Notes under the pieces: model-generated
The model's input: only the letters and a program-made list of their open reading frames with translations
The model's database searches: none
What the model was told of the DNA's origin: nothing
Program-made: the position numbers and the translations under genes
In this document: piece after piece, positions 1 through 64,000 of the stretch
Layout: each line of letters starts with the position of its first letter
Numbering within the stretch: position 1 is the first letter of the stretch
Assembly (NCBI GenBank): GCA_904419295.1
Contig: CAJFRA010000002.1
Span: 1-64,000 of the forward strand
Source of the DNA: Candidatus Pseudobutyricicoccus lothianensis
GTDB taxonomy: Bacteria; Bacillota; Clostridia; Oscillospirales; Butyricicoccaceae
Direction: 5' to 3'
DNA length: 64,000 bases

Positions 1-18
1 CATCGAAGCAGCCTGATA

Positions 19-47
19 ATCTTACCACACTCCGCTTCCCTTGTCAA
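19..47 (-). promoter_or_regulatory. Strong sigma70-type promoter P2, directed leftward off the window
   Basis: Minus strand reads TTGACA (42-47) - 17 nt - TAAGAT (19-24). Confidence 0.8.
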
Positions 48-144
48 CACCTTTTTTCAGAAGCCTTTCGGAATCAACCGCGTTCTTCTGCTTTCCAGTA
101 TCCCGGTCCGCTTTGTGCCGCCTCCCTTGCGGGACAGCCTACTT

Positions 145-173
145 AGATTACCACATTCCCCCTCCCTTGTCAA
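145..173 (-). promoter_or_regulatory. Strong sigma70-type promoter P1, tandem with P2
   Basis: Minus strand reads TTGACA (168-173) - 17 nt - TAATCT (145-150). Flanking AAAAAAGGTG-TTGACAAGGGA is the same as in P2. Confidence 0.8.
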
Positions 174-263
174 CACCTTTTTTCTCTTTTCTTCTTTCAT
201 CTACACAAACCCCTATGAAAAACTGCCGTCCTCAGCGTTTATTCCGTTGGTCGGCAAACAACC

Positions 264-306
264 AAAAGCCCTATGCAGGTAAGAGAAACTTCTGCATAGG
301 GCTTTC
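264..306 (-). terminator. Rho-independent terminator of the ABC transporter operon
   Basis: AGCCCTATGCAG...CTGCATAGGGCT stem followed by TTTT on the minus strand. Confidence 0.75.
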
Positions 307-335
307 TGGATTTTGTCACAAAAGCATTTCGGCAT

Positions 336-1091
336 TTACACCTTGTATTTGCTTAAAAATTGCTTTGTTCTTTCATGTTGTGGGTTCCTGAAGAACTCTT
401 CCGCGCTATTCTCCTCCAAAATATGGCCTTCTGCCATGAAGATCACACGGTTTGCCACACGCCTGGCAAACTCCATCTCATGAGTGGTGATCAACATAGT
501 CGTATTACGACTACGCGCCAGTTCTTGTATGGTTTCCAACACTTCCCCCACCAACTCTGGGTCCAGAGATGATGTAGGCTCGTCAAACAGAATAAGCTCA
601 GGGTGCACCGCCATAGCACGCCCGATGCCGACACGCTGTTGTTGCCCACCTGATAGTTTGGATGGATAGACATCCCGCTTTTCTTCCAAGCCAACCTTTT
701 TCAAAATGGCGAGAGCTTGCTGTTCCGCTTCCGCTGTGTTCATCTTTTGCACAACAAGCATGGGCTCCATAATGTTTTGCAGCGCGGTCTTATTTTTGAA
801 CAGGTTGTAGTTTTGAAATACCATAGCTGTTTTAGCCCGCAGCTGATAGACGTCACCTCTTGTATGCGACTTGGCATCCCAGGTAAAATCCCCAATGCGA
901 ATCGTACCCTCCGAAGGTCTTTCCAACAAATTGATACAACGCAATAATGTGGATTTTCCTGTGCCTGAGGGTCCGATGATAGCCACTACTTCCCCTTTGT
1001 CGACTTGCAGATCGATTCCTTTCAATACTGCCAAATCGCCAAAAGATTTTTTCAGGCCTTTGATTTCAATCATCTTTTTCCTCCCTCTCAA
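336..1091 (-). CDS. Polar amino acid ABC transporter ATP-binding protein
   Basis: Walker A GPSGTGKST, signature LSGGQQQRVGIGRAMA, Walker B LILFDEPTSSLDPE; GlnQ/TcyC-like. Confidence 0.93.
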   Translation of the reverse strand: MRGRKKMIEIKGLKKSFGDLAVLKGIDLQVDKGEVVAIIGPSGTGKSTLLRCINLLERPSEGTIRIGDFTWDAKSHTRGDVYQLRAKTAMVFQNYNLFKNKTALQNIMEPMLVVQKMNTAEAEQQALAILKKVGLEEKRDVYPSKLSGGQQQRVGIGRAMAVHPELILFDEPTSSLDPELVGEVLETIQELARSRNTTMLITTHEMEFARRVANRVIFMAEGHILEENSAEEFFRNPQHERTKQFLSKYKV

Positions 1092-1756
1092 TAAGCTGCG
1101 TTGAGCCGTTTTTCCAGCTTGCTTTGGAAGAAGGACAAAATGGAAACAATGCTCCAGTAAATCGCCACAAGCACCACGTACACTTCAAAATTGCGGAATC
1201 CAAGGCTGATTTCTATGCTGGCGGCGGCCATCATATCCTTTAAGCCAATGGTAAAGCCCATGGATGTGGTCTTGAACAGATCGATAAAGCTGTTGGACAG
1301 GGCGGGCACTGCCACGCGCACCGCCTGTGGCACCACAATGCGCCGCAGCGCCTCAATGGGTTTCATCCCCACGGCCAAAGCTGCTTCATATTGCCCTTTA
1401 TCTACCGAGTTGAGTGCGCCTCGGATGCTCTCTGCCATAAATGCTGCCGCATTGGTGGAAAGCACCACCACCATGCCGGTCACCGGCGTCATGCTTTGCA
1501 AAAAAGGAACGATCTGGGAAACTCCATAGTAGAACAAAAACAATTGGGCGATAAAAGGGACGCCCCGAAAGTATGAAATGTAGATGGCTGAAAGCTGGTA
1601 GAGTACCTTGACCCGGTACTGCCGGATCAAGGCCAATATCAACCCTAGAATAGTGGCGAACACCATGCTCACCAAAGCCAGCTCAAATGTAAAGGGCAAG
1701 AATTTTATAATCTTCGGAAAAACTTCAAATAAGTAGTCAAACTGAAATTCTGGCAT
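1088..1756 (-). CDS. Amino acid ABC transporter permease
   Basis: HisM/GlnP-type permease (ALAVGMKPIEALRRIVVPQAVRVAVPALSNSFIDLFKTTSM); overlaps the ATPase gene. Confidence 0.93.
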   Translation of the reverse strand: MPEFQFDYLFEVFPKIIKFLPFTFELALVSMVFATILGLILALIRQYRVKVLYQLSAIYISYFRGVPFIAQLFLFYYGVSQIVPFLQSMTPVTGMVVVLSTNAAAFMAESIRGALNSVDKGQYEAALAVGMKPIEALRRIVVPQAVRVAVPALSNSFIDLFKTTSMGFTIGLKDMMAAASIEISLGFRNFEVYVVLVAIYWSIVSILSFFQSKLEKRLNAAY

Positions 1757-1783
1757 GTTGGCACATCCTTTTCAGCCCGGAAG

Positions 1784-2596
1784 CTATTCCATGCCTTCCG
1801 GCTTTTCAGTCGCGTCCAGCTTGAGCCATTTCATTGAAGTCTCCTGCAAAAACCCATCTTCTCGCATTTCAGCCAGGGCCTGATTCACTTCGTCCCGCAG
1901 CGCTTCTCCTTCATCATCTTTGCGGAAGGGATAAGCATTTTGCTCGTAGAAAATGGGATCGCCCACCTGCTTTATGTCGCAGCCCGAGCTCTCTTTGATA
2001 TCTTCAAAGGGAATGACTGCTTCCACGCTGGCGGTTACCTTGCCGCTGGCAATATCCAAAATATAATTATTGCCGCCGCCTTGGTACACTACAATATCGA
2101 TCTTACCTTCTGGATCCATCTCCTGGATATAACTCAGCGTGCTGGACCCCGATGTAATGGCGAAACTTTTGCCAAACAAGTCTTCAATGGAATTGACACT
2201 GTTTTCGCTGGCTGCGACAAATAGTTTATAGGGGCTATAGACATAGACGTCTGAAAAGTTGTACTTTTGCTGCCGCTCCGGCGTCATGCCCATCTGGTTG
2301 GCCACTGTGTCGATCTTCTTAGAGTCCAGCGCACCAAGCAGGCCCGAAAAGTCCATCACTTCAAATTCCACATCCCGGCCAAGCCGTTTGCCGATCTCAT
2401 TCCACACATCGATCTCGAATCCTTCCAGCTCGCCATCATCATTGTACTGGGTAAACAGCTTGTGGTTGCCACTGGTCCCTACAACGATCGGCTCTTTTTC
2501 AGCCTCTCCTTCTGCCCCACCGCTCTCTTGTTGGGAACATCCTGCCACCGACACCGTCATCAGCGCTACCATCAATATCGCAATCCACCGTTTCAT
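1784..2596 (-). CDS. Amino acid ABC transporter substrate-binding lipoprotein
   Basis: Signal peptide with lipobox (MKRWIAILMVALMTVSVAGC) and SBP_bac_3 fold; start moved in from 2692. Confidence 0.9.
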   Translation of the reverse strand: MKRWIAILMVALMTVSVAGCSQQESGGAEGEAEKEPIVVGTSGNHKLFTQYNDDGELEGFEIDVWNEIGKRLGRDVEFEVMDFSGLLGALDSKKIDTVANQMGMTPERQQKYNFSDVYVYSPYKLFVAASENSVNSIEDLFGKSFAITSGSSTLSYIQEMDPEGKIDIVVYQGGGNNYILDIASGKVTASVEAVIPFEDIKESSGCDIKQVGDPIFYEQNAYPFRKDDEGEALRDEVNQALAEMREDGFLQETSMKWLKLDATEKPEGME

Positions 2597-2757
2597 TTTT
2601 TTACCTCTCTTTTTCTTGTTTGATTGAATTGCCAAGTCTGCAGCCCCGCAATCCACCATAAAGTCTATCAAAATATTAACTTTAGTCAACAAAATATAAA
2701 TATTTATTTAAAAAATGTATAAAGCCATCTGTAATTATTAATTCACTTCATCAAGAG

Positions 2758-2796
2758 ACAAAAAAACCGCCATACCCGAAAAGGTATGGCGGTTTG
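2758..2796 (-). terminator. rpsU terminator
   Basis: Minus strand ACCGCCATACC TTTTCG GGTATGGCGGTTTTTTT. Confidence 0.85.
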
Positions 2797-2816
2797 TAAA
2801 CGCTGTACGATTTTGT

Positions 2817-2999
2817 TTACCGATAAGATCTTTTCTTTGCGCGTGCAGCCTCCGACTTCTTGCGGCGCTTGACGCTGGGGCTTTCATAGTGTTCTCTCTT
2901 ACGGAGCTCGGAAAGCACGCCCGACTTTGCACAAGAACGCTTGAACCGTCTCAGTGCGCTGTCCAAAGACTCATTATCTTTGACGCGGATCTCTGACAT
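2817..2999 (-). CDS. rpsU: 30S ribosomal protein bS21
   Basis: [60 protein letters not shown] is classic S21; start at 2999. Confidence 0.96.
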
Positions 3000-3056
3000 T
3001 TTCTTCCCTCCCCCCGTGTTGTAACAAATGCTACAGGCAGATTTTAATACCCTTAC

Positions 3057-3085
3057 ATTATAAGCTCGCGGAACCCATTTGTCAA
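3057..3085 (-). promoter_or_regulatory. Perfect-consensus promoter for rpsU
   Basis: Minus strand TTGACA (3080-3085) - 17 nt - TATAAT (3057-3062), immediately downstream of the leuS stop. Confidence 0.85.
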
Positions 3086-3091
3086 CCAAAA

Positions 3092-5500
3092 TCAAGCGGG
3101 TTTTACCACGATATTTACAATGCGGCCTGGGATGACGATGACTTTGACCACCTGCATCCCCTGAAGGGCACCGGCGATCTTGGGCTCTGCCATAGCTTTT
3201 TCGCGAATGGATTCCTGTTCTTCTTCGGCCCCTACCTGAATGGTAGTCTTCACCTTGCCGTTGATCTGCACGGCGATCTCCACCGTGGCGTCTACTGTTT
3301 TGCTCTCCTCATAGGTGGGCCAGGCGGCGTGGACCAACATCTCTTTCCCGCCCATGCGCTCATTCAGCTCTTCGCAGATGTGGGGGGCAAAGGGATCCAG
3401 CAGGGTGATAAACGTCTGGTATTCCGCCCGGTTGACGCCATTGTCGCCAAAGGTGTTCAGCAAACTCATCAACGCAGCGATGGCCGTGTTGAATTTCAGG
3501 TTTTCAATGTCTTCTGTCACCTTTTTGATGGTCTTGTGCATAGCGCCTTCATTCTTGGCGGAATAGGCATCGCCAGGCTGCACTTCGTCATACAGAGCCC
3601 ATACGCGCTCCAAAAACCGGCGGCAGCCCTTCACCGCATTCTGAGACCAGGGTGCAGCCTTCTCAAAGTCGCCCAGGAACATCTCATACAAACGCATGGT
3701 ATCGGCGCCGTAATCCCGCACGATGTCATCGGGGTTGATGACATTGCCCCGGCTCTTGGACATCTTTTCGCCGCCTTCGCCCAAGATCATGCCGTGGCTG
3801 GTGCGCTTGCGGTAGGGCTCCGCCTGGGGCACCACGCCGATGTCATAAAGGAATTTATGCCAGAACCGGGAATAGAGCAGGTGCAGGGTGGTGTGCTCCA
3901 TGCCGCCGTTGTACCAGTCCACCGGCATCCAGTATTCCAGCGCCTCTTTGGAGGCCAGCTCTTTGTCGTTGTGAGGGTCGCAATAGCGCAGGAAATACCA
4001 GCTGGAACCCGCCCACTGGGGCATGGTATCTGTCTCCCGCTTGGCCGGGCCGCCGCAATGGGGGCAAGTGGTGTTGACCCAATCGGTCATTTTGGCCAGC
4101 GGAGATTCGCCATTTTCCGTGGGCTCATAGGATTCCACCTCGGGCAGGCGCAGGGGCAGCTGGTCCTCGGGCACGGGTACCCAACCGCATTTCTCGCAGT
4201 AGACCAGAGGAATGGGTTCCCCCCAATAGCGCTGGCGGGAGAAGACCCAGTCCCGCAGCTTGAAGTTCACCTTCGTTTCCCCTTTTTTGTGCTCTTCCAG
4301 CCATTCGACGATCTTTTTCTTGGCCTCTTCCACCGTCAAGCCATCCAGGAAGCCGGAATTGACCATCACGCCGGTGTCACAATCGGTAAAGGCCTCTTTT
4401 GTCACGTCGCCCCCTTTGACCACCTCGATGATGGGCAGGCCAAATTTGGTGGCGAACTCCCAGTCTCTGGTGTCGTGGGCCGGCACGGCCATGATGGCGC
4501 CAGTGCCATAGGACATGAGCACGTAGTCGGAGACAAAAATGGGGATCTTGGTATCGTTGACCGGGTTGATGCCCCACACGCCATCCAGCCGCACGCCGGT
4601 CTTGTCTTTCACCAGCTCCGTGCGCTCAAAATCCGATTTGCGGGCCGACTGCTGCTGGTATTCCCGCACTTCTGCCAGGTTCGCCAGCTTGTCTGCCCAT
4701 TTGTCGATGTAAGGGTGCTCGGGAGAAATGACCATATAGGTAGCGCCAAACAGGGTGTCAGGCCGGGTGGTATAGATCTTCAGCGTATCCCCCTCTGTGG
4801 TGTCGAACAGCACTTCGGCGCCGGTGCTCCGGCCGATCCAGTTGCGCTGCTGGGTCTTGACCCGGTCGATGTAATCCACCTGATCCAGATCGTCCAGCAG
4901 CCGCTGGGCATATTCGGTGATCTTGAGCATCCATTGGCTTTTTTCCTTGCGGATGACCGGGCTGCCGCACCGCTCGCAAACGCCGTTGACCACTTCTTCG
5001 TTGGCCAGCACGCATTTGCAGGAAGTGCACCAGTTCACCGGCATGGTAGTCTTATAGGCCAGGCCGTGTTTATACAGCTGCAAAAAGATCCACTGGGTCC
5101 ATTTGTAGTAGGAGGGGTCCGTGGTATTCACTTCCCGATCCCAATCGAAGGAAAGGCCCAGGGAGCGCAGCTGGCTTTTGAAGCGGGCGATGTTCTGCCG
5201 GGTGACCTCTTCCGGGTGCACGTGATTTTTGATGGCGTAATTCTCTGTGGGCAGGCCAAAAGCATCCCACCCCATGGGAAACAGCACGTTATACCCCTGC
5301 ATGCGGCGTTTGCGGGCCACGATATCCATGGCGGTGTAGGGCCGGGGATGGCCCACATGGAGCCCTTGCCCCGAAGGATAGGGAAATTCCACCAGGGCGT
5401 AGTATTTGGGCTTGTCGTATTTGTTTTCCGCCCGGAAGGCCTTGGCCTCGTCCCAGGCGTCTTGCCACTTGTGCTCTATGGCCGTGTAGTCGTACTTCAT
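3092..5500 (-). CDS. leuS: Leucyl-tRNA synthetase
   Basis: [13 protein letters not shown] (HIGH-like), KMSKSRGN (KMSKS), editing domain; start [13 protein letters not shown] at 5500. Confidence 0.97.
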
Positions 5501-5868
5501 TTGTTTTCCTCTTCCTTCTTGATGAGATAAGGCTCCACATCGATTTTTTGCCCATCGGTCCAAAGATGCTCCACCGCGTAATGCTCCCGGGCCTCCTGCA
5601 GGAAAATGTGCACCACCACGCTGGTGTAATCCATCAAGATCCAGTTGGAGGTGATGCCCTCGATGTGATGGGGCGGCACGCCCTGTTCTTTCAGCTTGTG
5701 CTCGATCTCTTCGCTCAGAGCCCGGATGTGGGTGGTGGATGTGCCGGTCATCATGACAAAATAATCGGTCAGTGTGGTCTGCTCATACACACGGATGGCA
5801 GTGATATCCCGGGCTTTCCGGCTATCTGCCGCCCGGATGATGGCTTCTAATGTGTTTTCAGGTGTCAT
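5497..5868 (-). CDS. rsfS: Ribosome silencing factor RsfS
   Basis: RsfS/Iojap family: [21 protein letters not shown]...[15 protein letters not shown]-like block. Confidence 0.93.
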
Positions 5869-5893
5869 TCTATTCTCTCCCTATACCATTCCA

Positions 5894-7558
5894 TCAGGGC
5901 TGGGCAGGCTGCCCGCTCTCCGCAGGTTGTTCCGGCGGTGTGGGCTGGCTGGCTTGCCCGCTGTCCCCTGTGTTTTCAGTATTTCCGGTACCGCCGTTAT
6001 CTTGCGGCTGGTCGCCATTGTTTCCCGTCTCGCCCGCAGGCGGTTCTTCCGTGCCCGGGTCCGTCTGGCCACCAGACTCGCCGGTGCCGCCATTTTCACC
6101 GGATTCTCCGGCGTCGCCGGTGTTTTCACCGCCACTCTCCGGCGGCTGTTCGGGCGCCGTGCTCTCGCCGCCTTGGCCGCCCGTCTCCCCTGTGCCGGAC
6201 TCCGTGCCGCCAGAGCCTCCCGTTTCGGTAGATCCTGAGCCGCTGCCCGTATTTTCAGAACCGGTGCTGCTTCCGCCACTGCCTGTGGTCTCCGAATCGG
6301 ACCCGCTGGTGCCGGTAGAAGCCGGCGGTTCATCGTCTTTCCCTTCCGAAGAGCTGGTGCCGCCAGAGCTGGCAGGCGCTTGGGAAGAGTACTGGCTCAC
6401 GTCGATCAAGTGCAAAGTGGTCACATCGTCCTTATAGGGGTTCAGCTGCTGGTTGACCAAGTCCAAGATCCCCTCTTCTTCCGGCACATAGTAAGACTGC
6501 ATATGGCCGTAATCCGGCTCATACAAGTAGGCCGAATGGCCGGGCAGCGTGCTCATGCTGATGTTGCTGAAATCCATGTTCAGCGCTTTCATGCCAAACC
6601 AGGTCAGCTCGCTGAGGGACAGGTTGGTCTCGGTGTTGTCCAGCACGGCAGAGGCCAGATCGCCGACTTTCAGCAGGTTCTGCGGGCTGAGCAGCTTTTT
6701 GGCCACTGCCTGCAAAAACTCCTGCTGCATTTTAATACGGCCGATGTCGCCTTCCGCATAGCCGCCCTTGACCCCAGGGTTGTTCTGGCGGAAACGCATG
6801 AGCTGGATGGCCTTTTCACCGTCCAAATGCTGCATGCCGGGCTCCAGATAGATGTGCAGATCCTGGGTGGGGTCATCCCAGACCATATAAGTGGGCACAT
6901 CGAAATCCACGCCGCCGATCAGATCGATCAATTCTTCAAAGCCTTGGAAATCCACCACCACATACCGGTCGATGGGGATGCCCAGCAGCATCTCCAGCTC
7001 TTTCTCCAGCTGCTCCGGGCCGTTGTTGAAGGCGCCATTGATCTTTTTGATGGTCCGCCGCACGTTGGACATGGTATCCCGCGGCACGTTGACCAGATTG
7101 ACTTGCTGGTTTTTCACATCGTAAGAAGCCACGATGATGGTATCCGTCCGGGTGCCGTCGTTGTCCGTACCGCAGATCATAAAGGTGTAGTAATCGTCTT
7201 TCCGCGCCCGGCTGCCATCGTCAATAAAGGGGGCTACCAGGTCGGCATAGGGGTCTTCTTCCCCCTGCTGCGCCGTCTGCTGGTCGGGCTGGGATACATC
7301 GGGTGGCTTGGCGTAGATTTTGAGAAAGCCATAGACCCCCAGCGCCAAAACAAGCAGCACTCCCACCACGATCAAGGCGATGTATTGGGGCTTGAGCCGC
7401 TTTTTCTTCTTGGCGCCGGGCTTCCCAGCCACAGCCTTGGGCAGCGGCTGCCCCGCCACCGGGTTTTTGACCGGCTGGCGTATGGGCGCCGTGTCGTCGC
7501 TCACCGGCCTTTTGGGGCTGCTTTTCTTATTGTTGCTGCTTCCGCCGAATAGTTTCAT
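5894..7558 (-). CDS. LytR-CpsA-Psr (LCP) family cell-wall ligase with Ser/Gly/Glu/Pro-rich C-terminal tail
   Basis: LCP motifs DTIIVASYDVKNQQVNLVNVPRDT and PEQLEKELEMLLGIPIDRYVVVDFQGFEELIDLIGGVD; single TM near the N-terminus. Confidence 0.92.
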   Translation of the reverse strand: MKLFGGSSNNKKSSPKRPVSDDTAPIRQPVKNPVAGQPLPKAVAGKPGAKKKKRLKPQYIALIVVGVLLVLALGVYGFLKIYAKPPDVSQPDQQTAQQGEEDPYADLVAPFIDDGSRARKDDYYTFMICGTDNDGTRTDTIIVASYDVKNQQVNLVNVPRDTMSNVRRTIKKINGAFNNGPEQLEKELEMLLGIPIDRYVVVDFQGFEELIDLIGGVDFDVPTYMVWDDPTQDLHIYLEPGMQHLDGEKAIQLMRFRQNNPGVKGGYAEGDIGRIKMQQEFLQAVAKKLLSPQNLLKVGDLASAVLDNTETNLSLSELTWFGMKALNMDFSNISMSTLPGHSAYLYEPDYGHMQSYYVPEEEGILDLVNQQLNPYKDDVTTLHLIDVSQYSSQAPASSGGTSSSEGKDDEPPASTGTSGSDSETTGSGGSSTGSENTGSGSGSTETGGSGGTESGTGETGGQGGESTAPEQPPESGGENTGDAGESGENGGTGESGGQTDPGTEEPPAGETGNNGDQPQDNGGTGNTENTGDSGQASQPTPPEQPAESGQPAQP

Positions 7559-8760
7559 ATCTCTTCCACTTTCTCTGTCTGCAAATCCTCCAGCGCTTGC
7601 TGGGAACGCCGGTTGGGCGTTCTCCCCTCTTGGCGCACATGGGCCATGGTCTGGCGCAGTGCGTACAGCATGGCTTGCCGCAGGCCGTGCTCACAGGCTT
7701 GCCGCAGTTCCTCCACCCCGGGATAATCCCGGTTGGGCTCGATGCAGTCCGCCAGATAGACGATCTGATCCAGCCGGCTCATTCCCGGCGCCCCCGTCGT
7801 GTGGAATGCGATGGCCTGGGCCACGGCTTCGCTGACGCCGAACACGTCTTTTGCCACGGCGGCCGCCGTATCGGCATGGAGCAGCGGCACGGCATTTTCA
7901 CCATAATCCAGAATTATACCGTAGTGGCGGCACAATTTCAACTGTTCCTCCAAGTCCAGGCGTTTGGTCACGTCGTGGAGCAGGGCGGCCACCCGGGCCT
8001 GGTACTCCTCTTCGCCGTACCGGCGTGCCAAGCGGGCGGCCGTCTCCTCCACCCCCAGGGTGTGGCGAAAGCGTTTGGCCGTCATGCAGCGGCGGACCCG
8101 CTCCCGCAGCCAAGGCAGGTCCATTTGGCCAGGCCGCGCCGCCCCATACAGCCCCCGCTGGCGGATGTACTGCGCCACGGGGGCGGGCAGGTTCTCTTCC
8201 CCGGTCCCCTGGGGCAGGCCGCCCCGCACCTGGGTGGAGCTCATCACCGTCACCGGGCAATCGATGATATCCACTCGTGCGCCTATGTCCCGGGCCAAAA
8301 AGGCGGCCTGTGCCTCCAGCTCCCGCCGCCCATCGGGGGTGCGGGCCACCACGGCCAGTCGGCAATGGGCGGCGATGCGCCGGGGCTGCCGCCACTGGTG
8401 AAAGGTCAAGAACATATCCGTGCCCAAAATGAGCCACAAGTTTGCCCCCGGGTAGCGGCCGGCCAGGGCCTCCACCGTATCGCAGGTGTAACTGGGGCCC
8501 TGCCTGTCCAGTTCGATATCGCTCACTTGGCAGCGGGGGATCTGCTCGGCCATCAGCTCAGCCATGAACAATCGCTGCCGCGGGGTGGCGCTGTCTGCCG
8601 GCAGGGTCTTGTGGGGCGGCAAGCGGGCGGGGACCAAAAGCAGCCGGTCCAGCCCCAACCGCTGCACACAGGCTTGGGCCGCCCGCAGGTGGCCGATATG
8701 GGGCGGGTTGAAGGTGCCGCCGAACAAACCGATCTTCTGTTCCTGTCCCATGTTATGCAA
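7555..8760 (-). CDS. Fused nicotinate-nucleotide adenylyltransferase (NadD) and YqeK-type HD hydrolase
   Basis: N-terminal GLFGGTFNPPHIGHL (NadD) and C-terminal RFRHTLGVEETAARLARRYGEEEYQARVAALLHDVTK (YqeK HD) in one frame. Confidence 0.92.
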   Translation of the reverse strand: MHNMGQEQKIGLFGGTFNPPHIGHLRAAQACVQRLGLDRLLLVPARLPPHKTLPADSATPRQRLFMAELMAEQIPRCQVSDIELDRQGPSYTCDTVEALAGRYPGANLWLILGTDMFLTFHQWRQPRRIAAHCRLAVVARTPDGRRELEAQAAFLARDIGARVDIIDCPVTVMSSTQVRGGLPQGTGEENLPAPVAQYIRQRGLYGAARPGQMDLPWLRERVRRCMTAKRFRHTLGVEETAARLARRYGEEEYQARVAALLHDVTKRLDLEEQLKLCRHYGIILDYGENAVPLLHADTAAAVAKDVFGVSEAVAQAIAFHTTGAPGMSRLDQIVYLADCIEPNRDYPGVEELRQACEHGLRQAMLYALRQTMAHVRQEGRTPNRRSQQALEDLQTEKVEEI

Positions 8761-9040
8761 GGGGGATCACAGGGTTCTTTTCATTGCGGCGGAACAGCAC
8801 GAACCGGCTGCCGATGCACTGCACCGGCTCGGCGCCGATGGCCTGGGCCAGTGTCTCACAGGCCTCCCGCGTGGTGAGCAAAGCGCTTTCCAGCACCCGC
8901 ACTTTGATCAGCTCTTTGTTGCAAATGGCCTGTTCTGCCTGCTGGATCACCGCTTCGGTGATGCCGCCTTTGCCGATCTGCATCACGGTATCCAGCCCAT
9001 TGGCCAGGGAACGGAGCCCGGCCCTCTGTTTGGAAGTCAT
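8753..9040 (-). CDS. yhbY: YhbY family CRM-domain RNA-binding protein
   Basis: MTSKQRAGLRSLANGLDTVMQIGKGGITEAVIQQAEQAICNKELIKVRVL. Confidence 0.93.
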   Translation of the reverse strand: MTSKQRAGLRSLANGLDTVMQIGKGGITEAVIQQAEQAICNKELIKVRVLESALLTTREACETLAQAIGAEPVQCIGSRFVLFRRNEKNPVIPLA

Positions 9041-9654
9041 ATCGATTCTCCTTTATCTTCCGGTGTGGTTTCCAGCATCTTGCCCAGCCGGTCCGCCAGG
9101 GCCTCCATGGCCCGGGCCCGGTGGGAGATCTGGTTTTTCGTCTGTTGTGGCATTTCAGAAAACGTCTGCCCATAGGCGGGCACATAAAAGACCGGGTCGT
9201 AGCCAAAGCCGCCGTCGCCCCGCTCTTCCCTCAGGATCTGGCCCGGGCATTCGCCCCGGCAGACCAGCTCCCGGCCGTCGGGAAACACACAGGCCACAGC
9301 GGAGACGAACTTTGCCCCCCGCTGCCCGTCGGGCACCTGCTCCATATTCTTGAGCAAAAACAGCAGCCGGTCCCGGTCGCTGCCCGGGCAATACCGGGCG
9401 GAATGGATGCCCGGCGCACCGTTTAGGGCGTCCACCGCCAAACCGCTGTCATCGGCCAAAGCGGGCATCCCGGCCGCTTGGCAGGCGGCGCGGGCCTTGA
9501 TCAGGGCGTTTTCTTCAAAGGTGCTCCCGTCCTCTTCGGGCTCCGAGTGGATCCCCGCTTCTTCCATGGTCAGCACCTGGATGCCCATGGCCTGCAAGAT
9601 CTGGCCCATTTCCCGCCGTTTTTTCAGATTGTTGGATGCCAATACAAAAGTCAC
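9037..9654 (-). CDS. rdgB: XTP/dITP diphosphatase (Ham1/RdgB)
   Basis: SNNLKKRREM...EENALIKARAA...ADDSGLAVDALNGAPGIHSARY...GGFGYDPVF; terminal UGA overlaps the yhbY start. Confidence 0.94.
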   Translation of the reverse strand: MTFVLASNNLKKRREMGQILQAMGIQVLTMEEAGIHSEPEEDGSTFEENALIKARAACQAAGMPALADDSGLAVDALNGAPGIHSARYCPGSDRDRLLFLLKNMEQVPDGQRGAKFVSAVACVFPDGRELVCRGECPGQILREERGDGGFGYDPVFYVPAYGQTFSEMPQQTKNQISHRARAMEALADRLGKMLETTPEDKGESI

Positions 9655-10385
9655 AGCAGGTCACCTATCGCTTCTTTCTGGGCCTGCACCAGCTGGCGGA
9701 TGCCCTGTTGGGCCAGCTGGTACATGGCGTCCAGCTCCTGTTTGGAAAAAGGCCGCTCCTCACCGGTGCCTTGGATCTCGATGATGTTGTCCCGCTCGTC
9801 CATCACAAAGTTGAAGTCCACATCGGCGCCGCTGTCCTCCACATAGCACAGGTCCAGCAAAGGCTGCTCGCCCAGCAGCCCGCAGCTCACCGCCGCCACA
9901 CAGCCGGTCACCGGCAGCTTTTGGAACGCCCCTTCCCTGCGCAGCTTGTCCAGCGCCAGCACCAGGGCCACGAAACCGCCGGTGATGGAGGCGCAGCGGG
10001 TGCCGCCGTCGGCCTGGATCACATCGCAATCGATGGTAATGGTCCGCTCGCCCAATGCATCCAGGTCAGTCACCGAGCGCAGGGCCCGGCCCACCAGCCG
10101 CTGGATCTCCGCACTGCGGGGGGACAGCTTGAGTTTCGAGATATCCCGCCGGTTCCGGGTGTCTGTGGCCCGGGGCAGCATGTTGTATTCCGCCGTCACC
10201 CATCCGCTGCCGCTGTCCCGCTTAAAGGGCGGCACCCCTTCTTCCACCGTGGCGTTGCAGATCACTTTCGTGTCCCCACACTGGATCAGCACCGAACCTT
10301 CGGGGTATTTGATAAAATCTTTGGTAATGACCACCGGCCGCAGCTGGTCCGGCTGTCTTCCGTCGTATCGTTTCATCTGTTTCAC
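9651..10385 (-). CDS. rph: Ribonuclease PH
   Basis: R-DGRQPDQLRPV, GSGWVTAEYNMLPRAT, RSVTDLDALGERTITIDCDVIQADGGTRCASITG. Confidence 0.96.
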   Translation of the reverse strand: MKQMKRYDGRQPDQLRPVVITKDFIKYPEGSVLIQCGDTKVICNATVEEGVPPFKRDSGSGWVTAEYNMLPRATDTRNRRDISKLKLSPRSAEIQRLVGRALRSVTDLDALGERTITIDCDVIQADGGTRCASITGGFVALVLALDKLRREGAFQKLPVTGCVAAVSCGLLGEQPLLDLCYVEDSGADVDFNFVMDERDNIIEIQGTGEERPFSKQELDAMYQLAQQGIRQLVQAQKEAIGDLL

Positions 10386-10440
10386 CTTGCCCCACCGGGC
10401 TTCCTTTCATTCGATCATGATTTGCATTGGCTGCTTTGCT

Positions 10441-11346
10441 TCATTCAAAAAACGCGCGCACGAATTGGCCGGCGTCGAATTCCAGCAGGTCGTCCGCCTG
10501 TTCGCCCACGCCGATGAATTTCACCGGCACGCCCAGCCGGGCGGAAATGTTGATGGCGATGCCCCCCTTTGCCGTGCCGTCCAGCTTGGTGATGACCAGG
10601 CCGGTCAGGTGGGCGGCCTGGTTGAATTGCTCGGCCTGAGACAGGGCGTTTTGCCCGGTGACCGCATCCAGCACCAACAGCGTCTCCCGGTCGGCCCCCG
10701 GCAGCTCCCGGTCGATCACCCGGTCGATCTTGGCCAGTTCGTTCATCAGGTTCGTCTTGTTGTGCAGCCGGCCCGCCGTATCGCAGATCACCACGTCGGC
10801 ACCGCGGGCTTTGGCGGCAGTCAGCGCGTCGAAGATCACGGCTGCCGGGTCTGCCCCCTCGCTGTGGCGCACGATGTCCGCCCCGCAGCGCTGGGCCCAG
10901 ATGGTCAGCTGGTCGGCGGCCGCCGCCCGGAAGGTATCCGCCGCGGCGAACAAGACTTTTTTGCCCTCAGCCGTCAACTTCTGCCCCAGCTTGCCGATGG
11001 TGGTGGTCTTGCCAACGCCGTTGACCCCGATCACCAGGATCACCGACGGCTTGGTGCCCAGGGCCAGGCCGGTGTTGGGCGCCATTTTATCCGTCAGGAT
11101 CTGGCACAAGACCTCCACCAGCTCCTCTTTTGTCTCGATGTTCTGCTTTTTGGCCCGCTCCCGCAGCTCGTCGATGGTCTCCGCCGCTGTCTGGGCGCCG
11201 ATGTCCGACAGGATCAGCGCGTCTTCCAGCTCTTCCAGCGTCTCTTCATCCACTTTGCGGAATACCGCAAACACCGAATCCAGCGTGTCACCGATGTTTT
11301 CTTTCGTCTTTTTCAGGCCGTTTCGGATCTTATCCAAAAATCCCAT
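10441..11346 (-). CDS. ftsY: Signal recognition particle receptor FtsY
   Basis: GVNGVGKTTTIGKLG, VLFAAADTFRAAAADQL, DTAGRLHNKTNLMNEL, TKLDGTAKGG. Confidence 0.96.
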   Translation of the reverse strand: MGFLDKIRNGLKKTKENIGDTLDSVFAVFRKVDEETLEELEDALILSDIGAQTAAETIDELRERAKKQNIETKEELVEVLCQILTDKMAPNTGLALGTKPSVILVIGVNGVGKTTTIGKLGQKLTAEGKKVLFAAADTFRAAAADQLTIWAQRCGADIVRHSEGADPAAVIFDALTAAKARGADVVICDTAGRLHNKTNLMNELAKIDRVIDRELPGADRETLLVLDAVTGQNALSQAEQFNQAAHLTGLVITKLDGTAKGGIAINISARLGVPVKFIGVGEQADDLLEFDAGQFVRAFFE

Positions 11347-11374
11347 GGTATCATCCTTTCTTCCCTTGCCCACC

Positions 11375-14300
11375 TCATTTGGGCGTCACATGGATCTTCT
11401 TTTCCACCTCGTTCAGCTCCAGCTGCAGCAGCTTGGTCACGCCCTGCTCCTGCATGGTGACGCCATAGAGGATATCCGCCCCCTCCATAGTGCCCCGCCG
11501 GTGGGTGATCAAAATAAATTGGGTCTTGCCGCACAGGCCCCGCAGGTATTGGACATAGCGCTGCACGTTGACATCGTCCAGCGCCGCTTCGATCTCATCC
11601 AGCACGCAGAAGGGTGTGGGGCGCACTTTGAGGATGGCGAAATACAGCACGATGGCCACCAGCGCCTTTTCGCCGCCGGAGAGCAGGGAGATGGCCCGCT
11701 GGCTCTTGCCGGGCAGCTCCACCCGGATCTCGATGCCGCAGTTCAAAATATCCTTTTCGTCCTCCAGCTGCAAGCTGGCCTGGCCGCCGCCGAACAGCTC
11801 GACGAACGTCTGACCAAAATGCTCGTTGATGCGCACGAACTCCCGGGCGAAGATCTGCTCCATGTTATGCGTCAGATCTTGAATGATATGCTGCAGGTCC
11901 GCTATGGCCTGCTCCAGGTCTTTCCGCTGACCCTCCAGGAATTGATAGCGCTCATTGACTTTTTCGAATTCCTCAATGGAAGACAGGCTCACATCCCCCA
12001 GTTTTTTGATCTCGCCCCGCAGCTGGCCGATGCGCTTTTGGGCGGCGCTCTGGCTCTCTACCTGGGCTTGCAGGGCCCGGGCCGTGGTGGGGGTCAGCTC
12101 ATAGTTGTCCCACATTTTGTCCAAGATCTGCCGTTCTTCCATTTCGGCTTGGTTTTTCTTCGTTTCCAGCCGGGCCCGCTCCCGCTCCAGATTCAGCAGG
12201 TCGCTGTTCTTTTCCTGGGCCGCTTTGTCGTTTTGGACCCGCTGGCCCTCCAGCTCCAGTTTCTTCTGATTGATCTTTTCCAGGGCTTCCCGCCGCTCCT
12301 CGGCGCTGTGCTGCCCTGTTTCCAACTGGGCTTTCTGCCGCTCCATGGCCTGCTGGATGGAGCCTTCCTGCAAACGGAGGCGCTCCAGTTCTTCTTCCTT
12401 GCCCGTCCGGTCTCCGCCCAGGGCTTCCAACAGGCTGTCCAGCTGCTGCTGGGCTTCCTGCAGCGCGGCCCGCTGGCTCTCTCCCTGGGCCTGTTGGGTC
12501 CGCAGCTGGGAAAGTTGTTCCAGCAGCTGGCTTTGCCGCACGGTGCAGGCGTCCAGGGCCTGGGCCTGTTCCATGGCCTGAGCTCCCAGCTGGGAGAGCC
12601 GGGCCTTCGCCTGCTCTTTCTCCGCTTCTGCCTGGCCGATGCGCTCTTTGATCTGTTCGGTGCGCTGGCCTGCGGTGCTCTGCTCTTCCACCAGGGCCTC
12701 ATAGGCCTGTTCCAGGCTGCGGAGCAGCAGCGCATGCTGCCCTTGCTGGGCCTCCAGGGCCAGCAGGCCGTTTTGGGCCTGCCTCAATTCCTCTTGGGCG
12801 GCCTGGGCGTCGTTTTCCGCCTGGCTCCATTCGGCTTTGGCTTGGCTCAACTGGCGGCCCAGCTCTTCCACCTGGGCGGCCAGCTGCTTCCGCTGCTCCA
12901 CCAGCCGGCTGATCTCATTGGCCCGGGAGAGCATTCCCACGCTTTTGTTCAGGCTGCCGCCCGTCATGGCGCCCGATGGGTTGATCAGCTGCCCGTCCAG
13001 CGTCACCATGCGGTACCGGTAGGAAAACCGGCGGGAGAGCCGGATAGCGCTGTCGATGGTATCCACCACTGCGGTGGAGCCCAACAGGCTCTTGACCACG
13101 CCGTCATAAGCGGCCTCCCGGGTGACCAGCCGGTCGGCCATGCCCACAAAGCCCGGCTGGCCTTCCAGCGGCCGGCTGTCTGTTTCCCGGGGGCGCACTG
13201 CCGTCAAGGGCAGGAAAGTGGCCCGGCCCAGCTGCCGGGCCTTCAAATATTGAATGGCGGCCTTGGCGCTCTCTTCGTCCTGGGTGACGATGTGGGACAT
13301 GGCACCCCCCAAAGCGATCTCAATGGCCACCGCATAGGCGTCCTCCACGGCGATCAGCCGGGATACCGGCCCCCGGATGCCCTGGAGCGCCCCTTTGTCT
13401 GCCGCCTGCAGCGTCTGTTTCACCGAGCGGCCAAAGCCTTCGTATTCCTGTTCCAGAGACTGGAGCATCTGGCACCGGTCGGCTACGGCCCCCAGCTTGC
13501 GGCGCAGGTCCTCCTGCTGCTGGGCCAGCTTTTGGGCTTTCTGCTGCCGGGATTGGCCGCGCAGCACGAACCCTTGCACCATGTTGCGCAAGTCCTGTTC
13601 CCGCTGCCGCCCCTGTTCCAGCCGCCCGGCGTTCTGGGCGCCTTTTTCCGCCTCTTCTCTCACCCGCTCTTTGGCCCGGGCCAGCTCGTCCGCCAAGCTC
13701 TGGCCCCGGTTCTCCACTTCTTCCACACCGCTGCGCAGGGCGGCTGCGGTCAGTTCCAGCTGGTGCATCTGCTGCCTGGTCTCGTCCATCTGGGCCCGCA
13801 GCCCTTCCAGCGCCTGCTGCATCTGCCCCCGCTGTTCCTCCTGCTGCTTGGCCTGGGATACCGCCTGGGCTTCCTGCTGGGCCAGCTGCTGCCGCTGCTG
13901 CTCCCATTGGGCCAGCTTTTCTTCCCTGGCTTGCCGCTGCTGCAAAAGCATCTGCTGGCGCCCTTCCTGCTCCCGCAGCTCTTCTTCCAGCCGCCCGGCG
14001 TTCTGCCGGTTGTTCTGCCAATTGGCCTGGAGCACCGCCCCTTCGCTCTGCAGCTGGGCCAGCCGGGTCTCGATGTTGCGCAGGCCCACCCGCACTTCCT
14101 CTGCTTCCAGCTCCCGGTCCCGCATCTGGGCCGTCAGCCGTTCGGCGGCCTGGTACAGCTCATCCAGTTCCCGCTTGCGGGCAGAGAGCATCCGTTGGGC
14201 GTTGTCGTGGTCCACCTGGGCTTTCCGTTTGCTTTCGGCCAGCTGGTCCAGCTGATGGAGCCAGACCGTGGCTTCCAGCACCCGCAGCTCGTCCCGCAGC

Positions 14301-14950
14301 AGCAAAAAGCGCCGGGCTTTTTGGGCCTGGGCCTCCAAAGGCCCCACCTGCCCTTCCAGCTCGGTGATGATATCCCGGATGCGTACCAAATTCTCTTCTG
14401 TCCCCGCCAGCCGGCGCTGGGCCTCTTCTTTGCGGTACCGGAAGCGGGTGATGCCCGCCGCCTCTTCAAAGATCTCCCGCCGGTCGGCGCTCTTGACGGC
14501 CAGGATCTCATCGATGCGGCCCTGGCCGATGAGGGAGTAGCCCTCGCGCCCCAGGCCGGTATCCATCAGCAATTCATGGATGTCCTTGAGCCGCGCGGAT
14601 TTTTTATTGATGAAAAACTCGCTTTCCCCCGAGCGGTAATACCGCCTTGTAATGGCCACTTCGTCGTATTCCACCGGCAGGCTGTGCTCGCTGTTATCCA
14701 CCGTCAGCGTCACTTCGCAATAGCCCAAGGGCTTGCGCCGCTGGGTGCCGCCAAAGATCACGTCTTCCATTTTGGCGCCCCGCAGGGTCTTGGTTGATTG
14801 TTCGCCCAGCACCCAGCGGATGGCGTCTACGATGTTGGATTTGCCCGACCCATTGGGCCCTACGATGGCGGTGATTCCGCTGCTGAAGGAAAGCACCGTT
14901 TTATCAGGAAAGGATTTAAAGCCTTGGATCTCCAAGGATTTTAAGTACAA
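11375..14950 (-). CDS. smc: Chromosome segregation protein SMC
   Basis: N-terminal MYLKSLEIQGFKSFPDKT...VGPNGSGKSNIVDAIRWVLGEQS, long coiled coils and hinge, C-terminal LLSGGEKALVAIVLYFAIL...VLDEIEAALDD. Confidence 0.97.
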   Translation of the reverse strand: MYLKSLEIQGFKSFPDKTVLSFSSGITAIVGPNGSGKSNIVDAIRWVLGEQSTKTLRGAKMEDVIFGGTQRRKPLGYCEVTLTVDNSEHSLPVEYDEVAITRRYYRSGESEFFINKKSARLKDIHELLMDTGLGREGYSLIGQGRIDEILAVKSADRREIFEEAAGITRFRYRKEEAQRRLAGTEENLVRIRDIITELEGQVGPLEAQAQKARRFLLLRDELRVLEATVWLHQLDQLAESKRKAQVDHDNAQRMLSARKRELDELYQAAERLTAQMRDRELEAEEVRVGLRNIETRLAQLQSEGAVLQANWQNNRQNAGRLEEELREQEGRQQMLLQQRQAREEKLAQWEQQRQQLAQQEAQAVSQAKQQEEQRGQMQQALEGLRAQMDETRQQMHQLELTAAALRSGVEEVENRGQSLADELARAKERVREEAEKGAQNAGRLEQGRQREQDLRNMVQGFVLRGQSRQQKAQKLAQQQEDLRRKLGAVADRCQMLQSLEQEYEGFGRSVKQTLQAADKGALQGIRGPVSRLIAVEDAYAVAIEIALGGAMSHIVTQDEESAKAAIQYLKARQLGRATFLPLTAVRPRETDSRPLEGQPGFVGMADRLVTREAAYDGVVKSLLGSTAVVDTIDSAIRLSRRFSYRYRMVTLDGQLINPSGAMTGGSLNKSVGMLSRANEISRLVEQRKQLAAQVEELGRQLSQAKAEWSQAENDAQAAQEELRQAQNGLLALEAQQGQHALLLRSLEQAYEALVEEQSTAGQRTEQIKERIGQAEAEKEQAKARLSQLGAQAMEQAQALDACTVRQSQLLEQLSQLRTQQAQGESQRAALQEAQQQLDSLLEALGGDRTGKEEELERLRLQEGSIQQAMERQKAQLETGQHSAEERREALEKINQKKLELEGQRVQNDKAAQEKNSDLLNLERERARLETKKNQAEMEERQILDKMWDNYELTPTTARALQAQVESQSAAQKRIGQLRGEIKKLGDVSLSSIEEFEKVNERYQFLEGQRKDLEQAIADLQHIIQDLTHNMEQIFAREFVRINEHFGQTFVELFGGGQASLQLEDEKDILNCGIEIRVELPGKSQRAISLLSGGEKALVAIVLYFAILKVRPTPFCVLDEIEAALDDVNVQRYVQYLRGLCGKTQFILITHRRGTMEGADILYGVTMQEQGVTKLLQLELNEVEKKIHVTPK

Positions 14951-15053
14951 TGTGCCACCTCCGCTGCCATGTCTGTTCTATGAGACTTATTGTAACAAGG
15001 GAAGCTCCTATTTTCAATGCTTTGTTTTGCCCTTTGGCCCATTCCGGCAGGCC

Positions 15054-15084
15054 AAAAAGCGCGGTGCAAAATTTGCACCGCGCT
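15054..15084 (-). terminator. Terminator of the Sec-glutaredoxin operon
   Basis: Perfect 13-bp stem AGCGCGGTGCAAA/TTTGCACCGCGCT followed by T-tract on the minus strand. Confidence 0.75.
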
Positions 15085-15103
15085 CTGTTTTACTCTCTTT
15101 GCT

Positions 15104-15403
15104 CTACTGCTTTTTTTGCTCTGCATCCAGTCCCAGGTCCGCGATCAGCTTTTCTGCCGCTTCCGGCGATTCGATGACGTAGCTCTCGTCGTCCACGACC
15201 AACGTGGGGATGCCCACGCTGCCGCTGGCACGCGCTTCCGCATGGGAGGCCGCGTGATCCCGGATCTTCAGATACTTTTTCAGCTGGGCCATGCCCGCTG
15301 TGATCTCCACATAACCATACCGGATATTATGCCCTGAAAGAACCTCTTTCACCTGTCCGCAGGGCGCTCACAGGGGGCTGCCGTACAAAATCACCTTTCT
15401 CAT
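15104..15403 (-). CDS. Probable selenoprotein: glutaredoxin-like protein with UxxC motif (copy A)
   Basis: From ATG 15403: MRKVILYGSPL-U-APCGQVKEVLSGHNIRYGYVEITAG...VGIPTLVVDDESYVIE..., in-frame TGA at 15368-15370. The ORF track shows only the part after UGA (15104..15352). Thioredoxin fold with cis-Pro GIP. RBS-like GGAAAGGTGG upstream. Confidence 0.85.
15335..15351 (-). promoter_or_regulatory. Putative bacterial SECIS hairpin, copy A
   Basis: Minus strand TGAAAGA-GGT-TCTTTCA: perfect 7-bp stem with GGU loop, the loop starting 24 nt after the UGA. Confidence 0.75.
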
Positions 15404-15457
15404 GTTTCAGGCCACCTTTCCACTCAAAAATTGGTTTGAACGGTACAAACCGCTCCC

Positions 15458-15751
15458 TTATCCTGCCTCTTCCACTAAGTGCAGTTCTTGGATCAGCTTT
15501 TCTGCGTGTTCCGGCCCCTCTACGATATAGGGTACATCATCCACCACCAAGCAGGGGATGCCCACCCGATGGTTTTCCCGGATGGGGGCGTACGCCTCCG
15601 CCGTATCGCGGATCTTCATAAACTGGCGCAATGGGCCGATGCCCGCCGTGATCTCCACATAGGCATACCGGACATTTTTCTGTGAAAGAACCTCTTTCAC
15701 CGGTGGACACGTTTTTCAATAGGGGCTGCCGTACAATACGATCTTACGCAT
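15458..15751 (-). CDS. Probable selenoprotein: glutaredoxin-like protein with UxxC motif (copy B)
   Basis: From ATG 15751: MRKIVLYGSPY-U-KTCPPVKEVLSQKNVRYAYVEITAG...VGIPCLVVDDVPYIVE..., in-frame TGA at 15716-15718. The ORF track shows only 15458..15700. Confidence 0.85.
15682..15700 (-). promoter_or_regulatory. Putative bacterial SECIS hairpin, copy B
   Basis: Minus strand GTGAAAGA-GGT-TCTTTCAC: perfect 8-bp stem with GGU loop at the same distance from UGA as in copy A. Confidence 0.75.
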
Positions 15752-15805
15752 AAGGGACCCTGCCTTTCCGCGTTCTCATCCACATTTTCTATGATTACCA
15801 GTTTT

Positions 15806-15834
15806 ATTATAGACAAAACCAATCGCTCTGTCAA
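15806..15834 (-). promoter_or_regulatory. Perfect-consensus promoter of the Sec-glutaredoxin operon
   Basis: Minus strand TTGACA (15829-15834) - 17 nt - TATAAT (15806-15811). Confidence 0.85.
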
Positions 15835-15881
15835 GCTAAATTGTTATTTTTTTAGTTGCAGTTTGTCCTGCATTCACCATG

Positions 15882-15912
15882 GAAAAGCGCCGCCCCTCGG
15901 GGCGGCGCTTCG
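15882..15912 (-). terminator. Terminator of the M20 amidohydrolase gene
   Basis: AAGCGCCGCCCC-GAGG-type hairpin followed by TTTTCC on the minus strand. Confidence 0.7.
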
Positions 15913-15920
15913 CATTTTCA

Positions 15921-17342
15921 TTATAGAGTCGGCTTGATCTCCTTGGGCATGGGGCATTGGTAGGCGCCGCCATTGCTCTTGAGCAGTTCTGCCTTGGCTT
16001 CTTTCAGCAATTCCGGGTCTTCCATAGCGTAAATGGCGCCCAGTGCCATCGCTTCTGCCGCCTTGATGGTGCCTTTGTGGGCGATGGAAGAGCAGGATTG
16101 GGCAGTTACCTGCCAGGTATGGCCCGGCGTTGCCAGCGCCTCGGTGGCCACATTGATCTGGGCCGTGGGGGCGCAGTAGCTGGCGTCTCCCACATCGGTG
16201 GAGCCGCCCATGGGCGAGCTGGCCAGGGTATAGGGCAGCACGATATCACACAGCACAGCCCCTTTTTCGATCAGCTCCTGCATCTCCGGCACGCCGGCGT
16301 ATTTTTCCTGGAAGCTTTGCAGCTGATCTTCCGTCAAACTCTTGCGGATCTCGGCCGCCAGCTGGCGGTCTGCATCGTCAAACTGGGGCGCCCCAACTTC
16401 TTGCAGCGCTTTGTAGAGCACTTTGGTCAGCGGGCCGTTGGGCACATAATCGCTCAGGCCCTCGTGGATCTGGATCTCCAGCTGAGTGCCGGTCATCAGC
16501 GCCGCGCCGCGGGCCACATCGCACACCCGGTCGTAGATCTCCATCATCTGATACACCCGGGGCGCCCGGATGAAATAGTGCACCGCCGCGTGGTCCTGCA
16601 CCACGTTGGGCGCGATGCCGCCCACATCCACATAAGCATAGTGGACCCGGGCTTCGGGGATGATGTGTTCCCGCAGGTAGTTGACGCCCATGCTCATCAG
16701 TTCGCAGGCGTCCAGCGCGCTGCGGCCCAGATGGGGGGTAGAGGCGGCGTGGGATGTGCGGCCTTTGAATTTGAAAAAGACGCTCAGGTTGGCCAAGCTG
16801 CTGGACAGCCAAGCGTTGTTGGTGGTGCCGGGGTGCCAGGTAAAGCAGGCGTCCACATCGTCAAAATAGCCGTCTCTGGCCATGAAGGCCTTGGCGCTGC
16901 CGTATTCTTCGCCGGGGCAGCCATAATAGCGCACCGTGCCCTGGAAGCCGGTCTCCTTCATATATTCCATCACAGCGGCCGCCGCAGCCAGGGAGGCCGT
17001 GCCCAGGCAGTTGTGCCCGCACCCATGGCCATAGGCCCCGGGGACCAATTCGTCCTTCACCGGGCAAGCCGCTTTTTGGCTCAGGCCGGGCAGCGCGTCG
17101 TACTCCCCTAAAAAGGCGATCACCGGGTGGCCGCTTCCATAGGACGCCACAAAAGCCGTGGGAATACCGGCTTGCCCAGTTTCCACTGTAAAGCCCAGCT
17201 CTCTGGCCTGCTGTTCCAAATACTCGGCGGATCGATATTCTTTCATCCCCGCCTCGGCGTATTGCCAGATCTGGTCGGCAATGCGGTCGTACAGTTCCTG
17301 CTTGGCCTCAATGGCCTTGCATACAAATGCTTTCTGGTCCAT
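15921..17342 (-). CDS. M20 family amidohydrolase (AbgB/p-aminobenzoyl-glutamate hydrolase-like)
   Basis: FLGEYDALPGLSQ...GAYGHGCGHNCLGTASL...GCPGEEYGSAKAFM...STDVGDASYCAPT. Confidence 0.92.
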   Translation of the reverse strand: MDQKAFVCKAIEAKQELYDRIADQIWQYAEAGMKEYRSAEYLEQQARELGFTVETGQAGIPTAFVASYGSGHPVIAFLGEYDALPGLSQKAACPVKDELVPGAYGHGCGHNCLGTASLAAAAAVMEYMKETGFQGTVRYYGCPGEEYGSAKAFMARDGYFDDVDACFTWHPGTTNNAWLSSSLANLSVFFKFKGRTSHAASTPHLGRSALDACELMSMGVNYLREHIIPEARVHYAYVDVGGIAPNVVQDHAAVHYFIRAPRVYQMMEIYDRVCDVARGAALMTGTQLEIQIHEGLSDYVPNGPLTKVLYKALQEVGAPQFDDADRQLAAEIRKSLTEDQLQSFQEKYAGVPEMQELIEKGAVLCDIVLPYTLASSPMGGSTDVGDASYCAPTAQINVATEALATPGHTWQVTAQSCSSIAHKGTIKAAEAMALGAIYAMEDPELLKEAKAELLKSNGGAYQCPMPKEIKPTL

Positions 17343-17400
17343 TTGGATGACCTCCCTCAGTCGTCGTAATCATCTATTATATCAGTTTTCTGTGTTCCAA

Positions 17401-18156
17401 TTAAAAGACCATCGTGGTCAATCGCGGGTCCATGGGCACATCCTCCCGGATGCGGCGGGCGATGCGCATTGCCGCGTCCTGGTAATCCTCCAGGTTTTGG
17501 TTGATGACAAATGTGCGCTCCGTGGTGTCAAAAATAAAACTGTCGCCTGTGCCTTCTTCGCCCCGCAGCGCCTCTGCCAGCCGGAAGTCCTGCCAGGGCA
17601 TATACAAGATCTGGGCGCCGTCGTTGAAGATGACGCCTTCTTCCCCCAGCTCGAAATAGGCCTGCTTGCACACGCGCCAGATCCGAATATAATAGGAAGA
17701 AAAATAGATCAAGATGAACAGCGCCACGCCGCACAGCAGCATACCGGCCCAGTTGAGCAGGCCGAAATCCGTGGCTGTCCGGTAGACCATCACAGCCAGC
17801 AGCGGCAGCACGCACACCGCTCCCACCACCTGCATCAGCAGGACGCGCAGCACCCTATCCCACAAAAAGAGCTTGGAATAGCGGTACCGGCGGCCATCGC
17901 CTGCAAAAGCCGGCCTGTCTTTGGGCTCATAGAGCTGGTAGGGCTGTTCCGGGCTGTGGTAGCTCTGGCATACCGGGCAATAATACAAGCTCTCTGCCTC
18001 CCGGTCCCCCACATTGATCCGCGGAAAAACATCCGGGGCCGGGGGTTTTTCGCAGACCACCATACGGCTGCCGCAGGCGGGGCACGCCTTTTCCCGGAAC
18101 AGCATTTCGTTGGCGCGGCTCATCTGCTCCATTTTTTCGGGTGAAATCTTCGCCAT
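17401..18156 (-). CDS. Membrane protein with N-terminal zinc-ribbon-like CxxC pairs and YcxB-like C-terminal domain
   Basis: CPACGSRM...YYCPVCQSY, two TM helices, then EGVIFNDGAQILYMPWQDFRLAEAL...FVINQNL. Confidence 0.6.
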   Translation of the reverse strand: MAKISPEKMEQMSRANEMLFREKACPACGSRMVVCEKPPAPDVFPRINVGDREAESLYYCPVCQSYHSPEQPYQLYEPKDRPAFAGDGRRYRYSKLFLWDRVLRVLLMQVVGAVCVLPLLAVMVYRTATDFGLLNWAGMLLCGVALFILIYFSSYYIRIWRVCKQAYFELGEEGVIFNDGAQILYMPWQDFRLAEALRGEEGTGDSFIFDTTERTFVINQNLEDYQDAAMRIARRIREDVPMDPRLTTMVF

Positions 18157-18273
18157 ATCCGCTGCGGGCCCACAGGCCCTTCCTTTCTCTCAGATTCGGA
18201 ACCAGACCGGCTCAGTCTTCCTTTATTGTAGCAGAGTTGAAGCAGGCTGGCAAGCGGCGTCCCTCCGGCCGCC

Positions 18274-18495
18274 TTATTTTTTCGGGTATGGCTTCTGCTG
18301 GTTGGTGCGCCCCAATATGTAATCGGTAGAGGTATTGTAGAAATCCGCCAATTTGAGCAGGTGCTGCAGGGGGATGGTCTGCGCTCCCCGCTCATAACGG
18401 GAATACACCGTCTGGCGGATGTTCAGCAGCCCCGCCACCTCCGCCTGTGAAAGGTCTTTGTCATCCCGCAGATCTTTGAGCCGTTGAAAGTACAC
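18274..18495 (-). CDS. XRE-family helix-turn-helix regulator
   Basis: MYFQRLKDLRDDKDLSQAEVAGLLNIRQTVYSRYERGAQTIPLQHLLKLADFYNTSTDYILGRT. Confidence 0.92.
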   Translation of the reverse strand: MYFQRLKDLRDDKDLSQAEVAGLLNIRQTVYSRYERGAQTIPLQHLLKLADFYNTSTDYILGRTNQQKPYPKK

Positions 18496-18640
18496 AGCCT
18501 ACCCCTCCCGTATTAGTACAAATAAGTTCTAATTTATTTCCATTGTGTTAAAATTTTCCCTGCCAAATTTTTGTCTGCATTCCGGCGGGCAAAAGGTCGT
18601 ATTCTTGCTATGACATTTCTGTTACGTTGCATTTTTGCTC

Positions 18641-18669
18641 TTGCATTTGCGCGGCATATCCGTTACAAT
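18641..18669 (+). promoter_or_regulatory. Promoter for S-layer homology protein 1
   Basis: TTGCAT (18641-18646) - 17 nt - TACAAT (18664-18669). Confidence 0.65.
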
Positions 18670-18678
18670 AAAAGGGTC

Positions 18679-18718
18679 AATAGGGGTACCCCTATTCTGT
18701 TTCACGCAGTGAAACAGA
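18679..18718 (+). repeat. Two adjacent inverted repeats in the 5' leader of the S-layer gene
   Basis: AATAGGGGTACCCCTATT (18679-18696), then TCTGTTTCA-CGCAG-TGAAACAGA (18696-18718), about 110 nt upstream of the ATG. Confidence 0.7.
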
Positions 18719-18829
18719 CAGAAATTTTTGGAATTTTCCCTTTTGACATCCATTTTTTAAGAAGCGCGATATCCCTCGGAGGGGAATCTCCGGGGTTATC
18801 AAAATATTATTTTAGGGGGAGATCCTAGA

Positions 18830-21800
18830 ATGAAGAAGAAAGTACTCTCGTTGGTACTGTCTGCCTCCATGGTATCCAGCATGCTGCCTGCCATGGCGTA
18901 TGCGGCAGATGGGACCACCACATTCCCGGACATGCCCAACGACTGGTCTACCACAGCGTTGCAGAGCGCCATCGACAATGGCCTGCTCAATGGCATTGAT
19001 GGGAAGATCGCTGCCAGCGAGAACCTGACCCGTGCTCAGATGGCTGCCATCGTCACCCGTGCATTCGGCACCAATGGCAATGCGGACATCTCGGGCTTTG
19101 GCGATGTGAACAGCGGTGACTGGTTCTACAATGCCATGGCAGCTGCGGTGAACATGGGCGCTTTCCAGGGCGACGGCACCGGCCTGAACCCCAACGCCAA
19201 CATCACCCGCCAGGAAGCTTTCACCGTGCTGGCCCGCCTGTTCACCCTGAGCGGCGCTGACCAGAGCGTGCTGAACAGCTTCTCCGACGCTGGCCAGGTG
19301 GCTGATTGGGCCAAAGACTCCATGGCTTCCATGGTGCAGGCCGGCTATGTTTCCGGCGACCGCAATATGCTGAAGCCCACCAGCAGCATCACCCGTGCCG
19401 AGTTTGCCCAGGTGATGTACAACCTGCTTTCCGACTACATGGTAGCCGGTGAAGACGGCACCAATGTGCAGGGCAACGCTATTCTGAACCAGACAGGCAC
19501 TCTGTCCAACGTCACCGTCAGCGGCGACCTGATCGTCGGCGACGGCGCCGGCGAAGGCGACGTCACCCTGAACAACGTGACCGTTTCCGGCCGTCTGCTG
19601 GTCCGCGGCGGCGGTGTCAATACCGTTACTCTGGAAGGCAACACCACAGTTGGCGGCCAGATCGTTGTCAACAAGCCCACAGGCGATGTGCGCGTCCACA
19701 ATTCCACATCCAACGAATTTGACGCTGCTGTCATCTCCGACGGCGCGACCCTGACCGGCGAGTTCGACGTTGTGGAAGTGACCGCTTCCGGCACCACCAC
19801 TGTCACCGGCGCCACTGTGAACACCGTCAATGTTTCCGCTGCTGCCAGCCTGTCTGTCGCCGGCGAGAGCAAGGTGGACACCGTCAACCTGGACGCTGCT
19901 TCTTCCAAGCTGAATGTCAACGGCAACAGCACCGTAACAACGGTCAACGTGCCTGAGTCCGCTTCCAACGCCTCCATTGATGTGGCCAACGGCAGCACTG
20001 TGACCAATGTCAACACAGCGGCCAACGGCGTCAGCATCGATGGCGAAGGCAAAGTTTCCAACGTGAAGGTCGAAGGCAATAACACCTCCGTCGACACCGT
20101 TGGCACAAAAGTAACTGTGGCTTCCGGCGTTACCGGCACCACCTCCAATGGCAAAGACATCGCGGCCGGCACTACGGTCACCACCACTGCCAATGGCACA
20201 ACAGGCGGCGGTTCCACCGGCGGCTCTAGTGATACGGGCGACAACGGTGAGACTCCTGTTGTTGATAAAGCGTATAAAGTTTCTATCGGCACCTTTGTGG
20301 GTGGCAAGGTAACTGCTGACATCACAGAAACGGATGAAGCCAACCAAACCATTACTCTGACGGTTACGCCCGATGCGCAAAATGGCGAGACTATGCCTTA
20401 TGTGCTGAAAGCTGAAAGCTTGAAGGTCACACTCGGTACTGGTGAGGAAGCTACTGATGTTGAAGTAACTCCCGGTGACAACAACACCTATACCTTCACC
20501 ATGGATACTGAAGGCACATATACGGTAACAGCTGAATTCGTCCAGCCTATCACAAAAGCGGAAGTTTTTGTGATTGATAATGTTGAATCCTTGAAATCCC
20601 TGGTTACAAAAGGGTATGTCGCTGACGAAGAAGAGTTGAAGAACAACTTTGCTGATCCCAATGGAGGAACAGTTAATGGTGAATTGCAGGCCAATCCTTG
20701 GTTAGCTTTCGGCATCCTTCGTAATACTGATTTTTCCACTGCCAAAATTGAGAAGTTGGATGTAAAGCAAAACGGTGTCTCTGTTACGAATAATAGTCAT
20801 CACTTCCCAAGCTTGAGTGGCAAAGCCGCTTCTGCTATGCTGAAGGGGGCCCGCCCAGAGTTCCAAGACAAGGATTATCTTGGCTTTACACATGACTACG
20901 GTACCTATGACGTGACCTTCACTTGTGAAGGCGCTGAGTATTCCTTTACTACCGACTACTATCCGGAAGGTGAAGGCATCACCTATAATACGGTCACCTT
21001 CGTCGTAGATGGTGAAACCTATAAGACCTATAAAGGGCAAGCTACAGATACCATCACCGCACCGGAAGCCCCTGCCAAGATTGGTTATACTTTTGATGAC
21101 TGGTATGATGCTGACGGGAATGAGATGGCAGTCGATGCAAAATACGATGCCGACAAGACTTATACTGCCAAATACAATGTCAATCAGTATACGATTGCGT
21201 TTGATCCCAATGATGGTACGGGTGAAATGGCCTCGATCGAAAATGTCAAGTATGATGCAGATACCACATTGACAAAGAATACTTTTACAAGAGACGGCTA
21301 CACCTTTGCCGGTTGGAATACCCAGGCAGATGGTCAGGGCACAGCTTATGCTGATGAAGCCACTGTAAAGAACCTGACTTCTGAGAATAACGCAACAGTC
21401 ACTTTGTATGCTCAGTGGACAGCACAGACTTCAGAAGTGTCCACTACTGAAGAGTTTGATACGGCTTTGAAAGCAAATATTCCTCAAATTCTTGTCAAGG
21501 GCAACGAAGTTGTTGTTTCTTCTGAAGTGACGATTCCCGAAGGCACAACTGTTACAGTAGACAAGGATGCTGTTTTGAGTGTAGGTGCTCAGACACGGGC
21601 TGAAGCAAAACTCAATGTGGCTGGTACATTAAATATTGCCGAAGGCGGTAAAGTCGCTGTAAACAGTGGCTCTGTTGAAGTAACTGACTCTGGTTCTGTT
21701 GCAGTTACTGGCACTGTTACCATCGCTGCCAATGCTACATTGACTGCACCAGATGCCGCTGTAGAACTGAAAGCAGGCGCTGTCCTGACAAATGACGGTA

Positions 21801-22771
21801 CTGTAACTGGTGCTGTAGAGGCTGATGAAAAAGCTACTATTGATGGTGCTAATGCTAAGCAAGTTTCCAAAGTCGAGGCTTCTGCTGCTACATTTGCCCC
21901 AATGATTCAAGCCATTTATGACGCTGGTTATGTAGTTGTCCCTGGTGGTGCTTGGGAAGGCAAACCTGAAAAGATTGAACAATTCGGCTCATTAACTTAT
22001 GCTGCTCCTGATACAGAAGGTAAGGTTGTTGTAACGGGTACCGCCAATAAAGTGGTAGGCTTTACTGGTTTCAATAAAACAGAGGAAGCTGAGCAAAGCG
22101 GTTATTATGCTGTATTCCAGGTAGAAGCTCCTGAAGATGTTGCTACAGGCACCTCCACTGTTATCGGTCACATTGGCGACAAAGAGATCACAGTTGCCAA
22201 TATGGATAAAGACGGTGAGAAATCTTACCTGAACTGCATCATCTGGCTGGCTGATAAGAATGCCACCGAAGTTACAAAGACCACGATCCTCAAGATCGAT
22301 TGGGATGGCGCAGACGCTGGCAAATATACAGAGTCTACTTACACTCTGGATTTCAGCGGCGTAGAGTTGGATTCCTCTGTAGTAGCCCCTAAAAACGCAA
22401 CTGCGTTGAAAAGTGAGGAATTTAACGGCTTCCCCCAAGACGGTTATAAGGATTATTTGCTAAAAGTTGAGGACGAAGACTTTCCGTTGGTTTCCGACAC
22501 AATCCTCTTTACTGGTAAATTGGGTGAAGATGGAAAGGTAGTTAATCTTTCTGAAATCGTAGAGCATGTTGATGGTAATTGTCCTGTTTGCGACAAACAT
22601 GAGGTAGGCAAAACCTGTATGTTGTCTCAATCAACAATTGATGAGAAGGATGACGACAACGAGAAGAAGCACAATGTTGCTTGGACTCTGTCTGATGAAA
22701 CAACAGCAGGCACTTGGTACTTCTGGACCGCTGACGGTGTGTATTCCTTCACACTTCCTGTCTCTGAATAA
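18830..22771 (+). CDS. S-layer homology (SLH) domain surface protein with InlB-B/Listeria-type repeats
   Basis: Signal peptide, SLH repeats (TRAQMAAIVTRAFG, TRQEAFTVLARLF, TRAEFAQVMYNLL), beta-helix-like region, repeats of the type YTFAGWNTQADGQGTAY. Confidence 0.92.
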   Translation: MKKKVLSLVLSASMVSSMLPAMAYAADGTTTFPDMPNDWSTTALQSAIDNGLLNGIDGKIAASENLTRAQMAAIVTRAFGTNGNADISGFGDVNSGDWFYNAMAAAVNMGAFQGDGTGLNPNANITRQEAFTVLARLFTLSGADQSVLNSFSDAGQVADWAKDSMASMVQAGYVSGDRNMLKPTSSITRAEFAQVMYNLLSDYMVAGEDGTNVQGNAILNQTGTLSNVTVSGDLIVGDGAGEGDVTLNNVTVSGRLLVRGGGVNTVTLEGNTTVGGQIVVNKPTGDVRVHNSTSNEFDAAVISDGATLTGEFDVVEVTASGTTTVTGATVNTVNVSAAASLSVAGESKVDTVNLDAASSKLNVNGNSTVTTVNVPESASNASIDVANGSTVTNVNTAANGVSIDGEGKVSNVKVEGNNTSVDTVGTKVTVASGVTGTTSNGKDIAAGTTVTTTANGTTGGGSTGGSSDTGDNGETPVVDKAYKVSIGTFVGGKVTADITETDEANQTITLTVTPDAQNGETMPYVLKAESLKVTLGTGEEATDVEVTPGDNNTYTFTMDTEGTYTVTAEFVQPITKAEVFVIDNVESLKSLVTKGYVADEEELKNNFADPNGGTVNGELQANPWLAFGILRNTDFSTAKIEKLDVKQNGVSVTNNSHHFPSLSGKAASAMLKGARPEFQDKDYLGFTHDYGTYDVTFTCEGAEYSFTTDYYPEGEGITYNTVTFVVDGETYKTYKGQATDTITAPEAPAKIGYTFDDWYDADGNEMAVDAKYDADKTYTAKYNVNQYTIAFDPNDGTGEMASIENVKYDADTTLTKNTFTRDGYTFAGWNTQADGQGTAYADEATVKNLTSENNATVTLYAQWTAQTSEVSTTEEFDTALKANIPQILVKGNEVVVSSEVTIPEGTTVTVDKDAVLSVGAQTRAEAKLNVAGTLNIAEGGKVAVNSGSVEVTDSGSVAVTGTVTIAANATLTAPDAAVELKAGAVLTNDGTVTGAVEADEKATIDGANAKQVSKVEASAATFAPMIQAIYDAGYVVVPGGAWEGKPEKIEQFGSLTYAAPDTEGKVVVTGTANKVVGFTGFNKTEEAEQSGYYAVFQVEAPEDVATGTSTVIGHIGDKEITVANMDKDGEKSYLNCIIWLADKNATEVTKTTILKIDWDGADAGKYTESTYTLDFSGVELDSSVVAPKNATALKSEEFNGFPQDGYKDYLLKVEDEDFPLVSDTILFTGKLGEDGKVVNLSEIVEHVDGNCPVCDKHEVGKTCMLSQSTIDEKDDDNEKKHNVAWTLSDETTAGTWYFWTADGVYSFTLPVSE

Positions 22772-22799
22772 TCCCAGCATAACTCACGCAAATCCCTTA

Positions 22800-22835
22800 T
22801 ACAGACGGACCTTCGGGTCCGTCTGTTTTTTTGTC
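22800..22835 (+). terminator. Terminator of SLH protein 1
   Basis: ACAGACGGAC-CTTCGG-GTCCGTCTGTTTTTTTG. Confidence 0.88.
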
Positions 22836-22990
22836 TATTTTCTCCAAATCTATTTATTCACTCTTCACCAAATTAAGATTTTTTCACCAATTTCATTTCC
22901 TTTTATTCTCTTTTCTGGTATATTTATACTATACATTTGGCAATCATGGAGAACCATACCCACCATTTTGTGAAGAAAGAAGGGATTTGT

Positions 22991-25273
22991 GTGAAAAAGA
23001 GATGTATTCTCCTGATTGTCGCAGCACTCCTTTGCTCTTTCCCCTGTCTGGGGTTGGAAGATGCCGATGCCCCCATTACCCGCGGTGAGGCTGCCGCTTG
23101 GTTTGTGGAGCACTTGGGCATTGAATCCCCCGGCGACCTTTCTGCCTATTTTGATGTGCCAGAAGACGCCTGGTATTCCGATGCCCTATCCCACGCGGTA
23201 GGCGCCGGGTTGTTCCAGGGCTACCAGGGTTCTTTGCGGCCCGATGCACCCCTGGAACAGCGGGAACTGGACCTGGTGTTTTCCCGCTTATCCCATGCTC
23301 CGGTGTCCTCCTATGGCACACAGCTCGTCAGCCACCAGTCTTTTGAGCAGCAGGTTTCCGACCGCTTCGGCAGCTCGGTTGCTTCTGGCCAGACAGGCGT
23401 GGTCCAAGGCAGTGCCACCATCTGCTCTCCCATGTCCCTCGACGGCCTGTTTGTCAGAGGCGATCTTTGGATCGGTGACAGCGCCGGCGATGTCCAGCTG
23501 AACGATGTGCAGGTGGGCGGACGCCTGATCCTGCGGGGCAGCGGCGCTGTGGAGCTTTCCGGCCTGACAGGGGCCAACTCCGTGACCGTGTTGGGGCCGG
23601 CCACCTTGGTCAGCCATACCGCAGCCCGTCCCTCCTGTTTGTTTGATACGCCTCATGCCACCGTGCAGGGTTCATTCCTTTCCATCCTTGTGGAATCCTC
23701 CGGCACCCTCTCTCTGGAGTCTGCCGATGTGGATTCCATTTTTGTTTCCGCTGACCACGAGGTACTGCTGCTGGATGAAAGATCCAAAGTGGGACAGATC
23801 ACGCTGCAAGGCGACCATGGGGTGCTGGCCGGTTCCGGCTGGGTAGATCAAGTGATCGCCGGCGGGCAAAACATCCACATCGAAGCAGACGGCGGCACCG
23901 TCTTCGCGCTGGAAGGCAGCGGCGGCGTGCGGGCGCAAGGCACTTTGATCCCCGCCGGCACCTACGCGGTGGGCGACGCCAAGCCAGATACGCCTGTCAC
24001 CACTGCGCCAAAGCCCTCGTGGAGCGGCGGTTCCAGCGGCAGCTCCGGCGGTTCCTCCAAGCCACCGCAGCCCGATGACACAGATCCCGACCCGATTCCT
24101 GACCCTGACCCCGAGCCCGACACCCCCCAGCCCCCTGCTGCCGATTCCGTTGCTCTTTGGTCCGCAGGCGGCGCCGCGCAGCTGACCATCCAGGCACAGG
24201 ACGATGTGTTATCCATCCAGGCTTCCGCCACTTTGGAGCCTGGTTATCCCTCGCCCGACATCGCCGCCCTGTACCAAAACCGCCAGACCGATGTTCCCTT
24301 TGCCACAGTGGGTCTGTCCTTCGCCTTGCCCCAGCTCCCCTCCGATGGCCAGACCATCCTGCGGCTGGAAAGCCAGGCCCTGGCCGCCTTGGGCTACACC
24401 AGCGAAGACAACACGGCCCAGTGCCAATACACCGCCAAAGGGGACCAAGTGGAAGCTGTGGTGACGCTGGCCAACCAGGACCTGTTGGCGCGGGGTGCTT
24501 TGGAGCTGCCTCTGCCGTTCCTCCAGGGCGAAGAGCCGGTCTCCCTCTCCATTGATTGGGGCCAGGGGCCCCAGCGCTATGCCGTGGATGTGAGCGGTGT
24601 TTCCTTTGTCATTTCCCAGCTGGGCGAACCGGTCATCACCCTTCCCAGCCAGCAGGAAGAGACAGAAAACCAAGGCTTGCTGACTGTGGATTGGGAAGGC
24701 GCTGCCACTTTGTCCCTCTATGACGGACAAGATCAGCTGCTTTGGGAGCAGCAGGGCCCGGCTTTGCAATGGAACCTGTTGGATGCGCAGGGTGCGTATC
24801 CCCAGCCGGGCACAGAGATCTCCATCCAGGCCGTGGACAGCGGCGGACACCAAGATTCCCGGCAGATCACCTTGACATCTGCCGACCTGCTGGCTGCCAT
24901 CCCCCGGCAGGATGGATTCTTTGTAAATGCCCCATACCCGGATTGGCTGGGCGAAGAAGGGGAAGAGATCTATACGGTTTTGAACGGCCTCTTTGAGGAT
25001 GAGACTTTGACCTGTGACGCCAACATCCTGCGGGTGGACGCCGGTGGCTTCTCCCCAGAATTGGCCCAATGGTGCCAGCAGACCTTTGGCCGCCCCTGCG
25101 TACCTGTACAGGTGATGTCTTCCCTCGCCTCTTCAGAGGAGATCCCCATAGACCCAGATTGGGGCGTCCCACTCATCTGGCTGTCTCTGGATGGAAGCGG
25201 CCCCGCTTTGCAGGCGTACCGTTTTACAGACGGTTCCGATGTCTTCTCCTTCTATGTCCTGTATGAATCGTAA
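22991..25273 (+). CDS. SLH-domain surface protein, paralogous beta-helix-like region with Asp/Pro-rich linker
   Basis: Likely GTG start (VKKRCILLIVAALLCSFPCLG signal peptide). TRGEAAAWFVEHLGIE SLH. GDLWIGDSAGDVQLNDVQVGGRLILRG resembles GDLIVGDGAGEGDVTLNNVTVSGRLLVRG of SLH protein 1. Confidence 0.8.
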   Translation: MKKRCILLIVAALLCSFPCLGLEDADAPITRGEAAAWFVEHLGIESPGDLSAYFDVPEDAWYSDALSHAVGAGLFQGYQGSLRPDAPLEQRELDLVFSRLSHAPVSSYGTQLVSHQSFEQQVSDRFGSSVASGQTGVVQGSATICSPMSLDGLFVRGDLWIGDSAGDVQLNDVQVGGRLILRGSGAVELSGLTGANSVTVLGPATLVSHTAARPSCLFDTPHATVQGSFLSILVESSGTLSLESADVDSIFVSADHEVLLLDERSKVGQITLQGDHGVLAGSGWVDQVIAGGQNIHIEADGGTVFALEGSGGVRAQGTLIPAGTYAVGDAKPDTPVTTAPKPSWSGGSSGSSGGSSKPPQPDDTDPDPIPDPDPEPDTPQPPAADSVALWSAGGAAQLTIQAQDDVLSIQASATLEPGYPSPDIAALYQNRQTDVPFATVGLSFALPQLPSDGQTILRLESQALAALGYTSEDNTAQCQYTAKGDQVEAVVTLANQDLLARGALELPLPFLQGEEPVSLSIDWGQGPQRYAVDVSGVSFVISQLGEPVITLPSQQEETENQGLLTVDWEGAATLSLYDGQDQLLWEQQGPALQWNLLDAQGAYPQPGTEISIQAVDSGGHQDSRQITLTSADLLAAIPRQDGFFVNAPYPDWLGEEGEEIYTVLNGLFEDETLTCDANILRVDAGGFSPELAQWCQQTFGRPCVPVQVMSSLASSEEIPIDPDWGVPLIWLSLDGSGPALQAYRFTDGSDVFSFYVLYES

Positions 25274-25321
25274 CGCACCGCTTCACGCATAAACAAACCA
25301 TTGGGTATGGTTTTTCATTTG

Positions 25322-25353
25322 CAGCAGGCCCTCTCGGGCCTGCTTTTTTACTG
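25322..25353 (+). terminator. Terminator of SLH protein 2
   Basis: GCAGGCCC-TCTC-GGGCCTGCTTTTTTA. Confidence 0.82.
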
Positions 25354-25410
25354 CCCAAAGAAAAGGCGAGACATAAAAAAACGGCACAGCTTTCGCCATG
25401 CCATTTCGCA

Positions 25411-26337
25411 TCAATACAAGTGTTTCTTTTTCAGCAGCAGCCACACCAGGCCGGTGACCACCAGCGAGATCACCACCGGCGCCCAAGTATAGGGCAGCGG
25501 CATATCCTGCACGTTCATGCCGTAAAAACTGAACACGATATTGGGGATCGTCATCAAAATGGTGATGACGGTCAGTACTTTCATGATGATATTGAGGTTG
25601 TTGGAGATGACCGATGCAAATGCATCCATCGTGCCGCTGAGGATGCTGGAGTAGATCTCCGCCATCTCGATGGCCTGCTTGAACTCAATAATGACGTCTT
25701 CCAGCAGATCCTGGTCATCCTCATAGAGCTTGAGGATGCGCCCGCGCAGCAATTTTTCCAGCGTCGTCTCCGTGGATTTCAGCGAAGTGCTAAAATAGAC
25801 CAGGGATTTTTCCAGCGTCAACAGCTGGATCAGCTCTTCGTTCCGCAGGGATTTATACAGCTCCCCTTCGATCTTGCTGGAGATCTTCTCGATCTGCCGC
25901 AGGTGCAGCAAATACTTCCCCGCAGCCCGCAGCATCAGGTTCAAAGTGAACCGGGTCTTCAGGCTGGTATTCACGTTTTTCACCGCGCCATGGGTGAAAT
26001 CATGGACCACCGAGGTCTCTTCCAGCGAGACGGTGATGACGTTTTGATGGGTGACGACAATGGCCAAGGGCAATGTGGAAAACAATACGCTTCCGTCTTT
26101 TTGCTCTTCGCTATAGGGTATATCCACCACAAGCAATGTGGCCTCGTCTTCCACTTCGATACGGGAGGATTCCTCTTCGTCCAAGGCGGCTTGCAGGAAG
26201 GAGGGGTCCAATTCCAGCGCTTGGGATACCGCCAAGATCTCCTTTTCATCCGGGCGGATCATGTTGATCCAGCAGCCAGGCTCCAATGTGTCGATCTGGG
26301 TCAGCCGGCTTTCCACAGTTTTGTAATAGGCTACCAT
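25411..26337 (-). CDS. CorA-family magnesium/divalent cation transporter
   Basis: C-terminal FSFYGMNVQDMPLP (GMN motif) and two TM helices; start MVAYYKTVESRL at 26337. Confidence 0.92.
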   Translation of the reverse strand: MVAYYKTVESRLTQIDTLEPGCWINMIRPDEKEILAVSQALELDPSFLQAALDEEESSRIEVEDEATLLVVDIPYSEEQKDGSVLFSTLPLAIVVTHQNVITVSLEETSVVHDFTHGAVKNVNTSLKTRFTLNLMLRAAGKYLLHLRQIEKISSKIEGELYKSLRNEELIQLLTLEKSLVYFSTSLKSTETTLEKLLRGRILKLYEDDQDLLEDVIIEFKQAIEMAEIYSSILSGTMDAFASVISNNLNIIMKVLTVITILMTIPNIVFSFYGMNVQDMPLPYTWAPVVISLVVTGLVWLLLKKKHLY

Positions 26338-26495
26338 TTTTGCACGCTCCTTTAAGACCTCCGGCGCGCGCAACGAGCGGCGGAGGCTGTCTTTTTCAGT
26401 TGTCGGCCTCTACTTCGGGGCTCAGGGCTCACACCGCTCACTCCTTTTGGGTATGGTATCGCACCATGGTGCGGCCAGTTTTTTCTGGCACCAGT

Positions 26496-26524
26496 ATTAT
26501 AGTACCAAATCCAACGGTTTGCAA
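26496..26524 (-). promoter_or_regulatory. Promoter for the corA-like gene
   Basis: Minus strand TTGCAA (26519-26524) - 17 nt - TATAAT (26496-26501). Confidence 0.65.
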
Positions 26525-26720
26525 TCCTTTTTTCGTAAATTTTCGGCTCTGTAACCAGTCTGTTTCTTTTCTTTCGCTGTTGCGCCTAAAATCTCGCTCT
26601 TTCTTTTGTTTTCTCGATTTTGTCATCTTGGACTGGTCAAAAATTCCCCCGTTGTTTTGGTGTTTTTGACGGTTTTTTCCGGGCTTCCAATCGTGTATAC
26701 TATATAGTGTCAAAATTTCA

Positions 26721-26824
26721 TGACAGAGTAGGCGGATATGGGTCAAGTGCCGAAGGGACGGGGAGTTGCCCTTTGGACGAAAAGCCGGACAGGCTTGCCG
26801 TAGATTCGCCGCATCCCGCTGTCA
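26721..26824 (+). promoter_or_regulatory. THF (tetrahydrofolate) riboswitch aptamer
   Basis: Closing stem TGACAG/CTGTCA encloses the THF core blocks GAGTAGG...GTCAAGTG...GGGACGGGGAGTT...GGACGAAAAGCC...GCCGCATCCCGCT; lies directly upstream of a FolT-type gene. Confidence 0.9.
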
Positions 26825-26845
26825 CATACCGGAGCGGCGGCCAGA

Positions 26846-26880
26846 CCTCCTCTATGTGGCAAACACAAAGAAAGAGGAGG
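26846..26880 (+). promoter_or_regulatory. Ribosome-binding-site sequestering hairpin (expression platform)
   Basis: CCTCCTCT (26846-26853) is perfectly complementary to AGAGGAGG (26873-26880), the RBS 7 nt before the ATG at 26888. Confidence 0.75.
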
Positions 26881-26887
26881 CATTTTC

Positions 26888-27493
26888 ATGTCTGTCAAAA
26901 GGTTTTTGAACCCCTGGCAGCCGTCTTTTTGGAAAGCGGCGGCCCAGGAATTCCGCAGCCCCCGTACGCTGGTCATCGCCGCCCTTCTGTCGGCTATCTC
27001 CATCGCCATGGGTTCGCTCTTCATTCCGGTGACCGAGAGCCTGCGGGTCTATTTTTCCTTCCTGCCCCGGGCATTGCTGGCCGCCATTTGCGGCCCTCTG
27101 GTGGGCCTTGCCGCCGGCGCCGTCATTGACCTGACCGAGTTTTTCCTGTTCCCCACCGGGTTCAGCTTCTTTCCCGGGTACACGCTGAACACCATGTTGG
27201 GTCTGTTTTTCTACGGCCTGTTCCTCTACCGGCAAAAGCCTACTGTGCTCCGCTTTGTGGCGGCCCGCACCATCATCGCTTATCTCATCAATGTGGTGCT
27301 GGGTTCGTTGTGGAACAAGATCTTGCTGGGCAACGCCTTTTGGTTCTATGCGGCCAAAAGCCTGGTGAAAAACACCATCATGATCCCCATTGAAGTCATT
27401 CTTCTGCTCATCTTGTTCCGGGCCCTTTCCCCCATGCTGCGCCGTATGCATCTGGTACCGGTGGAACCGGATGGGCCCAGCAAAGCGATCTGA
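26888..27493 (+). CDS. folT: Folate family ECF transporter S component
   Basis: ECF S-component architecture: LRVYFSFLPRALLAAICGPLVGLAAGAVIDLTEFFLFPTGFSFFPGYTLNTMLGLFFYGLFLYR; THF riboswitch upstream. Confidence 0.9.
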   Translation: MSVKRFLNPWQPSFWKAAAQEFRSPRTLVIAALLSAISIAMGSLFIPVTESLRVYFSFLPRALLAAICGPLVGLAAGAVIDLTEFFLFPTGFSFFPGYTLNTMLGLFFYGLFLYRQKPTVLRFVAARTIIAYLINVVLGSLWNKILLGNAFWFYAAKSLVKNTIMIPIEVILLLILFRALSPMLRRMHLVPVEPDGPSKAI

Positions 27494-27512
27494 TCCATTT
27501 GTCAGCTCCCAA

Positions 27513-27548
27513 CCAAGGGAGGCAGGCTGGCCGCCTGCCTCCCTTTTC
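27513..27548 (+). terminator. Terminator downstream of folT
   Basis: AAGGGAGGCAGGC-TGGCC-GCCTGCCTCCCTTTTC. Confidence 0.8.
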
Positions 27549-27677
27549 TATTGACCCGAGCCCTGAGGCACAAACATTCTCTGCTCCGGGGTTGCCAAGG
27601 GTCCCATGTCCCGATACAATAAAGAGAGTGGAAAACCAACAAGCCCTATGAAAATAGGGCGGGAAAGAGGGGATACT

Positions 27678-28358
27678 ATGGGAATACACGACGGCCACCG
27701 CAAGCGTTTGCGCCAACGCTTTGCCCAGCAAGGCGCCGATGGCTTCCAGGATCATGAGCTGCTGGAGTATCTGCTCCAGTTCTCTTTGCCCCGGGTGGAT
27801 ACCAACCCGCTGGCGCACCGGCTGATGGATCGTTTTGGCTCCTTCTCCAGCGTGCTGGATGCACCGGTGGAATCGCTGCTGCAAGTGGAGGGCGTGGGCC
27901 CGGGCACGGCTGCTTTTCTCTCCGCCTTGCCCGGGGTCTGCCGCCGGTATTATACGGACCGCAACACCGACATCATCCTCAATTCCAGCGACCGCAGCGG
28001 GCGCTATTTGCTGCCCCGCTTCATCGGCCGATCGGTGGAGACCGTGTTTTTGGTGTGTATGGACAGCAAGTGCAAAGTGCTGGCCTGCCTGCGGCTCAGC
28101 GAAGGCAACACCACAATGGCCTCGGTAGACCCGGCCCAAGTCACCCGGGAAGCCCTGCGGCTGCAGGCGGTGCGTGTCACTTTGGCCCACAACCATCCGG
28201 GCGGCGTGGCCCTCCCCTCGCAAGCCGATCTGGATGCCACATACCGCATTGCCCAAGCCTTGCACACCGTGAATATCCAGCTGGATGACCACATCATCGT
28301 TGCGGATCAGGATTTTGTCTCCCTGGCCAATTCCGGCCAGATCCCCCGCTTCCGCTGA
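27678..28358 (+). CDS. radC: RadC/JAB-domain DNA repair-like protein
   Basis: HNHPGG-type HNHPGGVALPSQADLDAT and DDHIIVADQDFVSLA; start MGIHDGHRKRL. Confidence 0.92.
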   Translation: MGIHDGHRKRLRQRFAQQGADGFQDHELLEYLLQFSLPRVDTNPLAHRLMDRFGSFSSVLDAPVESLLQVEGVGPGTAAFLSALPGVCRRYYTDRNTDIILNSSDRSGRYLLPRFIGRSVETVFLVCMDSKCKVLACLRLSEGNTTMASVDPAQVTREALRLQAVRVTLAHNHPGGVALPSQADLDATYRIAQALHTVNIQLDDHIIVADQDFVSLANSGQIPRFR

Positions 28359-28435
28359 CCGGTATCCGCTCAAAAACAGCGGCATTCGCCTCTGGATTTT
28401 GGGCGAAATACCCTGGTTTTTCATCGCCCTTTTGG

Positions 28436-28464
28436 TTGCGAAAGAACAAATGTTCTGCTATAAT
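28436..28464 (+). promoter_or_regulatory. uvrBA promoter with LexA (SOS) box in the spacer
   Basis: TTGCGA (28436-28441) - 17 nt - TATAAT (28459-28464); spacer contains AGAACAAATGTTCT (28443-28456). Confidence 0.88.
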
Positions 28465-28569
28465 AATTTCAGTGATCTCATTGCGCCATCCGCTGGCGGA
28501 TGGCGCTTGCTGCGCCTGTTCCCGGCACTGCCCAAGGGCGGCCGGGCCTGGCGGAAAGGAGGCGGCTAG

Positions 28570-30582
28570 ATGCCAAAGTTTCAGATCGTCAGCGATTACA
28601 AGCCCTCTGGCGACCAGCCGGAGGCCATTGAGAGCCTGGCCCGCGGTGTGGAGCTGGGGCTGCCGGAACAAACGCTGCTGGGCGTCACCGGTTCGGGCAA
28701 GACGTTTACCATGGCCAATATCATCGAAAAAGTCCAGCGGCCCACCCTGGTGCTGGCCCACAACAAAACACTGGCCGCCCAGCTGTGTTCTGAGTTCCGG
28801 GAATTTTTCCCCAACAACGCGGTGGAATTCTTCGTCTCCTATTACGATTATTACCAGCCGGAAGCCTACATCCCCTCTACGGACACGTACATCGAAAAAG
28901 ATTCCGACGTCAACTCCGAGCTGGATCGCTTGCGCCATTCGGCCACATCTGCCCTGTTCGAGCGGCGGGATGTGATCATCGTGGCCAGCGTCTCCTGTAT
29001 TTATTCCCTGGGCGACCCCATCGATTATGCCAACATGGTCATCTCGCTGCGCACCGGCCAGCAGCGGGATCGGGATGAGATCTGCCGCAAGCTGGTGGAC
29101 ATCCAATACGAGCGGAACGACGTGAGTTTTGACCGCAACCGCTTCCGCGTGCGCGGCGATACTCTGGAGATCCATTTGGCTTATACCGATGAATACGCCA
29201 TCCGGGTGGAGTTCTTTGGCGATGAGATCGACCGCATTTCCGAGATCAACATCGTCACCGGCCAGGTGCGCCGTGTGGTGGACCATGTGGCCATTTATCC
29301 GGCCTCCCATTATGTGACGCCCCGGGACAAGCTGGAAGTTGCCCTGCAAAACATCGAGCAGGAGATGAACGAGCGGGTGGCTTTTTTTGAAAAAGAAGGC
29401 AAGCTCATCGAAGCCCAGCGGATCAAGCAGCGCACTTCCTACGATATGGAGATGCTGCGGGAGATCGGCTTTTGCAGCGGCATCGAGAACTATTCCCGGG
29501 TCCTCTCCGGCCGGGCGCCGGGCAGCGCCCCCCACACTTTGCTGGATTACTTCCCCAAAGACTACTTGATGATCATCGACGAGAGCCATGTGACGCTGCC
29601 CCAGGTGCGGGCCATGTACCACGGCGACCGGGCCCGCAAAGAGATGTTGGTGGATTACGGCTTCCGCCTGCCTTCTGCTTTCGACAACCGGCCTTTGGCC
29701 TTTGAGGAATTCCAGCAGCGCATCAATCAGGTGATCTATGTCAGCGCCACGCCGGGCGAATACGAGCGCACCCGTTCTTCTCAGACAGTGGAACAGGTGA
29801 TCCGCCCCACAGGCCTGCTGGACCCAGAAGTGGAGGTCCGGCCGGTGGAAGGGCAGATCGACGATCTGATGGAAGAGATCCGCCTGCGGGAGGCGCGGCA
29901 AGAGCGGGTATTGGTGACGACGCTGACCAAACGGATGGCCGAAGACCTGACCGATTACCTGCAGCAAAACGGCGTCAGCTGCCGGTATATGCACCACGAC
30001 ATCGACACCATCGAGCGGATGCAGCTGCTCCGTTCCCTGCGGCTTGGCGAGTTCCAGGTGCTCATCGGCATCAACTTGCTGCGGGAAGGGTTGGACTTGC
30101 CGGAAGTCTCCTTGGTGGCCATTCTGGATGCGGACAAAGAAGGATTCCTGCGCAGCGAGACCTCGCTGATCCAGACCATCGGCCGGGCGGCCCGCAACGC
30201 CCAGGGCAAAGTGATCATGTACGCCGATACCATCACCCCCTCCATGCGCCGGGCCATTGACGAAACGGAGCGCCGCCGTTCCATCCAGCAGGCTTTTAAC
30301 GAGCAGCACAGCATCGTGCCCAAGACCATCTACAAAAGCGTGCGGGATGTCATTGAGATCTCCCGGGATGCCGGCACCGTGGCCCTGCCGGCGGACAGCT
30401 TGAAAAAAATGACCAAAAAGCAGCGGGAGCAGACCATTCAAAAGCTGGAGCGGGATATGCGGGAAGCTGCCAAAATGCTGGAATTTGAATACGCCGCCAT
30501 CCTGCGGGATCAGATCAAAAAGCTGCGGGAGGGCAACGATACGGCTGGCTCCGGGCGCAGCCGCAGAAAGGACAATGGATAA
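28570..30582 (+). CDS. uvrB: Excinuclease ABC subunit B
   Basis: [51 protein letters not shown]-terminal UVR motif. Confidence 0.98.
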
Positions 30583-30584
30583 CC

Positions 30585-33422
30585 ATGCACGATAAAATAT
30601 TTGTCAAGGGAGCCAGGGAGCACAACCTGAAAAACGTGGATGTGACCATCCCCCGGGATACCCTGACTGTGGTCACGGGCATCTCCGGTTCGGGCAAGAG
30701 CTCCTTGGCCTTTGATACCATCTATGCCGAAGGGCAGCGCCGCTATGTAGAGTCTCTTTCCTCCTATGCCCGGCAGTTTTTGGGGCAGATGGAAAAGCCG
30801 GATGTGGACTATATCGAAGGGCTTTCCCCAGCCATCTCCATCGACCAAAAGACCACCTCCAAAAACCCCCGCTCCACTGTGGGCACCGTGACGGAGATCT
30901 ACGATTACCTCCGCCTGCTGTGGGCGCGCATCGGCATTCCCCATTGCCCCAAATGCGGCAAGGAGATCAAGCAGCAGACCATCGACCAGATCATCGACCA
31001 GCTGATGAGCTATGACATGGGCACCAAAATGCAGATCCTGGCCCCGGTGGTCCGGGCACGCAAAGGCGAACACGTCAAGATCTTGGAGGACGCGCGCAAA
31101 AGTGGTTTTGTGCGGGTGCGGGTCGATGGCAGCCTGTACGATCTTTCCGAAGAGATCAAGCTGGAAAAAAACAAAAAACACAACATCGAAGTGGTGGTGG
31201 ACCGCATCGTCCTGCGGGAGGACATCCAGCGCCGCCTGACCGATTCGGTGGAGACGGCCGCCAGCCTTTCGGGTGGCTTGGTCATCGTGGATCTCCCGGG
31301 CCAGGGGGAAGTGCTCTTTTCCCAGAACTACGCCTGTGAGGATTGCGGCATCTCCATCGAAGAGCTGACGCCCCGGCTGTTCTCCTTCAACAATCCCTAT
31401 GGGGCCTGCCCGGAGTGCACCGGTTTGGGCATGAAACTGGAGATCGACCCGGACCGCATCATCCCCAACCGGGGGCTTTCCATCCTGCAAGGGGCGGTCA
31501 AGGCCCCGGGTTGGAACTCCTTGGACGATGGCAGCATTGCCCGGATGTATTTTGACGCACTGTCCAAAAAATACGGGTTTGCCCTGGATGTGCCGGTGAA
31601 GGATCTGCCCAAAAAAGCTGTGGATGTCGTTCTATACGGCACCAAAGGGGAACCGCTGGACCTGCACTGGAAAAAAGCAGGGGGCGGCGGCCACTATGTG
31701 CAGCCTTTTGAGGGCATCATCAAGAACCTGGAGCGCCGCTACAGCGAAACCACCAGCGAATCGGCCCGGGAGGAGATCGAGGAGTGCATGAGCCCTATCC
31801 CCTGCCAGGCCTGCCACGGTAAGCGGCTCAAGCCAGAGGCTCTGGCGGTGACGGTGGGCGGCATCAACATCGCCGACTTTTCCGACCTTTCCGTCACCCG
31901 CGCCCTGGAATTCATCAATGGCCTGCAGCTGACGGAGCGGGAGAACATGATCGCCTCCCGCATCCTCAAGGAGATCCGGGAACGGCTGGGCTTTTTGCAG
32001 AGCGTGGGCCTGGAGTACTTGACCCTTTCCCGCAGCAGCGGCACTTTGTCCGGCGGTGAGAGCCAGCGCATCCGGCTGGCCACCCAAATCGGTTCTTCCC
32101 TGATGGGCGTGCTGTACATTCTGGATGAGCCTTCCATTGGCCTGCACCAGCGGGACAACACCAAGCTGCTGCACACCCTCAAGCACCTGCGGGATCTGGG
32201 CAATACTCTCATCGTGGTAGAGCACGATGAAGAGACCATGCTGGAAGCCGACCACATCATCGATGTGGGCCCGGGCGCCGGCGTGCACGGGGGCAATATT
32301 CTGTGCACCGGCACAGCCCAGCAGATCATGGCCTGTGAAAACTCCATCACCGGCCAGTACCTGAGCGGCAAAAAGAGCATCCCCCTGCCCGCCCAGCGGC
32401 GGTCGGGCAATGGGGAAAAGCTGGTGATCCGCGGCGCCCGGGAGAACAATTTGAAAAATGTGGATGTGACCATCCCCCTGGGCACGCTGACATTGGTCAC
32501 CGGCGTTTCCGGCTCGGGCAAGAGTTCGCTGATCAACGAGATCCTCTACAAGCACCTGGCAGCAGAGCTCAACGGCGCCCGTACCCGCCCCGGCGCTTTT
32601 GACCGCATCGATGGGCTGGAACATCTGGACAAAGTCATCAACATCAACCAAAGCCCCATCGGCCGTACGCCCCGATCCAACCCTGCCACATATACCGGGG
32701 TATTCAGCGATATCCGGGAGATCTTCGCCAAGACGCAAGACGCCAAAGCCCGTGGCTATGGCCCAGGCCGCTTTTCCTTCAATGTGCGGGGCGGCCGGTG
32801 CGAGGCCTGCGGCGGCGGCGGGCTGGTCAAGATCGAGATGCACTTTTTGCCGGACATCTATGTGCCCTGCGACGTGTGCGGCGGCAAACGGTACAACCGG
32901 GAGACGCTGGAAGTCAAATACAAGGGCAAAAACATCAACGAAGTCTTGGATATGACGGTGGAAGAAGCCCTGGGTTTCTTTGAAAACGTGCCCAAGATCC
33001 AAAAAAAGATCCAGACCCTATACGATGTGGGTCTGGGATATATCAAGATCGGCCAACCCTCCACCACCTTGTCGGGCGGCGAAGCCCAGCGGGTCAAACT
33101 GGCCACGGAATTGGCCAAACGCCACACCGGCCGGACCATCTACATTTTGGATGAGCCCACTACCGGGCTCCATGTGGCCGATGTACACAAGCTGACCGAT
33201 GTGCTGGAAGCCCTGGTGGATGCCGGCAATACCGTGGTGGTCATTGAGCACAACCTGGATGTGATCAAAATTGCCGACCACATCATCGACCTGGGGCCCG
33301 AGGGCGGCGACAAAGGCGGCACAGTGGTGGCCTGCGGTACGCCCGAGCAGGTAATGGAAGTAGAAGCTTCTTACACGGGGCAGTATCTGAAAAAGTATCT
33401 GCAAGATCACCGGCAAATGTAG
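30585..33422 (+). CDS. uvrA: Excinuclease ABC subunit A
   Basis: [25 protein letters not shown], two ABC signatures, CEACGGGG zinc finger. Confidence 0.98.
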
Positions 33423-33443
33423 CGCGATCACCATATACCGAAA

Positions 33444-33478
33444 AGGGGCTTGGCGCCACAGGCGCCAAGCCCTTTTTT
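33444..33478 (+). terminator. uvrA terminator
   Basis: GGGCTTGGCGCC-ACA-GGCGCCAAGCCCTTTTTTG. Confidence 0.88.
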
Positions 33479-33482
33479 GCCG

Positions 33483-34346
33483 CTATGCTGCCAACGGCTC
33501 TCCATTTTCCATCACAATGGGTGGCAGCTCCTTTTTTTCTCCATACAAATCCGGCCTGGCCAGCAGATATTCTTTCAACTGGGCCCGGTTTTGAAAGCGC
33601 GTCGCCTGAAAGGGCGCTTCCGGGCTGTACCTTTCAACAAACAATAAGCCTTCCTCCGTTTCGGCCAGAACGCCTGCATGGGTGACAAAACGCACGTCTT
33701 CAAAGACAGAATGGGCATAGACCGTCACCAGAGAAAGGCCGCTGCCCTGCAGAGCAATGTCCCGGCTGCGCCAGGCTTGCTGGATCAGTTGGGTGTGCTC
33801 TTCCATCGTAGCCGCACCAGCCACCGGCACCCACTGGAACAGGATGCTGTAATGGGCTTTGTCCTGAGGGCTCATAGCAAAGGCCTGATAATTGTCGATG
33901 GCCTGCAGATCAAACAGCAGATGCCAGTCGTTTTCATCCCGCTCTCCCCGGGCGGAAACCCGGTCGCCCAGCAAGAGAAAGGCAGTCAAGCGGCAATTGG
34001 GCTCCGGCATATAGGTGCCCCCCTTCCCCTCTTTCAAAGGGAATCGCACTTGGCTGTAGTCCACATAGTCTTGTGCCATTTCCACAAAACCAACGGGCAG
34101 CTGAGGCGATGTGATCCGTCCGTTCAGATCCTCCACCCATTCCAGCCAGGTATGGATCCGCTCTTGTGGCACACCTTGCCGTTGCAGCACTTGTGCCACC
34201 GAATTCCGGGATGCCTCGTCCATCAAATTGGAATATGTCACCGTTTTACTTGCCTGGCCGCCGGAAAAACGATGCTCCTCCAGCGGCCTATTGCAAGCGG
34301 TCAAGCAAAGGGCAGCCAGCACAAAAGATGCAATCCATTTCATCAT
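33483..34346 (-). CDS. Lipoprotein, DUF4300-like
   Basis: MKWIASFVLAALCLTAC lipobox; VTYSNLMDEASRNSVAQVLQRQGV...WVEDLNGRI block. Confidence 0.65.
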   Translation of the reverse strand: MMKWIASFVLAALCLTACNRPLEEHRFSGGQASKTVTYSNLMDEASRNSVAQVLQRQGVPQERIHTWLEWVEDLNGRITSPQLPVGFVEMAQDYVDYSQVRFPLKEGKGGTYMPEPNCRLTAFLLLGDRVSARGERDENDWHLLFDLQAIDNYQAFAMSPQDKAHYSILFQWVPVAGAATMEEHTQLIQQAWRSRDIALQGSGLSLVTVYAHSVFEDVRFVTHAGVLAETEEGLLFVERYSPEAPFQATRFQNRAQLKEYLLARPDLYGEKKELPPIVMENGEPLAA

Positions 34347-34421
34347 GATTTCTCCTATCGCTCGTACTATGATAGATTGGACGCATCTGATGCACAAAAA
34401 GTTGTAGGATCTCTCCTCTTT

Positions 34422-35834
34422 TTATTGCCGCAGCTCATACAGCCGGGGGTTCTCAGCCACTTCAGGACGTCCCAGACGGCTCATCATCGTATCCAGCGCC
34501 CGGGCGGCGTCATCCAGCACTTTGCGCTCGTCGATCTGGGTCAGTTTGCGGCCTTCCATCGCAATGGCACCATCCACGATCACGCAGTCCACGTCTTGGC
34601 CCATGGCATGGTATACCAGCCGCTGCACCGGCATCAGCCCAAAGGGCGCCAGATGGGGCTGCTCCACATCCACCGTGATGATGTCCGCCCGCTTGCCCAC
34701 TTCCAGGCTGCCCACCAGCCGGTCCACTCCCAGCGCCCGTGCCGGTTCGATGGTCACCAGCTCCAGCGCTTTGCCGCAGGGGATCAAATTGCCGTCTTTG
34801 TGGCGGAAGCGTTGGAACAGCTGGACATTCTTCATATCCCGCCACAGGTCAAAACTGCGGTCGGGCGCAGTGCCATCGGTCACCACGGCCAGGTGGATGC
34901 CCATTTCCAGCATTTCTTGCACCGGGCAGTGACCTGCCACATTGGCATGGGTAGTGGGTCCGTGGAACACATAGGCCCCTGTGCGGGCCAGGATCTCCAG
35001 CTCTTGCTGGCTATACCCGGTGCTATGGGTCAGGGAAAGGCGGGGCGTCAGCACTTCCGGTGTGTGGTCTGCCATGAACAGCACATCGCCGCCATAGCCG
35101 TGGGAATGCAGGGGCACGTCGTATTGGCTGGCGATGCGGAACATCTCCCGGTTGTGGCGGATGTTGGTTTCATCGTCCTCGTCGGGCCGGCGTCCCATTC
35201 GGCCGGGGGCCACGATACAGGTCATGCGGGGGTGTTTCCCATTCAGGGTCCGCACTGCCTCCTCTGTGGTCCGATAGGCAGTTTCCGGCGTCACCTCCAC
35301 CTCTGTGGTGCTGCCATCCTTGTTCCACACCCGCGCCCGTTTGGGAAAAGCGCCATAAGGGCAGCCAATGCCAGAAAGCTGGCGGATACCTGTGGCAATG
35401 GAACCCTCAAAATGGGCGGTCAACGGCTCGATGCTGTCTACGCGGGGCGTGCTGCCGATCATCGATACTCCGGTTGTCGTGCCGAATTTCAACCGTTCCG
35501 CGGCGGCCAAAGCCCCTTCGGCCCGCCAAAACTCCCCATCGGTACACCGGTAATAGATCTCTTCTGCCATAGCTTCCCAGCCATCGTCCAAATGCTCACC
35601 CAGGGTCTTGATCAGGCAATGGCCGCCATGGCCGTGGGCATCCACTAACCCGGGCAAAATGGCGTGGCCGCTGCAATCCATCACCCGGGCGGCTGTGGCG
35701 TCTTGGGGCAGCTGCTCCATCGGGCCCAAAGCGGCAATGGAGTTCCCCTCCACGGCCACATAGCCTTTGTCGTAGATGCGATGGCTCTCATCCACGGTAA
35801 TAACAATACCATTTGTCAATAACAGATCCCACAT
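34422..35834 (-). CDS. Metal-dependent amidohydrolase family protein
   Basis: LPGLVDAHGHGGHCLIK, PLHSHGYGGD, LAVVTDGTAPDRSFD, VGKRADIITVD; start MWDLLLTNGIV. Confidence 0.88.
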   Translation of the reverse strand: MWDLLLTNGIVITVDESHRIYDKGYVAVEGNSIAALGPMEQLPQDATAARVMDCSGHAILPGLVDAHGHGGHCLIKTLGEHLDDGWEAMAEEIYYRCTDGEFWRAEGALAAAERLKFGTTTGVSMIGSTPRVDSIEPLTAHFEGSIATGIRQLSGIGCPYGAFPKRARVWNKDGSTTEVEVTPETAYRTTEEAVRTLNGKHPRMTCIVAPGRMGRRPDEDDETNIRHNREMFRIASQYDVPLHSHGYGGDVLFMADHTPEVLTPRLSLTHSTGYSQQELEILARTGAYVFHGPTTHANVAGHCPVQEMLEMGIHLAVVTDGTAPDRSFDLWRDMKNVQLFQRFRHKDGNLIPCGKALELVTIEPARALGVDRLVGSLEVGKRADIITVDVEQPHLAPFGLMPVQRLVYHAMGQDVDCVIVDGAIAMEGRKLTQIDERKVLDDAARALDTMMSRLGRPEVAENPRLYELRQ

Positions 35835-36620
35835 AACATTCCGTCCTTTCCTTATGTTGTGCTGCATGGGTGATTCTGTCCCCATTGTACTGTATCCGCC
35901 TGCTTCTGTAAACCAGTCTGGCGATGTATTCTATCCGATAGGCTTTGGGCCGTTGTGGGAAGAATTTTCATTTCCGCTAGGATTGTCTTGGCAAATATGT
36001 TATAATGAATCAATAATGATGATATTTTCTCTCCGCCGCATCCGGTGGATCGATTGGCGCTTGCGATCAGCAAGTTTCTTCGCGCCCTTGGCTGGGGATT
36101 TGTGACCGGAATGTTCCAACCGCCGAAGATGACGGGAATGTTTCCATCTCCTGACCTATGACAGCAGCGGCCTTGGCGTAAAGGTCCCAGCTCCACATCG
36201 GTACGGCAAAGGTGGGAAGTTTGAACGGTTGGAAGTCTGTGAGATCCCAGCGGAAAGGATGGGGCCTTCCTTGGACATTTCTTGGCAGGGTCTGCCGGTG
36301 GCGACGCCCGTGCCGAAACTTGAGATCCGCGGCAGTATTTTTGATGCCCAGCCCCATGATGTCTTCATTGCTGTTCCTTTCGATTTCGCAGCAATGCTGC
36401 CGCTGTCTGGTATCCGCTGCAAACCAGTGTCTCAATCAAGGGAAACAATGTGCCATGTCTGCTGGCTGAGGCTTTACGCTATCTTTGGCAAATCGCAATG
36501 AGGTATGCAGTGCCTCTGCCTTTGACTGCAACATAACTCCGGTATAGCAAGCAAATCTGTAAGGGTCGACAAGCCAGACCGTCTGGGACCCACGCCGCGG
36601 CAAAAAGACTGCCCCAATGG

Positions 36621-39600
36621 ATGCCAGTGGTCACCGAACCGAGGGATTCTGGTATGAAAGAAGCAAATCTGACATCATCGGCCAACCACAATCTAGAGCA
36701 TATGTATGAAGAGCTGCAGCAGCGCGCCACCATCGACGCGCTTTCCGGTGTGCTGAATCGGGCCACGTTGGAACAGTGCATAAAAAAGCGCCTGGAAACG
36801 GTGGAGCCCTCGGACACCTGCGCCCTGTTCATCGTGGACTTGGATGATTTCAAACAGGTGAACGACACATTGGGGCATCAAGCGGGCGACCAAGCCATCC
36901 GCCGGTCGGCCCAGATCCTATCTGGTCTCTTCCGTGCCAGCGACATTGTGGGCCGGTTGGGTGGCGATGAATTTGCCATCTTCCTCTGCGGGCAAGTCAC
37001 AGAAGAACTGGTCCGCAAAAAAGGTACTGCGATTTGCGAAAATCTGCAGCTGGCCCTGGGCGATCATCCGGTGGTGAACTTAACGACGAGCGTGGGCATT
37101 AGTTTGGCGGAGGGCCGCCCTCAGTTTGAAGAGATGTATCAATCGGCTGACCTGGCCCTTTACCGGGCAAAAAAAGCGGGAAAACACGGGTTTTATCTGC
37201 ATCATGGCGCCTATTCTCAGGAGAAAGCTGATGATTTCCATCCGGTCAACACCATTTCTCTCAGCGGCCTGTTGGAGTATATGAATAGCGGTGTTGCCCT
37301 GTTGGAGATGAGTGAATCCCCCCAGGTCATCTATGTCAGCCCTAGTTTCTACCGGATCATTGGGGCAAAGGCCCCGGCTTATTCGCTTCCCTTGCCCCTG
37401 TCCTCCCTGATCCACCCCGATGATCAACTGGGTCTGGAAGAGACGCTTTGGGAAGGGCTGCGGCAAGGCCAGCCTGTGGAACACACCCACCGGGTCTCCT
37501 CTGGCGACGGTCAGCGTTGGCTCTGGTGGCACGTCCGCGCCATACGGATCCGATATGACAACCCCCACCCAGTCCTGCTGGTCACCACCACAGACGTTTC
37601 CCACTTCAAGGAGAACGAGCAGCAGTTGGAAGCCATCAATCAGCGGTTACAAGTTGCCTTTGGTCAAACGGCGCAGCGGCTATGGGAAGTGGATATCGCC
37701 TCCCACACCTTCCACTTCTTCGGCCAAGACGGGCTTTCCCAGAACCCTGATATAGATGGGGCCGCGTTTCCCGCCCAGCTGGTGGAGGCCGGGTGGGTCC
37801 ACCCCAATTCAGCCGCCCGTTTCCAGACCTTTGCAAAAGAGCTGCTGAGCGGCCAAGTCAACGGATATGGAAATTTCATCTTAAAGCACCAAAGCACCGG
37901 CTGCTATGGTTGGGCTACCCTCTCCTATCGGATGCTCTTTGACGACGTGGGCCATGCGGTGAAAGCAGTGGGGATCGTAGAGGACCTGTCCGGCAACCTG
38001 GCGGGGCAAAATGCCGGCCGGTTCGGCCGCTGGCCTTTGCCAGAAGGTCTGCTTTCGGACCTGATGGTGCACATGCGGGCCAACCTCACCCAAGATCGCA
38101 TCGAGGAACTGTGGGTAGAGGGCAAAAGCAGCGGCGACGCGATGCGGCAGCTGCCTTGCTCTGCGATTCTCGCCCAAGAACAGTCCAAGATTTTCAGTGG
38201 GGATGCCCAGGGGGATCTTCCCTCTTATTTTCGCTGTGAACAGCTCCTCCGGCTGTATCAAGAGGGCCGGCGCTGGCTCACTGCGGAATACCGCCGTGCG
38301 GACAGCGGTGGCAACATCCGCTGGGTCCGTTGTATCCTGCATTTGGCCTCGGAACCCCTCACCCACTGCATCCACCTGTATGCCTATCTCATCCAAATCG
38401 ACCGGCTGCGCCGGTGGGAGCAGGCCTGCGGAAGGCCGATAATCCGGGATATTGCCACCCAGCTGTATGATCGGGCTACTGTGGAACGGATGGCAAATGC
38501 CATGTTCCATGGCCAGCACACCGGCGACCGGGCAGTGGTGCTGTTCCAAATTGATGGATTGGCCCATTCCCAGCCGCCTGGCCGCCACATGCCAGACCAG
38601 CTGCATCCGGATATTGCTGCGGCGCTCTCCTTGGCACTGGGCGGCAGCTGCCTGCTGGGCCAATATAGCCCCACCCGCATCCTGGCTCTTTTCCCCGCCA
38701 TAACCTCGAAAGACGACCTGCGCCGCCGCTTGGAGGAAGCCGTTGCTTTTGTCCAGCAGGCTCTGTCCAGCATGGCGATCCCCAAGCCGCTCCGCTTTAT
38801 CACCGGCGTGGCGACAAGCCCGGCGGATGCCGCTGATTTTCACACTTTATTGTCCAAAGCCCTCCATGCTTGCGGCCTGTGGTGGAACGCCGCATTGGAT
38901 ACGGTGGCCTTTTCCAGCGAAGAGGAGGAGGGCGATTGGGCTCCGCTGCAGGCCGATGAGCCGGACGACCAAGTATCCATCCATTCAGCGGAAATGGAAC
39001 GCCCTCTTTCCGAAGGGGAAAAAGAAGTGGCATTTCACTGTATGTCCACCATGCTTTCGGCCGATTCGCTGGAAGTTTCCCTACGGGGCGTCCTACACAC
39101 CATCGGCAGCTATTACCAGGCAGATCGGGTCTACATCCTCACCCTGGCGGAAAAAAGCCACGTCGTCACCATGCCCTTTGAATGGACGGGACCTCATAAA
39201 CGCAGCATACAGCAAGCGGTTTCCGGCATGCGGCTGGAACGCTTTCCCCTGCTAGAGCGGTGCTTGGCAGAAAAGAAGCCCCTTTTTCTCACAAGGTCTC
39301 AACCCATTGCGGCCCGCGGCGGCAAAGCATCCAGTGAGCCCTGGTATTTCACCGCTTTCCCATTGATCCAGCAAAATCGGGTGGAGGGGTTCTTGTGCAT
39401 TGAGAATTCCCGGGAACATCCGGCTGACGCTGCGTTATTCGGCGCCCTGATCCCCTATATACTGCACGAACGGAAACGGTTCCACCACAGCGATCCGGCG
39501 CCCGGAACCGTAGAGCAGCTCATGGGGCTGCCCGACTTGCGCTCCTATATGAAGGCCATCTATACCCTCAATTCTGAACAGTATAGTTCCCTGGGCGCCG

Positions 39601-40742
39601 TCTGTTTGGATATTCCCGGCATGGCCGCCATCAATGGCAGCCTTGGCTTTGAATATGGCAATCAGTTGCTTTGGTATGTCTCCAAAACGCTGACTGACAT
39701 TTTTGGCACCTCTCTGCTCTTCCGCACATGGGATGCAGAGTTCATTGCCTTTTGCCCCAATACGACCCGCCAGGTCTTCTTGGGCCGCTGCGGCCGTTTG
39801 CGCTCCATTCTCCAGCGCCGCTATCCAAAGGAGGTGCGCCTTGGCCGCGCCTGGGCAGATGGTATTTTCAGCGGCAAGCTTTTGGCAGACGAGGCCCGGC
39901 ACAGCATGCATTTGTGCTATCTGGAACAAGAGCCGCCCTCTGCCTTCCCCCTGCCTGGCAGTTCCTTCCCCGTTGGAGAATCCGCCTGCTCCAGCCGATT
40001 CACCGTGTACTTTCAGCCAAAGATCCACATAGGCAGCGGCGCTTTAGTCGGTATGGAGGCTTTGGTGCGTGGGGTCGAAAAAAACGGGATCATCATCCTC
40101 CCCGGGCAATTCATCGGCGCGTTGGAAGAACGCGGTGGCATCCGCGAACTGGATCTGTTTGTTCTCGAACGCGCTCTTTCCCAAGTGGAGCAGTGGCGGG
40201 CGGCCGGGCTGGGCATAGTACCGGTATCCGTCAACCTTTCCCGCGTGACCCTGGTCCATCCTTCCACTTTAGCTTCTGTTTTGGCCATTCAGAGCCGTTT
40301 CCCCCAGTTGCCGGCAGAGGCATTGGAACTGGAGATCACAGAAAGCGCCGGCACCATTGAGGCTTCTGACTTGCGGAAGATCGCAGACAAGTTCCGTTCC
40401 AATGGCTTGCGGCTCAGCTTGGATGACTTTGGCTCCCAATATGCCAACTTGCCGCTTTTCACCAACGTGCAGTTCGACACGGTCAAGCTGGACCGCAGCC
40501 TTATCACAGAGCTGGCCACCAACCCCATCAACCAGATGCTCGTCCGGGACATCATCCAGATCTGCCGTGCGCGCGATATGACCTGTGTGGCTGAGGGCGT
40601 GGAAAACCAAGAGCAGATCGCCGCTTTGTTGGAGACAGGCTGCAACTATGCCCAGGGCTATTATTACGACCAGCCGCTCTCAGCCCACGAATTTGAACAA
40701 AAATACCTGCAGGGCAACGCCCCGGCAGAATCGAAACCATAA
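36621..40742 (+). CDS. Multidomain GGDEF/PAS/GAF/EAL cyclic-di-GMP signalling protein
   Basis: GRLGGDEFAIF GGDEF near the N-terminus, PAS regions, GAF-like region, degenerate second GGDEF, C-terminal EAL (GMEALVRG, LELEITES, LDDFGSQYANL, CVAEGVEN). Confidence 0.9.
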   Translation: MPVVTEPRDSGMKEANLTSSANHNLEHMYEELQQRATIDALSGVLNRATLEQCIKKRLETVEPSDTCALFIVDLDDFKQVNDTLGHQAGDQAIRRSAQILSGLFRASDIVGRLGGDEFAIFLCGQVTEELVRKKGTAICENLQLALGDHPVVNLTTSVGISLAEGRPQFEEMYQSADLALYRAKKAGKHGFYLHHGAYSQEKADDFHPVNTISLSGLLEYMNSGVALLEMSESPQVIYVSPSFYRIIGAKAPAYSLPLPLSSLIHPDDQLGLEETLWEGLRQGQPVEHTHRVSSGDGQRWLWWHVRAIRIRYDNPHPVLLVTTTDVSHFKENEQQLEAINQRLQVAFGQTAQRLWEVDIASHTFHFFGQDGLSQNPDIDGAAFPAQLVEAGWVHPNSAARFQTFAKELLSGQVNGYGNFILKHQSTGCYGWATLSYRMLFDDVGHAVKAVGIVEDLSGNLAGQNAGRFGRWPLPEGLLSDLMVHMRANLTQDRIEELWVEGKSSGDAMRQLPCSAILAQEQSKIFSGDAQGDLPSYFRCEQLLRLYQEGRRWLTAEYRRADSGGNIRWVRCILHLASEPLTHCIHLYAYLIQIDRLRRWEQACGRPIIRDIATQLYDRATVERMANAMFHGQHTGDRAVVLFQIDGLAHSQPPGRHMPDQLHPDIAAALSLALGGSCLLGQYSPTRILALFPAITSKDDLRRRLEEAVAFVQQALSSMAIPKPLRFITGVATSPADAADFHTLLSKALHACGLWWNAALDTVAFSSEEEEGDWAPLQADEPDDQVSIHSAEMERPLSEGEKEVAFHCMSTMLSADSLEVSLRGVLHTIGSYYQADRVYILTLAEKSHVVTMPFEWTGPHKRSIQQAVSGMRLERFPLLERCLAEKKPLFLTRSQPIAARGGKASSEPWYFTAFPLIQQNRVEGFLCIENSREHPADAALFGALIPYILHERKRFHHSDPAPGTVEQLMGLPDLRSYMKAIYTLNSEQYSSLGAVCLDIPGMAAINGSLGFEYGNQLLWYVSKTLTDIFGTSLLFRTWDAEFIAFCPNTTRQVFLGRCGRLRSILQRRYPKEVRLGRAWADGIFSGKLLADEARHSMHLCYLEQEPPSAFPLPGSSFPVGESACSSRFTVYFQPKIHIGSGALVGMEALVRGVEKNGIIILPGQFIGALEERGGIRELDLFVLERALSQVEQWRAAGLGIVPVSVNLSRVTLVHPSTLASVLAIQSRFPQLPAEALELEITESAGTIEASDLRKIADKFRSNGLRLSLDDFGSQYANLPLFTNVQFDTVKLDRSLITELATNPINQMLVRDIIQICRARDMTCVAEGVENQEQIAALLETGCNYAQGYYYDQPLSAHEFEQKYLQGNAPAESKP

Positions 40743-40760
40743 TGTAAGGAGAATGGCAGC

Positions 40761-43325
40761 ATGAGCAAGACCGATTCAAGGCAATCCGCTCAGGCGGGCA
40801 CTTCCTCCGCCCAGGCACCGCTGTTGATTGGCATCGGCGCCTCTGCCGGCGGATTGGAGGCATTGCAGCAGTTTTTTGGTTACATGCCCCCCAACAGCGG
40901 GCTGAGTTTTGTCGTGATTCAGCACCTTTCCCCAGATTATAAGAGCCTTATGGCCGATATTCTGGGCAAGCACACGGAAATGGCCGTCCACCAGGCCGAA
41001 AATGGGATGTCCATCCAGCCGGATACCGTTTACTTGATCCCACCCAAAAAGTATATGACCCTGCAAGGGAACCAGTTGATCTTGTCCGACTATGCGCCGG
41101 GCACTTTGAACCACCCCATCGACGTATTTTTCTCTTCGCTGGCAGAAGAACGGCGCGAGCATTCCATTGTAGTCGTTCTTTCCGGCACTGGTTCCGATGG
41201 CACCAACGGGGTCAAAGCGGTGAAAGAGCACGGCGGGCTCGTCATTGCCCAGGCCCCGGAAAGCGCCAAATTTGACGGCATGCCCCGCAGCGTCATCAAC
41301 ACGGGGCTGGCGGACTTTGTGCTTTCCCCGGAGGAGATCGCCGAAGAGATCTTGAATTTTTCCGCCACGCCGATGCTGCTGCGCACTCCTCAAAACGACG
41401 GCCCGCTTTCTGAGGAGGATGAGCTGTTTTCTGAAGAGGAGACCTTGTCCCATATCTACACCATCTTGAAAAATGCCAGCGGGATCGACTTCACATATTA
41501 CAAACGCTCCACGATCCTGCGCCGCATCGAGCGGCGGATGCTGGTGACCCACACTGCCACTTTGACGGAATTTGCCCATCTGCTGGGCGACAGCGCTGAA
41601 GAGGTGAACATCCTGGTCAAAGAAATCCTCATCGGTGTGACCAATTTCTTTCGGGATCCGGCATTTTTTGAAAAGCTGAAATACAACGCCATCTACAAAA
41701 TCGTGGAGCGCGCCAAAGAAAACGAACCCATCCGGGTGTGGAGCGCCGGTTGTTCCACCGGCGAAGAGGCGTATTCCATCGCCATCTTGTTTCGGGAGGT
41801 CATGGAGGAGCTGCAGGTGACCAGGGATGTCAAAATCTTTGCTACCGATGTGGACAGCCGCGCCATCGAGCAGGCGGGCAAAGGGATCTATTCCGAGAAC
41901 ATCATTGACGATGTCTCCCCTGACCGGTTGGCCCGGTTCTTTTTGAAGCAGAACGACCAATACCAAATTTCCAAAGAGATCCGCCGGATGATCGTCTTTG
42001 CCACCCACAATATGTTTTCCGATCCCCCCTTTGGCAAGCTGGATATGATCAGCTGCCGCAATGTGATGATCTATTTCCAGCCGGTGCTTCGCCGAGGGCT
42101 GTTCGCCATTTTCCATTCGGCCCTCAAAAACAACGGCTATCTCTTTTTGGGCAAAAGCGAAACTGCCGGGGAATACGTCAGCTTGTTTAAACCTGTGTGC
42201 AGCTCTGAAAAAATCTATATCCACAAGGGAGAGGGAAAAGTGGAAGACTTAACGCCCCCCGCCTTCAACATCCCCAATATCCAAGCCATCTCGCCCACCA
42301 GCATCCGCGCTGGCGCAGGCCACCAAGAAGACCCGGTGGCCGAAGGGCTCTATACCACATTCCTGGAACACTTCTTGCCCGCCTCGGCCGTGTTGAATGC
42401 CGAAGATACGGTGCTTCACTTTTTTGGGAATTACGCCGACTATTTTACCTTGGCGCCCGGCCGGGCTACGCTGAACTTTTTCAGCATGCTCAACAAGGAT
42501 CTGAACTTGGTGGCGGCCACCGCCTTGAGCCGCTGCCGGGCGGAACACACTGCCATCACCTATACCGACATTGCGGTGGATTGTCCTTCGGGCCGGAAAG
42601 TGATCGATCTGACGGTACAGCCCATCCCCACCGCTTCCGGTGAAGAAAGCGAGCTCACGGCCGTATTGTTCCTGGAGAACCGGCCCACAGAGCAGGGAGG
42701 CGTTGTGGAAAAATACGACCTGGATGCCACAGCAGCCCGCCGCATCGCCGAACTGGAACGGGAATTCCAGGTTTCGCAGAGCGATTTGCGCTCCACCATT
42801 CAGCGGCTGGAAACGGTAAACGGCGAACTCCAGGCCGCCAACGAAGAGCTTCTCACCGCCAATGAAGAGCTGCAAAGCTCCACAGAGGAGCTGCAATCGG
42901 TAAACGAAGAGCTGTATACCGTCAACACGGAGCACCAGCTGAAACTGGATGAGCTGACCATGATGACCAACGACCTGTCCAATTTCCTCTCTTCTACGAT
43001 GATCGGTATTCTTTTTGTGGACAGCAACTTGAACATCCGCAAATTCACCGAATATGTAGGGCGGGAATTTCAGCTGATGGAGCACGACATTGGCAGGTCC
43101 ATTCAGATCTTCGCCCACAGTTTTCCAGAAGAAGCCATTGAGACCGACTGCAGGACCGTACTCAAGGATCTGATCTCCATCGACCGGGAAGTAACGGCTA
43201 TGAACGGCCGGTGTTATACATTGCGCATTGCCCCCTATCGCACCACAGAAAACAGCATACGGGGCCTTGTTATTACCATTATTGACAGCTTGGGCACGCC
43301 GCCGGCCAACCAGCGTGCGGATTGA
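40761..43325 (+). CDS. CheB-CheR-PAS fusion protein
   Basis: CheB-like GIGASAGGLEALQQF...VVLSGTGSDGTNG; CheR-like FFRDPAFFEKL, VWSAGCSTGEEAYSIAIL, CRNVMIYF; coiled coil then PAS. Confidence 0.93.
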   Translation: MSKTDSRQSAQAGTSSAQAPLLIGIGASAGGLEALQQFFGYMPPNSGLSFVVIQHLSPDYKSLMADILGKHTEMAVHQAENGMSIQPDTVYLIPPKKYMTLQGNQLILSDYAPGTLNHPIDVFFSSLAEERREHSIVVVLSGTGSDGTNGVKAVKEHGGLVIAQAPESAKFDGMPRSVINTGLADFVLSPEEIAEEILNFSATPMLLRTPQNDGPLSEEDELFSEEETLSHIYTILKNASGIDFTYYKRSTILRRIERRMLVTHTATLTEFAHLLGDSAEEVNILVKEILIGVTNFFRDPAFFEKLKYNAIYKIVERAKENEPIRVWSAGCSTGEEAYSIAILFREVMEELQVTRDVKIFATDVDSRAIEQAGKGIYSENIIDDVSPDRLARFFLKQNDQYQISKEIRRMIVFATHNMFSDPPFGKLDMISCRNVMIYFQPVLRRGLFAIFHSALKNNGYLFLGKSETAGEYVSLFKPVCSSEKIYIHKGEGKVEDLTPPAFNIPNIQAISPTSIRAGAGHQEDPVAEGLYTTFLEHFLPASAVLNAEDTVLHFFGNYADYFTLAPGRATLNFFSMLNKDLNLVAATALSRCRAEHTAITYTDIAVDCPSGRKVIDLTVQPIPTASGEESELTAVLFLENRPTEQGGVVEKYDLDATAARRIAELEREFQVSQSDLRSTIQRLETVNGELQAANEELLTANEELQSSTEELQSVNEELYTVNTEHQLKLDELTMMTNDLSNFLSSTMIGILFVDSNLNIRKFTEYVGREFQLMEHDIGRSIQIFAHSFPEEAIETDCRTVLKDLISIDREVTAMNGRCYTLRIAPYRTTENSIRGLVITIIDSLGTPPANQRAD

Positions 43326-43353
43326 CCGATTTTCTTCGTGCCTTTTACAAGAC

Positions 43354-43396
43354 AAGGGAGCCCGACAGCCAAAAGGCTGCCAGGCTCCCTTTTTTA
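43354..43396. terminator. Bidirectional terminator between convergent genes
   Basis: AAGGGAGCC...GGCTCCCTTTTTT hairpin. Confidence 0.75.
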
Positions 43397-43416
43397 TCGC
43401 TGGAGCTCTCCAAAAA

Positions 43417-44010
43417 TCAATCTTCAGCGGATCCTGCAAGTTGCAGGTCTACATGGACAACGGTTTCCGAATGCGGCAGGTAGGCGATCTGTGCGGTAAT
43501 GGTATGGGTGCCGTTCCCCGCACCGGCTTGCTCATACAAAGCTTCTCCCTGTGCATACACTCCACGGCTGATGGAAAACGATTCTCTCTTCCCCTGCTCG
43601 TCCAGCCCTTCCAGCTGCACCGTGGGGGTATCGCCCAAATTGCTATAGGAAAACCGAACATCTTCCAGCTGGATCTGGCTAGGGGCCTGCAAATAGGGTA
43701 AATCGCTCAGCGGATCGACCACGCGCCCCGCTATGGTGAGAAGGCCGATCGCAGCCAGCGCCAAAGCCCCGGCTGAACAAAGCAGTTTGTCCTGCCAGTC
43801 TTTTCCTTTACAGGCGCCCGCTGCAAAACAGGCGGCGCACAACAGGCACAGCAGCGCCACTGACAGCCAAAAAGGCATGGAAACATAATTCTCCAAGACT
43901 GCTTTCTGCCCATCACTCGTATGGAGCAAAAGCAAAATTCCCATGGGAAGCAAAGAAGCCAAACACAGGATGCCCAGCGCTTCCACTGTTCTTTCTACTT
44001 TCCTGACCAT
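43417..44010 (-). CDS. Hypothetical membrane protein
   Basis: Three N-terminal TM helices and an extracellular beta-rich C-terminus. Confidence 0.6.
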   Translation of the reverse strand: MVRKVERTVEALGILCLASLLPMGILLLLHTSDGQKAVLENYVSMPFWLSVALLCLLCAACFAAGACKGKDWQDKLLCSAGALALAAIGLLTIAGRVVDPLSDLPYLQAPSQIQLEDVRFSYSNLGDTPTVQLEGLDEQGKRESFSISRGVYAQGEALYEQAGAGNGTHTITAQIAYLPHSETVVHVDLQLAGSAED

Positions 44011-44286
44011 AGGCCGTCCCTCCAGACCATCGGATCGCCAGCCTCATTTTGGCGCCTTGCGCCATACGTGCTCTGGCATCGTTTCCTCTGAAAAGCAGCA
44101 TAGGGGATTGTTGAAAAATCATCCCGCACATTTCCGTCAAGCTGACGTAAAAATCCTGTAACTCTCCCTTTTTCTGTGCAATTGACTGCCTCCTCTCACT
44201 CTCTAAGCTTTTTCCTTCTTGCCATAGTCCAGGTTTGGTCCTCTGGGCCTCCCTTTATCCCGGTCTTCTTTTCCACTATCGAAGGC

Positions 44287-44318
44287 AAAAAAGCCGGAGG
44301 GCAGATTGCCCTCCGGCT
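44287..44318 (-). terminator. Terminator downstream of ftsZ
   Basis: AGCCGGAGGGCA-ATC-TGCCCTCCGGCTTTTTT on the minus strand. Confidence 0.82.
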
Positions 44319-44400
44319 GAATCGGCTTTATTTTCGCATCCCCCTCCAAGAAGGCCCCTTGTCCATCTCTTGGAGCGCGATGCTGTACTTGCGATCTGGC

Positions 44401-45573
<1,173 letters not shown>

Positions 45574-45621
45574 AACTGCCTCCACCTTGCCTTTTGAATT
45601 GGGATTGTATCGGCCACTGCC

Positions 45622-46431
45622 TCATGCCGGGCGGAATCGGGCGGTCTGCGTATCGGTCAGATCAATGACCCCCGTATCCGTGCTGCTCAATTTTGCAACG
45701 ATCGTGTTTAAAAATTCGATTTTTTTCTCCAAATTTTCCACGGTTCCCAGTTCCACTGTGAACCTGCCCATATATTGCAGCTTGATCTCAAACAGCTGCT
45801 GCATATCAATACTCATAATTTCTTTCAGTATATCACTATTTTGAGCCGTATTCAATATGGAAAACAGTGCTTTTCCTTTCTCCTCGTCAGAAAATGTGGC
45901 ATAAATGCCCGGCTTTTCCTCTTCTGGCTCCATTCCCGTAACGACGCAATACTGGGCCGCCTGTTCAGCGGTAACTTCTTCCAACAATTTTCCCTTGGTA
46001 TCCATCAGCCAATAGGTCTGCCCCACTTGCAAAGCGGCCACCGGCTGGCACTCCGTCACCTGGATCTCGATGCCGTCGGGCAGCCTGCGGCGGATGGTGA
46101 CTTCATCCAAATAGGGCCTGTCCGCCAAAATGCGCTCCTGGGCGGCAAATTTGTTGATGAAAAACAGATTCTCCCCTATCGTGATCTGGGATGCATCGAT
46201 CAGCTCTTGGGCACTGTACCGGGTATCGCCTACCACAGTGATCTCCTTCACCTTGAAAAACACTGTGACTGCCGCCAAGATCGCGGCGCAGATCAGCACC
46301 AGGCAGAGGAACCGCAGCAGAATGCTTGGTCCCCGCCTTGTCCGCCTGCGCCGCTTCCGACGCTTTTTGGGTGGGTATTCTTTTGGAACGGGAGGTCTTG
46401 CCGCCCTGGCTTTTGGTCTTTGCTTTTTCAT
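45622..46431 (-). CDS. ftsQ: Cell division protein FtsQ/DivIB
   Basis: Basic N-terminus, one TM, POTRA (FFKVKEITVVGDTRYSAQELIDAS), FtsQ domain. Confidence 0.9.
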   Translation of the reverse strand: MKKQRPKARAARPPVPKEYPPKKRRKRRRRTRRGPSILLRFLCLVLICAAILAAVTVFFKVKEITVVGDTRYSAQELIDASQITIGENLFFINKFAAQERILADRPYLDEVTIRRRLPDGIEIQVTECQPVAALQVGQTYWLMDTKGKLLEEVTAEQAAQYCVVTGMEPEEEKPGIYATFSDEEKGKALFSILNTAQNSDILKEIMSIDMQQLFEIKLQYMGRFTVELGTVENLEKKIEFLNTIVAKLSSTDTGVIDLTDTQTARFRPA

Positions 46432-46446
46432 GGTCTCATCCTGGTA

Positions 46447-47703
46447 TCATGCCTGTCTTTTGATATCCGCTCCCAGGGCGGCAAAAGCCCTTTCAATGTG
46501 GTCATAACCCCGGTCGATGTGGTCGATCTGGGTGATCTCGCTGGCGCTCTGGGCCGCCAATGCCGCCACTACCATGGCCGCGCCGCCCCGCAGGTCTGTC
46601 GCCTTGACAGAAGCGCCGGTCAAGTGATCCACGCCTGTCACCAAAGCCACCCGGCCTTCCACCCGGATATCTGCTCCCATCCGGCACAATTCCGCACAGT
46701 GGCGGTACCGGCTTTCAAAGATATTTTCCGAAAACATCGTGGTGCCCTGGGCCAGGCACAGCGTGGCCATCAAAGGCGACTGGGCGTCGGTGGGGAAACC
46801 GGGGTACGGCATGGTGCGCACCGGCCTTACACTGTGCAAACGGCCGGGCGCCCGCAGCCTCACTTCCTGGCCCCCCACCTGGATCTGGCAGCCGCTTTCC
46901 GCCAAAAGCTCTGTCACAGCTGCAAAATGGGCGGGTATCGTCTGCTGCACACAGATCTCCCCGCCGGCTGCTGCACAGGCGCACAGATAGGTGGCCGATT
47001 CGATGCGGTCTGGAATGACGCTGTGTTCCGTGGGCTGCCGGGTCGGCACGCCCCCTTGTATGGTGATATCGTGCTGGCCGGCGCCCTGCACTTGGGCCCC
47101 AGCCTTTTGCAGAAACTGCTGCAGATCCCAGATCTCCGGTTCCCGGGCCGCATTGACGATCCGTGTGGTGCCCTGGCAGGCGGTGGCGCACAGCATGATG
47201 TTTTCCGTAGCGCCCACACTGGGCAGAGACAAGTTGATCTGCCGGCCCTGCAGCGGGCCGCATTCGCAGGTGATCTCCCCGCCCTCCTCCTGGATGTGTA
47301 CGCCCAGCTTGCTCAGCGCATCCAAATGCAGGTCAATGGGGCGGGGGCCCAACTCGCAGCCGCCGGGGTATGTCATGCGCGCCTTGCCGCAGCGGGCCAG
47401 GATCGGCCCCAGGAAGATGACGGAAGAGCGCATCTCCCGCATCAGGTCGTCGGGAATATCCCACCGGTCCATACCGGCGGAATCCACCACAATGGTCCCC
47501 CCGCTGTATTCCACCCGGCAGCCCAAGTGCCGCAGGATGGCAATGGCCGAATGGACATCCTTCAGATCTGGGCAATTATGTATGATATTTTCGCCACCAT
47601 TGATGATGGTGGCTGCCAAAATCGGCAAAATACTGTTTTTGGCGCCGTTGGCACGGATGGAACCGTTGAGGGGATTTCCGCCGTTTACGATTAGCCTGCT
47701 CAT
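46447..47703 (-). CDS. murA: UDP-N-acetylglucosamine 1-carboxyvinyltransferase
   Basis: MSRLIVNGGNPLNGSIRANGAKNSILPILAATI (KN catalytic motif), PYPGFPTDAQSPLMA. Confidence 0.96.
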   Translation of the reverse strand: MSRLIVNGGNPLNGSIRANGAKNSILPILAATIINGGENIIHNCPDLKDVHSAIAILRHLGCRVEYSGGTIVVDSAGMDRWDIPDDLMREMRSSVIFLGPILARCGKARMTYPGGCELGPRPIDLHLDALSKLGVHIQEEGGEITCECGPLQGRQINLSLPSVGATENIMLCATACQGTTRIVNAAREPEIWDLQQFLQKAGAQVQGAGQHDITIQGGVPTRQPTEHSVIPDRIESATYLCACAAAGGEICVQQTIPAHFAAVTELLAESGCQIQVGGQEVRLRAPGRLHSVRPVRTMPYPGFPTDAQSPLMATLCLAQGTTMFSENIFESRYRHCAELCRMGADIRVEGRVALVTGVDHLTGASVKATDLRGGAAMVVAALAAQSASEITQIDHIDRGYDHIERAFAALGADIKRQA

Positions 47704-47826
47704 AATTCTTCCTCCTGTGCGGTTGACCACCCGCGGGATGCGGCACAGCCGTGCCAGTGGAAAGCACCCGGTGGCGGGCGGTATCTTACCCCATACTATG
47801 CCGGTCTCCGCCGCCTTGTTCAGCCC

Positions 47827-48948
47827 TTAGGCCAGCAATTGACAGATCCCTTGGTAAATCTGTTCCACTGCATCGGTTTTTGCCAGGGAACGCGCCTTGG
47901 CGCCCATTTCCTGCAGCTTCGCCGGGTCTTGCAGCAGCTGGCAGGCCGTGTCATAGATCTTCTTCCCGGTGGCTTCCGCCTCGGTGATGACCACCGCTGC
48001 GCCGTACCGCTCCAGCACCCGGGCGTTTTTCTCCTGGTGGTTGTCCGCCACATAAGGCGATGGCACAATGATCGAAGGTTTCCCGGCGGCACAGACCTCC
48101 GCCAGGGTGGAAGCGCCGGCCCGGCAGATCACCAGATCCGCTTCGCACAGCACTTTATCCATATCAAAGATATACTCCCGCAGGTCGATGTTCCGGGCCG
48201 TTTCCAGGTCCACCCCCATTTTGGCGATGTACTCCGGCATCCACTTGTAGTTGCTGGCCCCGGCGGCGTGCACCAGGCAGAAAGGCTTTTCTTGGGCGCA
48301 GAGTTTGATGCACTCACTCATTTTTTGGTTCATATAAAGGGCGCCCACACTGCCCCAAAACGAGACTACCATCGGGCCGCCCTCTTCGCCAAACAGCCGC
48401 TGTTTGAGCCCATCGGGCCGGGCGTTCACGATCTCCTGGCGCACCGGGCTGCCGGTGAGCACCACTTTCTTCGCCCCTGGCAGCTGTGGCCCTGTCTCGG
48501 CGAAACTGGTAAACACACAGTCCACTTTACGGCTCATCCGCTTGACCACCATACCTGGCGCTGCGTTCACTTCCAGCATGGCGCAGCGGATACCCTGGCG
48601 CACGGCGGCCTGCACTGCGGGGTAGCTGGCATAGCCGCCTGTGCCCAGCACCAGGTCGGGCTGAAATTCGCCCAGGATCTCCCTGGCGCGGCGGCTCGCT
48701 TTGGCCGCCTTGGAAAGGGCGTCCACATTCTGGCGGATGCCTTTCCAATTCAATTTGCGGGAAAGCCCTGCCAGCGGGAATGTATACAATGGGTAACCCG
48801 CCCGCTTGACCAACCGCTCTTCTATAGCGCCTTCGGCCCCGGCAAACCGGATATCTGCCTGGGGCTGTTGGCTTTTGATATAACCGGCCACGGCCAAGGC
48901 CGGGTTCACATGGCCCGCCGTGCCGCCGCCGGTAAACAAGATCTTCAT
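47827..48948 (-). CDS. murG: UDP-GlcNAc transferase MurG
   Basis: MKILFTGGGTAGHVNPALAVAGYI; ADLVICRAGASTLAEVCAAGKPSIIVPSPY. Confidence 0.96.
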   Translation of the reverse strand: MKILFTGGGTAGHVNPALAVAGYIKSQQPQADIRFAGAEGAIEERLVKRAGYPLYTFPLAGLSRKLNWKGIRQNVDALSKAAKASRRAREILGEFQPDLVLGTGGYASYPAVQAAVRQGIRCAMLEVNAAPGMVVKRMSRKVDCVFTSFAETGPQLPGAKKVVLTGSPVRQEIVNARPDGLKQRLFGEEGGPMVVSFWGSVGALYMNQKMSECIKLCAQEKPFCLVHAAGASNYKWMPEYIAKMGVDLETARNIDLREYIFDMDKVLCEADLVICRAGASTLAEVCAAGKPSIIVPSPYVADNHQEKNARVLERYGAAVVITEAEATGKKIYDTACQLLQDPAKLQEMGAKARSLAKTDAVEQIYQGICQLLA

Positions 48949-48979
48949 CGTTCTATCGTTCCCTTCTCCCTTGAATCCG

Positions 48980-50116
48980 TCATCCCTGCTCCGGTGCCGG
49001 GATATACCTGGAAACACCGAGGATGATCCCCACTTCGCCCAGCAGCATCAACAGGGATGTGCCGCCATAGCTGAAAAAGGGCAGGGCCGCACCGGTGACG
49101 GGCAGCAGCCCGGTGACGACGCCCATATTGAAAATGGTCTGCACCGCAATCTGGGTGGTGATGCCGGCCACCAGCAGTGTGCCGAACCGGTCCGGCGCCC
49201 GCAGGGCGATCTGGAACCCCCGGACGATCAGCGCTGCAAAGACGATCATGATGAGCACCGCGCCCACCATGCCCAGCTCTTCACAGACCACTGAAAAGAT
49301 GAAGTCGTTGGCCGGTTCCGGCAGGAACAGGTGCTTCTGCCGCCCTTGGCCCAGGCCCAGGCCCCAAAAGCCGCCCGAGCCAATGGCCATCAGCGATTGG
49401 GCCCCCTGCCAGCCGTCGCCCCGGAAATCGCTGAATGGGTCCAGCCAGACCTTGACACGGGCCATGGCGTGGGGCAGCAGGAAGATCAGGCCCACGCAGC
49501 CGGCCACACCGGCCACGCCCATGCTGATCAGCCAAGCCAAGTTGGCGCCGCCCAAAAAGATCATCACGATGCCTGTGACGCCGATGATGACGGTGGCGGA
49601 AAGGTGGGGTTGTTTGACCAGCAGCAGGGCAATGACGCCGATGATGGCCACAAAAGGCAAAATACCATAGCGGAACGTCCGCATCCGCTTGGGGCCCCAG
49701 ATGGTGATCATGCTGGCAAAACAGAGGATCAGGGCAAATTTGACGATCTCCGAAGGCTGGAATTCGATGCCGATCTTCAGCCAGCGGGTCGCGCCGTTGT
49801 GCTCCACACCAAAGGGGATCACCGCTGCCAGCAACAACAGCGATACCACCATAAGAGGCAGGGCAAAGTAGTGGAGCTTGTGGTAATTGAACCGGGAGGC
49901 CACCAGCATCACCACGATGCCCAGCAAAGCATACATCCCCTGGTTCTTAAAGTAAAAGGCGCCGTCATGGCCTTTCGTATTGTATATCGCATCCACATAA
50001 CTGGCGGAAAACAACATGATGAGCCCGACGCACAGCAGCAGCAGGGTCAAGATCAAAAATGGGATATCCATGCCGGCGGTCTTGGCCTTTTTTTTGCGCG
50101 GCCGGTCGGGATGCAA
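48980..50116 (-). CDS. ftsW: SEDS-family glycosyltransferase FtsW/SpoVE
   Basis: SEDS topology; IGIEFQPSEIVKFALI, FFSYGGTSLLMLLGEVGIIL. Confidence 0.93.
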   Translation of the reverse strand: MHPDRPRKKKAKTAGMDIPFLILTLLLLCVGLIMLFSASYVDAIYNTKGHDGAFYFKNQGMYALLGIVVMLVASRFNYHKLHYFALPLMVVSLLLLAAVIPFGVEHNGATRWLKIGIEFQPSEIVKFALILCFASMITIWGPKRMRTFRYGILPFVAIIGVIALLLVKQPHLSATVIIGVTGIVMIFLGGANLAWLISMGVAGVAGCVGLIFLLPHAMARVKVWLDPFSDFRGDGWQGAQSLMAIGSGGFWGLGLGQGRQKHLFLPEPANDFIFSVVCEELGMVGAVLIMIVFAALIVRGFQIALRAPDRFGTLLVAGITTQIAVQTIFNMGVVTGLLPVTGAALPFFSYGGTSLLMLLGEVGIILGVSRYIPAPEQG

Positions 50117-50175
50117 TGGTACATTGGCAGTTGTGGTTTTGATGGGGATGCACCTCCGGATTCATGCAGGGGCGC

Positions 50176-51168
50176 TCAGGCCAAAAAAGGCTGCACGCCA
50201 AAATAGGAAATCACACACATCACCGCCGTGATGGCGGAAAAGACGAACACGATCTTTTTTTCGCTCCAGCCGCACATTTCGAAATGGTGGTGCAGCGGCG
50301 CCATTTTGAAGATCCGCTTGCCGTGGGTCAGTTTAAAATAAGTCACTTGGATGATATCACTCAGCGTTTCCACAATGTAGATCAGCCCCACAGGCACTAA
50401 GATCAACGGCAGGTCGCAGGCAAAAGCCATGCCGCACACCGCGCCGCCCAAAAACAGGGAGCCGGTATCGCCCATAAAGACCCTGGCCGGGTTTTTGTTG
50501 TAGAGCAAAAAGCCCAAAAGGCTGCCCAGCAAGCCGGCGGAAAAGGCTGCCGTGGCATCCTGCCCGCCGCCCAGCTGCAAAAACAGGGCTGTAAAGAAGG
50601 CTGCCACCACGGCGGTGACCGATGCCGCCAAACCGTCGATGCCGTCTGTCAAGTTCACGGCGTTCACCGTGCCCACAATGACAAAGATGGCACAGGGCAG
50701 ATAGATCCACCAGGCAAAGGTAAACGTCACATCCAAAAAGGGCACGTACACCTGGCCGGTCAAATGGCCCATGGTCCGCAGGATGGTGACGAACAGGGCG
50801 GCAGCCGCAATTTGGAGCAGCAGTTTTTGCAACGGCGTCAGGCCCTGGTTCTGCTTTTTTTTGATCTTGGTGTAATCGTCGATCATGCCGATCAGTCCGA
50901 ACACCAGAGAAAAGACGAATAGGATCACCGGTTTCCAGTCGCCCTGCTGCCGGATGGCCGGCAGGCACACTGCCAATGCACACAGCAGGCCGGCGATGAA
51001 CAGGATGCCCCCCATGGTGGGCGTATACTGCTTTTTCATATGCCAGGTGGGCCCATCTTCCAGGATCTTTTGTCCGAACTTCAATTTTTTTAAAAACCGG
51101 ATGACAGGCATCCCCAGCAGCGCTGTGACGAGCAGCGCGATCACAAATGCGGCCATGGCCATTTTCAT
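50176..51168 (-). CDS. mraY: Phospho-N-acetylmuramoyl-pentapeptide-transferase
   Basis: TPTMGGILFI, NLTDGIDGLAA, MGDTGSLFLGG, PLHHHFEMCGWSEKKIV. Confidence 0.97.
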   Translation of the reverse strand: MKMAMAAFVIALLVTALLGMPVIRFLKKLKFGQKILEDGPTWHMKKQYTPTMGGILFIAGLLCALAVCLPAIRQQGDWKPVILFVFSLVFGLIGMIDDYTKIKKKQNQGLTPLQKLLLQIAAAALFVTILRTMGHLTGQVYVPFLDVTFTFAWWIYLPCAIFVIVGTVNAVNLTDGIDGLAASVTAVVAAFFTALFLQLGGGQDATAAFSAGLLGSLLGFLLYNKNPARVFMGDTGSLFLGGAVCGMAFACDLPLILVPVGLIYIVETLSDIIQVTYFKLTHGKRIFKMAPLHHHFEMCGWSEKKIVFVFSAITAVMCVISYFGVQPFLA

Positions 51169-51285
51169 GCTCTTCTTCCCCCGTAGCGTTGGATTTTGCC
51201 CCCTCCGGGGCCCCATAAGCATGGGTGTGCGCGCAACGCTTTGCTGCGCCGCGCGCTCACACCGCCTCTCTATTTCACTTCCGTT

Positions 51286-52737
51286 TTATCCTTTTTGTTT
51301 GGCAAAATAATTTGCCACCTCTTCCCGTTCATCCAAATGGTGTTTGACGCCCTGGATCTCTTGATAGGTCTCATGGCCTTTGCCCATCAAAACCACCACA
51401 TCCCCAGGTCTTGCGTTTTCCAGCGCGTAGACGATGGCGGCGCGGCGGTCATCGATCACCGCCATAGGCGTCTTGCTCCGTTTCATGCCGGGCAAGATCT
51501 CTTCAATGATGGCCCGCGGGTCTTCACTGCGGGGGTTATCCGATGTGACGATGCAGAAATCTGCCAGCCGGGCCGCCACCTCGCCCATGATGGGCCGCTT
51601 GGTCCGGTCCCGGTCGCCGCCGCAGCCAAACAGGGCGACCACCCGGCCTTTGGCAAAGCCTTTCACCGCTTTGAGGATGTTTTCCATCCCATCGGGCGAA
51701 TGGGCGTAATCGATCAATACGGTAAAATCAGCCGGCACGGGCACCACTTCTGCCCGCCCTTTGACGCCATGGGCGTTTTTCAACGCCGCGGCGATCTCCG
51801 GCAAGGCAAGGCCCAGGGCCATGCAGCAGCTGGTGGCCGCCAGCGCATTATAGACCGAAAACATGCCGGGGATCCCCAGGCTGATGCGGTGGATGATGCC
51901 TTTTCCCACAGCCTCGAACTCCACCCGGTCCGGTTTGAGATTGATGTTCTTCGCCACCAGGTCGGCGTTGTCATCCTTCGCCGAATAGGTCTGGAAAGTG
52001 CAGGTGCCCTGCTCCATCATAGTTTTCCCTGCCGGATCATCCAGGTTGACCAGGCCCCAACGGGCCATGCGGAACAGTTTGGCCTTTGCCGCCTGGTACC
52101 GTTCCATGGTCTGGTGGAAATCCAGGTGATCTCTGGAAAGGTTGGTAAATACCGCCGCGTCAAACTCAATGCCGTAGACCCGGTCCAGCTCCAGGGAGTG
52201 AGAGGAAACTTCCATCACTGCGTAGGCACAGCCGGCTTCCCGCATTTGGGCCAACAGCTGGAATACCTCGTAAGATTCCGGCGTGGTCCGCTGGGCGGGG
52301 AATTCCCTGTCCCCCACGATGTTCACATTCGTCCCCATCAGGCCCACTTTTTTGCCTGTCACCTGCTCCAAGACCGAGCGGATCAGAAACGTGGTCGTGG
52401 TCTTTCCGTTGGTACCGGTGACGCCGACCATCGTCATGCTCTCCGCCGGGTGGCCAAAATAATGGTTGCTCATCTGGGCCAGGGCCCGCCGGGAATCGTC
52501 CACCTGCACATGGGGGATGGCGCCGGAGGGCGGTGTTTCGCACACCACGGCAACCGCCCCTTTTTCCACCGCCTGATCGATGTATTTGTGCCCGTCGGTC
52601 TGGTAGCCCCGAATGGCGACAAACACATCCCCCGGCTGCACCTTGCGGGAGTCGTAGCACAGATCCCTGATCTCTCTATCCGGCTCACAGGCCCATGTTT
52701 TCACATCCACGCCGTTGAGCAAATCGATGAGCTTCAT
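51286..52737 (-). CDS. murE: UDP-MurNAc-tripeptide synthetase MurE
   Basis: GVTGTNGKTTTTFLI, MEVSSHSLELDRV, DYAHSPDGMENIL, SDNPRSEDP. Confidence 0.96.
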   Translation of the reverse strand: MKLIDLLNGVDVKTWACEPDREIRDLCYDSRKVQPGDVFVAIRGYQTDGHKYIDQAVEKGAVAVVCETPPSGAIPHVQVDDSRRALAQMSNHYFGHPAESMTMVGVTGTNGKTTTTFLIRSVLEQVTGKKVGLMGTNVNIVGDREFPAQRTTPESYEVFQLLAQMREAGCAYAVMEVSSHSLELDRVYGIEFDAAVFTNLSRDHLDFHQTMERYQAAKAKLFRMARWGLVNLDDPAGKTMMEQGTCTFQTYSAKDDNADLVAKNINLKPDRVEFEAVGKGIIHRISLGIPGMFSVYNALAATSCCMALGLALPEIAAALKNAHGVKGRAEVVPVPADFTVLIDYAHSPDGMENILKAVKGFAKGRVVALFGCGGDRDRTKRPIMGEVAARLADFCIVTSDNPRSEDPRAIIEEILPGMKRSKTPMAVIDDRRAAIVYALENARPGDVVVLMGKGHETYQEIQGVKHHLDEREEVANYFAKQKG

Positions 52738-52764
52738 CCTGTCACCTTCCTCTGTTGTTTCCGG

Positions 52765-55056
52765 TCATTGGGCACGCTGGTCCAGGTCCACGAATTCCAC
52801 TGTGACCACCGTCCCCACAGGCGCCTGGCCGGTCACGTTCTGTTTGCTGGCCACCACATTGCCTGTGCTGTCTGCCGCGCCGGTCCCCTTCATATAGAGG
52901 CCGGCCTGCTCCAGCTGAGATCGGGCCGCGGCCACGGAAAGGCCTGTTACATCGGGCACTGTGACCGGCTCTTCCGGTTTTGTACCGCCCATATACAGCA
53001 CCACCTGGGCTGTGCCAGGGATTTTGGCCCCATAGCTGGGCACTTGGTCGGTCACGGTATCGCCGTCGCCCACCACCCGGTAATCCAGGCCCGCTTTTTC
53101 CAAAGCGCTGGCCGCTTCCACTTCGGTCTTGCCCGTCACATTGGGCACAGCGATATCCTGCAGGGCCAGCTCGTCGGCAGAATAAGCAGGTTCCACGCCG
53201 ATGTAGGGCAGGATATCCGCCATGATGCGCCGCACCACAGGGGCGGCCGTAATACCGCCGGTCTTCTGCTGTACCATCGGTTCATCCAAAACCACCAGCA
53301 CGGCCACTTGCGGATCGTCTGCCGGTGCAAAGGCAATAAAGGAAGCTGCATACAAGTCGGTACGCCCTGTCTCCGCCTGTCTCACCTTTTTTTCCGAAGT
53401 GCCTGTCTTGCCCGCAATGCGGTAGCCGGCGATGTAGGCGTTTTTGCCGGTGCCTTCAGACACCACGCTTTCCAGGATATCACACATCAGCTCCGATGTC
53501 TCCTCGGAGATCACCTGGCGGACCACAGTGGGTTCTGTGCTTTTGACGATGCTGCCGTCTTCCGCCAAGATCTCCTTGACGATGTAAGGCTGCATCAGGT
53601 TGCCGCCATTGGCCACAGCGGACACCGCTGTGATCAGCTGGATGGGCGAGATCTGGAAGTTCTGGCCGAAGCTGGCGGTGGCCAAGTCTACCTTGTTGGA
53701 AAGGAAGCGCTCTTCGTCATGGAAGATGCTGGTCCCTTCGCCAGGCAGGTCGATGCCGGTGCGCTTATCCAGGCCAAAAGCTTTGTAGTATTTCAGGAAG
53801 TTCTCCGCCCCCAGCTTTTGCCCGATGTCAATAAAAGCGGGGTTGCAGGAATTCTGTATGGCTTTGTACAGATTCTGATCCCCATGGGCGTTGGGGTATT
53901 TCCAGCACCGGATGGGCTTGGGCCACCCTTCTACCATGCGGTAGCCTGGGCAATAAAATGTGCTGTCCACCGATACGGCCTTTTCTTCCAAGGCCATAGC
54001 CGCCGTCAGGATCTTAAAGGTAGAACCGGGGTCATAAGTATCGGTAATGGCTTTGTTCCGCCATTGATCCTGCAAGATCTCCGTGCGTTTTTCCTTGTAT
54101 TCTTCTTCGTCGGTAATGGCCTGCAGCTCTTGCAGCTTGGTTTCATCGGTGATGGTGAAGGGGTCGTTGGGGTCAAAATCCCCCTTGGTGGCCATGCCCA
54201 AAATAGCGCCGGTGTTCACATCCATCACAATGCCCGTCACCTGGTTCGCCACCTGGTTATCATAGGCTGCGATCTCCAGGTTTTTTTCCAAATAGTGCTG
54301 GATCACCTCGTCGATGGTCAGCACCACATCGTTACCGTTTTGGGCATCGTAATACATCTCATAAGAAAAGGGCATCTCTTCGCCGCTGGCATTGGTGGCG
54401 GTGATCACCCGGCCGGGCGTGCCGGTCAGGTATTCGTCATATTCCATCTCAATGCCCGAAAGGCCCTGGTTGTCGGTTCCCACAAAGCCCAATACCTGGG
54501 CGCAGAAGTTGCCAAAGGGGTAATAGCGCTTGGTGTCCGGCGCCATATAGATGCTGGTGATCTTCGCTTTTTTCTCTGCGCCCTCTTTCAAATTTTTATT
54601 GTATTCGTCTACTTCATTGTTATATTCTTCTTCAAAAGCCCGCACTTGGTCGGCGACTTCCTTTTCCACGCCCCGCTGGATCACTTCGTAAGCCGAATCG
54701 GTCTTGGAGGCTTTGGCATAGACTTCGTCGTACTCCATGCCCAAGATATTGGCCAAGTTCTCCGAGATCACCTGGGCCTGTTCGTCGTCGGCGATCTTCC
54801 GGGGCTCCAGCGTCACCATCTCCACCGATGCGCTGATGGCCAGGGGCTTCATATTGCAATCGTAGATCGTCCCCCGGGTCGGCTCGATCGTCTTGTCGCG
54901 GGTCTGCTGGGCAATGGCCTTTTCCTCGTAAAATTCATGGTCCAGCACCTGCAGCTGGAACAGCCGGCCGGCCACAATGGCAAAAGCGCCCAACCCGAAC
55001 ACTGCAGCGGCAAACAAAATACGGCGCCGCATCATACTATTGGCTTTTTTGGACAT
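52765..55056 (-). CDS. Penicillin-binding protein transpeptidase with PASTA domains (SpoVD/PBP2-like)
   Basis: DPGSTFKIL (SxxK), transpeptidase domain with AGKTGTSEK, C-terminal PASTA repeats. Confidence 0.94.
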   Translation of the reverse strand: MSKKANSMMRRRILFAAAVFGLGAFAIVAGRLFQLQVLDHEFYEEKAIAQQTRDKTIEPTRGTIYDCNMKPLAISASVEMVTLEPRKIADDEQAQVISENLANILGMEYDEVYAKASKTDSAYEVIQRGVEKEVADQVRAFEEEYNNEVDEYNKNLKEGAEKKAKITSIYMAPDTKRYYPFGNFCAQVLGFVGTDNQGLSGIEMEYDEYLTGTPGRVITATNASGEEMPFSYEMYYDAQNGNDVVLTIDEVIQHYLEKNLEIAAYDNQVANQVTGIVMDVNTGAILGMATKGDFDPNDPFTITDETKLQELQAITDEEEYKEKRTEILQDQWRNKAITDTYDPGSTFKILTAAMALEEKAVSVDSTFYCPGYRMVEGWPKPIRCWKYPNAHGDQNLYKAIQNSCNPAFIDIGQKLGAENFLKYYKAFGLDKRTGIDLPGEGTSIFHDEERFLSNKVDLATASFGQNFQISPIQLITAVSAVANGGNLMQPYIVKEILAEDGSIVKSTEPTVVRQVISEETSELMCDILESVVSEGTGKNAYIAGYRIAGKTGTSEKKVRQAETGRTDLYAASFIAFAPADDPQVAVLVVLDEPMVQQKTGGITAAPVVRRIMADILPYIGVEPAYSADELALQDIAVPNVTGKTEVEAASALEKAGLDYRVVGDGDTVTDQVPSYGAKIPGTAQVVLYMGGTKPEEPVTVPDVTGLSVAAARSQLEQAGLYMKGTGAADSTGNVVASKQNVTGQAPVGTVVTVEFVDLDQRAQ

Positions 55057-55141
55057 TTTCTCACCTGTTCATTAAAAAATGAGAGCAAGAAACCTTACAT
55101 TCCTTACTCCACTTGCCCTCATCCCCATGATATGTCTGCCG

Positions 55142-55636
55142 TCAGTTGAGATATTCCACCACGGCATTGAAACTTTTGATCAGCCCTCTCAGAAAAGCCG
55201 GATATTGGGTCTCTTCTTCGGGGATCTCGACGCTGTCCCCTTCCGAAAGATCCACATATTCCAGCTGGCTCTTGTCTGATTTCATCATGCCCAGCGCGTT
55301 TTTCGCCCGGTCTTCCACATAAGTCAAGTTGAAGATCTGTTCCTTTTTGGCGTCCAGGGCGTTACCGTCGCTTTCCAGCTCTTCCAGCTGGGCCTTCAGG
55401 TCGGCGTTCTGACGGGTCAGTTCCGTCACCTTCATATAGTTAAAAACAATGACCAGCAATGCTGCAAATACCACACAGACGATGGCGGTGTATTTACCAT
55501 AGGGCACTTTGGGCCGCGCTTTGCCTTTGTGGACTTGCATCGGCTGATTCTGCTCCTCCTGACGGGGAAGCACGCGGGCATAATCGTATGCTACACTTTG
55601 CCGGGAGGGCGGCGCCTTTTTTGCATGCTGTGCCAT
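55142..55636 (-). CDS. FtsL-like septum formation protein
   Basis: Single TM then coiled coil (MKVTELTRQNADLKAQLEELESDGNALDAKKEQIFNLTYVEDRAKNALGMMK); position between rsmH and pbp. Confidence 0.85.
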   Translation of the reverse strand: MAQHAKKAPPSRQSVAYDYARVLPRQEEQNQPMQVHKGKARPKVPYGKYTAIVCVVFAALLVIVFNYMKVTELTRQNADLKAQLEELESDGNALDAKKEQIFNLTYVEDRAKNALGMMKSDKSQLEYVDLSEGDSVEIPEEETQYPAFLRGLIKSFNAVVEYLN

Positions 55637-55647
55637 TGTCTTACCTC

Positions 55648-56583
55648 CTAAATCCGTTCCGCGACCCGCAATTTGGCCGAACGGGCCCGCGGGTTCTCAT
55701 CCAGTTCCTTTTGCCCTGCCGTGATGACCCCTCGGGAGATCAGTTTCAGCCTGGGCTTTTTGCCGCATACGCACACCGGGAATTCCGGCGGGCAGGTGCA
55801 GCCCTTGGCCTGCTGGGCAAAAATCTTTTTCACGATGCGGTCTTCCAGCGAGTGAAAGCTGATGACCGCCAATCTTCCGCCAGGCAGCAGCTTGTCCACA
55901 CTGCCCTCCATGGCTTGTTCCACTGCTCTGAGCTCTCCATTGACCTCGATGCGTATGGCCTGGAAGCTCCGCTTGGCCGGATGCTGTTTTTCCCGCCGGG
56001 CGGCGGCGGGCATGGCCTCCCGTATCACCTGGGCCAGCTGCCCTGTGGTCTCAATGGGGCTCTCTTCCCGCTGCTGCACAATGGCCGCCGCCACGCGGCC
56101 GCTGTACCGCTCTTCTCCGTATTCCCACAGGATCTGGCGCAGCTGCTCCTGAGTGTATGTATTCACGACATCCCAGGCGGAAAAAGGCTGGCTTCGGTCC
56201 ATCCGCATATCCAGCGGCGCGTCGTGCATGTAAGAAAAGCCACGGTCTCCATTGTCCAGCTGATATGAAGAAACGCCCAGGTCGAACAAAATGCCGTCCA
56301 CGCCGGCCAATCCCTGGCCTTCGATCACCTGGGCGATCTGAGCAAAATTGCTTTTGACAAATGTGACCCGATCCCGGTAAGCTTCCAGCCGCCGGCTGGC
56401 CGCCGCCAGAGCCTCTTCATCCCGGTCGATGCAGATCAGCCGACCTGCCGGCCCCAGCTGCTGGGCAATGCGCAGCGAATGGCCGCCGCCGCCTGTGGTC
56501 CCGTCCACATACACGCCATCCGGGCGGAGGTTCAGCGCCTGTATACATTCTTCTGCCAAAACGGAAACGTGGGAAAACTCCAT
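55648..56583 (-). CDS. rsmH: 16S rRNA (cytosine1402-N4)-methyltransferase
   Basis: FSHVSVLAEECIQALNLRPDGVYVDGTTGGGGHSLRI; SFHSLEDRIVKKIF. Confidence 0.97.
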   Translation of the reverse strand: MEFSHVSVLAEECIQALNLRPDGVYVDGTTGGGGHSLRIAQQLGPAGRLICIDRDEEALAAASRRLEAYRDRVTFVKSNFAQIAQVIEGQGLAGVDGILFDLGVSSYQLDNGDRGFSYMHDAPLDMRMDRSQPFSAWDVVNTYTQEQLRQILWEYGEERYSGRVAAAIVQQREESPIETTGQLAQVIREAMPAAARREKQHPAKRSFQAIRIEVNGELRAVEQAMEGSVDKLLPGGRLAVISFHSLEDRIVKKIFAQQAKGCTCPPEFPVCVCGKKPRLKLISRGVITAGQKELDENPRARSAKLRVAERI

Positions 56584-56606
56584 GGATCTACCTCATCCGG
56601 CCAGGA

Positions 56607-57023
56607 TCAGAAGCCCAATTCCTCCATGGCCTCAGCAATGCTCTCTGGCGTCAATTCCTCGTTGATCGCTTTCCAGCGGGCGGTGTTCCAGATCTCCACC
56701 CGGCCGGAAACGCCGATGATCGTCACTTCTTTTTGCAGCGCCGCGTATTCCCGCAGGTTTTGGGGAATGAGCACACGGCCCTGGGCATCGGGCACGCAAT
56801 CGGCAGCACTGCTGAAGAAAAAGCGCTGCAGGTTGCGGGATTTAGACAGGGGCAGCTGGTTGATGTTGTCCTCCAGCACCTCCCATGCAGAGGCGGAATA
56901 GACGAACAGACAGCCATCCAAACCCTTGGTGATGATGAACATTTTGCCCAATTCCTCCCGGAACTTGGCGGGGATGAAAAGGCGGCCTTTCGCATCGATG
57001 TTGTGCTGAAATTCGCCTTTCAT
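56607..57023 (-). CDS. mraZ: Transcriptional regulator MraZ
   Basis: MKGEFQHNIDAKGRLFIPAKFREELG; DAQGRVLIPQNLREYA; start at 57023. Confidence 0.96.
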   Translation of the reverse strand: MKGEFQHNIDAKGRLFIPAKFREELGKMFIITKGLDGCLFVYSASAWEVLEDNINQLPLSKSRNLQRFFFSSAADCVPDAQGRVLIPQNLREYAALQKEVTIIGVSGRVEIWNTARWKAINEELTPESIAEAMEELGF

Positions 57024-57066
57024 GCTTTCACCACCTCGGCTTCCCTGCCAGACCCGTGGGACTGCC

Positions 57067-57122
57067 CACCACTTTTCACCACTATGTTCTTTTATTATAC
57101 CGTTGCGCCCCCTGAATTGCAA
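57067..57122 (-). promoter_or_regulatory. mraZ/dcw promoter and candidate MraZ boxes
   Basis: Minus strand TTGCAA (57117-57122) - 17 nt - TATAAT (57094-57099), followed by AGTGGTGAAA/AGTGGTGGGC, two copies at 10-bp period (57067-57083). Confidence 0.7.
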
Positions 57123-57488
57123 GGGCTTTTCCGAATAATTTTTTACCAAAACATGCCCATTTCCCTTGAAATCGCGCGTTTTTTGTCATTTAGAACGCAT
57201 GTTCGCTTTTCCCATCTTGCAAGCCCTTTTCCCCATCTCTCCGCAAGGTACTGTTTTCACAGTCCATGGCCCGGCTTCAGGAGTTTTCCCCACTTAGGCC
57301 CTGTAGGTCTTGCTGCCCTGCCTTTCCCTTTTCTTCTGGGAAAACTGTGCCCGGTGTTTGCATAGTCACTGCCAGATTCTTGTGCAGAAAAACCATTGTT
57401 TTTTCCCCCATTTATGATAGAATATGAAATGGGAACGTCTGTTTCCGCTTGTATGGATCACAGACAAACGGCAAAGGAAATTCACATT

Positions 57489-58142
57489 ATGGACTTTATT
57501 ACGTTTCTTCCCGCTCTTCTTCAGGGAATGGATTTGTTTTGTGGGCTGAGTTCGCTGCTCTACTGCATCCTCAGCGCCCTTTTGGTATTAAGAGGCTTTG
57601 TGCTCAAAGATCCGGTCTCTTCCATGCAGATCAATCTGGCCGGCATCTCCGGTTTGATCGCCTGCCTGCTCTACTGTATCCTGCTGGGGATCAGCGGCAT
57701 CGGGCTCAATCTGTGGTCCACCCTCAACCTGCTGGCCGATCTGACGTTTCTCCTGTTCTTTCTCAGCCGCCGCAAACCACGGCTGGCGGTGTACGCCCTC
57801 TATATCCAGGCGTTCGTTTACTTGATGTTCGTTCTGCGGCTCATCGTCGTATCGCTGGATCTTTCTCTGCTGTTCAGTTTCGTCATCTTCCAGCTGATCC
57901 CGGCGGCCCTGCTCACCGGCGTGGCCATCTTGGTGATCATCCAAACGGTGCGGGAGCATCGTGATCCCACAGCAGACGACGCTTTTTCCCTGCAGGCGCT
58001 CTCGGAGGAGCCTGCAGAACAAGAGCCTGCCTCCGACTGCCCGCCTTGCTGGCATGAAGATGCCCAGGCAGACCATTCTTCTCCGCCGTCTTCGGAACAT
58101 GAGGAACACTCCCCCTCCTCTCCCGATGACATATCCCAATGA
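57489..58142 (+). CDS. Hypothetical multi-pass membrane protein
   Basis: MDFITFLPALLQGMDLFCGLSSLLYCILSALLVLRG..., six predicted TM stretches, acidic Ser/Glu-rich tail. Confidence 0.6.
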   Translation: MDFITFLPALLQGMDLFCGLSSLLYCILSALLVLRGFVLKDPVSSMQINLAGISGLIACLLYCILLGISGIGLNLWSTLNLLADLTFLLFFLSRRKPRLAVYALYIQAFVYLMFVLRLIVVSLDLSLLFSFVIFQLIPAALLTGVAILVIIQTVREHRDPTADDAFSLQALSEEPAEQEPASDCPPCWHEDAQADHSSPPSSEHEEHSPSSPDDISQ

Positions 58143-58143
58143 A

Positions 58144-58178
58144 AAACGCCACTGGACCTTTCCAGTGGCATTTTTCAT
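58144..58178. terminator. Bidirectional terminator
   Basis: AAAAACGCCACTGGA-CCTT-TCCAGTGGCATTTTT. Confidence 0.75.
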
Positions 58179-58185
58179 CTTGCGA

Positions 58186-58926
58186 TCAGGCTCGTATGGA
58201 AATGTGGCCGATGCCTTCCCCAGATATGTCCTCATGGCCTTGCACCGGGGAAGCCGGGGCGACCTGCCGTATCTGCTGGGCCATCTCCGCTTTTGTCTGG
58301 GCGATATAAGCTTGCATTTGGTTTTCAATGGCGGCTTCTTGCAGATAAGCCCCCTCCCGAATAAACCGCGTCTTTTTGCGCCGCTGCACTTCCGCTTTGA
58401 GACGCAGCATCTCCCGCTGGCATTGGCGTTCCTGGGCCCGCCTGCGCTGTTGTTCCAACAGCATCTCCCGCTGCAGATCCTTCTTTTTGCGGCTGCAGCG
58501 GTTCACCGCTTTGCGCAGCTGGGCCAGGGCCGAACGGATCGCATCGGCATTGTCCGAGTCTTGCCCCAGTGCCGCCTGCAAACGGGCGATCTGCCGCCGG
58601 GCATAGCCTGCGGCGCTGCTCACCTCCTGTACATTGCGGGCTTTGGCCAGCCTGGCATAGACCTCCAGCGGTGCATCGCCATAGCGCTGCGGCATCTCGA
58701 CGTCCAACGCTTCCCGCTGTTTTTCTGCCGCTTCCCGGGCCCGTTTGAGGGCTTCGCCTACGGTTTCCCTCTGGGCTTCCTGTTTCCGCACCCAACGGTC
58801 CCAGCGTTCAGCCGGCGCCTCCTTTGTCTGATCGGGCGTCTGGTTTTGGTGGGCGGCCCCCTGGCCGATGGTCCCCTCATATCCCGTCCGGCTCTGCCGG
58901 TTCTGCCCAATGGCCGGTATCGCCAT
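58186..58926 (-). CDS. Hypothetical coiled-coil protein
   Basis: Arg/Gln/Ala-rich helical ORF with a downstream terminator; no recognised domain. Confidence 0.55.
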   Translation of the reverse strand: MAIPAIGQNRQSRTGYEGTIGQGAAHQNQTPDQTKEAPAERWDRWVRKQEAQRETVGEALKRAREAAEKQREALDVEMPQRYGDAPLEVYARLAKARNVQEVSSAAGYARRQIARLQAALGQDSDNADAIRSALAQLRKAVNRCSRKKKDLQREMLLEQQRRRAQERQCQREMLRLKAEVQRRKKTRFIREGAYLQEAAIENQMQAYIAQTKAEMAQQIRQVAPASPVQGHEDISGEGIGHISIRA

Positions 58927-59076
58927 CCTGCATCCCTCCTTTTTGCACAGGATCCAGATCCTTCTATGGTAAATATCGGCCGGCTGGCAGAATTGGATAA
59001 TCCCTTGCTTTATCCGGCCTCACTGGCCTGCCGTTCTCTCGATACCCCTTGATCATGAAAGAAAGGATGCGACCTT

Positions 59077-59430
59077 ATGGAAAACGAAAAACTTTTCACC
59101 ATGCCTTTTGCCAAAGTCTATCCCCTTCTGGTGGCAAAAGCCGAGCGGAAAAACCGCACCAAACAGGAGGTGGACCAGATCATCGCCTGGCTCACCGGCT
59201 ACGACGAAGCCGGCCTGGAGCAGCAGCTGAAAAACCAGGTGGATTGCCGGACTTTCTTTGACGAAGCCCCCTGTTTCCAGCCCAACGCTGCCTTGATCAA
59301 AGGTTCCATCTGCGGTTACCGGGTCGAAGAGATCCAAGATCCTCTGTTGCAGAAGATCCGGTATTTGGACAAACTGGTGGACGAATTGGCCAAGGGAAAA
59401 GCCATGAAAAAGATCTTGCGGAAACCATGA
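59077..59430 (+). CDS. DUF2200 family protein
   Basis: FTMPFAKVYPLLVAKAERKNRTKQEVDQIIAWLTGYD...GSICGYRVEEIQDPLLQKIRYLDKLVDELAKGKAM. Confidence 0.85.
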   Translation: MENEKLFTMPFAKVYPLLVAKAERKNRTKQEVDQIIAWLTGYDEAGLEQQLKNQVDCRTFFDEAPCFQPNAALIKGSICGYRVEEIQDPLLQKIRYLDKLVDELAKGKAMKKILRKP

Positions 59431-59445
59431 ACCTGCGTAGCTGTC

Positions 59446-59483
59446 AAAAAAGGGACCGCCCGGCGTCACCGGCGGTCCCTCTT
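59446..59483. terminator. Bidirectional terminator
   Basis: AAAAAAGGGACCGCC-...-GGCGGTCCCTCTTCGTTTTT. Confidence 0.75.
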
Positions 59484-59498
59484 CGTTTTTCTGTGCAT

Positions 59499-59972
59499 TT
59501 ATTGGTTGGCCGCTTGAGCTGCTTGCTTGAACTGGGCGCGGGAGCTCTTCACTTCTTCCAGTGAATGGGCCACCGCCTCTTCCGTCCGTTTCATCAAGTC
59601 TTCGCAGTAGGCGTTGGCCGCGCCCATCAGCTCTTTGGCCCGCTCTTCCGCCGTGCGGATGATCTCTGCACTGCGGCGGCGCGCCTCGTTCATAATGTCG
59701 TTTTCATTCACCTTTTGCCGGGCCAGCTCTTCGGCCTGCTTGCGGATGGCTTCGGCTTCCCGCTTGCCGGCGGTGATGAACTCATTGCGCTTTTCCACGA
59801 TCTCCCGGGCCATTTTCAGATCCGATGGGATGTTGGCACGGATCTCGTCCAAAATGTCCAGAGCCTTTTCCCGCTCGATCACACAGCGGTCGCTCATCAG
59901 CGGGATACCGCCTGCGTCCTGTACCATTTCATAAAGGGTGCTGACCAGTTCGTCAATTGCATTTCCTGCCAT
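59499..59972 (-). CDS. Coiled-coil protein (V-type ATPase subunit/DivIVA-like, hypothetical)
   Basis: Long charged helix; clustered with coaD and rsmD. Confidence 0.65.
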   Translation of the reverse strand: MAGNAIDELVSTLYEMVQDAGGIPLMSDRCVIEREKALDILDEIRANIPSDLKMAREIVEKRNEFITAGKREAEAIRKQAEELARQKVNENDIMNEARRRSAEIIRTAEERAKELMGAANAYCEDLMKRTEEAVAHSLEEVKSSRAQFKQAAQAANQ

Positions 59973-60486
59973 GTTCCATTCCCCTATCTTCTGATTCCTT
60001 GGTTTTGTTTATCGGCAATTTTTTCGCCAGCATCGCGAGCACCACAGGCGGTACTGCATCACGGATCTCTTCACCCGCCACATAGGCCCGCTTGACCCAG
60101 CTGGAACTCAGCGCCTGCCGCTGGGGGTCCGCCAGCAAAAACAGCGTATCGGCCTGAGGAGCGTGCTGGCGGTTGAATTGAGCGATCTGGCACTCATAGG
60201 CAAAGTCCGCCCCATCCCGCAGCCCCTTCACAATGGCGTCTACCCCGTGCCGGGCGATGTAATCATAGGTCATGCCGCCGTAAAAATCGGCTTCCACCCG
60301 CTGAATGCCCCGCACGCTCTCCCGCAGCATATACAGCCGTTCTTCCGGCGTAAACAGGGCCTGTTTTTGATCGTTGACCATCACCAGCGCGATCACCCTG
60401 TCAAACAGGCGGGCGGCGCGGCGGATGATATCCACATGGCCCCAGGTCACAGGGTCAAAGCTGCCGGGCACGATCGCCAGCCCCAT
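59953..60486 (-). CDS. coaD: Phosphopantetheine adenylyltransferase
   Basis: MGLAIVPGSFDPVTWGHVDIIRRAARLFDRV; SSSWVKRAY. Confidence 0.95.
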   Translation of the reverse strand: MGLAIVPGSFDPVTWGHVDIIRRAARLFDRVIALVMVNDQKQALFTPEERLYMLRESVRGIQRVEADFYGGMTYDYIARHGVDAIVKGLRDGADFAYECQIAQFNRQHAPQADTLFLLADPQRQALSSSWVKRAYVAGEEIRDAVPPVVLAMLAKKLPINKTKESEDRGMEHGRKCN

Positions 60487-61037
60487 CAGTCCGCCTCCCG
60501 TGTGATGGTGGTGATCTTGATGGCGCCATAGCGGTATTCCTTCAAAATGGCATAGGGCGGCCGCAGGGGTTCGATCACGTCTTCTCTGGCGCTTTCGCAT
60601 ACTATTATACCACCTGGCCGCAGGTTGTCAATTTGCACGATGCGTTCCAGCGCCTGGTTGAGCAGCGCGCCGCCATAGGGCGGGTCCAACAAGATCAGGC
60701 CAAAGGGGTTCCCATTCAGCTGGCGCAGCGCCAAAAGGGCATCCCCCGGTATCAGGCGGCTTTGTTTTTGAAAGCCCGTGACTTCTATATTGCGCCGCAC
60801 CACTTGCTGGGCTTTGGGGTCCATCTCCACAAAAGTGCAGCTTTTTGCCCCCCGGGAAAGGCATTCGATGCCCATTTGGCCCGAACCCGCAAACAGATCC
60901 AGCACATCCCGGCCCTCGATGTCGAACTGGATGATGTTGAATATGCTCTCTTTGACCCGGTCTGTGGTGGGCCGGGTATCTCTTCCGGTGGGCGCTTCCA
61001 GTTTGCGCCCCCGGGCAGAACCTGTGATCACTCTCAT
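60486..61037 (-). CDS. rsmD: 16S rRNA (guanine966-N2)-methyltransferase
   Basis: MRVITGSARGRKLEAPTGRDTRPTTDRVKESIFNII; DLFAGSGQMGIE; LLDPPYGG. Confidence 0.95.
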   Translation of the reverse strand: MRVITGSARGRKLEAPTGRDTRPTTDRVKESIFNIIQFDIEGRDVLDLFAGSGQMGIECLSRGAKSCTFVEMDPKAQQVVRRNIEVTGFQKQSRLIPGDALLALRQLNGNPFGLILLDPPYGGALLNQALERIVQIDNLRPGGIIVCESAREDVIEPLRPPYAILKEYRYGAIKITTITREAD

Positions 61038-62893
61038 GTCGTCTCCTCCGTCCTCTGCCCTTCGCCGTCAAAATAATTGCGGATGCTGACGGCCACGTTG
61101 TGGGGCACCACCTGGGCCAATTCTTCCACATCCGCCTGGCGGATCTTGGCGATGGTGCCGAATTTGCGGCGCAGGGCGCGGATCCGCTGTTCGCCCAGCC
61201 CCGGTATGCGGGAAAGCGTGCTTTCTTTGATGCTTTTCCCCCGCAAGCTCTTTTGATAGGTAATGGAAAACCGGTGCACTTCTTCTTGCAGGTTGCCCAC
61301 CATGGCGAACACGGCCGGCATGGTCTTGATGCCAAATTCCCGGCCGCTGCCGTCCATCAATCCGCGGGTCCGGTGATGGTCGTCTTTGACCATGCCGAAC
61401 ACCGGCACCGTACAGCCGTGGGCATCCATCACCTGCTGCACGGCGTTCACCTGGCCTTGTCCACCGTCGATCAGCATCAGGTCGGGCAAGGGTAAAAAGC
61501 CGGCGTCCCCTTCTTCTGCATGGCGCAGGCGGCGCTCCACGGTCTCAGCCAGCGAACCGTAGTCGTCGCCCCCCTGGGCATCCCGTATTTTGAATTTGCG
61601 GTAGGCGCTGCGGGCAAAGCGGCCGTCTTTGAGCACCACCATGCCTGCCACGGTGCCCGTGCCCGCCAAGTTGGAGATATCGTAAGCTTCGATGCGGCGG
61701 GGCGGGTCATCCAGCCCCAGCACTTCGGCCAGCTGCTCCAGGGATTTGGCTGTCTTCTGTTCCCGCTTTTCCAGCAGCTCCAGCTCCTGTTCGGCATTTT
61801 CCAGCGCCAATTCCATCTGCTTTCGCTTTTCGCCCCGCTGGGGCACCTGTACATAGACTTTGCCTCTCCGCAGCATGCCCAGCCACTGGGCCAGCATCTC
61901 TTCGTCTTCCAGCGGGTGCGATACCAATACCACCCGGGGCGAACGCTGGGTCAGGGTGTAATACTGCTTGATGAACCCTTCCAGCAAGTCGCCCACATCC
62001 TCTTGGGAAACGCCGTCCAAAAATTCCTTTTTCTTGTCCAGCAGATTGCCGCCGATGTAGTTGAGCATGACGATGCAGGCGCGGCTGCCCCGCAGGCCGC
62101 AGGCGATCACATCCAGATCGGACAGGGCGCCGGAAAAGATCAGCTGGCTGTTGCCCAGCTTTTCCACTGCCCGCATCCGGTCCCGCAGGGCAGCCGCCCT
62201 CTCGAATTGCAGGTCTTCGGCGGCCTGTTCCATCTCCTCTTCGATCTCCTTGGCCAGCCCCTGGTACTTGCCCTCCAGCAGGCGGCACACCTGGCCCACC
62301 AGCTGGTTGTATTCTTTTTGGGAGACCTGGCCCGAACACACGGCACAGCAGCGGCCGATGTGGGCGTTGAGGCAGGGGCGGTTCTTGCCGATATCCCGAG
62401 GAAATTTCAGCGAACAGGTGGGCAGCTTAAAGGTCTGCAACGCGGTATCCAGGGCTTTTTTCGCGCCGCTGCGCCCTGCGTAAGGGCCAAAATACCTGGC
62501 CCCATCTTCTGCCGGCTTGGATACGATGGAGAACCGGGGATACGCTTCTTTGGAAAGGCGCAGGAAGGGATACCCCTTGTCGTCCTTCAACAGGATGTTG
62601 TACTTGGGCTTGTGCTTTTTGATCAGCGCGCATTCCAACAGCAGCGCTTCAAATTCTGTGGAAGTGATGATGGTGTCAAAATCGCAGATCTGGGACACCA
62701 TCTTCACCGTCTTGGGCGTGTGGGATGCCAGATTGGCAAAATATTGGCTCACCCGGTTTTTCAGCGCCTTTGCCTTGCCGATGTAAATGATCGTCCCTTG
62801 GGCGTCTTTCATGATGTAGACGCCGGGCAGCAAAGGCAGCAACAGGGCTTTTTCTTTCAATTCGTCAAAGGTCATGTTCTCCACCGCGGCCAC
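61034..62893 (-). CDS. uvrC: Excinuclease ABC subunit C
   Basis: GIY-YIG domain (LPGVYIMKDAQGTIIYIGKAKALKNRVSQYF), UVR motif, DYGSLAETVERR, HhH at the C-terminus. Confidence 0.97.
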   Translation of the reverse strand: MAAVENMTFDELKEKALLLPLLPGVYIMKDAQGTIIYIGKAKALKNRVSQYFANLASHTPKTVKMVSQICDFDTIITSTEFEALLLECALIKKHKPKYNILLKDDKGYPFLRLSKEAYPRFSIVSKPAEDGARYFGPYAGRSGAKKALDTALQTFKLPTCSLKFPRDIGKNRPCLNAHIGRCCAVCSGQVSQKEYNQLVGQVCRLLEGKYQGLAKEIEEEMEQAAEDLQFERAAALRDRMRAVEKLGNSQLIFSGALSDLDVIACGLRGSRACIVMLNYIGGNLLDKKKEFLDGVSQEDVGDLLEGFIKQYYTLTQRSPRVVLVSHPLEDEEMLAQWLGMLRRGKVYVQVPQRGEKRKQMELALENAEQELELLEKREQKTAKSLEQLAEVLGLDDPPRRIEAYDISNLAGTGTVAGMVVLKDGRFARSAYRKFKIRDAQGGDDYGSLAETVERRLRHAEEGDAGFLPLPDLMLIDGGQGQVNAVQQVMDAHGCTVPVFGMVKDDHHRTRGLMDGSGREFGIKTMPAVFAMVGNLQEEVHRFSITYQKSLRGKSIKESTLSRIPGLGEQRIRALRRKFGTIAKIRQADVEELAQVVPHNVAVSIRNYFDGEGQRTEETT

Positions 62894-62998
62894 AGCCGCC
62901 TACACAACAGCGGCGCCGCATGAAACCTTTCACGCGGCGCCACAGGCAAATGTCTTTTCATGTGATGCCCAGGGCCCGCCCAGGCATATTTCCGTTGC

Positions 62999-63262
62999 TT
63001 ATTCGCCGAAGTTCGATGCAATCAAAGTGCACAGCGCATTGACTGCCTCTTCTTCATCCGCGCCTTCGGCGGAAATGGTGATGGAAGTCCCCTTGGTGAT
63101 CCCCAGAGAGAGCACACCCAACAGGCTTTTCGCATTCACCTTGCGCCCTTCCTTCTCCACCATGATGGTGCTGCGGAATTCATTGGCTTTCTGGATAAAG
63201 AAAGTGGCCGGTCTGGCATACAGGCCCACCTGATTGTTGACTGTGGCTTCTTTGGTAAACAT
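62999..63262 (-). CDS. HPr family protein lacking the catalytic His (Crh-like)
   Basis: VGLYARPATFFIQKANEF: Tyr in place of His15. NAKSLLGVLSLG retains the Ser46 region. Confidence 0.9.
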   Translation of the reverse strand: MFTKEATVNNQVGLYARPATFFIQKANEFRSTIMVEKEGRKVNAKSLLGVLSLGITKGTSITISAEGADEEEAVNALCTLIASNFGE

Positions 63263-63346
63263 TTAAGCTACCCCGCTTTCTCTGCTTCTGTTTCATTTAT
63301 TTTATCAGAAATAACCTGTTTGTGCAATAGTTTTTATGTGGTAACA

Positions 63347-64000
63347 TTATGCCCACAAGCGACTTACCAGGGAAAAGATCAACGGCAGGAAGGCCGCCGG
63401 GATCAAATTGGCCACATTGAACTTTTTGATCTCCCACAAGTTGAAGGCGATGAGCATCAGCACTGCGCTGCCCACCAGGGACATCTGCAGCACCACCGCA
63501 TCGGTCAGGTAGGGCTTGACCAAAAAGGCCAGCAGAGTGATGCTCCCCTGGTACACCAGCACCGCCAGGGCGCTCAGCGGCACGCCCACGCCGTAAACTG
63601 TGGTAAACAGCACCGATACGATGCCGTCCATCATGCCTTTGGCGATGAGCATCGTGGGGTCCCCTGCCAAGCCATCCTGTACAGCGCCCACAATGGCCAT
63701 GGCGCCGGCACAGAACAATATGGTGCAGTTGGCAAAGCCTGTGCCCACATCGGTGCCTGCCGCCTGTTTGCTGAACGCCCGCTTGATCTTTTCCCCCACC
63801 TGGTCGAACAGGCGGTCCAGCCGCAGCAGTTCGCCCAAGACGCCGCCCAGCACCAGGGAGAGGATGAGCAGCAGGATGTACTGGCTATCCAGCCCGCCGC
63901 TGTCGTTCGTCTTGAGGACGCCGGACAGCACGCCGGATAAACCTATGAGGAATGTGGCAGTCCCCAATGCTTGGAATACGATGGTCTTAAACCGCTCTGG
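63347..64000 (-). CDS. DUF554 family membrane protein, N-terminus cut by the window edge
   Basis: The frame stays open to 64000 (PERFKTIVFQALGTATFLIGLSGVLSG...). The track start at 63967 is an internal TTG. Confidence 0.85.
   Translation of the reverse strand, partial: PERFKTIVFQALGTATFLIGLSGVLSGVLKTNDSGGLDSQYILLLILSLVLGGVLGELLRLDRLFDQVGEKIKRAFSKQAAGTDVGTGFANCTILFCAGAMAIVGAVQDGLAGDPTMLIAKGMMDGIVSVLFTTVYGVGVPLSALAVLVYQGSITLLAFLVKPYLTDAVVLQMSLVGSAVLMLIAFNLWEIKKFNVANLIPAAFLPLIFSLVSRLWA

Follow-up and report, generated by a model that had tools for sequence, protein, structure and literature searches.

A tandem pair of probable UxxC selenoproteins of the glutaredoxin fold in Candidatus Pseudobutyricicoccus lothianensis

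Glutaredoxins that contain selenocysteine (Sec) were tabulated in 2006, two of them in Alkaliphilus metalliredigens (PMC1794560), and in 2026 the Sec-glutaredoxin is listed as an established family (PMC13188914). Examples of this kind (PF00462, UxxC) include proteins of Geobacter sulfurreducens, A. metalliredigens, and Moorella, and Grx1 of C. oremlandii (cGrx1; PDB 7c10). We analyzed a 64,000-nucleotide stretch of the Candidatus Pseudobutyricicoccus lothianensis genome (hereafter, the window), in which two adjacent genes, B and A, very probably form a small operon for two Sec-containing UxxC oxidoreductases of the glutaredoxin fold, with UGA decoded by means of a SECIS hairpin.

Copies B and A share with the described Sec-glutaredoxins the glutaredoxin fold, Sec as the first residue of UxxC, small size as stand-alone proteins, and an anaerobic host. 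However, sequence similarity to cGrx1 is weak (E 0.02), and B comprises 97 aa as compared to 84 aa for cGrx1. The family of B and A also has an R-D that is conserved following helix 2, and it has G-[ILV]-P where classical glutaredoxins have T-V-P. The NCBIfam UXX-star families (NF041114, NF041211, NF041212) likewise have a small glutaredoxin-like domain with an N-terminal active-site Sec, but the family of B and A has UxxC with a resolving Cys, and the two copies score 18.6 and 20.5 bits against Uxx_star NF041212, for which the cut-off is 66 bits. The best specific model for both copies is GlrX_YruB (TIGR02196), which gives a match in 19 of 19 family members scanned and which scores the two copies at 32.5 and 36.1 bits, below its cut-off of 88.55; no specific NCBIfam model comes near its cut-off with either copy. 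Clear homologs are the Cys-type proteins of this family, mostly CxDC, which probably correspond to COG4545. They are similar in length and share R48-D49 and G-[ILV]-P; they differ in having Cys at position 12, in having no SECIS, and in occurring mostly in genomes without tRNA-Sec. We conclude that B and A belong to a known kind, Sec-glutaredoxin, within a broader, poorly catalogued group of Sec-containing glutaredoxin-like proteins, and that what is new is modest: a subfamily without a specific NCBIfam model, an operon of two Sec genes, and the repeated occurrence of Sec/Cys tandems elsewhere.

Copy B (15458..15751, minus strand) begins with ATG at 15751, has its UGA at 15718-15716 (Sec codon 15716..15718, codon 12, aligned to the catalytic Cys of Cys homologs), and ends with TAA at 15460-15458, encoding a 97-aa UKTC protein, MRKIVLYGSPYUKTCPPVKEVLSQ...VGIPCLVVDD.... 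Copy A (15104..15403, minus strand), directly downstream of B, begins with ATG at 15403, has its UGA at 15370-15368 (15368..15370, codon 12), and ends with TAG at 15106-15104, encoding a 99-aa UAPC protein. On re-reading of the sequence, the peptide and coordinates that the initial annotation had given for B are exact, as is its placement of UGA at the identical codon in both copies; its description of the paralogs as diverged in most positions is overstated, the aligned proteins being 57% identical. A putative promoter, TTGACA-17 nt-TATAAT (15806..15834, minus strand), matches consensus at 12 of 12 positions and is located 54 nt before the ATG of B. The 54-nt gap between B and A (15404..15457, minus strand) contains a weak 6-bp hairpin followed by a T-run (15451-15433), a possible attenuator, and A is followed by a strong 12-bp G+C-rich terminator-like hairpin (15058..15084, minus strand), scored by the scan on the plus strand, with a T-run following on the minus strand too. 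The arrangement of promoter, B, A, and terminator in the sequence suggests that the two genes would be carried on one transcript.

In both copies a hairpin lies at the position expected for a bacterial SECIS element. The bSECIS model specifies a loop of 3-9 nt, a stem of 4-16 bp, G in the first two loop positions, and a distance of 16-37 nt from UGA (PMC13188914). The hairpin of B, GUGAAAGA-GGU-UCUUUCAC (15682..15700, minus strand), has an 8-bp stem and the hairpin of A, UGAAAGA-GGU-UCUUUCA (15335..15351, minus strand), at the same place as in B, has a 7-bp stem; both have the loop GGU, with the loop starting 23 nt after UGA, in agreement with the model. Such a hairpin alone is not rare, as 5% of the window's TGA triplets have a stem of at least 7 bp in a legal place. 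When the 42 nt of each copy are folded as single sequences, the signal is not significant (z -0.6 and -1.2); the SECIS call therefore rests on comparison across relatives. In 27 UGA-containing members, aligned without gaps, the six loop-proximal pairs are always formed, pairs 21-35 (GC/CG/GU/AU) and 26-30 (AU/CG) covary, and a bulged U20 improves the fit of the lower stem in many members. None of 500 shuffles and none of the slid controls reached the covariation score. We also built a covariance model from 25 relatives, with the window rows excluded; it ranks B (49.9 bits, E 8.4e-13) and A (37.7 bits, E 3.3e-9) as the top two matches in the window, the next match scoring 17.6 bits. The third match in the window, at 4954-4987, is in a frame full of stops and was taken as chance. 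The results show that the hairpin is conserved among UGA-containing relatives. Left free, the 42 nt of A favour a structure other than the SECIS hairpin, although we infer that this competing fold would need nucleotides covered by the ribosome at UGA.

The comparison of the two copies bears on whether both are maintained as selenoproteins. In the protein tree, B groups with G053, a single-copy congener, but a tree that unites A with B in a single clade is not rejected (p-AU 0.47). Outside the SECIS, identical residues are encoded by the same codon at 34 of 46 positions for A vs. B and at 19 of 47 positions for B vs. G053, and dS is 0.81 for A vs. B and 2.5 for B vs. G053. The codons and dS favour an origin of the pair by recent duplication, or by gene conversion. 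The dN/dS comparison proposed in the initial annotation gives about 0.45 for A vs. B and about 0.12 for B vs. G053, and, when split by branch, pN of about 0.20 and pS of about 0.20 for A as compared to pN of 0.09 and pS of 0.29 for B, values that are rough, with synonymous change near saturation. Protein change in A is thus about twice that in B, and A may therefore be relaxed or diverging. A serious possibility, if on balance a doubtful one, is that B is the working selenoprotein and that A, recently duplicated, is under relaxed selection and is drifting or heading to loss or to a new function. The near-equality of pN and pS in A, the pattern of codon sharing, which appears to place the duplication after the separation from one-copy G053, the p-AU value, and the shorter, lower-scoring SECIS stem of A are all consistent with this possibility. 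However, A has no frame damage, keeps U12, C15, R48, D49, G64, and P66, and is identical to B at codons 18-23, which lie over the hairpin, and the branch values are not only rough but rely on one sister genome for comparison. The inference in the initial annotation that retention of UGA in both copies reflects selection for Sec holds for selenocysteine itself, in all comparative tests run, with selection on A being weaker or different.

The initial annotation had further called a tandem UxxC pair unusual. The search of related genomes recovered both Cys-containing versions and tandem pairs of Sec with Cys, so that tandems are less unusual than claimed; among the family loci found, a Sec-Sec tandem occurs in the window only. 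Two genomes, G214 and G822, contain tandem pairs with Cys first and Sec second (G214:C3:78199-78881; G822:C66:9358-9996), and in a third, G057, Sec adjoins a Cys copy on two contigs. The Cys copies of G214 and G822 group with Sec genes of their own genus, and their hairpin is broken or lost: the covariance model gives the G214 Cys copy 11 bits, whereas it gives the adjacent Sec copy, a member of the training set, 72 bits. These Cys copies are likely products of Sec-to-Cys reversal after duplication. Sec/Sec and Sec/Cys tandems in one clade provide natural experiments both on keeping vs. dropping selenium at a catalytic site and on the constraint that a SECIS places on its host protein. We tentatively put forward, as a conjecture rather more likely to fail than to hold, that these genes form a separate subfamily, as yet uncatalogued, of glutaredoxin-like selenoproteins with UxxC, present in several classes of the phylum and repeatedly duplicated in tandem, in which one copy may turn to Cys (G214, G822) or stay Sec (window), giving a selenol/thiol pair with divided substrates, and in which the strongly conserved VKExLS peptide is set largely by the SECIS and not by protein function.

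Homologs were collected by a read-through search of 87 genomes of the window's family, then of wider samples of the order and phylum, with small follow-ups. The 87 family genomes yielded 24 matches in 18 genomes, any internal stop being a single TGA, and the wider samples yielded further UGA forms, some in other classes, together with Cys forms. The total is 33 UGA loci in 31 genomes, including the two of the window, distributed over the window's family, its order, and other classes of the phylum. Apart from the window, matches at 31 loci of 30 genomes contain an in-frame TGA, so that the UGA is more than chance. In 32 of 32 UGA loci read (one, G820, was left out), TGA is at the codon-12 column, with no TAA or TAG there, and in homologs lacking UGA the residue at this position is Cys. 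C15 (the resolving Cys), R48, G64, and P66 do not vary in a 35-row alignment. The relative G747 carries a TAG close to its C-terminus. We conclude that position 12 is a UGA/Cys column across the family.

The mechanical list of open reading frames has both genes begin at GTG past the UGA (15700 in B, 15352 in A), giving 80-82 aa, and a reading in which UGA is a true stop and these shorter proteins are the real products would be in accord with exactly those ORFs. This reading is very improbable: the codons ahead of UGA and the catalytic position are conserved among homologs, Cys homologs are full-length, the GTG at 15700 sits within the SECIS stem of B, and a GTG start would delete beta-strand 1 (residues 4-8) and the active site (residues 12-15) of the predicted fold of B. 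Homologs that start at the downstream GTG and lack the UxxC/CxxC segment, which the initial annotation had named as the observation that would count against it, were not seen; all have UxxC or CxxC except four distant relatives with CxDT (G266, G152, G192, and G424) and one copy truncated at the end of its contig (L029). Standard ORF calling thus shortens both genes to proteins without an active site, and the family is therefore likely to be mis-annotated wherever it is present.

Having concluded that the UGA codons are very probably read as Sec, we consider the proteins that would result. Both copies pass the curated cut-off of PF00462 (33.5 and 33.6 bits vs. 22.9). The AlphaFold2 model of B (pLDDT 93.8) shows a thioredoxin-like fold with residue 12 just ahead of helix 1 and with the conserved Pro, the invariant P66; the closest PDB folds are mostly glutaredoxins, cGrx1 and the thioredoxin-like protein BC3987 being among them. 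Classical Grx1 and Grx3 bind glutathione through TVP and GG-x-DD motifs. These motifs are absent in the family alignment, which has G-[ILV]-P and no GG motif, the model for classical glutathione-dependent glutaredoxin gives 16.8 bits vs. a cut-off of 90 (TIGR02181), and GshF, the one route to glutathione searched for, was not found in the organism's own genome. Because the family is without the classical glutathione motif and no GshF was found, thioredoxin reductase, which is present in the genome, is a possible electron donor. According to our proposal, the paralogs B and A would act, probably in the cytosol, as thiol-disulfide oxidoreductases with a glutaredoxin fold, and one operon would encode both; the SECIS hairpin 23 nt downstream would recruit SelB and Sec-tRNA, such that UGA at codon 12 would be read as Sec; Sec would be the attacking residue of UxxC, its reduced selenolate attacking a substrate in the oxidised state; the Se-S bond would be resolved by Cys15; and the protein would then be regenerated by a reductase, possibly thioredoxin reductase. 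We infer B to be a selenol-thiol reductase of the UxxC type, for which thioredoxin reductase may supply the electrons.

As to substrate, a functional link between Sec-glutaredoxin and Sec-MsrA is described for C. oremlandii (Kim et al., 2011, as cited in PMC13188914), and in one UGA-form genome, G486, an MsrA-like ORF (GGCFW, by reading) lies near the Sec gene, both of which would fit a job for the pair in reducing methionine sulfoxide reductase. However, a search of the window's genome for MsrA (PF01625) found none, about 1% of that genome being missing from the assembly, and neighbours of family members are otherwise unrelated. A role as Msr partner is highly unlikely here, and MsrA was rejected as substrate, its absence largely refuting the idea for this organism.

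The window's own genome contains tRNA-Sec above the family cut-off and SelB above cut-off, as judged with curated models, and, in the same cluster, a SelA-like ORF and a YedE-like transporter, each named by reading of ORFs, together with a thioredoxin reductase. Across genomes, tRNA-Sec is above cut-off in 13 of 16 UGA-form genomes vs. 2 of 16 in which the Cys form alone occurs (one-sided Fisher test, p about 1e-4). Three UGA-form genomes have no tRNA-Sec match: two of the assemblies are 83% and 88% complete, and the third, G062, is 98% complete and yet has the UGA form with an intact hairpin (G062:C65; L020, L052). The absence in G062, which counts against the Sec reading, may reflect either a gap in the assembly or Sec decoding that was lost recently. 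Taken alone, an in-frame UGA would also fit its being read as another amino acid, as by a reassigned code (e.g., Trp), or its leaky suppression, but this is almost certainly wrong, as every homolog lacking UGA has Cys and not Trp at this position, close homologs (L011, L012) use UGA to end their genes, and a SECIS and Sec machinery are present. The selenium cluster (L057; G000:C2:138000-150000) comprises tRNA-Sec, SelA- and SelB-like ORFs, the YedE-like transporter, a glycine riboswitch, and a GrdB-like ORF, named by reading, adjoined by Rfam SECIS_4; its content suggests glycine-reductase-type metabolism.

The search for a conserved gene neighbourhood around family members found none, the only synteny being SMC-FtsY with the one congener: SMC lies downstream of the B-A unit, and in the congener the one glutaredoxin copy is in the same position before SMC. 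An M20 peptidase near some members was rejected as a functional clue, identity being only about 25%. Elsewhere in the window, a THF riboswitch (26722-26823, plus strand; 88.6 bits) is the sole Rfam family over threshold, and two large adjacent ORFs (18830-22771 and 22937-25273, plus strand) have, by reading, similar SLH-like N-terminal parts. The first of these (18830-22771, plus strand) shares 63% identity across 422 aa with an ORF that adjoins the single glutaredoxin gene of G053.
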